This document shows positions 1-50,102 of a stretch of DNA of 50,102 nt, one piece after another (within the stretch, counting starts at the first letter, position 1; every line of letters starts with the position of its first letter). Made by a program: the position numbers and the translations under genes. The notes under the pieces were generated by a model. That model ran no database searches. It was not told where the DNA came from and was given only the letters and a program-made list of their open reading frames with translations. The stretch is from NCBI GenBank assembly GCA_013360465.1, contig JABWBO010000039.1, positions 1 to 50,102 on the forward strand. Direction: 5' to 3'. The DNA is from Anaerolineae bacterium. GTDB lineage: Bacteria > Chloroflexota > Anaerolineae > Aggregatilineales > Phototrophicaceae.

Positions 1-2
1 TC

Positions 3-1829
3 GGCGGTTGGTGCGTCGAAAAGCTGCGGCTGCGCGCGACGGCGGCGCTCTCGCGGCTGGAAAGGCTGGCGCTGCAAACCGGCATTGGCTTGGGGGCGCT
101 GGCGCTGACGGCGCTGCTGCTGGGACTGGTCGGGCTGTTTCAGCCGCTCCTGCTGTGGGGATTCCTCGCCGCGCTGACGCTGCTCCTGCGGCGGCAGGCG
201 GTGGACTGGGTGCGCTGCGGGCGGGCGCTGCTCGGCGCGGCGCGCGTCCGGTCAGGGTGGGAGGCGTTCGCCCTGGTCTATCTGAGCGCCATGCTGGTCA
301 TGGCGCTGATCTACGGGCTTGCCCCGCCGACTCACTGGGACTCGCTGACCTATCATCTGGTCGCGCCGACGCGCTATCTGCGCGAGGGGCGTATCGCCGT
401 GCAGCCGGATGTCTTCTACCTGGGGTTCTCGCAGAACGTCGAGATGCTCTACAGCTATGTCGTCGGCGCGTTCGGTCGGGCATCCGCCGCCGCGCCGGTG
501 CATTTCGGCATCGGGCTGCTGGCGCTGCTGGGGCTGATGGGCGTGACCCGCCGTCATGCCGGGCGTTGGGCGGGCTGGACCGCCGGGCTGATCCTGCTGA
601 GCAGCTATAACCTGTGGGCGCTCTTCGGCTGGGCGTATGTCGATCTGGGGACTTTGCTCTACGGCGCGCTGGCGCTGATCGCCATCACCGCCTGGGAAGA
701 ATCGCGCGCCGCGCGCTGGATCGTCGTCATGGGCGGGATCGCCGGGCTAGCGGCGGGCGTGAAATACAACGCCGGGGCGCTGGGTCTGGCGATGGGTGGG
801 TATGTCCTGCTGACGCAGCCGCGCCACGCCCTGCGGCATGGCGCGCTCATGGCGGGGGCAGCGCTGATCGTCTTCGCCCCCTGGGCGCTCAAAGGGCTGG
901 CGCTCTATGGCAACCCGGTCTATCCCTTCGCCCTGGGCGGTCTGGCGTGGGACGCCGGGCGCACCGCCGCCTTCACTTTCCCCGATTTCAGCTTCAGCGG
1001 GCGGGGCTGGCTGTGGCATCTGCCGATCCTGCCCTTTGCGGCGACCGTCTTCGGGCAGGACAATGTCGATGGCTACGGATTCTCGCTCGGCATGTGGTTG
1101 CTGACCAGCTTCGCCGCCCTGCCGCTCCTGTGGCGCTGGCTGCTGCCGCGCGAGCGGGCGCTGGCGCGGGCGGCGCTGATCTTCATCGGCGCGCTGTGGA
1201 CGTTCTGGGCGGCAGCCGGAGGGTCCAGCGGCGTCGGCATTCAGACCCGGCTGATGATCATGGCGTTTGCGGCGTTTGCGGCGGCGGGCGGGCTTGCCTT
1301 CGTCGGACTGCGGCGCTTCCCGGAAAAGCCGATCATGATCGGCTTCATCCTCCGGGCGATCTTCATCGTCACCCTGCTGCTGACGTTCTACGACGCGGCG
1401 CATACGCTGGTCCGTGACCGCGCCGCCGCGTATTTGTTCGGCGAGATCGCGCCGGAGGAATATCTCTATGAGAACACCGGCGCTTATGCCAATGCCATGC
1501 AGCATCTGCCCGCCGGGTCGCAGGTGCGCCTGATGTACGAGCCGCGCAGCCTGTACTGCCCGGAGTCCGTCCGCTGTCTGCCGGATGTGCTGTTCGACCA
1601 CTGGCTGCGCCCGCGTCTGGCAGGAAATTCAGCAGAGGCGGTATTCGCCGCCTATCGAGCGGCGGGTGACGATTATCTGCTGGTCTTTCACACGCTCTAC
1701 GAACAGGTCCTGACCGTCTCGCGCGACCGCGCCCTGGACGAGGCGTTCATGTCCGCCCTGGAGGCGCACATGACGCCGGTCTGGTCCGACGGCGTGCGCT
1801 ATACGCTGTACGGGTGGAAAGATGAATGA
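3..1829 (+). CDS. Polytopic membrane protein, glycosyltransferase-39/ArnT-like (5' partial)
   Basis: The frame is open to the left edge of the window, so the true start lies outside; the first in-window start-like codon is TTG at 90. The visible product has about ten hydrophobic segments. An early loop reads THWDSLTYHLVAPTRYL, which resembles the first periplasmic loop of PMT/ArnT-type (GT-C fold) lipid-linked sugar transferases, where an acidic residue in that loop is catalytic. The last 120 residues or so are soluble (TGAYANAMQHLPAGSQVRLM), as in GT-C proteins with a C-terminal extracytoplasmic domain. It overlaps the next gene by 8 nt, so the two are probably translationally coupled. The GT-C assignment is inferred from topology and this loop only. 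It could equally be an uncharacterised membrane protein family. Confidence 0.7.
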   Translation, partial: GGWCVEKLRLRATAALSRLERLALQTGIGLGALALTALLLGLVGLFQPLLLWGFLAALTLLLRRQAVDWVRCGRALLGAARVRSGWEAFALVYLSAMLVMALIYGLAPPTHWDSLTYHLVAPTRYLREGRIAVQPDVFYLGFSQNVEMLYSYVVGAFGRASAAAPVHFGIGLLALLGLMGVTRRHAGRWAGWTAGLILLSSYNLWALFGWAYVDLGTLLYGALALIAITAWEESRAARWIVVMGGIAGLAAGVKYNAGALGLAMGGYVLLTQPRHALRHGALMAGAALIVFAPWALKGLALYGNPVYPFALGGLAWDAGRTAAFTFPDFSFSGRGWLWHLPILPFAATVFGQDNVDGYGFSLGMWLLTSFAALPLLWRWLLPRERALARAALIFIGALWTFWAAAGGSSGVGIQTRLMIMAFAAFAAAGGLAFVGLRRFPEKPIMIGFILRAIFIVTLLLTFYDAAHTLVRDRAAAYLFGEIAPEEYLYENTGAYANAMQHLPAGSQVRLMYEPRSLYCPESVRCLPDVLFDHWLRPRLAGNSAEAVFAAYRAAGDDYLLVFHTLYEQVLTVSRDRALDEAFMSALEAHMTPVWSDGVRYTLYGWKDE

Positions 1830-2763
1830 GACCTCACGCGCGACCCCTGCCAACCCGGTCCGTAGGGGCGAGCCGACGGCTCGCCCGCCATCGATGATCC
1901 GCCTGATGCGGGCGGCTCGCCTGATGCGGGCGACCCGTTTAGCGCGGGCGACCCAGCGGGTCGCCCCTAGGGTGGGGATGATGATCCTGCTGCTTCTTGC
2001 TGCCTGCACCAACCGGGGACAGCGCATCGAGGACATCCCGACGGCGGCGTCCGTCGAGGATATGGCGACGGCGCTGCCGCTCACCCAGAACGCCCCGCCC
2101 GCGCCGTTCAACCGCGTCCTGACGACCTTCGACCTGATCGACAATCACCTCAACGAGCTGCCCGGCTGGCGCTACGTGGTGCAGCTGGAGTTCGACGGGA
2201 CATTCGCCCGCACTCCGCGCGAGACCAGCGCCTCGGCGCAGGCGGAGGTGTGGTTCAACCAGATGGCGTCGGCGCGCCGGGTCAGCCTGACCACCACCGG
2301 CGAGTTGATCGGGCAGACGGAGGACAGCGCCTACGAGGCGGTGCGCCTGGGACCGGATTCCTTCCTGGTGCGCGATGGGGCGTGCCTGGTCGGGGCGCGC
2401 GGCGACGCCCAGACGGCGGCGGACCTGCGCGCCGGCGATCTCGCCGGCGGGGTGCGCCAGGCGACCCCTGGCGGGCGTCAGGAGGTGATCAACGGTCAGG
2501 CGGTGTATCTGTACACCTTCAGCGAAGCCGACCTGATCCTGCCGCCGATTCGCCCGGCGGATGGTGGGCGGGTGACGCTGGAGAGCGGCGAACTGTGGAT
2601 CGCCCCGCAGATCAGCGCCGCCGTGCGCTACTATCTGAATCTCGACGTGGAGAGCGTGATCCTGTTCGACCGGCAGCTTCCGGTCAGCGGGTCGGTGCGG
2701 CTGCGCTACGATCTGCACGAGGTCGGCACGGCGTTCAACATCACCGTGCCGTTCGGGTGCTGA
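1822..2763 (+). CDS. Putative lipoprotein, unknown function
   Basis: No family is recognised. The frame starts with ATG 1822, but residues 13-50 are encoded by a palindromic repeat (see the element at 1861-1970) and are Arg-rich and low in complexity. A typical lipoprotein signal follows, MMILLLLAAC, with ATG codons at 1978 and 1981; Cys would be the lipidated residue. The hydrophobic stretch is short, so the start could also be ATG 1894, which adds a basic n-region. The mature part is about 250 residues with alternating polar and hydrophobic beta-like segments (GWRYVVQLEFDGTF, VSLTTTGELIGQ, YYLNLDVESVILFDRQL). That pattern is reminiscent of LolA/LppX-like lipoprotein folds, but this is only a structural impression. 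It overlaps the upstream membrane protein, suggesting one transcript. A short repeat-rich spacer follows. Confidence 0.75.
   Translation: MNETSRATPANPVRRGEPTARPPSMIRLMRAARLMRATRLARATQRVAPRVGMMILLLLAACTNRGQRIEDIPTAASVEDMATALPLTQNAPPAPFNRVLTTFDLIDNHLNELPGWRYVVQLEFDGTFARTPRETSASAQAEVWFNQMASARRVSLTTTGELIGQTEDSAYEAVRLGPDSFLVRDGACLVGARGDAQTAADLRAGDLAGGVRQATPGGRQEVINGQAVYLYTFSEADLILPPIRPADGGRVTLESGELWIAPQISAAVRYYLNLDVESVILFDRQLPVSGSVRLRYDLHEVGTAFNITVPFGC
1861..1970. repeat. Palindromic repeat of the GTAGGGGC family, inside the lipoprotein 5' end
   Basis: The block begins GTAGGGGCGA and ends TCGCCCCTAG, so its ends are inverted. Inside, GGGCGAGCC-gac-GGCTCGCCC forms a near-perfect hairpin, and GATGCGGGCG occurs twice in direct orientation. 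Related palindromes occur at 20549-20594, 23370-23400, 28772-28788 and 47461-47487. Those are intergenic, or upstream of the likely start codon, whereas this one overlaps the frame of the lipoprotein gene. Confidence 0.7.
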
Positions 2764-2782
2764 GGGAAGAAGGATGAGGAAC

Positions 2783-2858
2783 GAGTGCTGAGTGCGGCGA
2801 GTGAGCGGCGCTGACTCAGTCCTTTCTTCTCAGTCCTCAGTCCTTTCTTCCCAGTCCT
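2783..2858. repeat. AGTGCTGAG / CTCAGTCCT intergenic repeat
   Basis: This spacer between two convergent genes contains GAGTGCTGAG at 2783, then two 21-bp tandem units at 2817-2837 and 2838-2858 that differ by one base; each is built from CAGTCCT plus TTTCTTC. The complementary motif AGGACTGAG recurs at 5177-5200 and 39351-39380, so this is a dispersed low-complexity intergenic family. Its function is unknown. Confidence 0.6.
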
Positions 2859-2861
2859 GCC

Positions 2862-3338
2862 CTATTTCATCTTGCCGCGCGCGCGGATCATCCAGCGCAT
2901 ACAGCTGTGGAAGAAATCCGGTTCCAGGAACATCATCGGACAGCCCACGTCGATCAGGTTGATCCCGGCGTCGCGGCAGCGGGTGGCGGCGGCGTCCGAC
3001 ACGCTGGACGGCATCATGGTATTGTTATGCATCCAGACCCGGCGAATGCCCAGGCTCAGCGCCTCGTCGGCAAGTTGTTCGGTCACATCCGGGCTGTTCA
3101 TGATGAAGACGGCATCGACTCCGCCGGGGATGGCGCTGAGCGTGGGATAGCAGTCGTCACCGTGCAGCGCCTCGGCGCTGGGATGCACCGCAAAGACCTG
3201 GTAGCCATGATCGCGTAGTTTGAGGTAAATTGCGCCTGCGCCGCTGTCTTTGCTGCGCGACAAACCGCAGATGGCGATTCGCTTTTGCGCGAGGAAGTCG
3301 TCCACGCGCTCACGATGGGTCAACCTGGAAAGTGCCAT
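2862..3338 (-). CDS. CoA-binding domain protein (YccU type)
   Basis: This is a 158-residue single-domain protein. The N-terminal half, KRIAICGLSRSKDSGAG, is a Rossmann nucleotide-binding loop of the CoA_binding_2 type. It is followed by GYQVFAVHPSAEALHGDDCYP, the conserved V-P-x segment, and VDAVFIMNSPDVTEQ. The C-terminal half, RRVWMHNNTMM then INLIDVGCPMMFLEP, matches the conserved W-x-Q/H and D-x-C-x-M pattern of these small proteins, which resemble the N-terminal part of succinyl-CoA synthetase alpha without catalysis. The family is thought to bind CoA, but its role is unknown. It converges on the lipoprotein gene and diverges from the flavodoxin gene. Length is normal for the family. Confidence 0.85.
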   Translation of the reverse strand: MALSRLTHRERVDDFLAQKRIAICGLSRSKDSGAGAIYLKLRDHGYQVFAVHPSAEALHGDDCYPTLSAIPGGVDAVFIMNSPDVTEQLADEALSLGIRRVWMHNNTMMPSSVSDAAATRCRDAGINLIDVGCPMMFLEPDFFHSCMRWMIRARGKMK

Positions 3339-3481
3339 TGCTGCCTCGCTTTTGTGATGGGTGAACTGCGGCAGAAAAAGAAGAGCGTTTCTTCATGCCG
3401 TTTCAACTTGTATTACGTCAAAATCGATAGAGGGTTGCGCAACGCGAACCCGCACGCCCTGCTGGGGAGGAGAGAGGAATG

Positions 3482-3916
3482 ATGAACGTCCTTGTGCTGT
3501 ATCAGAGCCGGAACGGACATACGCGCGCGGCGGCGCAGGCAATCGCCCAGGCGGTCCAGAGTCAGCGGCATTTCGCATCTGTCCGTTCGGTGGCGGAGGT
3601 CCGTTCGACGGATGTCGCCCAGGCGGATGCGCTGTTCATCGGAACCTGGACGCAGGGCTTTATCCTGTTCGGGGTCAAACCCGCCGGCGCATCGCTGTGG
3701 GTTCCGGCACTGCCTTCGCTGATGAACAAACCGGTTGGCGCATACTGCACCTATCGCTACAATCCGCGCGGCAGCCTGAACAAACTCTCCGACCTGCTGA
3801 TGGGACAGGGGGGGCGCATCGTGGCGCAGCAGGCGTTCCACCGGGATCGCCTGGACGTGGGCATGAAACCGTTCGTTCAGAGCGTGCTGGACGCCGCTTC
3901 AGGCGACAGGTTGTGA
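3482..3916 (+). CDS. Flavodoxin-like FMN-binding protein
   Basis: This is a 144-residue flavodoxin-fold protein. The N-terminus MNVLVLYQSRNGHTRAAAQAI is a beta strand followed by the S/T-R-N-G-x-T phosphate-binding loop that holds FMN. The segment QADALFIGTWTQGFILFG corresponds to the second flavin-contacting loop. A purine-rich GGGGAGGAGAGAGG directly precedes two adjacent ATG codons at 3479 and 3482; I take the second because of spacing. Flavodoxins carry electrons for reductases, or act as small flavin oxidoreductases. The specific partner is not evident. The dehydrogenase gene follows 57 nt downstream on the same strand and may share the transcript. Confidence 0.85.
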   Translation: MNVLVLYQSRNGHTRAAAQAIAQAVQSQRHFASVRSVAEVRSTDVAQADALFIGTWTQGFILFGVKPAGASLWVPALPSLMNKPVGAYCTYRYNPRGSLNKLSDLLMGQGGRIVAQQAFHRDRLDVGMKPFVQSVLDAASGDRL

Positions 3917-3973
3917 GAAGGGGCGAACGATGAGATCGGCGAAAGGACACGTGTCACAGAGGAGCGCTGTTGA

Positions 3974-5164
3974 ATGAGCGAGCAGGTTCGATATGCCGTC
4001 GTCGGAGCGGGACGCCAGGGCGCGGCGGCGGCTTATGACATGGCGAAATGGGGCGATGCGAGCGGCGTCCTGCTGCTGGATGCGAACGGCAGCGCCGCCG
4101 AGCGGACGGCGGATCGCCTCAACCGGCTGATCGGTCGCCCGCTGGTCAGCGCCGCCCAGGTGGACGTGCGCGATCACAGCGCGCTGGTCGGCGCGCTCAA
4201 CGGGGTGGACGTATTTCTGTGCGCGGCGCCGTTCCGCTTCATCCCGAACTGTATGCGGGCGGCGCTCGAAGCCCGTGCCGGCATGGTCGATCTGGGCGGG
4301 CACACCGAGACGGTCCTGAAGCAGCTGGCGATGGGCGACGAGGCGCGCGCCGCCGGCATCACCGTCGTGCCCGACTGCGGCATGGGTCCGGGGATGAACA
4401 ACACCCTGGGCGTCTACGCTGTTGAGCAGCTTCAGGCGCGCGGCGCGGTCCCGCGCGAGGTGCGCCTGTGGGATGGCGGGCTGCCGCAGAACCCGCCCGA
4501 ACCCTGGGGCTATCAGTGTTCTTTCCACATCAATGGGCTGACCAACGAGTATGACGGTCAGGCGCTCGTGCTGCGCGACGGCGTGGTCACGCCGGTGGAT
4601 GCGCTGACCGAGCCGGAAGTCGTCGTCTTCGAAGGCTTCGGCGAACTGGAGGCGTTCGTCACCTCCGGCGGAACGTCCACCGTGCCCTACAGCTACGAGG
4701 GCATCCTGCAGGTCTACGACAACAAGACCCTGCGCTATCCGGGGCACTACCGCCAGTTCAAAGCCTTCAAGGACCTGGGGCTGTTCCGTGAAGAGCCGCT
4801 GACCATCGCCGACGGGGTGACGGTGATCCCCCGGCAGATGTATCACGCCCTGCTGGGTCCGAGCGTCGAGACGGACCAGGTGATCGACGTTTGCCTGATG
4901 CGCGCCAAAGGGACGGGGACGCGCGACGGGCGCGAGGTGGCGCTGGTGATCGAGCTGATCGACCGCTACGACCCGGAAACGGGCTTCACGGCGATGGAGC
5001 GGCTGACCGGCTGGCACGCGGCGATCATGGCGCAGTTCATCGCCCGCCGCGAAGTTGCGCCGGGCGTGTGGTCGCTGGAAAAAGCTATCCCGGCGACGCG
5101 CTTTCTGGAAGAGGTGCGCCGGCGCGGCTTCCAGATCAGCGAGCGGTGGGAAGGGGAAGCGTGA
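3974..5164 (+). CDS. Saccharopine dehydrogenase family protein, lysine 6-dehydrogenase-like
   Basis: This 396-residue NAD(P)-dependent oxidoreductase starts with a classical Rossmann fingerprint at residues 7-15 (VVGAGRQGA) and LLLDAN at the end of beta-2. VDVFLCAAPFRFIP, GMVDLGGHT and VVPDCGMGPGMNN match the LYS9-type saccharopine dehydrogenase core, and the central SGGTSTVPYSYEG segment belongs to the substrate domain. Single-domain proteins of this length include L-lysine 6-dehydrogenase and carboxynorspermidine synthase-like enzymes. The exact substrate cannot be fixed from sequence alone. The start is ATG 3974, preceded by AGAGGAGCG at a suitable distance. The transcript probably ends at the hairpin at 5271-5318. 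Confidence 0.8.
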   Translation: MSEQVRYAVVGAGRQGAAAAYDMAKWGDASGVLLLDANGSAAERTADRLNRLIGRPLVSAAQVDVRDHSALVGALNGVDVFLCAAPFRFIPNCMRAALEARAGMVDLGGHTETVLKQLAMGDEARAAGITVVPDCGMGPGMNNTLGVYAVEQLQARGAVPREVRLWDGGLPQNPPEPWGYQCSFHINGLTNEYDGQALVLRDGVVTPVDALTEPEVVVFEGFGELEAFVTSGGTSTVPYSYEGILQVYDNKTLRYPGHYRQFKAFKDLGLFREEPLTIADGVTVIPRQMYHALLGPSVETDQVIDVCLMRAKGTGTRDGREVALVIELIDRYDPETGFTAMERLTGWHAAIMAQFIARREVAPGVWSLEKAIPATRFLEEVRRRGFQISERWEGEA

Positions 5165-5176
5165 GTCGAAAGGATC

Positions 5177-5200
5177 GAGTGCTGAGGACTGAGGACTGAG
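5177..5200. repeat. AGTGCTGAG / AGGACTGAG intergenic repeat
   Basis: GAGTGCTG is followed by AGGACTG repeated directly. It is the same family as the spacer at 2783-2858 (opposite orientation) and the string at 39351-39380. It lies just after the stop codon of the dehydrogenase gene. Confidence 0.55.
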
Positions 5201-5270
5201 GGCGCGCCGTCAAGCGTTCTCGCTCATCGCTCATCCTTCGCAGCACGTGACGGCTGGCGAAGTTTCCCCA

Positions 5271-5318
5271 AAAACAGCCCCCGCTCCATGCACTTCGACA
5301 TGGAGCGGGGGCTGCGTT
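5271..5318. terminator. Strong bidirectional rho-independent terminator
   Basis: A perfect 15-bp inverted repeat lies at CAGCCCCCGCTCCAT (5275-5289) and 5300-5314, with a 10-nt loop. An A-run precedes the left arm and TTTT follows the right arm, so it reads as a terminator in both directions. It separates the convergent dehydrogenase gene (+) and the 569-aa surface protein gene (-), the last gene of the large operon. Confidence 0.92.
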
Positions 5319-5339
5319 TTCTGAGCGTCAGGACGCCGC

Positions 5340-7049
5340 TTATGGCTGCGGTTTGTCTTCCGGCGTCTCGTCGAGCGCCCGGCGGTTGGCGCCGCGCAGC
5401 GCCCGCGCGCCGACCAGCACGCCCACCAGACCGACCACGATCAGCAGCAGACCGCCCAACCCGCCGCCGCTCCCGCCGAAGGCATCGTCGAAGATGCCGG
5501 TATCGGGCAGCGCCGTCGGCGAGGCTTCGACCTGCTGCGCGCCGAGGGTCGGCGAAGGACCGGGCGTCAGCGTCACCGCGTCCGGCGTCAGCACCGAAGC
5601 GGTCGCCGTCTGGAACTGAGCGGCAATCGCCGTCGCCGTCAGGTTGATCGCCGCCAGCGCATCGACGGTCGGCGGGACGGTCGGTTCCACCGTCGCGGGC
5701 GTTTCCGGCGTCGGCGGGACGGTCTCAGAAGGTCCGGGCGTCGGGCTTTCAAACAGCGCCATCTCGATCAGTGCGTCGCGGGTGGCGATGGCGACCTGGG
5801 TGGCAATCGCCGCCTGGGTGGCGAAGATACGCGGCGCGTTTAGAGCATCCTGGGTGGCAGCGTCGATCTGGCTGGCGACTGCCGCCTGCGCATCGAGCGC
5901 CGCCTGGGTCGCTGTGCTGACCTGAGTCGCCAGCACTGCCGGCGTCACGAAATCCGCGCCCGCCGTCGCCTGCTGCTCGAAGAAGGTCTGTGTTTCGGCG
6001 GCGGACTGCGTCGAAAGGGCGAGCGCCGTCGCAATGCCGCCCGGCTGCGCCAGGCTGGGGTCGTTGAACTGCGCCGCCAGATCGGAGACCAGGGTGGCGG
6101 CAGCGGCTTGAGTCGCCCCGGCTGCCTGAGTCGCGGCGCCGAAGGGCGCTTCCAGCGCCGCCTGGGTCATGGCGCTTTCCAGCACCACCTGGGTCAGCAT
6201 CAGCGCCAGCTCGTCACGCTCCTGGGCGATCTCGTCAAGGCGCTGGTTGACGGCATCAATCGCCGACTGCGCGCCGGCGCGGTCGGCTTCGACCGTCGCC
6301 AGGATTTCCGCTGCGATCTGCGCCGCTTCGAGCGCGCCCTGGGTCGCGAGCGCCTGCTGCGTCGCCAGTTCGCTCTGCCGCCCGACGCCCGCCAGCGTGG
6401 CGAAGGCGACTTCGGTGGCGAATCGCTCGCGGATGTTGCCGCTCACGATCACTTCCGGCGTCGCGGTCGGCGGCGGCGGCGGAGTCACCTGCGCCGTCAG
6501 CGCCGCTGCTGCCGTCAGGGTCATCACGTCTGCCGCCAGCGTTTGCAGCGCCAGCAGAGTCGGATCATCGGTCGGGGTCGGCGTGATCGTCGGACGGGGC
6601 GGAGTGTCGGTCGGGATCGGCGTCTCGGACGGGGTGAGCGTCGGCGAAGGCGTGGGCGAAGCCGCCAGCGCGGTCTGCGTCTGCTGAATATTGGCGACAT
6701 CCTGCGTCTGCGTCTCCGCCAGGAAGGCGACCACCTGGGCGTTCTGGGTTTCAATCGCCCAGCGCGTCAGATCAACCGGGGTGGGTCCTGTCTGGCGGGT
6801 TGCCAGGAATAAGATCACGCCCAGCCCGACGACGAACAGGAGGATGAGCAGCACGGCGAGGACGACAAAAGTTCGGTTTCCGCCCTGCGGCTCCGGCTCG
6901 TCGGCGAGATCGGGCATGTCTCCGCCCATCGAGTCGCCTAAGCCGCCGGTTACCCCGGAATCGTCGTCAAGATCGCCAAATGGATCGCTGTCGTCATTGA
7001 AAAAATCGTCGCTGTCGTCGAAGCTGAAATCATCTCTACGGTTGCTCAT
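5340..7049 (-). CDS. Ala/Thr/Gln-rich membrane-anchored surface protein with LPDTG motif
   Basis: This 569-residue protein matches no family I recognise. Residues 1-70 are strongly acidic (DDFSFDDSDDFFNDDSD). A TM helix follows at about 73-95 (FVVLAVLLILLFVVGLGVIL). The next 350 residues combine Pro/Thr linkers (SPTPSPTLTPSETP) with long Ala-rich helices punctuated by ATQ triplets (AATQAAGATQAAAATL, ATQVAIATRDAL), which are likely coiled coil. Near residue 514 comes LPDTG, then a Gly stretch, a second hydrophobic helix (LGGLLLIVVGLVGVLVGA) and RALRGANRR. That is the order of a sortase sorting signal, although the 18-residue cytoplasmic tail is longer than usual. Last gene of the eight-gene operon, 40 nt after the 358-aa gene. 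Inference: a surface stalk or spacer protein. Confidence 0.75.
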   Translation of the reverse strand: MSNRRDDFSFDDSDDFFNDDSDPFGDLDDDSGVTGGLGDSMGGDMPDLADEPEPQGGNRTFVVLAVLLILLFVVGLGVILFLATRQTGPTPVDLTRWAIETQNAQVVAFLAETQTQDVANIQQTQTALAASPTPSPTLTPSETPIPTDTPPRPTITPTPTDDPTLLALQTLAADVMTLTAAAALTAQVTPPPPPTATPEVIVSGNIRERFATEVAFATLAGVGRQSELATQQALATQGALEAAQIAAEILATVEADRAGAQSAIDAVNQRLDEIAQERDELALMLTQVVLESAMTQAALEAPFGAATQAAGATQAAAATLVSDLAAQFNDPSLAQPGGIATALALSTQSAAETQTFFEQQATAGADFVTPAVLATQVSTATQAALDAQAAVASQIDAATQDALNAPRIFATQAAIATQVAIATRDALIEMALFESPTPGPSETVPPTPETPATVEPTVPPTVDALAAINLTATAIAAQFQTATASVLTPDAVTLTPGPSPTLGAQQVEASPTALPDTGIFDDAFGGSGGGLGGLLLIVVGLVGVLVGARALRGANRRALDETPEDKPQP

Positions 7050-7089
7050 GCCTCCCCCTTCTCAGATGCGCGAGGGCTAATTTAGGGGA

Positions 7090-8166
7090 TTATGCCCCAG
7101 TTACTTCAAGATTCGCCAGTGGCGCCGTGATTTTCTCGCCGGTTGCCAGTTCGACCTGCGCGCACGGAACTCGCAGTCCATTGTCCATGAGAATCGGGGT
7201 TTTTGGCAAATTGACGATCACGCCCATCGATCCTGCCGAGTCGCCGCGCGCCAGACGCACCTGCGCGCCGGGGCGCAGCGTCAAGTTGATATTGGGCAGC
7301 ACCGGACGGTCGTTGGGATCGAAGGGCACACTGACGATCAATTCCGGACGGCGCGATTCCAGCGCCCCCGGCGTTGCCGCATCGAGCGACGCCGTCCGCC
7401 CCGCGACCGTCTCCAAGAACTGCATCACCGGGACGCTCATGCGCATCGTACCGAAGCCCTCGACGAGCAGGATCGCCACCGGGCTGGCTTCCGCCGCGCG
7501 CCGCAGGCTGGGCGCGATGCTGGGCGCGATGATCCCGACGATTTCCTGATCGCGCGCCACCTCCAGGCTGAGCGGGCGCAGCGTGCGGCGGGTGACGACC
7601 AGCGCGCCGCGATAATCGGCTTCCAGCCCGCCGCCTTGAATGCTTTCGATGCCGTCGGACGGTTCGAGGCGTAAGCCGCCGATGACCTGGCGATTGTTCC
7701 CCCAGACGCCCTGGACGACGCCGCCGTAGCCTTCGATCATCACGCCGCGCCCGACCTGCACGTCGATCACCGTGCCATTCAACCCGGCTTGGATCGCCAC
7801 CATCTCGGCGATCCCTTGCAGGACGATCTGCCCGCGCGATACAGCGATCACCGTGCCATCGATGGGCGCGAGCAGCCTGCGCCGCCCGCGCTGCGCCAGG
7901 ATGTCCCCGACTTCGATGCTGCTGCCTTCACCCACCCGCAGCAGCGGCTCGACCTTATCGGGGCGCACATCGAAGAAGCGCGCGGCGTCGATCAGCTTGA
8001 ACGGGGCAGGCGCTGCGCCCTGGACCACCGTGTCGGTCTGCGTCACCCGCGCCCCCCGCGCCACTTCGACATCGCCGGTGGCGGCGTTGGGCAGCATGCG
8101 CGCCCGGCGGACCATGGTGATGCCCAGCAGGTGGCGGTGATCAGGGAAATAGGGTTCGAAGGTCAT
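7090..8166 (-). CDS. Unknown protein with barrel-sandwich and KOW-like segments
   Basis: This 358-residue soluble protein has no clear relative. I start it at ATG 8166 (MTFEPYFPDHRHLLGITMVR). The frame runs further upstream, but that part overlaps the end of the MutL-like gene and looks non-coding, leaving a 26-nt overlap. Residues 85-125 (VGEGSSIEVGDILAQ, APIDGTVIAVSRGQIVLQG) resemble the beta-sandwich hairpins of biotinyl/lipoyl or RnfC-like domains, without a modifiable lysine. The middle (GALVVTRRTLRPLSLEVA, AILLVEGFGTMRMSVPVMQF) looks alpha/beta. The C-terminus (GSMGVIVNLPKTP then CAQVELATGEKITAPLANLEV) resembles a KOW-type small barrel. No signal peptide or TM is present. Its place directly behind the MutL-like ATPase suggests a partner of that protein. 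Confidence 0.7.
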   Translation of the reverse strand: MTFEPYFPDHRHLLGITMVRRARMLPNAATGDVEVARGARVTQTDTVVQGAAPAPFKLIDAARFFDVRPDKVEPLLRVGEGSSIEVGDILAQRGRRRLLAPIDGTVIAVSRGQIVLQGIAEMVAIQAGLNGTVIDVQVGRGVMIEGYGGVVQGVWGNNRQVIGGLRLEPSDGIESIQGGGLEADYRGALVVTRRTLRPLSLEVARDQEIVGIIAPSIAPSLRRAAEASPVAILLVEGFGTMRMSVPVMQFLETVAGRTASLDAATPGALESRRPELIVSVPFDPNDRPVLPNINLTLRPGAQVRLARGDSAGSMGVIVNLPKTPILMDNGLRVPCAQVELATGEKITAPLANLEVTGA

Positions 8167-10171
8167 CGAGATCGTCCTCTGGCGCTGAATTCGCCGCGCC
8201 CGGTTCAGGGATGTTCGCCGCTTCAGTCTCGGCTCCACGTCCGCGCCGACGCGGCAGGCGGCTCCCTCTGTCGGCGGGTTTGGCGGTGGGCGCAGTATCC
8301 GCTTCCGCCTTAGCCGGCGTGACGACGGAAGCCACGCGGTCTTTGCCGCGCGAGTCACGATCCAGCACACTTTCGACGTTGGGTTCGACCTTGCGCGCCG
8401 TCAGCCAGTCTTCGGGGATTTCATAGACCGGGTCTCCGGTGGCGTCGGCGTACCAGCCGACGATCTGCTGGGCGCGGGCTTTGAGGGCGTTTTCCAGCGG
8501 CAGCGGGCGTCCGCGCGCATCCAGGATCAGCCCGGCAGTGCCGCCGACGACCTCCAGTTTGATCCCCCGCCGCCCGCCGATATTCAGCCCGGCGCCGCGG
8601 GCGCGCACGCTGACCGTCGCGCTCACGCCGATGGGCAGCGCGTAGCAGTGCAGCCTGCCGCCTTCGACGGTGAACTTGTCGGTCTCGCCGTTCTCTTTGC
8701 GCACCGTCACCTGCAGGGCGGCGCGACCGTGCCGGGGCTTGCCGGAAAGGCTGATCGCCGTGCCCAGGTCTTCCAAGCCGCCGGCGTCGAGTACCTGCAC
8801 CACCGCCGTCGGGTTGAGCCGCGCCAGCGCTCCCAGCGCCGGGATGAGCGCGGCGGAGTCCATCTGCAGGCGCGCCGCGCCGACCGGCTGCAGGGCATCC
8901 AGCAGCAGCATGGCGGACATGCCGGGACGCCCGGTCCCGGTCAGCGCTGCGCCGGCGGCGATGATGCGGCTGAGCGGCGGCATCGGTTCGCGATGATCGT
9001 CGAGGGCGGTGTCCGGCGTCCAGAGCGGGCGCGCCGCGTCGAGCAGCGTCCGCAGCGCCGTGCGCAGCAGGGCGTGTTCCAGGTAGAGCGTCCGGCGAAT
9101 CTGAGGGATGGTCGCCGGGCGCAGGGTCTTGTTCAGCGCGTAGCCGGTGATTTCATCGTCGTCGGCGATGAAGGGCAGCCAGGCGCTGATGTGTTCCAGC
9201 CCTGCCGCGTCGAGGGTGCTGTCGGCGCTGTGTCCCAGCCCGATGTCGGTGCGGATGCTGGTCGAGACGCTGCCGCCGACCGACGCCGACATGGTGCTGA
9301 CCGCGCTGCCCACATCGACCGCCAGGACGCCGCCCTGTCCCCTGCCGACCGTCGTGCCCAGATAGCGCACAATGCTGTCGTAGCTCTGCGCCGTCGGCAG
9401 GATACCCATGCGCGACTGGTAGCTGACCTGGTCGAAGCCCATACCGCGATGTTCCGAAAAGGCGTCAAAGGCGACGGCGAGCTGCGCTCGCGCATCTTCG
9501 ACCTGTTCGCGCCGCAGCGACGGGCGGACGTTTTCCGCATAGATCACCTGGGCGACGTTCTGGAAAATCTCGTGGATCGATTCGCGCAGGACGCTGTTGC
9601 CGGCGTAGAGGACGGTCGGCGGGACCGAGCGCCGAGTCAGGCGAATCGCCAGGCGCGTCAGCCGCGCCATCTCCAGGATGGGATCGCGCGCCCCGTCTTC
9701 GGTGCCGCCGGCGATGACGATCAGGTCAGGATTGGCGAGGGCGACAGCGTTCAGCCGCTCTTCGCCGCTTCGACGATCTACGGCGCTGATCACTTCGACG
9801 ATCTTGACGTAGGTCCCCGCCGCCGCGCGCAGCACGCTGGCGATGCTCATCTCCGGATACAGCCCGATCACCACCGTGCGCAGCGGACGCCCGACGCTGG
9901 CGGTGGTGAGGAAGATATCGACGCCGGTACGGTCAACCGCCTCCGGGGTGATGACGCGCCCATCGCGCGACAGCAGCTGCCGACCGGTCAGCACGCTCAG
10001 CTTTTCCACCACGCGCCGCAGTCCCACGCCGACGTTGTCGATGGGGAAGCCGGCGGTGGTGCGCTCTTCAGCCGAGGCGATGACGCGATACGCTCCCTCG
10101 ACGAGATCGATCAGGACGGCGCGCGTGTGAATGTTGCCGAAATCGACGGCGAGGATGGAGTTTTCAGCCAT
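8141..10171 (-). CDS. MutL-like (glutamate mutase L family) ASKHA ATPase
   Basis: This 676-residue protein is of the MutL/GlmL family associated with cobalamin mutases; it is unrelated to mismatch-repair MutL. ASKHA nucleotide-binding motifs are visible. PHOSPHATE-1 is ILAVDFGNIHTRAVLID at residues 6-22. PHOSPHATE-2 is GVLAVDVGSAVSTMSASVGG near 280. An adenosine-type loop, IIAAGAALTGTGRPG, lies near 400. Between them, NPDLIVIAGGTEDGARDP is characteristic of the family. The C-terminal 90 residues are a charged, low-complexity tail (LPRRRGRG). I start at ATG 10171, 8 nt after the membrane protein stop. Known relatives sit beside glutamate mutase genes as presumed chaperones, but none is present here. 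Its membrane-protein neighbours suggest a different, envelope-linked use of ATP. Confidence 0.85.
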   Translation of the reverse strand: MAENSILAVDFGNIHTRAVLIDLVEGAYRVIASAEERTTAGFPIDNVGVGLRRVVEKLSVLTGRQLLSRDGRVITPEAVDRTGVDIFLTTASVGRPLRTVVIGLYPEMSIASVLRAAAGTYVKIVEVISAVDRRSGEERLNAVALANPDLIVIAGGTEDGARDPILEMARLTRLAIRLTRRSVPPTVLYAGNSVLRESIHEIFQNVAQVIYAENVRPSLRREQVEDARAQLAVAFDAFSEHRGMGFDQVSYQSRMGILPTAQSYDSIVRYLGTTVGRGQGGVLAVDVGSAVSTMSASVGGSVSTSIRTDIGLGHSADSTLDAAGLEHISAWLPFIADDDEITGYALNKTLRPATIPQIRRTLYLEHALLRTALRTLLDAARPLWTPDTALDDHREPMPPLSRIIAAGAALTGTGRPGMSAMLLLDALQPVGAARLQMDSAALIPALGALARLNPTAVVQVLDAGGLEDLGTAISLSGKPRHGRAALQVTVRKENGETDKFTVEGGRLHCYALPIGVSATVSVRARGAGLNIGGRRGIKLEVVGGTAGLILDARGRPLPLENALKARAQQIVGWYADATGDPVYEIPEDWLTARKVEPNVESVLDRDSRGKDRVASVVTPAKAEADTAPTAKPADRGSRLPRRRGRGAETEAANIPEPGAANSAPEDDLDDLRTLFP

Positions 10172-10179
10172 GTCAGATG

Positions 10180-10827
10180 TCAGCCCCCCACAATCCGGGC
10201 GAGAAGATAGGCGATCCGCTCGCTGAAGATCACCAGACCGCTCAGGATCGCCCCGCCGTAGAGCGCGCCCAGAGTGATGGCGATCACGCCCTGTCCGACA
10301 GCCGCCAGCGCGCGCACCAGCAGCGAACGCTGAGTCATCTCGCTGCCCGGCGTGCGCCGCGCCTGATACTGGAAGTAGACCAGCGTGCAGATGACGCCCA
10401 GGACGATCAGGATGCCGTTGAGCAGCGCGCCGGCGTCCGTCTGCGCGACGCCCCCGGTGGTGGCGCTCACCAGCGGCAGCAGTGTGCCGCTGACCGCGCC
10501 GACGATGGCGACCGCCGTGCCGATGCCGATGATGTACGCCAGCGTCAAGTTCGCCAACCGCTGCAAGCGCCCGACCGCCTTGAAGAGCAGCAGTCCACCC
10601 AGCGCCAGCGGCACGACTCCCACCAGCCCCACCGCTGGATCGCCCGAAAGCACGGTCTGTCGCAGCCAGGGCAGCAGGACCGCTTCGACCGTGACCAGCG
10701 TGACATAGCCGGCGACCAGCCCGATGAAGAGGTAGATCGCCAGGCGGTACAGGAAATTGTCGCCGAGCAAATAGCTGAAGACCATCAACGTGAGGATGAA
10801 CCCGCCCCACAGCCCGATCTGTTCCAT
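10180..10827 (-). CDS. Integral membrane protein, unknown function
   Basis: This 215-residue protein has five or six TM helices: GGFILTLMVFSYLLGDNF, IYLFIGLVAGYVTLVTVEAV, VGLVGVVPLALGGLLLF, LTLAYIIGIGTAVAIVGAV, GILIVLGVICTLVYFQ and AITLGALYGGAILSGLVIF. There is no known motif. I take ATG 10827 as the start; the frame continues 10 codons upstream, but those codons are not conserved-looking. It sits between the 2025-aa scaffold gene and the MutL-like ATPase gene. Its Gly-rich helices and pairing with the 202-aa membrane protein of the same operon suggest both form the membrane part of one complex. That is an inference from gene order. Confidence 0.8.
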   Translation of the reverse strand: MEQIGLWGGFILTLMVFSYLLGDNFLYRLAIYLFIGLVAGYVTLVTVEAVLLPWLRQTVLSGDPAVGLVGVVPLALGGLLLFKAVGRLQRLANLTLAYIIGIGTAVAIVGAVSGTLLPLVSATTGGVAQTDAGALLNGILIVLGVICTLVYFQYQARRTPGSEMTQRSLLVRALAAVGQGVIAITLGALYGGAILSGLVIFSERIAYLLARIVGG

Positions 10828-10866
10828 CACGCATACACCTTCAAGAGGTAAGGGCAATCCCGTCGC

Positions 10867-13800
10867 TTATCCACGCCGCCTCCTGCGCCCACGCAGCAGC
10901 GCCCGCGCGATGTTGATGATCGCCCCGCTGCCGATGACCAGCACGGAGGCGATGATGCCCAGGTTGATCCCATACCAGCGCTCATCGCGCAGCCCCGCCG
11001 AGAAGGTCAGCGGGGCGGGCGTAGGGGGGACGCTCAGTTCGGACGTGTTCGCCTCCTCCATGTCTTCCGGGACGGCGGTCGCCGTCGGTTCCGGCGTATC
11101 GCTCGGCATCGGCGTCGCCGAAGGGCGGCGGGTCGCTGTCGGCGAATCGGTCACCGCCGCTTCAGCGGTCGCCTCCGCAGATGGCGCTGTCGAAGGTTCG
11201 GCAGAGGCGGCCGGCTGGGTACTGGTCGCCGGCGGGGTCGTGGTCGCGCTCGCGGTCGGGCTGGGCGTCGACGTGGCGCTGGCGCGGCGGGTGGGGGGGC
11301 GCGTGTTGGTCATCGGGACATCGACATCCTGACGACGCGGCTCTGCCGTCTGGCGCACTTTGCGAGCGGGCGTCTCCAGGGTCAGCAGGCTGGCGCTGAC
11401 CCAGCCTTCGGTCCCGTCTTCCAGGCGCACATTCGCCCAGGCGCTGTCGTCGTTCGCCCCCAGCACGAACACGCGGGTCCCCGGTTCCAGCCCGCCGATG
11501 ATGGTCCCGTTCGGCTCGGCGCGCAGGTTGACGCGCTGTTCGGCGGAGACGACGGCGATCAACGGCGTCGGCGTGACTTCGGGCGCGCCGACCGGCGCTG
11601 CTTCGACGGTGCTTTCCGGCGTGACTTCCGGGGTCAGTTCGACGGAGCCGACCGGGGCGATCTCGGACTGCGGGGCGGGAGTCGGAAGCGGCGTGCGCAC
11701 CGGGCGCGGGCTGCGGCGGATGGCTTCGACGCCGGTCAGCAGCCCGTCATAGGTCAGCCCATCGCCGAAGCCGATCAGCAGCCCATCGACCGCGCCCGAC
11801 CGGGCGTACGGTTCGACCAGCGGCGCGGCGCTGTAGCTGGACCCCGCTACCAGCGGGGCGCGGGCATACGGCGCGATCTGTTCGGTGTAATCGCGCAGCG
11901 TCTCGCCGCTGTCGGCGATCACCACGATCAGCGCGAAATCATCCAGGCTGTCGATTCCGAGCTGGCTCGCCTGTCCGCGCAGATCGCTGGCGAGCAGGGC
12001 GGCGGTGTCGGCGCTGAAGGTGCGCAGCCCGAGCAGCCCGCCAGGCATGAAGCGCGCCAGGTAGAACTCGTAGCCCTGTTCGAGCGGCTGTACGGCGTTG
12101 ATGCGCGCCATGAAATCGGCATCGGCGCTGATGGCGTCAAACTGGCTTTCGGCGCGCAGCAGCGCCAGCGGGTTGCCGCTGATCACCACCGGCGTCGCCC
12201 CGCGCAGCAGGATGTGCCGCAGGATGGACTGCGTCAGCGGGTCCAGTTCGCCGGACGCCGCCGGACTGTATTCCAGCGCCACCAGCGCCGCTTCTTCGCG
12301 CATCAGCCCATCGACTGCCGCAAACCCTGCCAGCGCCAGCGGGCTGCCGCTGAAATCAGCCGAAGGAGCGCCGCCGATGCGCAGCGCCGGCAGCAGGAAC
12401 GGCGCGATCACCGCCGCCGTCAGCAGCACGACGATCAGCAGTCGGTCGAGCTGGATGCGCCAGCGCCGCCTGGGACGGACGGCGGGGACAGGAACCGCCT
12501 CCTGCGTTTGCACGGGCGGGTGTAGGACGATCTCCTCGCTGCTCTGGATCTCCTCCATGAACGGCGAGTCGTAGGTCATTTCGATGGCGGTCATCTTCTT
12601 GGGCGCAGGCGCGACTCCCACCAGCGCCCGCAGCAGATCGGCGCGCGTCCGCTGCGTCGGGTTGACCTGCAATCCCTGCTCGTCGCCGGGAGCCGCTGTC
12701 TCGCGGGCGCGCCCGATGTCGGCGGCAGTCAAGCCGGCGCTGACGCCGGGCAGCAGTTCGGTCAGCGAGTCGCCAGAGCCGCCTTCTTCGGTTCGAATCT
12801 GCCCGGCGCGCTTGCGCAGTTTGCGCAGGCGTTCGGGAAGCTCCTCTTCCGGGCGGTCCTGACGCTGGCGCACTATCGCCGCCGCCGAAACCTCGTCCAC
12901 CGATGCGCCCATCTGTTCCAGCCAACCGAGATCAGCCGACTCCATGCCTTCCGCGCCGGAAAGGTCGAACGGCGGCACATAGCCTGGACGCTTCTCTTTG
13001 TTCTTCTCAACCGGCTGACTGAGCAGGGCATCGATGTCCATTACGTCGGGGCGGTTGAAGACGACGCTCGTCTGCTGGGAAAGCTGCGGCGCCTCGGCGT
13101 CGAGCGACTCCAGGTAGGTGTCGAGGTCGTCAAAGGGTGGGCTGTCGCTCTTGCCCGCCGGCTCCTCGTGGAAGAAGGCATCGATCTGCGCCGCAGATTC
13201 TCTGACGGACCGGTCGGCGCTGAACTCCTGCGCCCAATCCGCGCCGGCGGCAAGTCCGGTCACATCGGTGAACGGGGTGGGTTCTTCCGGGGCGAACGCC
13301 GCCAGGATATGCTCGTCCCTTTCTTCAGAGGGCAGGACGATGGCGGGAAGCGATGAAGTCTCGCGCTTCCGGGTGTAGGTGTCCGGGACCTCCAGAGAGG
13401 GCGGTGCGTGAGGATCTTCCGGTTCTGCGGGCTGTTCCGCCACCCAGTCGGCGAAGAGATCATCCGAGGCGCGCACATCCTCGCCGTCCTCCACGCCCCA
13501 GGCGGCGAACAGGTCGAAGTCGGGCTGCTCGTCTGCCGGAGCCGCCGGCGGCTCCGGTTCGGCGGTTGTGGCGAATACGTTCTGCGGATGCGTGTCATCT
13601 TCGGCGATGGGCGGCTCGGAATCGAGCGATGCGAAGATGTTGTCCAGCTCGAAGTACTCGTCTGCTGCCGCCTGTCGCGAAGGCTGCGACTCGTCGCCAA
13701 GACCGAAGACCGACATGAAATCGTCCGTCGCGGCGACTTCGATGTCTTTCGAGTCGCCAAGGCTGAAGAGCGGATCGTCGTCGCCCGGCATTTCGAATTC

Positions 13801-16800
13801 ATGCATGGGCTGCGTCTTGTACGGATCGGTTGGAGAGCGCGGCGGTTCAGCCGCCTGTCCCGGCTGATCCCAGTCCGACAGACCGAGCGCTTCGGCGTCT
13901 TCCGGCGAAGTGACCATGCCTTCGCCGCCGGGAAGCTCCCAATCATCCAGGTTTAGGGCGTCCAGCCCGTCGGCTTCGCCGGCAGGCGCGTCAGGGGCAG
14001 GCGCGGGCGATTCAGCCTCGCTTTGCAGGTCGGGGAAATCGAACGTCTCGGCTTCATCCTCGGCAGGTTCAGCCTCTTCGAAGAACATCGCCGACAGCTC
14101 CTCCGTCCGCTTCAGGCGGGAGGTCGCCGGCAGCGGCGGGGGCGGCGACGCTGGCGCTGCGTCTTCTTCGAACTCGTCGAAGTTGAGGGTGTCGATCTCT
14201 TCGTCGCTGGCGAGCTGGAAGGCGCTGGGCGTGCGCGCTTCGGCGGATTCCCACGCATCATCGAAGTTGAGGGTGTCAATCTCCTCGTCTTCGCTGGGCT
14301 GGAAGGCGCTGGGCGTGCGCATTTCGGGCGTATCCCAACTGCCGAAATCGATAGTCTCGATCCCTTCGCCGACCGCTGCTTCACCGCCGGGCGACTGCGG
14401 CTGAATCGCATCCCAGCCGCTGAAGTCGATGGTGTCGATGCCTTCACCTTCACTGCCGGGCGTTGACACGCCCGCCGGCTGCGCCTGCGCCGCGTCGTCC
14501 CAATCACCGAAGTCGAGCGTATCGACGCCTTCGAGATCACTTTCCTGGTCTTCGGCGTCGCCTTGCGGTTCAGTCGCGCCCACCACCGGGGGCGGCGGCG
14601 CGTCCCATTTGCCGAAGTCGATGGTGTCGAAGCTGCTCTCTTCCGACGAGGGCGCCGATGCCGCCGGGAAGGCAGGCGCGCCGCCATCCAGGACATCGAA
14701 CTCGCCGAGATCGATGGTATCTGATCCCGCCTGATGCAGGTCGAACAGATCATCTTCGACCGTGCTGGGCGGCAGATCCCATCTTCCAGAACCGACGACT
14801 TCCAGTTGATCATCTTCTTCGGGTTCGGGCATGTGCGCCGCCCCTGTCGGCTGGGTAGGCAGCGAGTCTTCCAGCAGGTCGTCGGTCATCCAGCCGGATC
14901 GCAGCTCCGCTTCCAGAGAGCCGTCGCTGTCGAGCGCCCCTGGTAGGTCGTCGTCCTCATATTCGGCGAGCGGGGCAGCGCCCTGAACGATGCGCTCCCA
15001 TGCCTCCATCTCGCTGAGGCTGTTGTCGTCGCTTTCGCCGAACAGATCCTCGAACTCCGGGGCGGGGACAGCGCCTGCCGGCTCGGCGGCGAGATCCGCC
15101 GGGATGCTCCAACTGCTGTCCAGCCCTGGCGACTCGCCTTCATCGTCCGCCGCGTACAGACTGGCGAAATCCAGGCTGTCTGCTTCATCGGAAGACGGCG
15201 CGGCGGGCGTTGGCAGGGGCATGGAGGCGGGCAGCTGCGGCGCGGCGGCGGGTATTTCTTCCGTCGGCTGCTGCCTGGCGCGCCTGATCAAGCCGCTCAG
15301 CCCGGTATCCTCCGGGCGGGGCATGCGCATGGTCGGCGCTTCGGCGCTGGCGTCTTCCTGCTGAATGCCGCTCAGCCAATCGATATCGCTTTCTTCGGCT
15401 TGCGCCTCGACATCAGGATCGACGGCGCTGGAGTCGTCCCAGGAGAATGCCGCATCGCTCGCGCTCGAAGTGCGCGACCGGATCACCGGTGATTCTGCCG
15501 CGTCATCCTCATATTCGGGCAGATCATCGAAGGACACTGCGTCGCGCTGCACCGCTTCGACATTATCCAGGGCGCGCGGGTCGAGCGCGCGGGTCGCCGC
15601 CGTGACCATGCTGTCGATCTCCGAGAGCCAGGACAGACTGTCCTCGCCGACGCTGATCGCCGCATCGGCATCTTCCTGCTCCTGCGCCGGCGGGGGCGGT
15701 TCGCGCCGTTCGACAAACAGATCGAGATCAGGATCGTCGATGTCGTCCAGCGAGGGCGCAGGCTGCGGAGCAGGCGCGCCGATGCCTTCGAGGAAGGCGT
15801 CCAGCTCGTTCTGCGGGATCTCGACCGGCTCCGGGCGCGGCGGTTTGGCGAGGGTTGGGGCTTGCGATTCGGAGTCTTCGAAATCGTCGAAGCGGATCGT
15901 CTCGTTAGCCTCAATCGCGAAGAGTTCGTCGCGGAAATCCTCGAAGTTGATCGACTGGCTCGACGACGCCGGGGCGGCGGCAGCCGGCGCGAAAGACTCG
16001 TCCTGGAGATCGTCGAAGCGAATGGTCTCGTTGGACCCCGGAGCATCGTCGAAATCATCGAAGCGGATAGTCTGCCCGCCGCTGACCGGGCGCGGCGGCG
16101 GTGGAGCCTCCAGCTCATCGTCATCCAGCCGCCGGGTCGCGCCGCCGACCTCCTGGCTGTTCAGCGTGCCGGTGACGAATCCCAGATCGGGGAAGTCGTC
16201 ATCGCCGTCCGCCGGGCTGGACGGTGCGGCGGACTTGCCGACCAGTTCGCTGAAGAACCCCTCCGATGGCAGATCGAGATCGGAGAAGCTGTCTTCGCTC
16301 TCCTGAACGCCCAAATCGAGGAAGAAATCGGCGAACGGGTCGGCTTTGGGCGGCTCTGGCGGCGGCGCTTCTTCAGCGGGCGCGGCGTTTGTGCCGATCT
16401 GGCGCACCCAGTCGGGGGCGTCGCGTTCGTCCAGTTCTTCCAGTCCGAGGAACCAGTCCGGGAGCTGGCTGGTCCCGCCGGTGACCTCGCGCATCGGGTA
16501 GGCGGACGCCGGCTGATCCTCAGATTCCGTTCCGAACTCGGAAAAGATGTCGGGGATCTCCTCTTCGACGCTCTTCTCGCGTTTCGATTCGACCTGCTCG
16601 GCGAGCCAGTTGTCGAATGTCTGCTCGCTGTCCACGCTGTCGGCAAGCTCGTCGGCAGAGTCGAAGAATTCGCTCGATACTTCCATGCTGCCGATCTTGA
16701 AGCGCTTCTCTTCCGGCGCTTGCAGACCCCGCAGCCAGGGCGGAACGGATTCATCCGCTGCATCGTCGCCCGTCTGACGCGGCGAGAGCCGGGGGATGAC

Positions 16801-16944
16801 GGGTTTGTCGGCAGATTCCTGAGGCGCGGGTTTCGGCGGCGTCGGCGTCGGCGGCGCGCTGCGCAGCCAGGGCGGCAGATTTGCCTCGCTGTCGTCGCCC
16901 GACACATCGTCGTTCGGCTGCTGTTTCTTCGGTTCTTGCGCCAT
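10867..16944 (-). CDS. Giant acidic scaffold protein with two TM helices, repeat motifs and SH3 domain
   Basis: This 2025-residue protein has residues 1-1495 predicted cytoplasmic, very acidic and Pro-rich. It carries two families of short linear motifs. One is Trp-Leu based (PPWLRSA, PPWLRGL, LPDWFLGLEEL, DSLSWLSEID, SDIDWLSGIQ, ADLGWLEQMG). The other is about thirteen copies of [DE]-[TSA]-[IL]-x-[FL]-x-x-[WF]-[DE] between about residues 290 and 1025 (NETIRFDDFED, DTIDFGKWDAP, ETIDFGSWDTP). TM1 is at about 1501-1523. It is followed by a 200-residue extracytoplasmic alpha/beta domain (VALEYSPAASGELDPL, GATPVVISGNPLAL) and a bacterial SH3 domain at about 1800-1858 (VNLRAEPNGTIIGGL, GWVSASLLTLE). 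A Thr/Ser/Pro linker and a C-terminal TM (about 1991-2013) ending in RRRRRG complete it. No function is known; the layout suggests a membrane-spanning docking scaffold. Confidence 0.8.
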   Translation of the reverse strand: MAQEPKKQQPNDDVSGDDSEANLPPWLRSAPPTPTPPKPAPQESADKPVIPRLSPRQTGDDAADESVPPWLRGLQAPEEKRFKIGSMEVSSEFFDSADELADSVDSEQTFDNWLAEQVESKREKSVEEEIPDIFSEFGTESEDQPASAYPMREVTGGTSQLPDWFLGLEELDERDAPDWVRQIGTNAAPAEEAPPPEPPKADPFADFFLDLGVQESEDSFSDLDLPSEGFFSELVGKSAAPSSPADGDDDFPDLGFVTGTLNSQEVGGATRRLDDDELEAPPPPRPVSGGQTIRFDDFDDAPGSNETIRFDDLQDESFAPAAAAPASSSQSINFEDFRDELFAIEANETIRFDDFEDSESQAPTLAKPPRPEPVEIPQNELDAFLEGIGAPAPQPAPSLDDIDDPDLDLFVERREPPPPAQEQEDADAAISVGEDSLSWLSEIDSMVTAATRALDPRALDNVEAVQRDAVSFDDLPEYEDDAAESPVIRSRTSSASDAAFSWDDSSAVDPDVEAQAEESDIDWLSGIQQEDASAEAPTMRMPRPEDTGLSGLIRRARQQPTEEIPAAAPQLPASMPLPTPAAPSSDEADSLDFASLYAADDEGESPGLDSSWSIPADLAAEPAGAVPAPEFEDLFGESDDNSLSEMEAWERIVQGAAPLAEYEDDDLPGALDSDGSLEAELRSGWMTDDLLEDSLPTQPTGAAHMPEPEEDDQLEVVGSGRWDLPPSTVEDDLFDLHQAGSDTIDLGEFDVLDGGAPAFPAASAPSSEESSFDTIDFGKWDAPPPPVVGATEPQGDAEDQESDLEGVDTLDFGDWDDAAQAQPAGVSTPGSEGEGIDTIDFSGWDAIQPQSPGGEAAVGEGIETIDFGSWDTPEMRTPSAFQPSEDEEIDTLNFDDAWESAEARTPSAFQLASDEEIDTLNFDEFEEDAAPASPPPPLPATSRLKRTEELSAMFFEEAEPAEDEAETFDFPDLQSEAESPAPAPDAPAGEADGLDALNLDDWELPGGEGMVTSPEDAEALGLSDWDQPGQAAEPPRSPTDPYKTQPMHEFEMPGDDDPLFSLGDSKDIEVAATDDFMSVFGLGDESQPSRQAAADEYFELDNIFASLDSEPPIAEDDTHPQNVFATTAEPEPPAAPADEQPDFDLFAAWGVEDGEDVRASDDLFADWVAEQPAEPEDPHAPPSLEVPDTYTRKRETSSLPAIVLPSEERDEHILAAFAPEEPTPFTDVTGLAAGADWAQEFSADRSVRESAAQIDAFFHEEPAGKSDSPPFDDLDTYLESLDAEAPQLSQQTSVVFNRPDVMDIDALLSQPVEKNKEKRPGYVPPFDLSGAEGMESADLGWLEQMGASVDEVSAAAIVRQRQDRPEEELPERLRKLRKRAGQIRTEEGGSGDSLTELLPGVSAGLTAADIGRARETAAPGDEQGLQVNPTQRTRADLLRALVGVAPAPKKMTAIEMTYDSPFMEEIQSSEEIVLHPPVQTQEAVPVPAVRPRRRWRIQLDRLLIVVLLTAAVIAPFLLPALRIGGAPSADFSGSPLALAGFAAVDGLMREEAALVALEYSPAASGELDPLTQSILRHILLRGATPVVISGNPLALLRAESQFDAISADADFMARINAVQPLEQGYEFYLARFMPGGLLGLRTFSADTAALLASDLRGQASQLGIDSLDDFALIVVIADSGETLRDYTEQIAPYARAPLVAGSSYSAAPLVEPYARSGAVDGLLIGFGDGLTYDGLLTGVEAIRRSPRPVRTPLPTPAPQSEIAPVGSVELTPEVTPESTVEAAPVGAPEVTPTPLIAVVSAEQRVNLRAEPNGTIIGGLEPGTRVFVLGANDDSAWANVRLEDGTEGWVSASLLTLETPARKVRQTAEPRRQDVDVPMTNTRPPTRRASATSTPSPTASATTTPPATSTQPAASAEPSTAPSAEATAEAAVTDSPTATRRPSATPMPSDTPEPTATAVPEDMEEANTSELSVPPTPAPLTFSAGLRDERWYGINLGIIASVLVIGSGAIINIARALLRGRRRRRG

Positions 16945-16950
16945 GACGTT

Positions 16951-17559
16951 TTACTCGCGAATTGAACGTTCTTGACCGGTGAGTACGCGCACGCCGGTGA
17001 CCACCGTGGCGAGCGCGATGCCGATGAGCAGCCCGCGCGCCCCCGCGCTGACCGGGACGGTCATCAACCAGTCACGGACGGCGGCGACCGGGGCGACGGT
17101 GGTCAGCGGCAGCGCGCCGACCAGCACGACGATAACCACGACAGTGAAGATCATGCCGCTGAGCGTGACCCGGCGGCGCATCAGCCGGTAGGCTCCGAAG
17201 ACCAGCGCGAAGAAGACCAGCGCGCCCAGCGAAGCCTCGACGCTGACCTGAACGGTATCCAGAAGCATCTGATTCGTCTCGCGCTGTCCGACGATTCCCA
17301 GGATTAGCACGGTGAAGAAGGCTGCCAGCAGCGCCAGGCTGTAGTACCAACCGCGCCGCCGGCGCAGCAGCCGCCCGCCGTGTACGCCGATCAGGTTGAA
17401 GACGCCCATGAGGATGGTCACGGCGACGGTGATCACCGCGATTTGCAGCATGGTCTGAGTCAGACCAAACAGAGGGATGCCGAGCATCTGCTCGACCAGG
17501 ATGATCAGCCCAACGCCGATGGCGAGCGCCGTCGAGAGGAGGGTGAGGAGTCGTCGCAT
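16951..17559 (-). CDS. Integral membrane protein, unknown function
   Basis: This 202-residue protein has about six TM helices: LLTLLSTALAIGVGLIILVEQM, TMLQIAVITVAVTILMGVFNLI, YYSLALLAAFFTVLILGIVG, LGALVFFALVFGAYRLM, SGMIFTVVVIVVLVGALPLT and a C-terminal GLLIGIALATVVTGVRVL. Basic clusters (RLLRRRRGWY, RLMRRR) mark cytoplasmic loops by the positive-inside rule. No catalytic motif is visible. It lies 3 nt after the DUF6754-like gene stop and 6 nt before the scaffold gene, so it is firmly part of the operon. It has no recognisable similarity to transporters I know. Confidence 0.82.
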   Translation of the reverse strand: MRRLLTLLSTALAIGVGLIILVEQMLGIPLFGLTQTMLQIAVITVAVTILMGVFNLIGVHGGRLLRRRRGWYYSLALLAAFFTVLILGIVGQRETNQMLLDTVQVSVEASLGALVFFALVFGAYRLMRRRVTLSGMIFTVVVIVVLVGALPLTTVAPVAAVRDWLMTVPVSAGARGLLIGIALATVVTGVRVLTGQERSIRE

Positions 17560-17562
17560 CGC

Positions 17563-18354
17563 TTAGCCCCCTCCGCTCAGGCGCGCCAGACCTTCGCTCA
17601 GCGGCACGCGCAGCGCCACTAGCGCGCTGCCGATGATGCCCAGGATGACCAGCCAGCGCAGCACGTCCTGGGCTGCCAGCGCCGCCTTGTGCGAAGGCGC
17701 GCCGCCCAGGTAAGCGCCGGCGGCGAACAGCTCTTCGCCGATCAGCGGTTCATCCGCCATCGCATAGGCGACCGCCATGCCATCCAGACGGGCGCTGCCC
17801 GCCACGCTCACGCCGCGCCGCCGGGCGATTGCCTCCAGCGGCAGCGCCAGCGTCGCGTCGAACTCGCCGACGTAAACCCCGCCGGAGGCGCGTTCGTCGC
17901 CGATGTCGGCGACCAGGGCGGCGGACATCGCCAGCGACGCCGCAGGTGCCCAGCGCGCTGCCGTCACGGCGTAGCGATCCAGCCGATTAGCATCGGTGTA
18001 GGCGCGGCGGATCGCGCTCATCATCAGCGGCAGCGCGCCCGATTCGCCGACAACCGCCAGGGGTGGATCGCCCGCGACCGCCGTTCGTGAGGCGATCTGA
18101 TACAGCATTTCAGCGCTCGCCAGCGCCAGCGCGGTCGATGCTCCGCCGAGCGCCGCGTTGCCCGTCGCCATCTGCACCCGCCTGCCCGATTCCACCGCTT
18201 CGCCCACCAGGCGCGGCGCGAGGTCATAGGCGGGGAGGGCGCGCAGGACGTAGAAGTCGCGCCGCCGCCGGGCGAACTGCGTTCCGATCAGCGTCACGAC
18301 GACCGCCGTGAGGATGATCAGCGTCGTTAAAACCTGTGTTGTGCTGTCCACCAC
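17563..18354 (-). CDS. DUF6754-like membrane protein
   Basis: This 263-residue protein has an N-terminal TM (QVLTTLIILTAVVVTLIGTQF), a basic cytoplasmic linker (ARRRRDFY) and a central domain. That domain runs LRALPAYDLAPRLVGEAVESGRRVQMATGNAALGG in pattern, then LALASAEMLYQIA, PPLAVVGESGALPLMMSAIRRAY and GGVYVGEFDATLALPLEAI. The protein ends in a TM (LRWLVILGIIGSALVALRV). The ALPAYDLAPRLVGEAVESGRRV pattern and the VGES segment match my memory of DUF6754 proteins in Chloroflexota and some archaea; their function is undescribed. The central domain, with alternating strands and helices, should sit on the cytoplasmic or outer side between two helices. Spacing to neighbours is 3-6 nt. Confidence 0.72.
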   Translation of the reverse strand: MVDSTTQVLTTLIILTAVVVTLIGTQFARRRRDFYVLRALPAYDLAPRLVGEAVESGRRVQMATGNAALGGASTALALASAEMLYQIASRTAVAGDPPLAVVGESGALPLMMSAIRRAYTDANRLDRYAVTAARWAPAASLAMSAALVADIGDERASGGVYVGEFDATLALPLEAIARRRGVSVAGSARLDGMAVAYAMADEPLIGEELFAAGAYLGGAPSHKAALAAQDVLRWLVILGIIGSALVALRVPLSEGLARLSGGG

Positions 18355-18360
18355 GCCCCC

Positions 18361-18660
18361 TCACTTACGCGAATTTCGCGGCGGTTGGGAGTCCGGCTGC
18401 GTCGATGCGCTGGAACTCCCGCCATCGGTCTCCGCTGCCAGGATTTGTCGCAGAACCGCCACCCCTTCCGGCGTTTCCAACAGGCGCGCCAGCGCGCTCA
18501 GGTCCCCCTGTCGGTCGCCCATCAGCCGCGCCATCGGCTGCATGACGTACAACATCTGCGCACCGATGATGCCAACCGGTTCGATGACATCGAGGGCGGT
18601 CAGCAGGGTTTCCCCCATCCCCGCCCGTTTGAGGCGCTCAATGAACTGGATGTAATTCAT
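18361..18660 (-). CDS. Small soluble protein opening the 13-kb operon, unknown function
   Basis: This 99-residue, mainly helical protein begins MNYIQFIERLKRAGMGETLL and contains LYVMQPMARLMGDRQGDLSALARLLETPEGV, followed by a polar tail (SSSASTQPDSQPPRNSRK). No TM or known motif is present. The segment IEPVGIIGAQMLYVMQPMARL is amphipathic and could associate with a membrane or partner. It is 6 nt upstream of the DUF6754-like gene and is the first gene of the operon. Its start codon lies 7 nt from a TATACT box with no Shine-Dalgarno sequence, so the message may be leaderless. Confidence 0.75.
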   Translation of the reverse strand: MNYIQFIERLKRAGMGETLLTALDVIEPVGIIGAQMLYVMQPMARLMGDRQGDLSALARLLETPEGVAVLRQILAAETDGGSSSASTQPDSQPPRNSRK

Positions 18661-18666
18661 GAATCC

Positions 18667-18672
18667 GAGTAT
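18667..18672 (-). promoter_or_regulatory. Candidate -10 box for the large operon (leaderless start)
   Basis: Reading the minus strand, TATACT is followed by CGGATTC and then the ATG of the 99-aa gene. A -10 box ending 7 nt before the start codon predicts transcription beginning at or next to ATG. A weak -35 (TTTGCG) lies 17 nt upstream. The region lacks a purine-rich ribosome-binding site. Confidence 0.5.
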
Positions 18673-18746
18673 AACACAGGCTTTCTAGGCGCAAAACCGG
18701 CGGGCGAATCGCCGCGAGAGCGTAGAACAAAATTCCTAATTCCGCA

Positions 18747-18776
18747 TTGACGCTGATCCCCCATCACGGTTATAAT
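18747..18776 (+). promoter_or_regulatory. recA promoter, sigma70-type
   Basis: TTGACG at 18747-18752 and TATAAT at 18771-18776 are separated by 18 bp. This places the transcription start near 18783, about 55 nt before the likely recA start. I did not find a convincing LexA-type palindrome overlapping it. Confidence 0.8.
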
Positions 18777-18837
18777 TTTCACAGTTAAGTCCACCTGTTT
18801 CGACTGTTCCGTGCTGTTCAGAGAAGGAATGAACCCC

Positions 18838-20472
18838 GTGCCGCCGAGAAAACCCGCAAAAGAGAAGATCGGTGAAGATCACGCCACTCCGATGGACGCC
18901 GAGGGGCGTAAGAAAGCTCTGGAAGCCGCGCTGGATGACCTGACCAAGCGCTATGGCGACGGCACAGTGATACGCCTGGGGGATGCCGCTCATCTGGAGG
19001 TGGACACCATCCCCAGCGGCTCGCTGACGGTGGATATCGCCCTGGGCGTGGGCGGGATGCCGCGCGGGCGGGTGGTCGAAGTCTACGGTCCTGAAAGTTC
19101 CGGCAAGACGACGCTGTGCCTGCATGTCATCGCCGAAGCGCAGAAGCGCGGCGGGCTGGCGGCGTTCGTCGATATGGAACACGCGCTGGACCCGGCGTAT
19201 GCCCGGCGGCTGGGGGTGAACGTCGATACGCTGTACGTGTCGCAGCCGGACACCGCCGAGCAGGCATTGGAGATCATGGAGTCGCTGGTGCGTTCCGGCG
19301 CGCTGGATGTGGTGGTGCTGGACAGCGTGGCGGCGCTGGTTCCGCGCGTGGAGATCGAAGGCGAGATGGGCGACAGCCACGTCGGCGTGCAGGCGCGGCT
19401 GATGAGTCAGGCGCTGCGCAAGCTGTCGGGGGCGATCAAGCAGTCGAACGTATGCGTCCTCTTCACGAACCAGATTCGCGAGAAGATTGGTGTGATGTAT
19501 GGCTGCATGAGCTATCAGGCTCCCGTCATGCTGGCGGATGGCAGTAAGCGCACGATTGGCGAAATCGTGAATCAGCAGCAGCCTGTCGATGTGATGACCT
19601 ATAATGTCGAAACGCGGGCTTTTGAACCGAAACCGGTGATCAACTGGTTCAAAAACGGCATACCAGTCGAGCAGTTCAATATGACCGACAGCGAGATCGG
19701 CAGGCTTGAACAGGAGTATCTGACCTTCATAACATCCTATCCGGATGGCAGCGGACACCGCCGCGTCACGACGACGCCCAACCATGAGATTGCCACGCCG
19801 AACGGTTTCCAGATGGCGGAAGACATCGATCTCGGCGAGTACATCATCGGGCGCGTCGAGGCACGTCATGTTGAGATGGAGCTTGCCGGGGCAACCGTTG
19901 GCGGCAATGTCTATTCAGATGTGAGTTTGCTCCCCGCAGAATCATTTGCCGCGATGCCGCTGCAAGTTATCGAGATACGCCGGACGCTGTTTCGAGGTGA
20001 AGAGGCGGTTCGCTACAACCTGCAGGTCGCAGACAATGCCAACTTCCTCGTCAGCGATGTTGTTGTGCATAACTCGCCGGAAACGCAGCCGGGTGGGCGC
20101 GCGCTCAAATTCTACGCCAGCGTCCGCCTGGATGTACGCAAGCTGGAGTCGATCAAGGGCAGCTCCGACGAAGTGCTGGGCAGCCGCGTGCGCGTTCGTG
20201 TCACCAAGAACAAGATCGCTCCGCCGTTCCGCGAAGCGGAGTTCGATATCATGTTCCTGGAAGGCGGCATCAGCAAGTCCGGCGAGGTCCTCGACCTCGC
20301 CACCGACCTGGGCATCATCGAAAAGCGCGGCGCGTTCTACCGCTACAACGATGGGCTGCTCGGTCAGGGACGCGAAAACGCCAAGGGCTATCTGCTGGAA
20401 AACCGGGGGATCCGCGACGAGATCGAGAACAAGGTCCGCGCTCACTACGGCTTGCCGGTCCTGGCGACGTAA
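18838..20472 (+). CDS. recA: RecA recombinase precursor with in-frame intein
   Basis: RecA, the strand-exchange ATPase of homologous repair, is split by an intein. The N-extein has Walker A GPESSGKT near residue 84, the MAW-type segment [21 protein letters not shown], and [12 protein letters not shown]. The C-extein resumes at [23 protein letters not shown] and continues through [15 protein letters not shown] to the short C-terminus. Removing 190 intein residues leaves about 354, normal for RecA. Start choice: GTG 18838 lies 9 nt after GAGAAGGA; ATG 18829 is only one base from that site, and GTG 18811 is also in frame. The gene has its own promoter and is transcribed away from the large operon. 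Confidence 0.95.
19504..20073 (+). other. RecA mini-intein (190 aa, no homing endonuclease)
   Basis: The first residue is Cys ([20 protein letters not shown], block A). Block B is [13 protein letters not shown], with the TxxH-type pattern. Block F is [16 protein letters not shown], and block G is VVVHN followed by Ser as the +1 extein residue. All residues needed for standard protein splicing are present. Between blocks B and F there is no room for a LAGLIDADG endonuclease, so this is a mini-intein. The insertion lies after GVMYG and before SPETQPGG in the L2-proximal region, a position I recall for the Mycobacterium leprae RecA intein and distinct from the M. tuberculosis one. The DNA looks less GC-rich than the flanking exteins, and codon choice differs. 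Confidence 0.93.
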
Positions 20473-20548
20473 CAGGGGGCAGGTCCATCACTGAGCGACC
20501 TTCAGGAGGACCGGCGGATAGACGGACTCATAGGTCAACACACACGTT

Positions 20549-20594
20549 CGCCCCTACGGCTTCTCGGTTGTAGGGGCGAGCCGCCGGTTCGCCC
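20549..20594. terminator. GTAGGGGC-family hairpins between convergent recA and namZ-like genes
   Basis: CGCCCCTAC (20549-20557) and GTAGGGGCG (20570-20578) are perfect inverted arms around a 12-nt loop. The right arm then overlaps a second palindrome, GGGCGA-GCCGCCGGT-TCGCCC, at 20574-20594. There is no long T-run. Position between two convergent genes suggests it blocks read-through both ways, but it is also a member of the dispersed repeat family. Confidence 0.55.
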
Positions 20595-20622
20595 GCCCGT
20601 TGAAACAGCGCAATTTCACACT

Positions 20623-21777
20623 TCAGTCGTAGAGCAGAAACGGCTGACGTGCCGCCCGCCAGGACGCAGCATCGGCTTCCCATTCCCCTAACAGATCTTC
20701 AATCTCTGCGCCCGAATCCGCCCAGGCGCGCCCGTCCTCATTCCCGTACAGGCGGTCGAACGTGCCGGGTTTCCACAGGAAATCATCCGGGTAGAGCAGG
20801 CGGATCGCCTGGATCACCTGCATCCAGACGGGCAGCGGACGGAACGACTCGCCGGTGATGTGAACCTGCACACCGTGACAGACTTCCCCGGCGAATTTGC
20901 CGCTGGACGGCTCGAAGACGTGCGGACGAAAGCGCACGCCGGGGAGGTCGAGCGCGTTAAGGTGCGCCGCCAGGGCTTCGCCGTCGATGAACGGCGCGCC
21001 GGTGATCTCGAAGGGCAGCGCAGTGCCGCGTCCTTCGCTCAGGTTGGTCCCTTCGAGCAGACACGCGCCGGGATACTGGCGCGCCGTGCTGAGGTGGGGC
21101 ATGGCGGGTGACGGCGGGACGAACGGCAGCCCGGCGTCTTCCCAGGTCTGCGCGCGCTGATAATGCGCGCAGGGGATCACGCTCAGCGCCGCCGGCGACT
21201 CATTCCAGAGCGCGTTATAGGTGCGCATCAGCTCGCCCAACGTCAGCCCATGCTGAACCGGGATCGCCGCGCGACCGATCAGACTGGCGAAGCGGCGGTT
21301 TAGCAGCGCGCCATCGACCCCGCCGCCGATCGGATTGGGACGGTCGAGGATCAGCACCGGCACATCTGCCAGCCCCGCGGCTTCCAGGATGTGGCTGATC
21401 GTCCAGGCAAAGGTGTAGTAGCGGCTCCCGATGTCCTGAATGTCGCAGACGATCACCTCGATCCCGTTGAGCATGGCGGAGCTTGGCGCGAAGGTCTCGC
21501 CGTACAGGCTGTAGATCGGCACGCCGCTGACCGGATCGACGCTGGACTTCACCGGGTCGCCATCCGCCGCCGATGCCGTCAGCCCATGTTCGGGCGTGAA
21601 CAGCGCCGCCAGCCTGAACGGCACATCGGCGGCGCGGAAGAGGTCCAGCGTTCGCACCAGGGCGCGGGTGACACCACTGGGGTTGGTGAACAAGCCGACG
21701 CGCCTGCCGCGCAGCGGGGCAAACTCCTGCTGAACCAGCACATCGATGCCGGGCAGGGTGGGATGATTGGCGTTCAT
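20623..21777 (-). CDS. namZ: DUF1343 protein, NamZ-type exo-beta-N-acetylmuramidase (GH171)
   Basis: This 384-residue protein of the DUF1343 family includes characterised members (NamZ) that remove terminal MurNAc from peptidoglycan fragments. Visible family signatures are GRRVGLFTNPSGV near the N-terminus, LFTPEHGL, GVPIYSLYGE, DIQDIGSRYYTF, PVLILDRPNPIGG, the highly conserved EGTNLSEGRGTALPFE, and VHITGESFRPLPV. There is no signal peptide, so it would act in the cytoplasm or leave by an unknown route. I start at ATG 21777, because it overlaps the NagZ stop in an ATGA arrangement; a longer frame has no support. Pairing with NagZ is functional: NagZ takes GlcNAc, then NamZ takes MurNAc. Stop is 45 nt from the hairpin shared with recA. 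Confidence 0.88.
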   Translation of the reverse strand: MNANHPTLPGIDVLVQQEFAPLRGRRVGLFTNPSGVTRALVRTLDLFRAADVPFRLAALFTPEHGLTASAADGDPVKSSVDPVSGVPIYSLYGETFAPSSAMLNGIEVIVCDIQDIGSRYYTFAWTISHILEAAGLADVPVLILDRPNPIGGGVDGALLNRRFASLIGRAAIPVQHGLTLGELMRTYNALWNESPAALSVIPCAHYQRAQTWEDAGLPFVPPSPAMPHLSTARQYPGACLLEGTNLSEGRGTALPFEITGAPFIDGEALAAHLNALDLPGVRFRPHVFEPSSGKFAGEVCHGVQVHITGESFRPLPVWMQVIQAIRLLYPDDFLWKPGTFDRLYGNEDGRAWADSGAEIEDLLGEWEADAASWRAARQPFLLYD

Positions 21778-23321
21778 CGGGCGCGCGCTTCCAGCGGCAG
21801 CCTGCCGCTGGGGACAACCTGCCCGACCAGCACTTCGACCAGGGCGGCAAGCTGCGGCTCGGCGTCGCCAAAGGTACACAGAATTGCGCCGGCGTCGTCC
21901 ATGAACAGTTCGGCATCGAAGGGGCTGCGCAGCGCCGCCAGCACCGACCGCCGGCTCGCCCTGAGGATCTGCCGGGCGGCGTCCACCCGCGCCTCATCCA
22001 GGTGGGCGCCGCGCGTCGCGACGATCAGCGTATCACAGCGCGCCGCCAGCGCCAGCGCCGCCTCCTGATCGGCTGCCCTCCAGACCAGCAGATCGGTTTC
22101 CGGCGCGAACTGGCGCATCTGCCGGGCGAAGCCGGTCAGCCCGCCCTGCTCGACGATTCCGCTTTCCAGCGATGACGGGAATTCGACGACGCCGACGCGC
22201 CCATGCAGCAGTCCGCCGGCGATCCCGGCGTCGCCTTTCACCAGCGCCACGCCCGCCCGCGCCGCCGTTCGCGCGTCGTGCAGATGCGCCGCTGAGCGGA
22301 TGACGCCCCGGTCGCCGCGCGGCTTCAGGATCGCGGCGCGGAAGGCGTCCAGCCGGCGGTTCGCCGCGTCGATGATCGCCATCGGCAGCCGACCGGACTG
22401 GGCGGCGTTCAGCAGCGCGTCATAGGCTTCCGCCTGCCGCGCGGGGGTGTGCGAGAAGAGGATGGCGTCGATGCCGGCGAGGGCGACCAGCACGGTTGTT
22501 TCGCCTGGCGTGAAATGGCGGGTGATCGCCCCCATCTCCAGGCAGTCGGTCGAGACCACCCCGTCGAAGCCCAGTTCTTCGCGCAGCAGGCGCTGCACCA
22601 CCACCGGCGAGAGGGTCGCCGGCAGCGCCGCATCGAGCGCGCTGATCAGAGTGTGCGTCACCATCACCGAGAGAATCCCGGTGTCGATGACCCGGCGGTA
22701 GGGTTCAAGATCGGTCGCCAGCAGCCAGTCGAGTGAACGATCATCGATGGGCAGATCGATGTGCGTATCGAGCGCGGTGCTGCCCAAGCCCGGAAAGTGC
22801 TTGGCGCACGCCGCCACGCCCTGACTTTGCAGACCGCGCACAACCGCCGCCGCCAGCCGCCCGGCGCGCTCCGGTTCGTCGCCGAAAGAGCGCGTCCCCA
22901 GCGAGGGGTTGCCGGCGTTGTAGAACAGATCGACGCAGGGGGCATAGTTCCAGTGGATGCCCAGGGCGCGCAGTTCCGCCCCCAGGATGCCCGCCACGCG
23001 CTCGGCATGGCGTTCGCCCTCCTGGGCGGCGGCGAGCGCCATCGCGCCGGGGACTTCGCTGAAGCCTTTATCGGCATGCAGTCGGGCGATTGCCCCCCCT
23101 TCCTGGTCGATGCTGATGACCAGTCCTTCCGGTCCGGCGGCAGCTTGCAGGGCGTCGGTCAGGGCGATCACCTGCTCTGGGCTGTCGATGTTGCGCGTGA
23201 ACAGGATGACGCCGCCGACGCGCCCTGCGCGAATCCAGTCCAGGAGATAGCCCGGCGGGGTCAGCCCTTCGAAACCGACAAAGCACATCCGCCCGATTTT
23301 GCGTTCGAGTGTTCGCGTCAC
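21774..23321 (-). CDS. nagZ: Glycoside hydrolase family 3, NagZ-type beta-N-acetylglucosaminidase
   Basis: This 515-residue GH3 enzyme would cleave non-reducing GlcNAc from muropeptides. The TIM-barrel domain shows GVILFTRNIDSPEQ, ISIDQEGGAIARL and KHFPGLG at 174-180. It also has the Asp185/His187 loop typical of NagZ (LDTHIDLP) and the nucleophile Asp259 in STDCLEMGAI. Residues after about 350 form a second alpha/beta domain, as in two-domain Gram-positive NagZ, but shorter. Start: GTG 23321 with AGGA six bases upstream. The frame runs on to 23420, but that part encodes a GTAGGGGC-family palindrome and is unlikely to be translated. Translationally coupled to namZ by ATGA, and follows the GntR gene. 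Confidence 0.9.
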   Translation of the reverse strand: MTRTLERKIGRMCFVGFEGLTPPGYLLDWIRAGRVGGVILFTRNIDSPEQVIALTDALQAAAGPEGLVISIDQEGGAIARLHADKGFSEVPGAMALAAAQEGERHAERVAGILGAELRALGIHWNYAPCVDLFYNAGNPSLGTRSFGDEPERAGRLAAAVVRGLQSQGVAACAKHFPGLGSTALDTHIDLPIDDRSLDWLLATDLEPYRRVIDTGILSVMVTHTLISALDAALPATLSPVVVQRLLREELGFDGVVSTDCLEMGAITRHFTPGETTVLVALAGIDAILFSHTPARQAEAYDALLNAAQSGRLPMAIIDAANRRLDAFRAAILKPRGDRGVIRSAAHLHDARTAARAGVALVKGDAGIAGGLLHGRVGVVEFPSSLESGIVEQGGLTGFARQMRQFAPETDLLVWRAADQEAALALAARCDTLIVATRGAHLDEARVDAARQILRASRRSVLAALRSPFDAELFMDDAGAILCTFGDAEPQLAALVEVLVGQVVPSGRLPLEARAR

Positions 23322-23369
23322 GGTCGATCCTATCCCGAATAGTCCTAAAGCCAGGTTTCGTATCTTTCC

Positions 23370-23400
23370 AACGGGCGAGCCGGCGGCTCGCCCGCGCGAG
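23370..23400. repeat. GTAGGGGC-family palindrome before nagZ
   Basis: GGGCGAGCC-ggc-GGCTCGCCC forms an almost perfect hairpin in the spacer between the GntR gene stop and the nagZ start. It is the same core as at 1865-1888 and 20574-20594. It may also modulate read-through from the regulator gene into nagZ. Confidence 0.6.
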
Positions 23401-23421
23401 GATATCTTACGACATTCCACG

Positions 23422-24162
23422 TCAGAGGTGTCGCAGGATTGCGTTGAACTTATACCGCATGCCGCAGTACGCCGAAAGGGCGTATTCGAAGGGGAAGCCG
23501 CCCAGCATGTAGGTCAGGCGGGTCATATGCAGGATAGCGCCGTTCGGCTCGATTTGCAGCAGACGGCTTTCGTCGCGGGTCGCCAGGCGCGCCTCGATGG
23601 ACTGCTCGGCATGGGTGAGGACGACACCGTAATCATCGCGCAGGACCTGATAGAGCGACTCGCGGCTGAAGTCGTGCTGTTCCAGGATGCCTCGGCAGCG
23701 GCTCGCCAGGAAGCGCGTCTGCTCGATAGCCATCGGCACGCGGTTCGCCAGGCGCAGGCGTTCCAACAGGACGAGTTCTGCGCCGGGCGCAACCTGAAGG
23801 ATGCGCGCTTCTTCGACCGTCGCCGGCAGGACTTCTGCCCGCAGGACGACGCTGGACACCCGCTGTCCGCGCCGTGACATGTCGGTGGTGAAACTGGTGA
23901 GCTGTTCCAACTGCTGATCGAACTTGGCGCGGCGGATGTACGTGCCTTTGCCGATCTGGACGTAGAGATGCCCCGCCTGGGTGAGTTCGCCGATGGCTTT
24001 CTTCACTGTCAGCCGGTTGACCCCGAACTGCTCGCTCAGCGCCCGCTCGCTGGGGATGCGCGCATCCGGCGCGAAGACCCCGGCATGGATGTTGTCCAGG
24101 ATATAGTCTTTGATCTGCTCGTAGAGCGGTTTTGCTGACTCCGCATCCAGTTTCGTCCGCAC
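23422..24162 (-). CDS. GntR/HutC family transcriptional regulator (UTRA domain)
   Basis: This 246-residue repressor-type protein has a winged helix-turn-helix at residues about 10-75 (PLYEQIKDYILDNI, IPSERALSEQFGVNRLTVKKAI, LYVQIGKGTYI). A UTRA effector domain follows from about 95 to the end (SFTTDMSRRGQRVSS, ELVLLERLRLANRVPMAIEQTRFL, ESLYQVLRDDYGV, YEFALSAYCG-like C-terminus). DasR, NagR and MurR-like HutC members bind amino-sugar phosphates. The start is GTG 24162 with AAAGGG seven bases upstream; the longer frame is not supported. Its location between a peptide/muropeptide-type ABC transporter and nagZ-namZ suggests it regulates this cluster. A DasR-like palindrome at 30643-30658 is the candidate operator. 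Confidence 0.88.
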   Translation of the reverse strand: MRTKLDAESAKPLYEQIKDYILDNIHAGVFAPDARIPSERALSEQFGVNRLTVKKAIGELTQAGHLYVQIGKGTYIRRAKFDQQLEQLTSFTTDMSRRGQRVSSVVLRAEVLPATVEEARILQVAPGAELVLLERLRLANRVPMAIEQTRFLASRCRGILEQHDFSRESLYQVLRDDYGVVLTHAEQSIEARLATRDESRLLQIEPNGAILHMTRLTYMLGGFPFEYALSAYCGMRYKFNAILRHL

Positions 24163-24164
24163 GA

Positions 24165-24356
24165 TCAACCCTTTCCCCGCCACAGCCGAGCCAGCGCTGC
24201 GACCCCGACGATCAGCGCGCCGCCGATCAGGGCGCTGCACACGCTGAGGACGAACTCGGCGCTTCCCGGCGGTTGGACGAATGCCATCAGCAGCCCGCAC
24301 CCGCCGATGAAGAATCCCAGGCGTAAATATCCGGTCAGCGCCCCTCTATCAAGCAT
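24165..24356 (-). CDS. Small two-TM membrane protein
   Basis: This 63-residue protein has two hydrophobic helices, LRLGFFIGGCGLLMAFVQ and FVLSVCSALIGGALIVGVAALARL, a short acidic/Pro turn between them and a basic tail RLWRGKG. It fills the space between the ATPase gene (11 nt away) and the GntR gene (2 nt away) and therefore is probably translated. No homologue is recognised. It might act as a transporter accessory subunit or be fortuitous. Confidence 0.55.
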   Translation of the reverse strand: MLDRGALTGYLRLGFFIGGCGLLMAFVQPPGSAEFVLSVCSALIGGALIVGVAALARLWRGKG

Positions 24357-24367
24357 GGCTCACCGCG

Positions 24368-25405
24368 CTAGAGCGCGCCCTGCTGGACCAGGAGGCAGGC
24401 GACCTGCTGGTCCCATCCCGGCGCAGCTTTTAGGTGCGGCGTGTGCGCGTCGCACGTCCCCGCCGCGAAAAACGGGCAGCGCGGATGAAAGGCGCAGCCG
24501 GGCGGGATGTCGGTCAGCCTGGGGATGTCGTCGGAACGCAGCGCGATGGTCTGCTTGTGACGGGTCAGTTCAGGGTCGGCTTCCGGCACGGCGGCGAGCA
24601 GCGCCCGCGTGTAAGGGTGCGCCGGATGGGCGATCACGTCCGGCGTCCGCCCGATCTCGACGATGCGCCCCAGATACATGACGGCGATGCGCCCTTCCCA
24701 GGCGAAATATTTCGCCAGCGCCAGATCATGGGTGATGAAGACGATGGTCAAACCGAGTTCCTGCCGCAGCCGCAGCAGCATCTTCAGCAGGGTGATGCGG
24801 ATGCTGACATCGACCATGCTGACCGCCTCGTCGGCGACGATCAGCCGGGGCTGAACGGTCAGGGCGCGGGCAATGCTGACGCGCTGGCGCTGCCCGCCGC
24901 TCAGTTGATGCGGATACTTGTTCACCATGTCGCCCGGCGGGGTCAGATCGACCATCGTCAGCAGCTCCCAGATGCGCCGCTTGAGCGCCGCGCCGCCTTC
25001 GGTCATGCGGTGACGCTTGAGGGGAAAGCTGAGGATGTCGCCGATGGTGTGCGCCGGGTTGAGCGAGGCGAATGGGTCCTGATGCACGATCTGAAGCTGG
25101 CGGCGCAGCAGCGCTTTTTCCCGCCCCCGGTAATCGCCGATCGCCCGATCGGCGACGCGCATCACGCCCCGGCTCGGTTCCAGCAGCCCGGCGATGATCT
25201 TGCCGGTGGTGGTCTTGCCGCAGCCGCTCTCGCCCACCAGGCAGAGGATCTCGTTTTCACCCACCTCCAGGTTGATGTCCTGCAATACCGGGATCACCTG
25301 GCGGTCCTTGACGAACGACCGGTAGATCCCTTCCATCTGCACGAGCGGCTGCCCTGTCTTGGTCATCGTCTGCGACCCATCCGTCACCATCGCTCTATCA
25401 TCCAT
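24368..25405 (-). CDS. Peptide-type ABC transporter ATPase (OppF/DppF-like)
   Basis: This 345-residue ABC ATPase drives uptake by the linked permeases. Walker A is GESGCGKTT near residue 58, the Q-loop is LQIVHQDPFASLNP, the signature is LSGGQRQRVSIARAL, and the Walker B is LIVADEAVSMVD. The conserved Asp-Glu of Walker B is followed by Ala rather than Pro. The switch His lies in VFITHDLALAKY. The C-terminal oligopeptide/dipeptide domain carries Cys residues (GCAFHPRCPFFAAGTC), as in OppD/OppF, where an iron-sulphur cluster has been reported. Gap to oppD-like is 15 nt. The C-terminal Cys motif supports a substrate of the peptide, nickel or muropeptide class. Confidence 0.92.
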   Translation of the reverse strand: MDDRAMVTDGSQTMTKTGQPLVQMEGIYRSFVKDRQVIPVLQDINLEVGENEILCLVGESGCGKTTTGKIIAGLLEPSRGVMRVADRAIGDYRGREKALLRRQLQIVHQDPFASLNPAHTIGDILSFPLKRHRMTEGGAALKRRIWELLTMVDLTPPGDMVNKYPHQLSGGQRQRVSIARALTVQPRLIVADEAVSMVDVSIRITLLKMLLRLRQELGLTIVFITHDLALAKYFAWEGRIAVMYLGRIVEIGRTPDVIAHPAHPYTRALLAAVPEADPELTRHKQTIALRSDDIPRLTDIPPGCAFHPRCPFFAAGTCDAHTPHLKAAPGWDQQVACLLVQQGAL

Positions 25406-25420
25406 TTCCGGCGGAGAGGC

Positions 25421-26440
25421 TCACGCCTTGTGCCGCGCATCCGCCAGCACCCGCGCCGTCTCGTGGCACGCCGCCCTGCCCGCGCCGTTGTTATAGGCGA
25501 CCATCGGGGGCGGCGTGGTGCGGCAGATCGGCTGAGCATAGGCGCAGCGTTCGTGGAATTTACACCCCGGCGGCGGTTCGATCAGGTCGGGCGGGCTGCC
25601 GGGGATGCTCTCCAGCGTCTCGGCTCCGGCGCTCAGGCGCGGCGCGGCGTTGAGCAGGCTGAGCGTATAGGCATGGCGCGAGCGGTAAAAGACATCGTTG
25701 ACCGGACCGATCTCGACGATTTCGCCGGCGTACATGGTGGCGACGGTGTCGGCGATTTCGGCGGCGACCGCCAGATCGTGGCTGATGAAGATGACGCTGA
25801 AGTTCAGCTCGGCGCGCAGCTGCTTAAGCACATCCAGGATCGAACGCTGGGTGAGGATGTCCACCGCCGTCGTCGGCTCGTCCATGATCACGATCTGGGG
25901 GCGCAGCAGCAGGCTGAGCGCCAGCAGCACCCGCTGGCGCATGCCGCCGCTCATCTCGTGCGGGTAGCTGTTGAAGACCCGTTTGGCGTCCAGGCGCACC
26001 TGCTCGAAGAGCTTCAGCGCCCGCGTCTGCGCTTCCAGCCGCCCGATGCCGTGCGCCGCCGCCGTCTCGTAGACCAGATCGCTGACGCGCAGCACCGGGT
26101 TGAGCGAATTGAGCGCGCCCTGAAAGACCATCGAGCATTCCGACCACAGGTAGCGCCGCATCGCCGTCTTGTCGAAATCGAGCAGGTTGACCGTGCGCCC
26201 GTCGCGGTAGGTGTAGGCGATGCTGCCGCTGTCGATGCTGGCATTCTTCGGAAGCTGGCGGATGAGCGCCAGGTTCAGGGTCGATTTCCCGCAGCCGCTC
26301 TCGCCGATCAGCGCCAGTGTTTCGCCGGCGTGCAGGTCGAACGAGACCTGGCTCACGGCGCGCACCCGTCCGCGCCGCGCCAGATAGCTGACGGACACGT
26401 CGCGCACGCTCAGCACGACCTTGTTCATGTCCAGGCTCAT
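25421..26440 (-). CDS. Peptide-type ABC transporter ATPase (OppD/DppD-like)
   Basis: This 339-residue ATPase partners the OppF-like one. Walker A is GESGCGKST, the Q-loop is ECSMVFQGALNSLNP, the signature is MSGGMRQRVLLALSL, Walker B is IVIMDEPTTAVD, and the switch is VIFISHDLAVAAEIAD. The C-terminal domain contains CKFHERCAYAQPIC, the four-Cys oligopeptide-transporter motif. Start is ATG 26440 (MSLDMNKVVLSVRD), 2 nt after the permease stop. The same frame extends far upstream across the permease gene and is spurious there. Gene order B-C-D-F is the canonical opp/dpp arrangement. Confidence 0.92.
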   Translation of the reverse strand: MSLDMNKVVLSVRDVSVSYLARRGRVRAVSQVSFDLHAGETLALIGESGCGKSTLNLALIRQLPKNASIDSGSIAYTYRDGRTVNLLDFDKTAMRRYLWSECSMVFQGALNSLNPVLRVSDLVYETAAAHGIGRLEAQTRALKLFEQVRLDAKRVFNSYPHEMSGGMRQRVLLALSLLLRPQIVIMDEPTTAVDILTQRSILDVLKQLRAELNFSVIFISHDLAVAAEIADTVATMYAGEIVEIGPVNDVFYRSRHAYTLSLLNAAPRLSAGAETLESIPGSPPDLIEPPPGCKFHERCAYAQPICRTTPPPMVAYNNGAGRAACHETARVLADARHKA

Positions 26441-26442
26441 GA

Positions 26443-27630
26443 TTACACCCCGCTCCGCAGCCGGGGATTGAAGATCTCCTCCAGCGAGCGGCTGAACAGC
26501 ACGAGCGAAAGCTGGAAGAGGGCGATGGCGATGATCGGCGAGAGCAGCATACCGGCTGCCTGGGGCAGGAAGAGGACGCCCTGCTGCCGACCGGTGTAGA
26601 TCATGACCGCCCAGTCGGGTTCGCGCAGCGGGACCAGCCCCAGGAAGACCAGCCCGACGATGGAGTACATCGCCACGCGGATGGTGAAGATCAGGTTGAC
26701 GGCGACATAGCTCACCATGTTGGGGAAGACCTCGCGGCTGATGATGTGCCATAAACCGAGATCGAGCGCCATCGCCGCCTGCACGTAGTCGCGCTCGCGC
26801 AGGCTGAGGACCTGCGCCCGCACCGCCCGCATCAGGGTGGGCCAGTTCAGCACGCCGAAGAGCAGCGCCAGCAGGAAATCGCTGTCGAACTCCACCAGCG
26901 CCGCCAGCACGATCAGCAGCGGAAACGCCGGGATGGTCAGGATGAAGTTGGCGACGGTGGTGATCACCTGATCGACCGCGCCGCCCAGCAGCCCGGCGGC
27001 GGACCCCAGGATGACGGCGATGCCGGTCGCCAGGATGCCCGCCTGAATCGAGGTGACGATCAGGCGCTGCCCGCCGTGTACCATGTGTGACAGGACATCG
27101 CGTCCTTTCCAGTCCAGACCCAGCGGGAACTCGGCGCTGGGCGGGGCGACCAGCGCCCGCGACCCCGGCGTCCGCCGGTCCATGTGCGCCGCGCCGTCGT
27201 ATTCGATGAACAGGGGACCGAAGGTGGTCACCAGCACGAAGAAGAGGATTCCGATGAAGCCGATCAGTCCGGCTTTGTTGCGGGTCAGCGCCTTCCACGA
27301 CGCGCGAACGGTGGTCCCCAGATTCGCCATGGCGCGCTGAAGCTGTTCGACCCGCGAAACTTCGAAGCTCACATCTTCCAGCGCGGCGCGCGAGGTGAAA
27401 GGGTCCTGCCGGTTGACGTAAGCGTAGCTGACGACGACGGCATAGGTCAGGAGGATCATCGGCAGCCCGCCGATCAGCCCACAGGCGAAGCCGCTGAGCA
27501 GGCAGGCGATGAAGCCGCCGACGCCCGCGCCGATCTTGCGGTAGTAGAACCCGGCGGCGAGCGGGACCAGACCGCAGATCGCGCCGATGATCAGCCCTAC
27601 CGGCGTAGCGACGGTCTCCAAGCCGATCAT
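26443..27630 (-). CDS. Peptide-type ABC permease (OppC/DppC-like) with extra N-terminal TM module
   Basis: This is a 395-residue permease. Residues from about 105 onward match OppC: ASWKALTRNKAGLIGFIGILFF (N-terminal domain with TM1), EFPLGLDWKGRDVLSHMVHGG and the EAA loop region YVQAAMALDLGLWHIISREVFPN. Residues 1-75 are an additional module with two or three Gly-rich helices (LIIGAICGLVPLAAGFYY, GFIACLLSGFACGLIGGL, MILLTYAVVVSYAYV), absent from standard OppC (about 300 residues). ATG 27630 overlaps the preceding permease stop by 4 nt (ATGA). The role of the extra module is unknown; it could assemble with the 63-aa membrane protein encoded nearby. Confidence 0.88.
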   Translation of the reverse strand: MIGLETVATPVGLIIGAICGLVPLAAGFYYRKIGAGVGGFIACLLSGFACGLIGGLPMILLTYAVVVSYAYVNRQDPFTSRAALEDVSFEVSRVEQLQRAMANLGTTVRASWKALTRNKAGLIGFIGILFFVLVTTFGPLFIEYDGAAHMDRRTPGSRALVAPPSAEFPLGLDWKGRDVLSHMVHGGQRLIVTSIQAGILATGIAVILGSAAGLLGGAVDQVITTVANFILTIPAFPLLIVLAALVEFDSDFLLALLFGVLNWPTLMRAVRAQVLSLRERDYVQAAMALDLGLWHIISREVFPNMVSYVAVNLIFTIRVAMYSIVGLVFLGLVPLREPDWAVMIYTGRQQGVLFLPQAAGMLLSPIIAIALFQLSLVLFSRSLEEIFNPRLRSGV

Positions 27631-28718
27631 GCCTCTCCTCCCTTGTCCAGCCGCACGCGCGGGTCCAGCCAGGCGATGGCGACATCCGCCAAGATATTAG
27701 AGGCGACGACCGCCACCGTGATGACCAGGAAGATGCCCTGCATGACCGTGTAATCGCGCCCGGTGATGGCGAGGTAGAGATTACGCCCCAGACCGGGGTA
27801 CTGGAACATCTCTTCGATGATCACGCTGCCGCCCATGATGAAACCGATGCTGATCGCCAATCGGGTGATCAGCGGGAGCATGGCGTTGCGCCCGACATAG
27901 GCGGAAAGAATCCGCCGCTGAGGCAGCCCGCGCGCCTGTGCCACCGTGATGTAGTCTTCGCCCAGGGTGCTGATGGTGCTGCTCTTCATCGCCAGTATCC
28001 ACGCGCCGATGGACGAGAGCGTGTAGATGAGCATGGGCATGAAGGCGTATTGCAGGATGCTGCCGATGTATTCGAGCGACAGCGCCGGGGTGATCGTCGG
28101 GTCTACGCCGCCGCGCACCTGCCCGATCTTGAACCATTCCAGCTGCACGCCGAAGATCAGGATGATCAGCAGGGCGATGATGTAGTCGGGGATGCCGGAG
28201 ATGACCGAGGCGAGGGTCGTGACCACGTTGTCGAGCCAGCTGCCGCGCCAGTAGCCGATCGCCAGACCGAGGGTCGTGCCGAGCGTGAAGCTGATCAGCA
28301 CCGACAGCCCGATGGAAAAGAGCGTCCAGGGCAGGTAGCGCAGGATCAGCTCGGCGACCGGCGTACCCGTCTTGGTGATCGACATGCCCAGGTCGCCCTG
28401 AAGCAGATCGCCGATGTAGTCGCTGAACTGCAAGATCACCGGACGGTCGGGGTCGAAGTTGAAGATGCTCGCCGCCGCCCGGTAGGCGTCTTCATAGGTC
28501 ATCGCCTGGCGCGTCATCAGGTCATCGATGCGGACCTGAAAGGGGTTGCCGGGCATCTGGCGGATCATGAAGAAGGTCAGCGTCATCACCGCCAGGATTG
28601 TGATCACCCCCTGAATCACGACTTTGAAGAGATAGCTGCGTCGCAGGCGGCGCAGACGCTCGCGCAGCGTCGGAGCGGGCTGCGCGGCGGGCGGAGATGA
28701 GGCAGAAAGGGCAGTCAT
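27627..28718 (-). CDS. Peptide-type ABC permease (OppB/DppB-like)
   Basis: This is a 363-residue permease. After a short cytoplasmic N-terminus comes LFKVVIQGVITILAVMTLTFFMIRQMPGNPF, the signature OppB first helix and R-x-x-P-G-x-P-F loop. The expected extracytoplasmic domain (DPDRPVILQFSDYIGDLLQGDLG) follows, then five TM helices with the EAA-like loop DYITVAQARGLPQRRILSAYVGRNAM. The start is ATG 28718, with AGGA six bases before it. The longer frame to 28796 covers a hairpin-rich spacer and is not supported. Downstream genes are coupled through ATGA. Confidence 0.92.
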   Translation of the reverse strand: MTALSASSPPAAQPAPTLRERLRRLRRSYLFKVVIQGVITILAVMTLTFFMIRQMPGNPFQVRIDDLMTRQAMTYEDAYRAAASIFNFDPDRPVILQFSDYIGDLLQGDLGMSITKTGTPVAELILRYLPWTLFSIGLSVLISFTLGTTLGLAIGYWRGSWLDNVVTTLASVISGIPDYIIALLIILIFGVQLEWFKIGQVRGGVDPTITPALSLEYIGSILQYAFMPMLIYTLSSIGAWILAMKSSTISTLGEDYITVAQARGLPQRRILSAYVGRNAMLPLITRLAISIGFIMGGSVIIEEMFQYPGLGRNLYLAITGRDYTVMQGIFLVITVAVVASNILADVAIAWLDPRVRLDKGGEA

Positions 28719-28771
28719 GATTCGTCCTGGGAACAGGTTTTTGCCAGATGTTCTTTTCGGGCATGAGCAGC

Positions 28772-28839
28772 GCGACCCACCGGGTCGCCCCGACAAGCCC
28801 GCCCATGCCCCGCCGCTCCCACCGATGTGGAAGCGGCGG
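28772..28839 (-). promoter_or_regulatory. Hairpins between binding-protein gene and permease genes
   Basis: Two hairpins sit in the 136-nt spacer. One is a GCGACCC-acc-GGGTCGC stem (28772-28788, related to the GTAGGGGC family). The other is a long stem, CCGCCGCT at 28810-28817 with AGCGGCGG at 28832-28839, whose inner part CCAC-cgat-GTGG also pairs. No T-run follows. In ABC operons such structures commonly stabilise the upstream binding-protein message or partly stop transcription, giving more binding protein than permease. That is inferred here. Confidence 0.6.
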
Positions 28840-28854
28840 CGCGGGGGTGAAGGG

Positions 28855-30609
28855 TTAGCTCCCTGCCGGGAACAGCGTCCCGTTCAGGATCAGGTAGATG
28901 ATGAAGTGATCGCTGGACGGATTGGCGTAGATCGGGTCGCCGTCCGCCGGCGCGCCGCCGATGGACTGTTCGTTAACCGGTTCCACGCTCAGCATTTCGT
29001 TCAGCGGGATGAAGAACAGCGTGTCATTGATGATCTCGGCGACGAAGTCGGCTTTTGCCGTCAGTTCCGCCGGATCAAGACCCGCGCTCACGTTGAGGAT
29101 CAGGTCGTTGAGGTCGATCTGCTGTCCATTCCATTCGAACTGGAGCGGCAGGCTCATGCCGGGCTGTTCCGCCGGCAGGACCGGGTTGTTCCAGCGGCGG
29201 ATGGGGCTGTTCATGCTGTTGAAGGCGAAGGGTGCGCCGGCGCCCCAGCTCCATACGGACAGCTCATAGTTGCCTTCACGGATCGCCTGGGCGGCTTCCT
29301 GCCAGGGCAGGGCGCGCTCGGTGATGTCGAAGCCGAAATCGTTGAGCTGCGCCGTCGCGTCGCGCGCCATCGCGCTGAAGTCGGCGAAGTCCGCTGGGAA
29401 GGTGTATTCGAAGCTGAGGAGGTTGCCCTCGGCGTCCGCCCACTTGCCGTCGGCATTACGGGTGTAGCCCGCCGCCGCCATGTACTCTTCCGCCTTCGCC
29501 AGATCGTACTCGTAGCGATCCAGCCCGGCGATGGCTTCTTCGCTCAGCAGCTGCGGGGTCAGCGAGTCCAGGATGCCGGAGAAGTAGACCGTGCCCATCG
29601 CGCCCAGACCGTTGGTCAGCAGCGCGCTCTGGTCGCGGTTGATGGCGTGCGCCATCGCCTTACGCAGGTTCACGTCGTTGAAGGCTTCGACCTGGTAGTT
29701 GAAGAGGACTGCCGGACCATAGCCGCGCGGCGTGGTGACCAGGCGGATGCCCTCGGCGGCGAAGGCTTCGATGGTCGCCGGCGGGTAGACGTTGGTGGAG
29801 TGCGCCAGCTCGCCGCTGAGGACCAGCGGGGTGGTCACTTCCGTCTCGCCCGACCACAGCTTGAGGTCGCCGAAGCGGACGGAGCCGGAGTACAGGCTGT
29901 TCGGCTGCCAGTGCAGCGTCATGAAGGCTTCGCCCACGTCGTCGAGCGTATAGGTGTACGGTCCGCTGGCGATCAACGTCTCCGGGTGATATTCGCCGAT
30001 GGCGGTGGAAAGCGCCTGCCATTCGGCGTCATCCTTGGTCTTGCCGGCGGCGGCGAGTTCCGCCGCCTGGGCGGCGAGATCGCCATAGTTGGCGCTGGCG
30101 GAGACGCTTTGTTTCAGGATCAGGCGTTCCGCGCTGAGCGAAGCCACCCCTTCTTTGAAGATGAAGCGGGTGGTCATCTCATCGACGGCTTCCACGCCTT
30201 CCAGCGAGTTCCAGATTGTCCAGCCGAGGATGCGCCCGATGGCGAAGGTATCGACCACATCCTTCGAAGTGATAGGCGCGCCATCCGACCACAGAGCGCC
30301 TTCCTGAATCGTGTATTCGTAGGCGGCGTTGTCGTCGACAAAGCCCCACGATGACGCCAACATCGACACGTATTCGTTCGATGCCCACAGGTAGTAGGCG
30401 GGTGTCAGCTCCACAATCGGGCGATACACCGTGCCCAGATTGGTGTCCAGGCCGCCAGACGCGAAGCTACTCAGGTTGTGCGTTCCGGGCGCAGCATAGG
30501 GCCAGGTCCCCAGCCACGTCCCCTGCGGGGCGTCCTGCGCCGCCAGGGGCAGCGCCGTGACGCCCAAGGCGAGGATGACGATGAGCAACAATACTAGCAA
30601 ACGCTTCAT
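28855..30609 (-). CDS. Extracellular solute-binding protein, family 5 (peptide/muropeptide type)
   Basis: This 584-residue exported protein begins with an n-region MKR, a hydrophobic core LLVLLLIVILALGVTALPL and a likely signal peptidase site AA|QDAP; there is no lipobox Cys. Family-5 features include YRPIVELTPAYYLWASNEY, the ATWSDGAPITSKDV-like segment (EGALWSDGAPITSKDVVDTF), FNYQVEAFNDVNLRKAMAHAINRD and GYTRNADGKWADAEG. The family binds oligopeptides, nickel, murein tripeptide (MppA) or sugars. The nagZ-namZ context favours muropeptides or amino-sugar compounds. The start ATG 30609 is preceded by GGAGG. First gene of the cluster, with a promoter and a palindromic operator upstream. Confidence 0.9.
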   Translation of the reverse strand: MKRLLVLLLIVILALGVTALPLAAQDAPQGTWLGTWPYAAPGTHNLSSFASGGLDTNLGTVYRPIVELTPAYYLWASNEYVSMLASSWGFVDDNAAYEYTIQEGALWSDGAPITSKDVVDTFAIGRILGWTIWNSLEGVEAVDEMTTRFIFKEGVASLSAERLILKQSVSASANYGDLAAQAAELAAAGKTKDDAEWQALSTAIGEYHPETLIASGPYTYTLDDVGEAFMTLHWQPNSLYSGSVRFGDLKLWSGETEVTTPLVLSGELAHSTNVYPPATIEAFAAEGIRLVTTPRGYGPAVLFNYQVEAFNDVNLRKAMAHAINRDQSALLTNGLGAMGTVYFSGILDSLTPQLLSEEAIAGLDRYEYDLAKAEEYMAAAGYTRNADGKWADAEGNLLSFEYTFPADFADFSAMARDATAQLNDFGFDITERALPWQEAAQAIREGNYELSVWSWGAGAPFAFNSMNSPIRRWNNPVLPAEQPGMSLPLQFEWNGQQIDLNDLILNVSAGLDPAELTAKADFVAEIINDTLFFIPLNEMLSVEPVNEQSIGGAPADGDPIYANPSSDHFIIYLILNGTLFPAGS

Positions 30610-30642
30610 AGGTTTTTTCCTCCGAACAATCCTGTGGTCTAG

Positions 30643-30658
30643 TGTGGTATAGTCCACT
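30643..30658 (-). promoter_or_regulatory. Candidate GntR/HutC (DasR/NagR-like) operator
   Basis: TGTGGTATAGTCCACT contains the dyad GTGG-NN-TA-NN-CCAC. It agrees at 12 of 16 positions with the DasR-type consensus ACTGGTCTAGACCACT as I remember it. A half-site, TGGTCTAG, adjoins it at 30635-30642. It lies at the predicted transcription start of the binding-protein gene, a typical repressor position, and a HutC-type regulator is encoded in the same cluster. Confidence 0.6.
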
Positions 30659-30665
30659 CTGATTC

Positions 30666-30694
30666 AGTGTAACGTCGCATTACGGCGGATGCAA
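30666..30694 (-). promoter_or_regulatory. Promoter of the muropeptide-type transporter cluster
   Basis: On the minus strand, TTGCAT (30689-30694) and TACACT (30666-30671) are spaced 17 bp. Initiation is expected near 30659, inside or next to the palindrome at 30643-30658. The leader would be about 50 nt and ends in GGAGG before the ATG. Confidence 0.6.
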
Positions 30695-30750
30695 GCCCTG
30701 CAAGGTATGATTGTGCAGGTTGTTCAAAATGACAGGAACAGGCTGCAAAA

Positions 30751-31755
30751 ATGACATTCACTATCCCCGCCACGACGCGCGCCGCCGTGATCCACCAGTA
30801 CGCGGCAGGCGTGTCGCATGTCTCCCTGGAAGAGCGCCTGGTGACGCCGCCGGGCAGGGGCGAAGTGCTGATGCGCATCGCCGCCGCGCCCATCAACCCC
30901 TCCGATCTGGCATTCCTCGCCGGAAACTACGGCGTGCGCAAGCCGCTGCCCTGCGTGCCGGGCTTCGAGGGCGGCGGCGTGGTGATCGCCGTCGGCGAGG
31001 GGGTCGATCCGGCGCTGGTCGGGCGGACGGCTGCCTGCTTCGCCGCCGATTCGGACGGGACCTGGATGGAGGTCATGCGGACGCGGGCGGCGTACTGCTT
31101 CCCTGTGAACGCCGGCATCGCCCCCGAAGCGGCGGCGACCCTGCTGGTCAACCCGTTGACCGCCCTGGCGCTGCTGGAGCGCGCCATCGATTCGCAGGGC
31201 GCGACGCCTGCTATCGCCCAGACGGCTGCGGCGTCGGCGCTCGGTCAGATGATCGCCCGGCTGGCGCTGGAGCGCGGTATCCCGGCGGTACACGTCGTCC
31301 GGCGCGAGTCGCAGATCGAGACGCTGCGGGCGCTGGGCGCGGAACACGTCCTCAACAGCGAGACCGAGACGTTCGACCATGACTTTCGCGATCTCTCCCG
31401 CAAACTGGGCGTGCGCGCCTGCTTCGACGCTGTAGCCGGCGACCTGGGGGCGCGGCTGCTGCGCCTGATGCCTGCCGGCAGCCGGCTGATCGTCTACGGC
31501 GGTCTGGGCGGCGAGAGCGTTTCGGCGGCGGTTGGCGAGCTGATCTTCAGGAACAAGGCGGTCGAAGGCTTCTGGCTGTCATCGTGGCTGCGCGATACGG
31601 CGGCTGCGGCGCGGGCGTGGTCGGCAGTGCAGGCGGCGGCAGGGACGACCTTCGCCACCGAGGTGCGCGCTCGCACTCCTCTGGCGCGCATCGGGGAGGC
31701 ATTGACCGATTACGCGCGGCAGATGAGCGGCGGCAAGGTGCTGATCGTGCCCTGA
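30751..31755 (+). CDS. Zinc-free medium-chain dehydrogenase/quinone oxidoreductase family protein
   Basis: This 334-residue MDR protein has a GroES-like N-terminal domain: GEVLMRIAAAPINPSDLAFLAGNYG, then the conserved PCVPGFEGGGVVIAVGEGV with the P-G-x-E-x-x-G-x-V motif. The zinc-binding Cys/His residues of alcohol dehydrogenases are missing. The Rossmann part has TAAASALGQMIARLA, VRRESQIETLRALGAEHVLN and a GSRLIVYGGLGGE turn. These fit NADPH-dependent quinone or enone reductases (zeta-crystallin or enoyl-reductase type). The start ATG 30751 follows AGGCTGCAAAA, a weak ribosome site. It is divergent from the transporter cluster, with 141 bp between them. The physiological substrate is unknown. 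Confidence 0.85.
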   Translation: MTFTIPATTRAAVIHQYAAGVSHVSLEERLVTPPGRGEVLMRIAAAPINPSDLAFLAGNYGVRKPLPCVPGFEGGGVVIAVGEGVDPALVGRTAACFAADSDGTWMEVMRTRAAYCFPVNAGIAPEAAATLLVNPLTALALLERAIDSQGATPAIAQTAAASALGQMIARLALERGIPAVHVVRRESQIETLRALGAEHVLNSETETFDHDFRDLSRKLGVRACFDAVAGDLGARLLRLMPAGSRLIVYGGLGGESVSAAVGELIFRNKAVEGFWLSSWLRDTAAAARAWSAVQAAAGTTFATEVRARTPLARIGEALTDYARQMSGGKVLIVP

Positions 31756-31773
31756 GCCGCCGTTCCCGCCGGC

Positions 31774-32688
31774 TTACCGCCTGGACGGGCTGAGCGGGCG
31801 GCGCATCACCAGCGCGGCGCTGATCAGCACCAGCGCCCCGCCGAGCAGTTGGAGCGGCGACAGGCGTTCGCCGAGGAAGATCACTGCCATGATCACCGCC
31901 AGCACGGTCTCGACCGGGCTGAGCAGGGCAGTCTGCCCGCTGCCGATGCGCTGGATGCCGGCGGTCAGGGCGAGGCGCGCCAGGACCGTCGAGAAGACTG
32001 CCGTGATGCCGACCACGATCCAGCCGTCGGCGGGCAGTTCGAACCAGATGGCGGGCGGCGTGGTCAGGAAGTAGACCGCCGAGACGCAGACCGCCATGAC
32101 GGTGATGAACAGCGGGGTGATCTGGGCGGTTGAATAGCCGTACAGGGTGCGCTGGACGATCATCAGGTGGATAGAGAAGACGACCACCGTCACCATCACC
32201 AGCGCCACCCCCTGCCATGCCACCTGCCCGCCGACGCCGACCAGCAGCGTCACGCCGATCAAGCCCAGGGCAGCTCGTCCCGTGTCGAGGCGCGTCGGGC
32301 GGCTGCCGAGCAGCGTCAGCATGCCCAGGACGAACAGCGGGTTGGTGGAAAACAGCACCATTGCGACCGAGGCGTCGATGTACTGAAGCGCCAGGTAGAA
32401 CGCCGTCAGGCTGATGGCATTGGCGACTCCCGCCGCCGTCGCGCCGAGCAGCAGACGGCGTTCCAGCAAGGGGCGCTGTCGAAAGACGAAGAACTGGATC
32501 AGCCAGAGGATGACTGCCGAGAGGATCAGGCGCGCCGACAGCAAGGGCATGGGGGCGATGTCGGAAGTGAGCGCCTGCTTGGTGATCACCGAGGCGACGC
32601 TGCCGCCCAGGATGGCAACCAGCACGTAGAGGTAGCCGGCGGGGATCGCCCGGATGCGATGCGCGATGGCGGTAGAGACTGCGCTCAT
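31774..32688 (-). CDS. EamA/DMT family transporter
   Basis: This 304-residue membrane protein has ten TM helices in two EamA repeats. The first begins YLYVLVAILGGSVASVITKQAL and includes ALQYIDASVAMVLFSTNPLFVLGML, a typical EamA conserved stretch. The second has ALTAGIQRIGSGQTALLSPVETVLAVIMAVIFLGERL, with the P-x-x-x-x-x-x-x-x-x-x-G-E signature. DMT proteins export amino acids, metabolites or drugs. The substrate cannot be told. The start ATG 32688 overlaps the acetyltransferase stop by 4 nt (ATGA); the longer frame overlaps that gene and was rejected. It converges on the MDR gene with an 18-nt gap. Confidence 0.9.
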   Translation of the reverse strand: MSAVSTAIAHRIRAIPAGYLYVLVAILGGSVASVITKQALTSDIAPMPLLSARLILSAVILWLIQFFVFRQRPLLERRLLLGATAAGVANAISLTAFYLALQYIDASVAMVLFSTNPLFVLGMLTLLGSRPTRLDTGRAALGLIGVTLLVGVGGQVAWQGVALVMVTVVVFSIHLMIVQRTLYGYSTAQITPLFITVMAVCVSAVYFLTTPPAIWFELPADGWIVVGITAVFSTVLARLALTAGIQRIGSGQTALLSPVETVLAVIMAVIFLGERLSPLQLLGGALVLISAALVMRRPLSPSRR

Positions 32689-33284
32689 GGTCTTGCGAGC
32701 GCGCCTTGCGGGCGCGCCAGAACACCGACCACCTGGAACCATTCGGGGTCCGGGTCGGGGTTGCGTTCGACCGACATGCCGAGCCGGCGCATCACCGCCT
32801 GTGACGCCATGTTTTCGTGATCGGTCGTAGCGACCACCCGCCCCACGCCGAGTTCAACAAAGGCGTAGCGGATCATCGCCTGCGCGGCTTCGGCGGCGCA
32901 GCCCTGACCCCGGTGGGCTGCGTCGATCACCCAGAATAAGCCGAATTCCGGGAAGAAGTGGGCGGACGGCGCGCCGTTCAGCCGGTCTCGAAAGCTCGGC
33001 AGCTTCTCGAAGGGACCCCAGCACGGCACGAAGCCGACTGCGCCGATCAGCCTGCCGTCGTGGAGCGTGACGGCGCGGTCGCCATAGGGCGGCTGCCAAA
33101 GGCGCGCCAGTTCGGTATACGACGCGATCTGCCACGCCAACCAGCGCTGACGCGCCTCGCGCGGCGCTGCGCCAAAGCCTTCGTCCAGCACCGCCGTGAT
33201 GGCGTCCAGGTCGCTCGGCTCGAAGGGACGGACGATGAGGCGTTCGGTCCGCAGGAGGAAGTGGTGATGGGTTGGTTCGCTCAA
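32685..33284 (-). CDS. GNAT N-acetyltransferase, RimJ/RimL type
   Basis: This 199-residue GNAT protein opens with LLRTERLIVRPFEPSDLDAI, the usual first strand and helix of RimJ/RimL-like proteins. The acetyl-CoA-binding motif A is FWVIDAAHRGQGCAAEAAQAMIRYAF, with the R-G-x-G-x-A core. Motif B is VVATTDHENMASQAVMRRLGM. The likely function is acetylation of protein N-termini or a small amine; the substrate is not known. The only plausible start is TTG 33284, since the domain begins at residue 10 and no ATG or GTG lies before it. It is coupled to the DMT exporter gene by ATGA. Confidence 0.85.
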   Translation of the reverse strand: MSEPTHHHFLLRTERLIVRPFEPSDLDAITAVLDEGFGAAPREARQRWLAWQIASYTELARLWQPPYGDRAVTLHDGRLIGAVGFVPCWGPFEKLPSFRDRLNGAPSAHFFPEFGLFWVIDAAHRGQGCAAEAAQAMIRYAFVELGVGRVVATTDHENMASQAVMRRLGMSVERNPDPDPEWFQVVGVLARPQGALARP

Positions 33285-33345
33285 AGTTCTTCGGTCTGCC
33301 CCGTCACGTTTTGCGAGACATTGATTATACGCCCGGAAGTCTAAA

Positions 33346-33487
33346 AGACTGTTTGCAAACTGCTCACCTCACCCCGTTTCGCTGCGCTCAACTGCCCCTC
33401 TCCAATTGGAGAGGGGCAGGAAACCGTCAGGTTTCCGGGGTGAGCCGTCAGGTTTCCGGGGTGAGGTTGTGTGAAAACCGGCTTTGC
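33346..33487. repeat. MITE-like repeat, copy A (142 bp)
   Basis: It starts AGACTGTTTGCAAACTGCTC and ends GAAAACCGGCTTTGC. It contains the palindrome CCCCTCTCC-aatt-GGAGAGGGG and a 21-bp unit (33424-33465) present twice in tandem. Copy B at 42811-42926 is identical apart from one base, one 5-bp difference and the lack of the second 21-bp unit. The outermost GCAAA and inner CTCACC motifs are inverted between the two ends. Both copies are intergenic, and no transposase is encoded. Confidence 0.85.
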
Positions 33488-33518
33488 AGACACGCTCTTA
33501 GACGTGCTGGACGAGTGG

Positions 33519-34421
33519 ATGCCGGTAGAAGCGCCTGCCGAGGCTGAAAACGACGGCGGAATCGAAGCAGGGGGCGAGCAGGATTGGGGCGCGCTGCCGC
33601 CTTCTGAGGAGCGGGTCGAAGACCAGCCCGTTCAAGCGCGACCGGTCCAGAAGAAGATGATCCCGCTGGTCCTCTACGCGCTGGTCGGTTCCGCGCTGCT
33701 CTATCTGGTCTATCTGGTGGAGGCACTGGCGTATCGCCTGGCGCGCTATGCCCTGCCAAACACAGATGGAGCGCCGACCCCCTGGCACGACGAAGAGATG
33801 TGTTCGCCAATCCTGCGAGTCCTGCGACGGATCGGCAGCTTCCTCGCCCAGGTCAGCCTTGTCCTCTGGGGGTGGATCAGCGGCGCGCTGCTGGCACTGC
33901 GAAGCCTGCTGGCGAGTCTGTGGAACTTCGCCGTCGTCACCGTGCGCCGCGTCTGGCGTGCGGCAGCGCGTGTCGCATCGACGGTCTGGACCTGGCTCGC
34001 CTCAGGGTTCCGCGCGCTGCGCCGGAGTCTCGTCACCCTAGCGGAAGAAGAAGATCACCTGGACCTGCGCATCAAACGGACGGAAGTCGCGCCTATCCGG
34101 CTTCGCTTCAGCGGCAGGGTGATCGTCACCGAGGCGGGGTTGGACCGGTCGGTCTCCAAGACGGGTCTGCGGGAGCTTCGTCTGAGCGGCTGGTTCGTCA
34201 ACGAGCTGAGCGAGACCGAGGTCGAGCTGAGCCGTGAGTGGGGCTTAAGCGACACGACCTACGCCGACATCGCCGAAGCCCTGGTTGGCGTCGTCGAGCG
34301 CCTAGGCTTCTCGCTGCGCGGCATTCGGCTCAGCCAGATGGACGCGGGAGCAGTCCGGGCGGGCGGCGTCTCCGAACTGATCCTGGAATCGCTCGAAGCA
34401 GAATCGCAGCATCTGACCTGA
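33519..34421 (+). CDS. Membrane-associated protein, unknown function
   Basis: This protein is not recognised. The frame opens at GTG 33471, which lies inside repeat copy A and whose first six codons are repeat-encoded. I place the start at ATG 33519 (MPVEAPAEAENDGG); GTG 33504 is also possible. After 50 acidic residues comes a TM helix (MIPLVLYALVGSALLYLVYLV), then a second hydrophobic region (IGSFLAQVSLVLWGWISGALLAL) and several amphipathic Trp/Arg-rich helices. The last 120 residues are soluble (LDLRIKRTEVAPIRLRFSGRVIV, RLGFSLRGIRLSQMD). No Shine-Dalgarno sequence is obvious at any start. It precedes the penicillin-acylase-family gene by 225 nt. Confidence 0.65.
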   Translation: MPVEAPAEAENDGGIEAGGEQDWGALPPSEERVEDQPVQARPVQKKMIPLVLYALVGSALLYLVYLVEALAYRLARYALPNTDGAPTPWHDEEMCSPILRVLRRIGSFLAQVSLVLWGWISGALLALRSLLASLWNFAVVTVRRVWRAAARVASTVWTWLASGFRALRRSLVTLAEEEDHLDLRIKRTEVAPIRLRFSGRVIVTEAGLDRSVSKTGLRELRLSGWFVNELSETEVELSREWGLSDTTYADIAEALVGVVERLGFSLRGIRLSQMDAGAVRAGGVSELILESLEAESQHLT

Positions 34422-34646
34422 AGTGGCAGCATCTCTCACACCATTGTGTGCTATTCTCTGTCTAGAGTCGTGTTCAGTAAGCGTTTCCGAACCTGCTCGC
34501 CAGGAAATCAGCGATCAGACGTCCGAACCTCCCGCCGATCTGAGCTGCTGCTCAGCAGGGCGGCTTTCCTCGCCTTCATCGCCAGAAACCGCATCTTCAC
34601 GAATACGTCTCCTTTTTTCCTCAATGATTACCGAAGGAGTACCAGT

Positions 34647-36746
34647 GTGAGCAAATTTAGAGGCTTACTGATCGCTGTCGTGCTGCTGCTGGCACTGCCC
34701 GGTCTGGCGCAGGATGCTGCGCCAGCGCCCGGCACAGAAATCTTATGGGACACCTGGGGCGTCCCGCATATCTATGCCGAAGACAGCGCCAGCCTGTTTT
34801 ACGGTTTCGGGTGGGCACAGATGCAGAACCACGCCGATGCGATCCTGCGGCTTTATGGGCGCGCCAGGGGCGAGGCGGCACGCTACTGGGGGAGCGCGTT
34901 CGTTGAGTCTGACCTGCTGACACATACTGTCGGAGTGCCAGAGATCGCCCAGGCGCACTATGACGCCCAGAGTGAGGCTTTCCGCAGCTACATCGATGCC
35001 TTCGTGGCGGGGATGAACGCCTATGCCGATGCCCATCCGGACGCTATCGCCGAGGATGCGAAGCTCGTCCTGCCGGTCCGCAATACCGATCCGCTGGCGC
35101 TGGCATACAACGATGTCACCATCTTCTTCGTGGGCGGCGGCGCAATCGGCATGTCGCAGGCATGGAGCGCCGGGCAGCTTGGTTCGAACGCCTGGGCGGT
35201 CGCGCCAGAGCGATCTGCCAGCGGCAACGCCCTGTTGATCGAAAATCCACACTTGCCCTGGTCGGATGTGTTCGTCTGGTTTGAGGCGCAGATGGTCGCG
35301 CCCGGCGTCAATCTCTATGGCGCGACGCTCATCGGACTGCCCGGCATCGAGATCGGTTTCAACGAACATCTCGGATGGACCCACACCGTCAATACGCACG
35401 ACGGCTTTGACCTCTATGAACTTACGCTGACCGCCGCCGGCGGCTATCTGCTGGACGGTGAAGAAAAAGCTTTCGAGGTTCAGCAGAAGACTCTGCAGGT
35501 GCGGCAGGATGATGGCAGTCTGGCAGAGCAGTCCTTCCCGGTGCTGCATTCGGAACAGGGACCGGTCATCGCCCAGAACGATCAGGGGCAGGCGCTGGCA
35601 TTCCGGGTGGTGAACGATACGACCACTATGATGGAGCAGTGGTGGCAGATGGGAACCGCCGCCAACCTGGCGGAATTTGAAGCGGCGATGTCGCGCGTAC
35701 AGATACCGATGTTCAACACCGTTTACGCCGATGTCGATGGACACATCTACTACATCTTCAACGGGCAGATCCCGGTGCGCGAGAGCGGCGACTTCGACTC
35801 CTGGAGCGCAGTTCAGCCCGGCGACGACTCCAGCCTGATCTGGGATGAACTGCACAGCTACGACGACCTGCCCAAAGTCATCGACCCGCCGACCGGATTC
35901 GTCCAGAATGCCAACGAGCCGCCCTGGACATCGACCATCCCGCCGGTGCTGGGATTCGATGATTTCCCAGCCTACTTTGCGCCCCAATCCTACTACGCGG
36001 GCGGGCATATGTTCCGTCCCCAGGTCTCGCAGCAGATGGTGGCTGAAGACGACTCGATCACCTACGAAGAACTGCTGGCGTATAAACACTCAACCCACGT
36101 CGAGGCGGCAGATCATGTTTTGCCCGCGCTGATCGAAGCAGCGCGCGCCGCAGACAGCGAACTCGCCCACCAGGCGGCAGAGGCACTGGCAGCCTGGGAC
36201 GGCAATACCGACGCCGAAAGTCGCGGCGCGATCCTGTTCATCCAGTGGTTCGAGACCTATGCCTCGCAGAGCGGCTTCGATCTGTTCGCCGTGCCGTTCG
36301 ATATCGCCGATCCCTTCAATTCGCCATCAGGGCTGTCCGATCCGGCAGCGGCGGTGGCAGTCCTGGAACAAGCTGCCGAGCAGGTGCAGTCCGCTTACGG
36401 CGCGCTCGATGTCCCCTACGGCGACGTGATGCGTCTGCGCGTGGGCGAGTACGATTTTCCGGGCAACGGCGGGACAGACCCCAGCGGCGTGTTCCGGGCG
36501 GCATGGTACGCGCCGGATGGACAGGGTACATACCAGATCGCCGGAGGCGATTCCTGGGTGGCGGTGATCGAGTTCTCGACACCGATTCGGGCGCAGGTAC
36601 TCATCGGTCAGGGCAATGCCACGCAGCCCGGTTCGCCGCACGTGGGCGATCAACTGACGCTGTTCGCCGCCAAGGCGCTGCGCGATCCCTGGCTGACCCG
36701 CGAAGCTGTCGAAGCCCACCTGGAAACCCGCCAGACTTTCGAGTAA
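34647..36746 (+). CDS. Exported penicillin acylase family (Ntn) amidohydrolase
   Basis: This 699-residue precursor starts at GTG 34647, with AAGGAG eight bases upstream. Signal peptide: FRGLLIAVVLLLALPGLAQDAAP, cleaved before Gln. The alpha chain contains EILWDTWGVPHIYAEDSASLFYGFGWAQMQN, the family's hallmark. Autocatalytic cleavage should occur at Gly179-Ser180 in QLGSNAWAVAPERS, freeing Ser180 as the N-terminal nucleophile. LIENPHLPW follows, and GLPGIEIGFNEHLGWTHTVN carries the conserved oxyanion-hole Asn. Members hydrolyse penicillin G, aculeacin-type lipopeptides or acyl-homoserine lactones; length and motifs suit the aculeacin/AHL acylase branch. Substrate is unproven. The gene is closed by a strong terminator. 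Confidence 0.9.
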   Translation: MSKFRGLLIAVVLLLALPGLAQDAAPAPGTEILWDTWGVPHIYAEDSASLFYGFGWAQMQNHADAILRLYGRARGEAARYWGSAFVESDLLTHTVGVPEIAQAHYDAQSEAFRSYIDAFVAGMNAYADAHPDAIAEDAKLVLPVRNTDPLALAYNDVTIFFVGGGAIGMSQAWSAGQLGSNAWAVAPERSASGNALLIENPHLPWSDVFVWFEAQMVAPGVNLYGATLIGLPGIEIGFNEHLGWTHTVNTHDGFDLYELTLTAAGGYLLDGEEKAFEVQQKTLQVRQDDGSLAEQSFPVLHSEQGPVIAQNDQGQALAFRVVNDTTTMMEQWWQMGTAANLAEFEAAMSRVQIPMFNTVYADVDGHIYYIFNGQIPVRESGDFDSWSAVQPGDDSSLIWDELHSYDDLPKVIDPPTGFVQNANEPPWTSTIPPVLGFDDFPAYFAPQSYYAGGHMFRPQVSQQMVAEDDSITYEELLAYKHSTHVEAADHVLPALIEAARAADSELAHQAAEALAAWDGNTDAESRGAILFIQWFETYASQSGFDLFAVPFDIADPFNSPSGLSDPAAAVAVLEQAAEQVQSAYGALDVPYGDVMRLRVGEYDFPGNGGTDPSGVFRAAWYAPDGQGTYQIAGGDSWVAVIEFSTPIRAQVLIGQGNATQPGSPHVGDQLTLFAAKALRDPWLTREAVEAHLETRQTFE

Positions 36747-36772
36747 TCGGCTGTGTGAGTCTCCCTGATAGT

Positions 36773-36813
36773 AACGTTGGCGCGCCGAGGTCTGGTGCGC
36801 CAACGTTGTTTTT
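36773..36813 (+). terminator. Rho-independent terminator after the acylase gene
   Basis: AACGTTGGCGC (36773-36783) pairs with GCGCCAACGTT (36797-36807), with extra pairing next to a short loop. GTTTTT follows at once. It ends transcription of the acylase gene and separates it from clpC. Confidence 0.9.
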
Positions 36814-36875
36814 ATGTTGCCCCGTTACACTGTACACTGGATAGCAAACGTGAACCTCAACAGGGCAAATTCACC

Positions 36876-39350
36876 ATGATGCGTTTTGACCGTTTTACCG
36901 AGCGCGCGCAGGATGCGGCGCAGCGCGCCGCCGAGATCTTGCAGCGGTATGGGCATAATCAGGTCGATACCGAGCATATCCTCCTGGCGCTGCTGGAACA
37001 GGTGGACGGCGTCATCCCTCAAATTCTGGAACGCCTCAACGTCGATGTCGATGCCATGCGCCGCCGACTCGATGAAATTCTGCGCGCCAGCCCCAAAGCG
37101 GCGATCTACGGACAGGGCGCGGGGCAGGTGTTCATCACCCCGCGCGTCAAGCGGATCATCGACCTGTCCAACGAAGAAGCCAACCGCCTCAAGGATGAGT
37201 ACATCTCGACCGAACATATCTTCCTGGCGATCCTCAACGAGCGAAATTCGGCGGTCGCCAAAATCCTCGCCGACAACGGCATCACCCGCGACCGCGTCAA
37301 CGACGCCATCAAAGATGTGCGCGGCGGGCAGCGCGTCACCGACCCGCAGGCGGAAAGCCGCTATCGCACGCTGGAGAAGTACAGCCGCGACCTCACACGG
37401 ATGGCAATCGAAGGCAAGCTCGACCCGGTGATCGGGCGCGATTCCGAAATCATGCGGGTGATCCAAATCCTGTGCCGGCGCACCAAGAACAACCCGGTGC
37501 TGATCGGCGAGGCGGGGGTCGGCAAGACCGCCATCGTCGAAGGGCTGGCGCAGAAGATCTCCGACGGCGACGTGCCGGAACTGCTGCACGGCAAGAAGGT
37601 CATCAGCCTCGACCTCAGCGCCATGCTGGCGGGCAGCCGGTTTCGCGGCGAATTTGAGGAACGCCTGAAGGCGACCATCGACGAGGTGCAGCGCTCCGCC
37701 GGCGACATTATCCTGTTCATCGACGAAGTGCATCAGGTCGTCGGGGCGGGCGCAGCGCAGGGCGCGCTCGACGCCGGCAACATGATGAAACCGGCGCTGG
37801 CGCGCGGCGAACTTCAGTGCATCGGCGCGACCACCCTCGACGAATATCGCCAGTACATCGAGAAAGACAGCGCGCTCGACCGCCGCTTCGCCCCCGTCTA
37901 CGTCGAAGAGCCGAGCGTCGAGGACACCATCGAGATGCTCTACGGCTTGCGCGACCGCTACGAGGCGCACCACAAGGTGACGATCAGCGACGAAGCCGTC
38001 GTCGCCTCGGCGCGGCTGGCGGACCGCTACCTGACCGACCGCCGCTTGCCCGACAAGGCGATTGACCTGCTCGACGAAGCGGCGGCGAAGCTGCGCGTGG
38101 CGCTCTATTCCATGCCGCCGCGCCTCAAGGAGATGCAGAACGCCATCAACCGCCTGACTAACGAAGAGGAAGCGGCGGGCATGGCGCGCGAATATGAACG
38201 CGCCGCCGAATTCAAGATGCGTCGTTTGCAGCTTCAGGAGGAATTCGAGCGCGAAAAGGAAGCCTGGCAGCAGGAAAACACGCTCGACGACGTGGTCAGC
38301 GCCAACGACATCGCCGGCATCGTCGCCCAGTGGACGGGCATCCCGGTCAACCAGATGATGGAGACCGAAAGCGAGAAGCTGCTGCGCATGGAAGAGGCGC
38401 TGCACAAGCGCATCGTCGGGCAGGAAGCCGGCATCGCCGCCATCTCGCACGCCATCCGCCGCGCCCGCAGCGGGCTGAAAGACCCCCGCCGCCCGATCGG
38501 CTCGTTCATCTTCCTGGGGTCGAGCGGCGTAGGCAAGACCGAGGTCGCCAAGGCGCTGGCGGAATTCCTCTTCGACGACGAAGAGGCGCTGGTGCGCATC
38601 GACATGAGCGAATATCACGAGCAGCACACGGTCAGCCGCCTGTTCGGCGCGCCTCCCGGCTATGTAGGCTACGAGGAAGGCGGTCAGCTCACCGAAGCCG
38701 TCCGCCGCCGCCCCTACCGCGTCGTCCTCTTCGACGAGATCGAAAAGGCGCATCCCGACGTGTGGAACGCGCTGCTGCAAATCCTGGAAGACGGACGCCT
38801 GACCGACGGGCAGGGACGCACGGTCGATTTCAGCAACACCGTGATCATCATGACCAGCAACCTGGGCACGGAATTCGTCAAGCGCGGCGGGGCGCTCGGC
38901 TTCGTCCAGCCGACGGACGCCCAGGCGGTCGCCGATCATCAGAAGATCGAAAAGGCGATGCGCGAGACCTTCCGTCCAGAATTCCTCAACCGCATCGACG
39001 AGGTGATCATCTTCGAGCCGCTGACGGTGGCGCAGGTGGAAAACATCGTCGATCTGCAGATGCGCGAGATCGCCGAGCGCCTGACCGACCGGGGCTTACA
39101 GGTGCATCTGACCGAGCCGGCGCGGGCGTGGTTGGCGCGTAAGGGCTATGACCCGCAGTTCGGGGCGCGTCCGCTGCGTCGGGCGCTTCAGCGCTATGTC
39201 GAAAACGAACTGAGCGCCATGCTGCTGCGCGGCGACGTTCACCCCAACGATCTGATCGTGATCGACGAGGTGGACGGCGAACTGGTCTTCGAGAAGCACG
39301 AGAACACCACGACCGACTACCTGCACGTCTCGCAGGATCAGTACCAGTAA
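36876..39350 (+). CDS. clpC: ATP-dependent Clp protease ATPase subunit ClpC
   Basis: This 824-residue Hsp100 unfoldase works with ClpP. Residues 1-145 form the double Clp-N domain ([33 protein letters not shown]). The first AAA+ module has Walker A GEAGVGKT near 210 and [14 protein letters not shown]. The middle domain is short ([22 protein letters not shown]), with the UVR-like pattern of ClpC rather than the long ClpB coil. The second AAA+ module has GSSGVGKT near 547, [13 protein letters not shown] and the GALGFV loop expected to dock on ClpP. The start ATG 36876 (MMRFDRF) follows AGGG about 9-10 nt away; the longer frame crosses the terminator hairpin and was rejected. No mcsA, mcsB or ctsR gene is adjacent. 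Confidence 0.95.
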
Positions 39351-39702
39351 GGACTGAGGGAAAAGTGCTGAGGGCTGAGCGAACGACGGCTGCTCAGACT
39401 CGGCACTTTTCGTCAGAGCGCGGGGCAGCAAGGTAGGCAGCATGTCCTGTAGATGTTCGAAATTGGGTTTCACAGCGGCACCATGTCGCGCATGATGCGC
39501 TTGTGCAAGCGATTCCGCATTCCAGGAGGGTCGGACCCCAGCAGCGTTCAGTCCCACTTCGCAGTGATACGCTCCTTGGCTCGCCCCGGCAGCTTCCGAT
39601 AGGCAATTCGGCGGCTGGCGGACCCCGAATCGCGCATACAATGGAGAAGCCTTGATGCAGTAAATCAAGACACTTGCCGTGAATGTTGAGGAGGTGCTGA
39701 TC
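39351..39702. other. Intergenic region between clpC and the DUF3352-like gene
   Basis: These 352 nt contain no convincing gene. They hold an AGGACTGAG/AGTGCTGAG repeat string and the hairpin at 39361-39410. The stretch to about 39630 shows no motif I recognise. A possible -10 box, TACAAT, lies at 39637-39642 without a good -35. A strong ribosome-binding site, GAGGAGG, lies directly before GTG 39703. Confidence 0.5.
39361..39410. terminator. Terminator-like hairpin after clpC
   Basis: AAAAGTGC (39361-39368) and GCACTTTT (39403-39410) are exact inverted arms. Inside them GCTGAGC and GCTCA offer weaker pairing. The right arm ends in TTTT. It incorporates the AGTGCTGAG repeat, so the repeat may have been recruited as a terminator. 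Confidence 0.6.
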
Positions 39703-41469
39703 GTGAAACGATTCTGGCTGAACCTCGCGCTGGTCCTGCTGACGCTGCTGCCATCGCTGGCGCTCGCCCAGGATGAGCGCCCGGCGCTGACCGACCTGGC
39801 GCGGGTGATGCGCGCCGATACCTTCCTGTACGTGGCGATGCGCACCGACGAGGAGTTCCTCGCCCTGCTCGAATCGCTGACTCAGCCGCTGGTGGACCTG
39901 GCGAATGCCGGCGGACAGCCAACGCCCTCGCTGCGGGACTCCCTCAACCAGGGGCTTGCCTCCGCCAATACCGATCTGGACTCGGTCATGGCGTGGCTGG
40001 GCGACACGGCGGCGCTCGGGATGACGGCGAGCGCGGTCATGCCGGACGTGCCGCCGGGCGCTGACGGGGGCGCGGTCATCCTCGCCGCCCAGATCGACGA
40101 CCGGGCGGCGGCAGAGGCGTTCTTCGTGTTGGCACTGCCCGACACCTCCCCACCGGTCCGCCAGGGCAGCATGACCGTTTATGAATTGGACGGCGCGCCC
40201 AGCGGAATGGCGATCACCGACGATCTGATCGTCGTCTACACCTCTACCCCCAACCCGCTGCTCACCCGCGACGCCAAACTGGACAGCAGCCCGGCATTCC
40301 AAAACGCCGTCGACGCGCTGCCCGCCGACGCTTATAACGTGCTGGTCTACGCCGATCCGCGCTGGGCGACTTCAGCCGAGCCGATCGAGGCTTTCGCACA
40401 GCCCTTGGAGACCGCGCCGCTGGCGGTCGGTTTCACCGTCCTGGATGACCGCAGCTTCGTCATCGACAGCGCCCAGCTTCCGCTCGATGGCGCAGCGGTG
40501 AGCGCGCCCGCCGTCATCGACCCGGCATTCGCCCAGTATTTTCCCGCCAATGCCTCCGCCACCATCCAGGCGGCGAACCTGAGCGGCTTGATCCAGGCGG
40601 CGCTGGCGCTTTTCGACGCGGCTGCCAGCGATTCACAAGCGCCCGCGCCATCCATGCAGGCACGGCAGGTTTTCGCCTTCCTCGGTCTCGATCTGGAAGC
40701 GGATCTGCTGAGCTGGACCACCGGCGATTTCGGTCTCTTCCTGCGGACGAATTTCCTTGACCTCGCGCCCAACCTGATCCGGGGCGGCGTTCCAAACCTC
40801 TCAGCCCTGTCCGAGCGGATCGATGCCGGTCTGGTCATCGAAGCGACCGACCCGGCGAAGGCGCAAGCGCTGGCGGCGAAGCTGGGCGAGGTGCTGACCC
40901 AGATGACCGCCAACCAGCAGGGGGTCAGCCTCAGCAGCGAAACCGCCTACGGCGTCGAGACGACGGTCATCCACCTCGACCTGCCGCTGGATGCGACGAC
41001 GACGATTCCGCTCGATCTGCTGCTGGGCGCATCCGACGCAATCTTCTTCCTGGGCACGCGCCCTGCCGTCGAAGCCATCCTGAGCGGCGACGGGACGCTG
41101 CCCGCCAACCCGCTCTACAATGCGGCGCTGACGCACGCGCTGCCGGACCCGACGACGCTCTGGTATGCCGACGGCGAAGGGCTGATGAGCGTCGTCGGGA
41201 CGGTGACGGTGGTTGAGCTGGCGCTGCTGGGTCCGGCGGTCGGCGCCGTGTTCGACAACATCGTCGCCGAGCTTCAGGCGGAGGGCGGCGTGGCGGCGAC
41301 TCCAACGCCCACCCCAACGCCGGCGATTGGCGTGCTGCTGCCGCCGGAACTTACCGAGGCGGTGGAACAGGCGGTCAGCGCACTCCAAAGGAGTACGGGC
41401 ACGATCAGCGCGACGGTGAACGGCGAGGGCGTGACGCTGCTGCGCTTTGTGATCACCCTGCCGGAATAG
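39703..41469 (+). CDS. Exported DUF3352-like protein
   Basis: This 588-residue exported protein starts at GTG 39703 behind GAGGAGG. Signal peptide: VKRFWLNLALVLLTLLPSLALAQDERP, cut before Gln. The mature part starts RVMRADTFLYVAMRTDEEFLALLESL, which resembles the opening of DUF3352 proteins (a strand of the type 'P-A-D-T-x-x-Y-V'). Repeating units alternate 'strand plus helix' patterns: AVILAAQIDDRAAAEAFF, NVLVYADPRWA and AGLVIEATDPAKAQALAAKL. There are no TM segments after the signal and no catalytic motif. A short Pro/Thr linker (TPTPTPTPAIG) lies near the C-terminus. The function of this family is not known; the protein is probably secreted. A large perfect hairpin follows. Confidence 0.75.
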   Translation: MKRFWLNLALVLLTLLPSLALAQDERPALTDLARVMRADTFLYVAMRTDEEFLALLESLTQPLVDLANAGGQPTPSLRDSLNQGLASANTDLDSVMAWLGDTAALGMTASAVMPDVPPGADGGAVILAAQIDDRAAAEAFFVLALPDTSPPVRQGSMTVYELDGAPSGMAITDDLIVVYTSTPNPLLTRDAKLDSSPAFQNAVDALPADAYNVLVYADPRWATSAEPIEAFAQPLETAPLAVGFTVLDDRSFVIDSAQLPLDGAAVSAPAVIDPAFAQYFPANASATIQAANLSGLIQAALALFDAAASDSQAPAPSMQARQVFAFLGLDLEADLLSWTTGDFGLFLRTNFLDLAPNLIRGGVPNLSALSERIDAGLVIEATDPAKAQALAAKLGEVLTQMTANQQGVSLSSETAYGVETTVIHLDLPLDATTTIPLDLLLGASDAIFFLGTRPAVEAILSGDGTLPANPLYNAALTHALPDPTTLWYADGEGLMSVVGTVTVVELALLGPAVGAVFDNIVAELQAEGGVAATPTPTPTPAIGVLLPPELTEAVEQAVSALQRSTGTISATVNGEGVTLLRFVITLPE

Positions 41470-41482
41470 CGGTCCGGCGTGC

Positions 41483-41522
41483 GCGAGGGAGGGAAGGGAT
41501 GGGCATCCCTTCCCTCCCTCGC
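41483..41522. terminator. Perfect 18-bp hairpin between convergent genes
   Basis: GCGAGGGAGGGAAGGGAT (41483-41500) and its exact complement (41505-41522) flank a 4-nt loop. It lies 13 nt after the DUF3352-like stop and 17 nt before the serpin stop, so it should stop transcription from both sides. No T-run follows either arm. Confidence 0.8.
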
Positions 41523-41539
41523 AGAAACATCAGCCGCCC

Positions 41540-42784
41540 CTACGCCTCTTGCGACGGGTCGAGGACGCGCCCCATGAAGAGGATCGTGCCGGTGGTTTGA
41601 TCGACGATGGTGTACACGAACGGTCGGTCAGCCGTGAAGACGAACGGTTCCTGGGGTCGCGGCGCGCCGGTCGCTTCCATCAGCACAACCGTTGCGGCGG
41701 CGGCTTCCGTGCCATGCTCATCCACGCTGATGAACGCCTTGTGCAGCACTCTGCTGATCGCCAGCCGCTCCGCCGTCTGCGACGTGTCGATCATGCCGCT
41801 GAAATCGGCGTCGCCGGTGAACGGCAGGGTCATGCCCATGCGCTGAAGCAGATCGGTCATCGGCGCGTCGGTTTGTGTCTTCCAGCGCGGCAGGGTCAGG
41901 ATGACCGGACCATAGGCGGCGCTGCCGCGCAGCATCAGCAGCCCGTCGGGCGTGAAGTTCTGCTCGAACGTCTCAAATGTCCCGGCATCCGGCAGGTAAA
42001 TCTCCATCGCTATCCCACCGCCATAGGGCAGGCTGACTGCCTGATAGCCGTCCTCGTCCAGATACAGAAAGCGCGCCTGCTGGTGCATCATCGCCGTACT
42101 GACGGTGCTGCCATCCAGCCGGGTAAACAGCCCATCCTGGGTGAGGTCTTCCTCAAACTGGGCGATCCAGTTGGACTTGAAGTACACGGCATTGGCGAGC
42201 GCCAACCGCGTCAATTCGCTGACCGCGCCCGGCGGCACGATGTCCCTGATCAACCCGTTGGTGTTGTCCTCGATCCAGGTGTTGATCCGCGCGCGCGCCG
42301 CTTCCGCCGCACCGATGAAATCGACGAGATTCAGCCCCGCGTCATAGTCGGCTTCAAGCTGCGCGAGGAAGTCGGCATTGAAGGGAAAGCTCTGCTCGCC
42401 CCACAGTGCGTTGGCGATGGCTAACCGCCGCTCCGGCTCGTATTCCGTCGCCTCGGCATTGCCCGCCTGCAACAGCTGTGCCGTCACGTCGGCGAGCGCA
42501 CGGTTGAGCGCCGTCTTCTCCAGGGTGAAATGCATCGTCGAAGCCATCTGCGCGGCGGTCTCGTCAAGCGCGCCGTTATAGGTCATGGCGAGCGCCAGCG
42601 AGACGCTGAACGGGGAGAAGACGAAGCCGTCGGAGGTCGTCGCTGCCATCTCGCGGTACAGGTCGAAGGCGAAAGCGTTATTATCGCCGACGACAGCGGC
42701 GGTCGCATCCTCCTGCGCCAGGACGGGCAGGGAAGCGACGCACAGCAGCAGGGACGCAAGAGCGATGAGCAGTAGTCTTTTCAT
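41540..42784 (-). CDS. Exported serpin (serine protease inhibitor, family I4)
   Basis: This 414-residue secreted serpin has signal peptide MKRLLLIALASLLLCVASLPVLAQED. Fold signatures are NAFAFDLYREMAATTSDGFVFSPFSVSLALAMTYNGA (helix A to strand 6B), LALANAVYFKSNWIAQFEEDLTQDGLF, MMHQQARFLYLDEDGYQAVSLPYGGG and FISVDEHGTEAAAATVVLME, the hinge of the reactive centre loop. The hinge GTEAAAAT fulfils the small-residue rule for inhibitory serpins. PFVFTADRPFVYTIVDQTTGTILFMGRV is the C-terminal signature. Counting from the P15 Gly, P1 would be Thr in MEAT-GAPRP, but loop lengths vary. The start ATG 42784 follows GGAG. Probably guards surface proteins against outside proteases. Confidence 0.94.
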   Translation of the reverse strand: MKRLLLIALASLLLCVASLPVLAQEDATAAVVGDNNAFAFDLYREMAATTSDGFVFSPFSVSLALAMTYNGALDETAAQMASTMHFTLEKTALNRALADVTAQLLQAGNAEATEYEPERRLAIANALWGEQSFPFNADFLAQLEADYDAGLNLVDFIGAAEAARARINTWIEDNTNGLIRDIVPPGAVSELTRLALANAVYFKSNWIAQFEEDLTQDGLFTRLDGSTVSTAMMHQQARFLYLDEDGYQAVSLPYGGGIAMEIYLPDAGTFETFEQNFTPDGLLMLRGSAAYGPVILTLPRWKTQTDAPMTDLLQRMGMTLPFTGDADFSGMIDTSQTAERLAISRVLHKAFISVDEHGTEAAAATVVLMEATGAPRPQEPFVFTADRPFVYTIVDQTTGTILFMGRVLDPSQEA

Positions 42785-42810
42785 GGGCGGGTCTCCTTCA
42801 GACTTCATAG

Positions 42811-42926
42811 AGACTGTTTGCAAACTGCTCACCCCGTTTCGCTGCGCTCAACCGCCCCTCTCCAATTGGAGAGGGGCAGGAAACCGTCAGGTTTCCGGGG
42901 TGAGGTTGTGTGAAAACCGGCTTTGC
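42811..42926. repeat. MITE-like repeat, copy B (116 bp)
   Basis: This is a near-exact copy of the element at 33346-33487, in the same orientation, with a single 21-bp unit. It lies 26 bp upstream of the serpin start codon. The next 90 bp up to the ATPase stop at 43016 hold nothing I recognise. Confidence 0.85.
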
Positions 42927-43015
42927 CCAATCGCCGGAGCCAACTAGGCTCCAGCAGCATACGATTCAGACGAGTCTGTCAGGCGATTTGTTCCGTCCCG
43001 ACCAGCACTGCGCGT

Positions 43016-43768
<753 letters not shown>

Positions 43769-43772
43769 GCGT

Positions 43773-45872
43773 TCATACCCTCCGCGCTGCGCCTGATCCG
43801 CTCGCTTCGAGGCGGCGGCTGATGGCAGCCATGACGTAGCTGAAGACGAAATACAGGATGCCGATGAACAGGTAGACCTCGCGATACAAGCCGAGAAATT
43901 CGGTCTGCGCCACCGTCGAACGGGCGATGCCGGTGAGATCGAGCAGCCCAACGATGGCGACCAGCGAGGTGTCTTTGAACAGGGAAATGAACTGACCGAC
44001 CAGCGCCGGGATCACATAGCGCAGCGCCTGCGGCAGGGTGATCAGCAGCGTGACCTGCCAGCCCGCCAGACCGAGCGCCTTCGCCGCTTCTTCCTGACCG
44101 TGCGGCACTGCCTGCAAGCCGCCGCGCACATTTTCCGCCAGGTATGCCGCGCTGAACAGCAGGATGCCGACCATCGCGCGGAAGACGTTATCGACCTCCG
44201 CCAGCGACGGATTGACCAGCGGCACGAGTAGCTGCGCCATGAACAGCACGGTGATCAGCGGCACGCCGCGCACGAATTCGATGTACAGGGTGCTGGCGAC
44301 GCGGATCGCCGGGAGCGCGCTGCGCCGTCCCAACGCCAGCAGCACGCCGAGCGGGAACGACGCCAGGACGCCGACCATCGTCAGCATGATGGTCAGCATC
44401 AGACCGCCCCAGCGGCGGGTATCGGTGATCGGCAGGACGCTCCCGAAGCCGTAGATCAGCAGGAAGATGATGAACGGCAGCGCCGAAAGCATCCAGGTGG
44501 AAAAACGCTGCGAGACCGCGCGGGCGCTGCGCCCTTTGCGCTTCGAGGGAAGGTAGCGGTCGGCGGCGCGGGCGGCGTAATAGCCGACGACGCCGGCGAC
44601 CAGCATCCACAGCAGCGCATCGTTGACGCCGTCCAGGAATGGTCCGACGTAGAGCATCAGCCAGTCGGCGGGGGTGCGGTCGCCGCGATATTGCAGATCG
44701 ATGATGATCGCCATCGGCACATTATCGCCGTCGATGCGCGGGCGCGTTTCCTCGGTGGTAAATTCGTCGGTCAGGCGCACGAACTGCGAGAAGCGCCCGG
44801 CGCTCTGGGTGGTCGTCCCGGTCTCGTCCACCGTTTCGCTGCGGGTGAAGGTGCGTTCCAGATGCGGGTAGATGCCGTAAACGCGGATCAGCGCCGTGCC
44901 TTCGCCGGGCTTTTCCAGGATGTACCAGCCGTCTTCGGGCAGTGCAATCTCGACGGGCGCGCTGCCCGCCTCCAGGACGCCTTCTGCGACGATCTCTTGG
45001 GTTGTGCCGCGCAGCAGACGGTATGACTGCGGCGTCTGGTTGAGCGCGAACGTCTCGGTGATCGGGTCGGAAACTTCCAGGCGTCCCCGCTCCGTCTCCA
45101 GGGCAGCGCGCTGATTGGCGGTCAGGGTGCGGGCGTTGGGGGCATCTTCCGCCAGCAGGCGCTCGATCTCGGCGACCCGCGCTTGATCGCGCAGACGGTT
45201 GAAGGCGGCGGCGCGCAGCAGATTCGCACCGGGATCGGCGAAGCTGTGCAGGGTTTGCAAATCGGCATCGCCGGCGCTGAGATCGACAGCCAGTTCCAGG
45301 CGCAGCGTCTCGCCGCCGCGCGCGATGAAGGCGAACTGATCAACCGGCGGCTGGGTGGAAGATCCGGAGGCGATATCGTCGGCGCTGGCGCTAAGATAGG
45401 TCGGCGGGAGCGGCAGCGCGGCGGCGATCAGCGGGATGACGAAGACCAGGGCGATCAGGGCGACCAGCAGGAGCGCCGTGCGCCGCGACACGCGCGCCCA
45501 CGACGCCAGCGCGAAGCCGAAGATGAAGGCGGCGATCAGGCTGGTCAGCACAACACGCCATTCGGCTTCCGGCTCGTAGCGACCGACCATGAACTGGCGC
45601 AGATTGAAGATGATGATGTACCAGTTGCCCTGGGACACCGCCCAGTTGACGATGCCGGCGACCGCGCCGATGGTCAGCGCGCCGGCGATCAGCGTCAGCA
45701 GGGCGTTGGTCGGCGTGCTGAAAAGGTTGTCGCGCGCCCACGCCAGCGGACCGGCGACCAGATTCGGCGGCGGCTTGATCGGCGGTTCGTCGTAGTAAAC
45801 GACGGCGGCACGGGCATCCGCGCCGCCTGGAGTCGCGCCCTGGGGCGGTTGGGGATCAGACAGTGGGGTCAT
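43773..45872 (-). CDS. aapM: Amino-acid ABC permease (AapM-like) with large extracytoplasmic insert
   Basis: This permease is 699 residues against about 380 for typical AapM. Residues 480-690 are a standard HisM-type domain ([35 protein letters not shown], the EAA loop [40 protein letters not shown]). The first 150 residues contain three TM helices. Residues about 155-400 form a soluble region that appears extracytoplasmic: it begins [16 protein letters not shown], includes a segment on Leu/Arg/Glu-rich helices, and then beta-like [20 protein letters not shown]. That insert matches no domain I know. A further TM pair precedes the permease domain. Gap to aapP is 4 nt, to aapQ 6 nt. Confidence 0.88.
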
Positions 45873-45878
45873 TGCCGC

Positions 45879-47402
45879 TCACCTTGTGACCAGTTGGAAA
45901 CGGCTGTTGGCGCGGTTGGTTGCCCAGGCGATGATCAAACTGAGTACCAGATAGGTGAGCATCACCATCACCATGCCCGTCACCGACTGCCCGGACTGGT
46001 TCATGATCGTCGTCGTGACCAGGAAGAGATCGGCAAAGGCGACGGCAATCGCCAGGCTGGAGTTCTTGGCGAGGTTGAGATACTGGTTGCCCAGCGGCGG
46101 AATAATCACCCGCAGCGCCTGGGGCAGCACCACCAACCGCAGCACATCGGTGGCGGACAAGCCCAGCGCCCGCGCCGCCTCGACCTGACCGTGCGGCACC
46201 GCCTGAATGCCGGCGCGCACGATTTCGGCGATGAACGCCGAGGTATACACCACCAGCCCCAGCAGCAGCGCCATATATTCCGGGAAGATCTGCGTCCCGG
46301 TCAGATAGCGGAAATTGTTCTTGGTCGGCAGCTTGAAGAGGAGCGGGTCACGGGCGGCGAGCAGCTCATCCTCCGGCGTCAGCAGCGCCTGTGCGCGCGC
46401 CTCTTCGAGGGGCAAGATGATCGTCGCGCCGTCGGCGTTGGTCACGGCGACGGTCGAAGGCGCGGGTTCGCCGCTGACGATCACCCATCCGGCGACCGCT
46501 GCGACGGCGATGACGGCGATGGCGTAAGCGGGGCGCGGGGCGCGCCGACCGGTCGTCTCTTTCAAACGTCCGTAATAAACCCAGAGGACCAGCGCCAGAG
46601 CGACGCCGACGGCGACGAACGCCATCCAGTCGGCGGAACGCCCCGTCGCCTGAATTTCCGGGAAGGCAAAACCGCGAATATTGAAATAAGCCCAGGGCTG
46701 CACTTCAAAGCGGAAAGTCGATCCGCCGTCGATCATACCCAGGCGCACTGCCGCTTCGGCGGCGGCGACCAGCGCCACCCACCCCCATACGTAGAGGCGA
46801 CGGCGTCTATGCCGCGAAGGCGGAAGGCGGCGCATCTGCGACCACACCCACAGCCCGGCGGCGGCATAGATCAGCAGGCGCAGGGGGACGATGGCGATGC
46901 CCTCCTGAGGCAGGGAAACACTCTGCTGGAAGGTGGGCAGGCTGAGCATGAAGATGAAATACCAGGCGAAGAGCTGCACCAGCAGCGGCGTGTTGCGCAG
47001 GATTTCGACATAAACCTGCGAGATGGTGCGCACCAGCCAGTTGGTGCTGAGCAGGAAGATGCCGACCAGGACGCCCAGCACGGTCGCCGCGATCAGTCCG
47101 ACGCTGATGTTGCGCAGCGTGTTGATGAGTCCGACGACGTAGGCTTCCCAGTAGGTGCTGCTGGCGCTGTACCAGTCTGGTCGTTCGCTGATGTCGAAAC
47201 CGGCGCGCGTCTGCAAAAACCACAGGTTCGGCGTCAGATTCTTGGATTCCAGCGCCGTGAGGATGCCGGCGACCAGACCATACAGCAGCGCGATCAGGAT
47301 GATCACGAAGAGGATTTGCCCGGCGATCTGCAGGACGCGCTCGTCACGGAGCAGATTTGAAGGGGAGGATCGGCGTTGAGAAGAAGGGGACGGCGCTGCC
47401 AT
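45879..47402 (-). CDS. aapQ: Amino-acid ABC permease (AapQ-like) with internal expansion
   Basis: This 507-residue permease is longer than usual AapQ (about 400). The N-terminal TM is followed by a loop (FDISERPDWYSASSTYWEAYVVGLINTLRN) characteristic of AapQ. The permease domain begins ISVGLIAATVLGVLVGIFLLSTNWLVRTISQVYVEILRNTPLLVQLF. It is interrupted after about residue 155 by roughly 200 residues that hold three extra TM helices and a soluble stretch (STVAVTNADGATIILPLEEARAQ). It resumes with AFIAEIVRAGIQAVPHGQVEAARALGLSATDVLRLVVLPQALR, including the EAA loop. Insertions here are known for AapQ, but this one is long. Separated from the binding-protein gene by two hairpins. Confidence 0.9.
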   Translation of the reverse strand: MAAPSPSSQRRSSPSNLLRDERVLQIAGQILFVIILIALLYGLVAGILTALESKNLTPNLWFLQTRAGFDISERPDWYSASSTYWEAYVVGLINTLRNISVGLIAATVLGVLVGIFLLSTNWLVRTISQVYVEILRNTPLLVQLFAWYFIFMLSLPTFQQSVSLPQEGIAIVPLRLLIYAAAGLWVWSQMRRLPPSRHRRRRLYVWGWVALVAAAEAAVRLGMIDGGSTFRFEVQPWAYFNIRGFAFPEIQATGRSADWMAFVAVGVALALVLWVYYGRLKETTGRRAPRPAYAIAVIAVAAVAGWVIVSGEPAPSTVAVTNADGATIILPLEEARAQALLTPEDELLAARDPLLFKLPTKNNFRYLTGTQIFPEYMALLLGLVVYTSAFIAEIVRAGIQAVPHGQVEAARALGLSATDVLRLVVLPQALRVIIPPLGNQYLNLAKNSSLAIAVAFADLFLVTTTIMNQSGQSVTGMVMVMLTYLVLSLIIAWATNRANSRFQLVTR

Positions 47403-47462
47403 AGGATCGCTTTCTCTACAGGCGCACAGCGCGGCGCTTCTGGACTGCCGCTAGGATGAGGT

Positions 47463-47525
47463 AGGGGCATGGTGTGCCATGCCCCTGCTTGTCCGCCTCA
47501 TCCGCCGAGAGGGAAGATGAGGCGG
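47463..47525 (-). promoter_or_regulatory. Twin hairpins between aapJ-like and aapQ-like genes
   Basis: CCGCCTCATC (47493-47502) pairs perfectly with GATGAGGCGG (47516-47525). Next, AGGGGCATGG (47463-47472) pairs with CCATGCCCCT (47477-47486) around a 4-nt loop; this second one belongs to the GTAGGGGC family. They follow the binding-protein stop by 13 nt. They probably protect its mRNA or reduce transcription into the permease genes. Confidence 0.65.
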
Positions 47526-47538
47526 CGCTGGCGTTTGA

Positions 47539-48588
47539 CTAGCGGAAGGGCGGCGCGTACTGAAGACCACCGTCCGTCCACAGCGCGTTCAGGCCGCGAT
47601 CCAGGTTGAACACCGTATCGGGACCCAGATGGCGGTCGAAGATTTCGCCGTAGTTGCCCACCTGGCGGATGACCGTCACCACGAAGTCGTTCGGGATGCC
47701 GAAATAAGCGCCGGCGGAGTTGTCATTGGTTCCCAGCAGACGCTGGATTTCCGGCACGTCGCTGGTCAGGAATTCGTCGATGTTCTCGCTGGTGATGCCG
47801 AATTCTTCCGCCTGGATAGTGGCGTAGATGACCCAGCGGACGATGTCGGCGAACTGGGCGTCGCTCTGCGGCGTCACCGGAGCCAGGGGCTCCTTGCTGA
47901 GGGTGACTTCCAGGATGTAATGCGCACCCGGGTCTTCGGCGGTGGACTTATAGGCGAGCAGACCGCTCTTGTCGGTCGTGAAGGCGTCGCAGCGCCCGCT
48001 CAGGTAGCCTTCCCAGGTCGAGGCGGCGTCGGCGAAGACCTGCGGCGTGTAGTTCAGACCGCGCTGATCGAAGGAGTCGGCGAGGTTGAGTTCGGTCGTC
48101 GTGCCGCTCTGAACGCAGATCGACGCGCCGTCCAGCGCTTCGATCTGGGTGATGCCGCTCTCGGTGCTGACCATCAAGCCCTGACCATCATAGAAAGTGA
48201 CCGGCGCGAAGGTCGCGCCCCAGGTGGTGTCACGGCTGACCGTCATGGTGGTGTTGCGCGACATCAGGTCCACTTCGCCGGACTGAATGGCAGCCTGGCG
48301 TTCGCCCGCCTGCAGGGGACGGTAGGAGACGGCGTTGGCATCGCCCAGGATGGCGGCGGCGACAGCGCGGCAGAAGTCCACGTCGAAGCCTTCATATTCA
48401 CCGGCGTCGTTGACGGCAGCGAAGCCCGCCAGACCCGTGTTCACGCCGCAGACCAGTTCGCCGCGGTCGATGATCCGTTGGGTGATCTCGCCCAGGGCGA
48501 CCGGGGCAGCATCCTGCGCCAGGACAGCGCCCGTCGCCGTCAGGGCGACCATCAGGACGAGAAACAGCAAGGCAAACCGCTTCTTCAT
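47539..48588 (-). CDS. aapJ: Amino-acid ABC transporter substrate-binding protein (AapJ-like)
   Basis: This 349-residue exported binding protein of family 3 has signal peptide MKKRFALLFLVLMVALTATGAVLAQDAAP, cut before Gln and lacking a lipobox. Family features are ELVCGVNTGLAGFAAVNDAGEYEGFDVDFCRAVAAAILGD, VDLMSRNTTMTVSRDTTWGATFAPVTFYDGQG and GASICVQSGTTTELNLADSF. Near the C-terminus it has VGNYGEIFDRHLG and LNRGLNALWTDGGLQYAPPFR-like ending (NLDRGLNALWTDGGLQYAPPFR in pattern), which is typical of AapJ/BztA general L-amino-acid binding proteins. The start ATG 48588 has AAGGAG ten bases upstream. It is the first gene of the operon, with a consensus-like promoter. Confidence 0.93.
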   Translation of the reverse strand: MKKRFALLFLVLMVALTATGAVLAQDAAPVALGEITQRIIDRGELVCGVNTGLAGFAAVNDAGEYEGFDVDFCRAVAAAILGDANAVSYRPLQAGERQAAIQSGEVDLMSRNTTMTVSRDTTWGATFAPVTFYDGQGLMVSTESGITQIEALDGASICVQSGTTTELNLADSFDQRGLNYTPQVFADAASTWEGYLSGRCDAFTTDKSGLLAYKSTAEDPGAHYILEVTLSKEPLAPVTPQSDAQFADIVRWVIYATIQAEEFGITSENIDEFLTSDVPEIQRLLGTNDNSAGAYFGIPNDFVVTVIRQVGNYGEIFDRHLGPDTVFNLDRGLNALWTDGGLQYAPPFR

Positions 48589-48711
48589 CGTAAAATGCTC
48601 CTTATTGTTGGAATTGTAAAACGAACTTACGAAAACCCTTGTGGAGAACATGGCATGGGCGCAGGTGGACTGCATTGGCACTTTCCACCAGGCACATTGC
48701 AACATTTGGGC

Positions 48712-48740
48712 AGTTTAGCGTAATACACGGGGGTTGTCAA
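48712..48740 (-). promoter_or_regulatory. Promoter of the amino-acid transporter operon
   Basis: On the minus strand, a perfect TTGACA (48735-48740) and TAAACT (48712-48717) are 17 bp apart. The predicted start is near 48705, giving a leader of about 115 nt before ATG 48588. I see no riboswitch-like fold in that leader. Confidence 0.8.
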
Positions 48741-48844
48741 AAGGCGGGCAATCCGGATTCAGGCGCAGACATGGTGGACCTCTCCTGGTGATTGCCATCT
48801 GTCATGAGTGTAACGCACAACGCGCTCCACGCGCTTTGCGCCTC

Positions 48845-48873
48845 TTTGCCGCGCGCGCGCTTTGCGTTACAGT
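48845..48873 (+). promoter_or_regulatory. Candidate promoter of the sugar ABC ATPase gene
   Basis: TTTGCC and TACAGT (48868-48873) are separated by 17 bp of GC-rich sequence. Transcription would begin only a few bases before ATG 48884, which has no Shine-Dalgarno site. The message may therefore be leaderless. Confidence 0.4.
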
Positions 48874-48883
48874 TTTCGCCATC

Positions 48884-50102
48884 ATGTCTGACCTGTGCCC
48901 GCTCCTCTCCCTTTCCCATGCCAGCAAATCCTACGGCGGCAGCCCGGCACTGATCGATGCTACCCTCGACCTGCTCCCCGGTGAGGTTCACGCCCTGGTG
49001 GGCGAAAACGGCGCGGGCAAAAGCACCCTGATCAAAATCCTCGCCGGCGTGGTCGCGCCCGATCATGCCGAGATCGCCGTCGGCGGCGCGCCGGCTGTCT
49101 TCCACAACGCGGCGGACGCCTTCGCGCACGGGCTGCGCTTCATCCATCAGGAACTCAACATCGTGCCGGGGCTTTCGGTGGCGGAGAACATCTTCCTCAG
49201 CCAGCCCTACCCCCGCCGCGCCGGCGCGCTGGTCGATTGGGCGCGCCTGAACGCCGCCGCCCGCGCGGCGCTGGCGGCACTGCACATCGATCATATCGAC
49301 CCGCGCAGCAAGATCGCCCGGCTGAACACCGGCGACCAGATGCTCGTCAAGATCGCCGGCGCCTTCGCCGGGTCGCTCCAGAACGGCGGAGAAACAGGCG
49401 GCTCAGCGAAAGACGGGGCGAACCTGTTCGTCATGGACGAGCCGACGGCGGCGCTGACCGGCGCGGAAGCCGATCGGCTGTTCGCCGTCATCGCGCGGTT
49501 GAAAGCGCGGGGCTGCGCCGTCCTCTACGTGACGCACCGTTTGGATGAAGTCTTCGCCATTGCCGACCGCGTGACGGTCATGCGCGATGGACGGGTCGTC
49601 GCCGTCAAGCCGATCCACCAGACCGACAGCGCCGACCTCATCCGCCTGATGACCGGGCGGGAGATCAGCGGCGTCTACCCCCCGCGCGCCTCACCCTTGA
49701 GCAGCGCGCCGCTGCTGCGCATCCATGATCTGCGGACGGCGCACCTAGCAGGAGCCGCTTTTGACCTGCGCGCCGGAGAAATCCTGGGCGTCGCCGGGCT
49801 GACCGGCTCTGGACGGTCGGAGCTGCTGCGGGCGCTGGTCGGGGCGGACCGGCTGAGCGGCGGAGAAATCACCCTGAACGGAAGCGCCGCCCCGGAGTCC
49901 GCCGGCGCGAAAGGCAGGGACCTGCACATCACAGCCGCTTCCCGCTGGAACCCGACCGCCGCCTGGCGCAGCGGCATCGCCTACGTGCCGGAAGAACGTC
50001 GGACGCAGGGTCTCATCCTCTCGCGCATGATCCGCGACAACGTGACCCTGCCGCACCTCAGCGCGCTCAGCGGCGGCGGCGTGGCGCTGCAGCGCGGGCG
50101 CG
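48884..50102 (+). CDS. Sugar ABC transporter ATPase, RbsA/MglA type (3' partial)
   Basis: The gene runs off the right edge, so only about 406 of the usual 500 residues are visible. Two ABC domains are present. The first has Walker A GENGAGKST near residue 43, Q-loop LRFIHQELNIVPGLSVAENIFL and Walker B LFVMDEPTAAL. Its signature is altered to LNTGDQMLVKIAGAF instead of LSxGxxQ, and its switch is YVTHRLDEVFAIADRV. The second has the degenerate Walker A GLTGSGRSELLRAL normal for this class and GIAYVPEERRTQGLIL, a hallmark of RbsA/MglA/XylG. Permease and binding-protein genes presumably lie beyond the window. The start ATG 48884 gives the domain its normal N-terminus. Confidence 0.92.
   Translation, partial: MSDLCPLLSLSHASKSYGGSPALIDATLDLLPGEVHALVGENGAGKSTLIKILAGVVAPDHAEIAVGGAPAVFHNAADAFAHGLRFIHQELNIVPGLSVAENIFLSQPYPRRAGALVDWARLNAAARAALAALHIDHIDPRSKIARLNTGDQMLVKIAGAFAGSLQNGGETGGSAKDGANLFVMDEPTAALTGAEADRLFAVIARLKARGCAVLYVTHRLDEVFAIADRVTVMRDGRVVAVKPIHQTDSADLIRLMTGREISGVYPPRASPLSSAPLLRIHDLRTAHLAGAAFDLRAGEILGVAGLTGSGRSELLRALVGADRLSGGEITLNGSAAPESAGAKGRDLHITAASRWNPTAAWRSGIAYVPEERRTQGLILSRMIRDNVTLPHLSALSGGGVALQRGR

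What the first reader, a model, noticed from the sequence alone, without database searches (positions are those of the whole stretch)
10867..16944. About thirteen copies of an acidic aromatic short motif plus Trp-Leu motifs in a 2025-aa protein
The cytoplasmic part repeats [DE]-[TSA]-[IL]-x-[FL]-x-x-[WF]-[DE] about thirteen times and W-L motifs about six times within disordered-looking acidic sequence. Periodic aromatic/acidic short motifs often act as multivalent docking sites. Extracytoplasmic alpha/beta and SH3 domains at the other end suggest a link between cytoplasmic clients and the cell wall.
Basis: partly seen in the sequence, partly recalled or inferred. Interest (0 to 1): 0.72.

Follow-up and report, generated by a model that had tools for sequence, protein, structure and literature searches.

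The report
Membrane scaffold with repeated Trp-Leu tags

Summary
The 2025-aa ORF is real. The minor element, Trp-Leu, is the real one. P-x-W-hydrophobic occurs in all 51 tails of 200 aa or more, in up to 63 copies; seven of the window's ten W-hydrophobic tryptophans are identical in seven congeners. The protein sits in a conserved, uncharacterised operon (DUF6754, two membrane proteins, MutL-like protein). The same motif fills a separately encoded TPR protein in Anaerolineae, whose close orthologue co-occurs with the system (53 both, 16 and 4 alone, 228 neither) and was not found in five genomes that lack the tail. Best reading: a membrane-anchored multivalent docking scaffold with unknown receptor. 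The TPR domain as receptor is suggested by co-occurrence but got no support from structure prediction or charge.

The parts
10867..16944 (-). BIG: 2025-aa protein: acidic PxWL tail, TM1, alpha/beta ectodomain, Thr/Pro linker with SH3, TM2, Arg-rich C-terminus
   Evidence: ORF; a match to aa 1481-1857 in 41 of 41 genomes, own included, the best one covering the alpha/beta part in 39 and only the SH3 part in G015 and G024
12481..16944 (-). Cytoplasmic disordered acidic tail, aa 1-1488
   Evidence: composition; charge-hydropathy
16861..16875 (-). PxWL motif 1 (PPWLR, W26)
   Evidence: W26 identical in 7 of 7 congeners
16729..16743 (-). PxWL motif 2 (PPWLR, W70)
   Evidence: W70 identical in 7 of 7 congeners
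16600..16614 (-). W-hydrophobic motif DNWLA, W113
   Evidence: W113 identical in 7 of 7 congeners
16441..16461 (-). PxW-hydrophobic motif 3 (PDWFLGL, W164)
   Evidence: W164 identical in 7 of 7 congeners
16402..16416 (-). PxW-hydrophobic motif 4 (PDWVR, W179)
   Evidence: W179 identical in 7 of 7 congeners
15616..15636 (-). W-L motif LSWLSEI, W439
   Evidence: W439 identical in 7 of 7 congeners
15364..15384 (-). W-L motif IDWLSGI, W523
   Evidence: W523 identical in 7 of 7 congeners
15877..16074 (-).
   Evidence: not conserved
13867..14721 (-).
   Evidence: not conserved
12799..12939 (-). Juxtamembrane block with W1341 and the basic stretch VRQRQDRPEEELPERLRKLRKR
   Evidence: the 50-residue block from aa 1351 has the highest identity of the tail, 0.54; W1341 itself identical in 4 of 7
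12394..12450 (-). TM1, about aa 1499-1517
   Evidence: hydropathy; helix 19-37 of the model
11731..12351 (-). Extracytoplasmic Rossmann-like alpha/beta domain, aa 1532-1738
   Evidence: AlphaFold2; structure comparison; alignment A1
11383..11532 (-). SH3_3 domain, aa 1805-1854
   Evidence: Pfam PF08239, 38 bits
10906..10962 (-). TM2, about aa 1995-2013
   Evidence: hydropathy
17563..18354 (-). Operon: DUF6754 membrane protein
   Evidence: PF20539 E 1.5e-23; synteny
16951..17559 (-). Operon: protein with several hydrophobic segments, no Pfam or NCBIfam match
   Evidence: synteny
10180..10857 (-). Operon: protein with several hydrophobic segments, no Pfam match in any of 27 members
   Evidence: synteny
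8141..10171 (-). Operon: MutL/GlmL-like protein (start by first Met; actin-like ATPase fold recalled, not tested)
   Evidence: PF13941 E 5.2e-60; below the curated cut-offs of the GlmL NCBIfam models
7090..8166 (-). Operon: protein with a weak NqrA_N-like stretch (start by Met, approximate)
   Evidence: E 0.076, below cut-off; synteny
5340..7049 (-). Operon: acidic FDFDD-type tail, TM, Ala/Thr/Gln-rich part, LPDTG-like C-terminal anchor
   Evidence: sequence; relatives' N-termini

Best explanation
BIG is a two-TM membrane protein whose long acidic disordered N-terminal tail hangs in the cytoplasm and displays a repeated short linear motif, roughly [DE]-x-x-P-x-W-[LMF], with R/K enriched two after the W. 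Shown: the motif repeats beyond composition, it is conserved in position near the N-terminus and in kind across Chloroflexota, copy number is free (1 to 63), it is shared with a TPR protein without a TM seen here (and with a zinc-ribbon-like protein in one lineage), and the protein belongs to a conserved membrane operon. Inferred: each motif is a weak binding site for one folded receptor, many copies give avidity, and the tail gathers the receptor, and through it the motif-bearing TPR protein, at the membrane next to the MutL-like protein and DUF6754 module, whose outside face is the BIG alpha/beta domain.
For: PxW-hydrophobic is above all 500 shuffles in 44 of 51 tails of 200 aa or more, and present in all 51. 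Seven of ten W-hydrophobic tryptophans identical in 7 congeners against 0.21 mean identity of the tail. Tandem expansions with different periods in different lineages (for example 14, 16, 22-23, 27, 29 aa). Among array copies that still match the motif, P and L codons differ synonymously in up to 74% and 87% of copy pairs, so the arrays are not all recent copies (L071 is low, 8% and 27%). R/K at W+2 in 52 of 243 motifs (order) and 183 of 417 (other loci) against 4.6% background. In 7 genomes scanned with the motif profile the ORFs with several profile hits were BIG, the TPR proteins (G000, G152) and a MutL-like C-terminus with two (G150). W268, the first motif after the TPR domain, identical in 20 of 20. 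Operon conserved. Co-occurrence with the close TPR orthologue.
Against: No receptor was identified and no binding was shown. Relatives without the tail keep the operon (five genomes of family f26), so the tail is not needed for the module's basic work. The motif also occurs in genomes without a BIG match: a zinc-ribbon-like protein (L280, L285) and TPR proteins (L284 with 3, L286 with 5), so it is not specific to this protein. G019 has a tail with 4 motifs but no TPR match. In the window's own tail PxW-hydrophobic is only 4 against 0.65 expected and 2 of 500 shuffles reach it. Shuffles do not remove the effect of tandem duplication. The regex fixes P and W, so only the synonymous part is informative.
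Confidence: 0.6

Rival explanations
1. The TPR N-domain of the co-occurring TPR protein is itself the PxWL receptor: it binds the BIG tail in trans and its own linker in cis, giving a self-associating membrane assembly.
For: Close TPR orthologue (E<=1e-70) together with the ectodomain in 53 genomes, ectodomain alone 16, TPR alone 4, neither 228; G335 and G095 among the exceptions are explained by contig ends. Not found in the five f26 genomes without a tail. The W next to the TPR domain is identical in 20 of 20. In f35 genomes without BIG the TPR relative occurs beside other PxWL proteins. TPR solenoids often bind short peptides (recalled).
Against: AlphaFold2 gives the solenoid (to about aa 264) with high confidence but leaves the adjacent motif unplaced (block 261-270 mean 59, 269-340 below 50). 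The TPR domain is itself acidic in 28 of 29 (net -3 to -26), against an acidic tail. TPR relatives at weaker scores are common (157 of 301 at E<=1e-15), and those of G059 and G069 carry no PxWL. G176 has no tail but has the TPR domain, and G019 the reverse. In Chloroflexia-like genomes 8 of 9 TPR orthologues carry no PxWL.
Confidence: 0.25
2. One reading: the acidic-aromatic repeats are the docking sites.
For: 9 strict copies against 0.012 expected; also 9 in the sister species. A loosely similar core (FSLEEL, FSFDNF; my regex) is repeated 6-28 times in TPR proteins of 9 Chloroflexia-like genomes.
Against: 0-1 copies in the 33 other orthologues; residues less conserved than the tail; between the two sister species the motif is not significantly more constant than the rest (8 of 117 against 133 of 1301 changed or gapped, p 0.33).
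Confidence: 0.08
3. The tail is an acidic entropic brush or solubility spacer whose motifs are by-products of composition and of tandem duplication.
For: Length varies from about 300 to about 1680 aa; composition is similar throughout; a stretch of about 50 aa in L028 is near-identical three times (seen).
Against: Counts exceed composition shuffles about 6- to 41-fold; single W positions identical over poorly conserved flanks; same motif in a different protein.
Confidence: 0.12
4. The whole is a gliding or polarity apparatus, the tail organising a Roadblock/GTPase type switch at the membrane.
Against: Relatives of the Roadblock gene are seen in 8 of 37 TPR loci, nucleoside diphosphate kinase in 27; no GTPase or motility gene was tested; the system is in lineages not known to glide (recalled).
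Confidence: 0.1

Closest known systems
CsoS2, disordered repeat scaffold of alpha-carboxysomes (search listing and abstract starts only: PMC11365436, PMC10484944, PMC11481516)
   Same: Disordered bacterial protein with conserved repeated short motifs that gather a client and bridge it to another layer
   Different: Not membrane anchored (recalled), different motifs, homology not tested; client of BIG unknown
PodJ / PopZ polarity scaffolds of Caulobacter (search listing and abstract starts only: PMC9684454, PMC10127582)
   Same: Scaffold that organises partners at the pole; disordered parts and PodJ as a membrane protein are recalled
   Different: No sequence relation tested; no tandem PxWL array known to me (recalled)
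MutL/GlmL family (PF13941)
   Same: The operon's neighbour matches PF13941 at 5.2e-60
   Different: Far below the curated cut-off for GlmL (88.8 against 475 bits) and in a membrane operon, so not mutase reactivation by this evidence
Bacterial SH3_3 proteins
   Same: One SH3_3 domain outside the membrane
   Different: Looks like a clade add-on: the match stops before or just inside it in 15 of 34 orthologues of the order

Membership tests
Multivalent short-linear-motif scaffold (functional class) | Repeated motif beyond composition in a disordered region | tested here: met
   (disorder by charge-hydropathy only)
Multivalent short-linear-motif scaffold (functional class) | Motif conserved while spacers drift | tested here: met
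   W of W-hydrophobic: 0.83 against 0.21; three of ten not fully conserved; W268 20 of 20
Multivalent short-linear-motif scaffold (functional class) | A folded receptor binds the motif | not testable with these tools
   No complex prediction between different chains was possible; in-cis TPR model gave no docking
SH3_3 (PF08239) | Score above the gathering cut-off | tested here: met
   38 against 27 bits
DUF6754 (PF20539), neighbour gene | Score above the gathering cut-off | tested here: met
   83.7 against 27 bits; 40 of 41 genomes over cut-off
GlmL (NF040745), neighbour gene | Score above the equivalog cut-off | tested here: not met
   88.8 against 475 bits
Rossmann-like dehydrogenase/RCK folds (ectodomain) | Same fold | tested here: inconclusive
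   Foldseek best E 1.3e-3 with TM-score 0.27; VIA-align best Z 11.5 to 1kjn over 142 residues, rmsd 3.1, then Z 7.9-9.3 for the other 49 rows
DUF6754 as homologue of the BIG ectodomain | Profile-profile match | tested here: inconclusive
   hhalign probability 0.6%, matching only the TM segment; a weak profile match does not exclude a shared fold

The most novel reading that the evidence does not exclude
PxWL is a Chloroflexota-specific cellular address code: one undiscovered receptor recognises the tag on a membrane hub, on TPR adaptors and on zinc-ribbon proteins, so that a set of otherwise unrelated proteins is concentrated on a membrane machine made of DUF6754, a MutL-like ATPase and two uncharacterised membrane proteins. 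(Phyla other than Chloroflexota were not searched for the motif.)
Probability: 0.3. Interest if true: 0.82.

Novelty: new variant of a known kind. Interest (0 to 1): 0.62.

Why it matters
Repeated-motif disordered scaffolds are known in bacteria, but seven searches of the held papers aimed at this phylum, motif or operon (listings only, no paper opened) showed no title on such a system, and none holds the word DUF6754. Here the motif can be read from sequence, is shared by genes on different contigs or far apart on one chromosome, and varies from 1 to 63 copies in a conserved operon, so evolution has done a valency series. That makes the questions of what the receptor is, and what the operon builds at the membrane, directly testable in culturable filamentous relatives.

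Tried and rejected
Ectodomain homologous to DUF6754: no support. Ectodomain relative in solved structures by sequence: only weak matches, best E 0.01 to EutS over 55 residues, judged chance; DUF6754 none. Fold comparison of the ectodomain: Rossmann-like generalities. TPR model: TPR solenoids. Pfam on the 27 members of the 10180-10857 family: nothing. Search of the own genome with aa 1-200: only itself. Single profile hits in ordinary enzymes (L188, L191) and a kinase-like protein (L189), and a leucine-rich repeat protein (L190, 7 PxW-hydrophobics by regex) were judged chance or a different thing. The tandem-repeat finder reported no DNA array spanning the motif clusters. Literature searches: see Why it matters.

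Choices told: the E<=1e-70 cut in the co-occurrence count was chosen after seeing the list; relatedness of genomes is not corrected. The contingency table typed into one search had 54/15/4/228; on recount G059 (1.5e-70) falls outside the cut, so the right figures are 53/16/4/228, and I quote no p value. Of the 69 ectodomain genomes, operon loci of 41 were read (own genome, 20, 20). Tails cut by contig ends (for example L053, L054, L258, L265, L267) are underestimates. TPR rows L239 and L240 (linker under 200 aa) are left out of the linker counts; they have 0 and 1 PxW-hydrophobic.
Full report
WHAT IS THERE. The ORF is at 10867-16944 on the minus strand, 2025 aa. It has an acidic tail of about 1490 aa, TM1, an alpha/beta domain, a Thr/Pro linker with an SH3_3 domain, TM2 and an Arg-rich end.

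In 41 genomes, own included, aa 1481-1857 have a match; in 39 the best match covers the alpha/beta part, in G015 and G024 only SH3. I read 34 orthologue loci. The strict motif is found 9 times in the ~95%-identical L021 and 0-1 times in each of the other 33. In an alignment with 7 congeners the whole tail has mean identity 0.21; the residues of the 13 relaxed motifs 0.14 and their hydrophobic positions 0.13; the W of W-hydrophobic pairs 0.83, with seven of ten identical in all 7, W685 in 5, W1341 in 4 and W1167 in none; the 13 other W 0.16. Between the two sister species motif residues changed in 8 of 117 and the rest in 133 of 1301, not a significant difference. The acidic-aromatic motif is therefore best seen as a local expansion; the Trp-Leu motif is the conserved one.

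THE PxWL MOTIF ACROSS THE PHYLUM. A profile of the ectodomain matches in 69 of 301 genomes drawn from the phylum (one of them, G148, has no operon genes in the stretch read and is probably not a member). In loci from other lineages the tail carries up to 63 copies of sequences such as DVPAWLQEAEP, at median spacings of 14 to 35 residues in the richer ones. Of 51 tails of at least 200 aa all have at least one PxW-hydrophobic; 44 exceed all 500 shuffles, and in the other 7, the window's own among them (4 copies, 0.65 expected), 2 to 43 of 500 shuffles reach the count. Around the W, P at -2, D/E at -4, L at +1 and R/K at +2 are enriched. The 20 further loci gave tails with 0-14 copies: those of G055, G145 and G059 are N-terminal stretches of low acidity without W-hydrophobic, and G216 and G240 have a single copy.

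LINEAGES WITHOUT THE TAIL. Five genomes of one family with 1.9-2.6 Mb (G061, G080, G123, G147, G267) have the ectodomain with at most 38 residues before the TM region, and operon genes around it (G147 is cut by a contig end). G176 has a 104-residue stretch without W. So TM plus ectodomain is the core, and the tail is an elaboration or was lost there.

THE OPERON. In 34 loci of the order the neighbours are DUF6754 (29), a hydrophobic protein (29), BIG (34), another hydrophobic protein (33), a MutL-like protein (32), a barrel-like protein (30) and an acidic-tailed anchor protein (18) in the same order; absences of the first five are at contig ends. In 20 loci of other lineages DUF6754 was found in 18 and the first hydrophobic protein, BIG, the second one and the MutL-like protein in 20 each, the barrel-like protein in 10. 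None has a described function here; DUF6754 gives no paper in the library.

A SECOND CARRIER. A profile of 48 real 18-residue motif segments (A5), searched in 7 genomes, found in the window's genome BIG and two neighbouring ORFs on another contig, and in G152 BIG and one ORF of 1034 aa. The latter and the 1135-aa one are TPR proteins: an N-terminal TPR solenoid, an acidic linker with PxWL, and in G152 a C-terminal TPR; the 754-aa ORF has PxWL and a weak C-terminal TPR match (20 bits, cut-off 27). In G158 and G206 only BIG was rich in hits, and the tail-less G061 and G123 had 2 and 1 weak single hits. A scan of 24 genomes with no tail, no BIG or unclear status gave mostly single hits; the multi-copy ORFs that I opened were a BIG tail cut by a contig end (G335), the TPR protein of G095 cut at its N-terminus, a small TPR/PxWL protein in G128, and a zinc-ribbon-like protein with 7 copies in G108 and G099, which have no BIG match. 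TPR relatives of the same family f35 have 3 (G108) and 5 (G319) PxW-hydrophobics; those of G059, G069, G145 and G182 have none, that of G310 one. Close orthologues of the TPR protein were found in 39 of 45 chosen genomes; missing in G019, G208, G061, G080, G123, G147. Linkers of 26 (all but L238 from Anaerolineae) have 3-20 PxW-hydrophobics; 8 of 9 Chloroflexia-like ones have none and all 9 have 6-28 copies of an FSLEEL-like motif instead. In 20 orthologues of the order the W of the first motif after the TPR domain is identical.

CO-OCCURRENCE. With E<=1e-70 for the TPR profile (a cut set after seeing the list), both genes in 53, ectodomain only 16, TPR only 4 (G069, G128, G270, G335), neither 228 of 301 genomes. 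G335 and G095 are contig-end artefacts. The ectodomain-only set includes all five f26 genomes; four others (G208, G216, G240, G330) have tails with only 1-2 motifs. Against a strict link: G176 has no tail but is in the 'both' set, with a 309-aa TPR ORF, and G019 has a tail with 4 motifs but no TPR match. At looser scores TPR relatives are much wider (157 of 301 at 1e-15), so this is an association with the close orthologue only, and relatedness is not corrected.

IS THE TPR DOMAIN THE RECEPTOR? AlphaFold2 of aa 1-340 with 20 orthologues gives a confident solenoid to about aa 264 and leaves the adjacent motif unplaced. Net charge of the domain is negative in 28 of 29. Neither supports it; neither excludes it. 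The receptor stays open.

ECTODOMAIN. Confident alpha/beta model. Foldseek finds nothing with E<=0.001. VIA-align ranks 1kjn first (Z 11.5, 142 residues, rmsd 3.1) above Rossmann and RCK folds at Z 7.9-9.3. The fold class is Rossmann-like; function is not implied. The BLAST match stops before or just inside SH3 in 15 of 34 orthologues, not counting L031, cut by its contig, so a cell-wall link is at most a clade feature.

WHERE IT COMES FROM. That G158, G278, G150 and G206 are Chloroflexus aurantiacus, C. aggregans, Herpetosiphon aurantiacus and Roseiflexus sp. RS-1, and the word 'Chloroflexia-like', are recalled from chromosome lengths, not from a call.

VERDICT. Mechanism as docking scaffold is inference at 0.6; receptor unknown.

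Noticed in passing
window 5340-7049 (-): Last gene of the operon has its own acidic FSFDDSDDFF-type tail before a TM, an Ala/Thr/Gln-rich outside part and an LPDTG-like sequence before a C-terminal hydrophobic anchor; similar acidic N-termini are seen in the 18 relatives listed.
   Followed up: partly
window 8141-10171 (-), C-terminus: The MutL-like protein ends in an acidic peptide (DDLDDLRTLFP here; DDVDELRNLFS-like in many relatives), another candidate short motif.
   Followed up: no
L072, L073, L083: In these three loci the MutL-like protein itself carries two PxWL-type motifs near its C-terminus.
   Followed up: no
L244, L246, L243: A Roadblock/LC7 gene lies directly downstream of the TPR gene, followed by a nucleoside diphosphate kinase (NDK confirmed with Pfam in L244 and L186).
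   Followed up: partly
L244:2430-7844 and L246:2510-7834: TPR orthologues carry many copies of a different repeat (TPFSLEELGLSPEEIAQLE in L244), and L246 has a Sigma70_r1_1 match at aa 854-923 (24.9 bits, cut-off 22.5).
   Followed up: partly
L280:3330-4823, L285:2661-4166: Zinc-ribbon-like proteins (by their Cys pattern, not tested) with 7 PxW-hydrophobic motifs (LIDMSALPAWLREGQ type) in genomes with no match to the BIG ectodomain.
   Followed up: partly
L028:5813-12598: Tail contains three near-identical copies of about 50 residues (DAYSFASAADAEPEFDFNAADMFAAEGG...), a recent duplication in another part of the tail.
   Followed up: no
L289, L292: Distant TPR relatives have a TPR domain fused to what looks like a caspase- or gingipain-like part (my reading of the sequence, not tested).
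   Followed up: no
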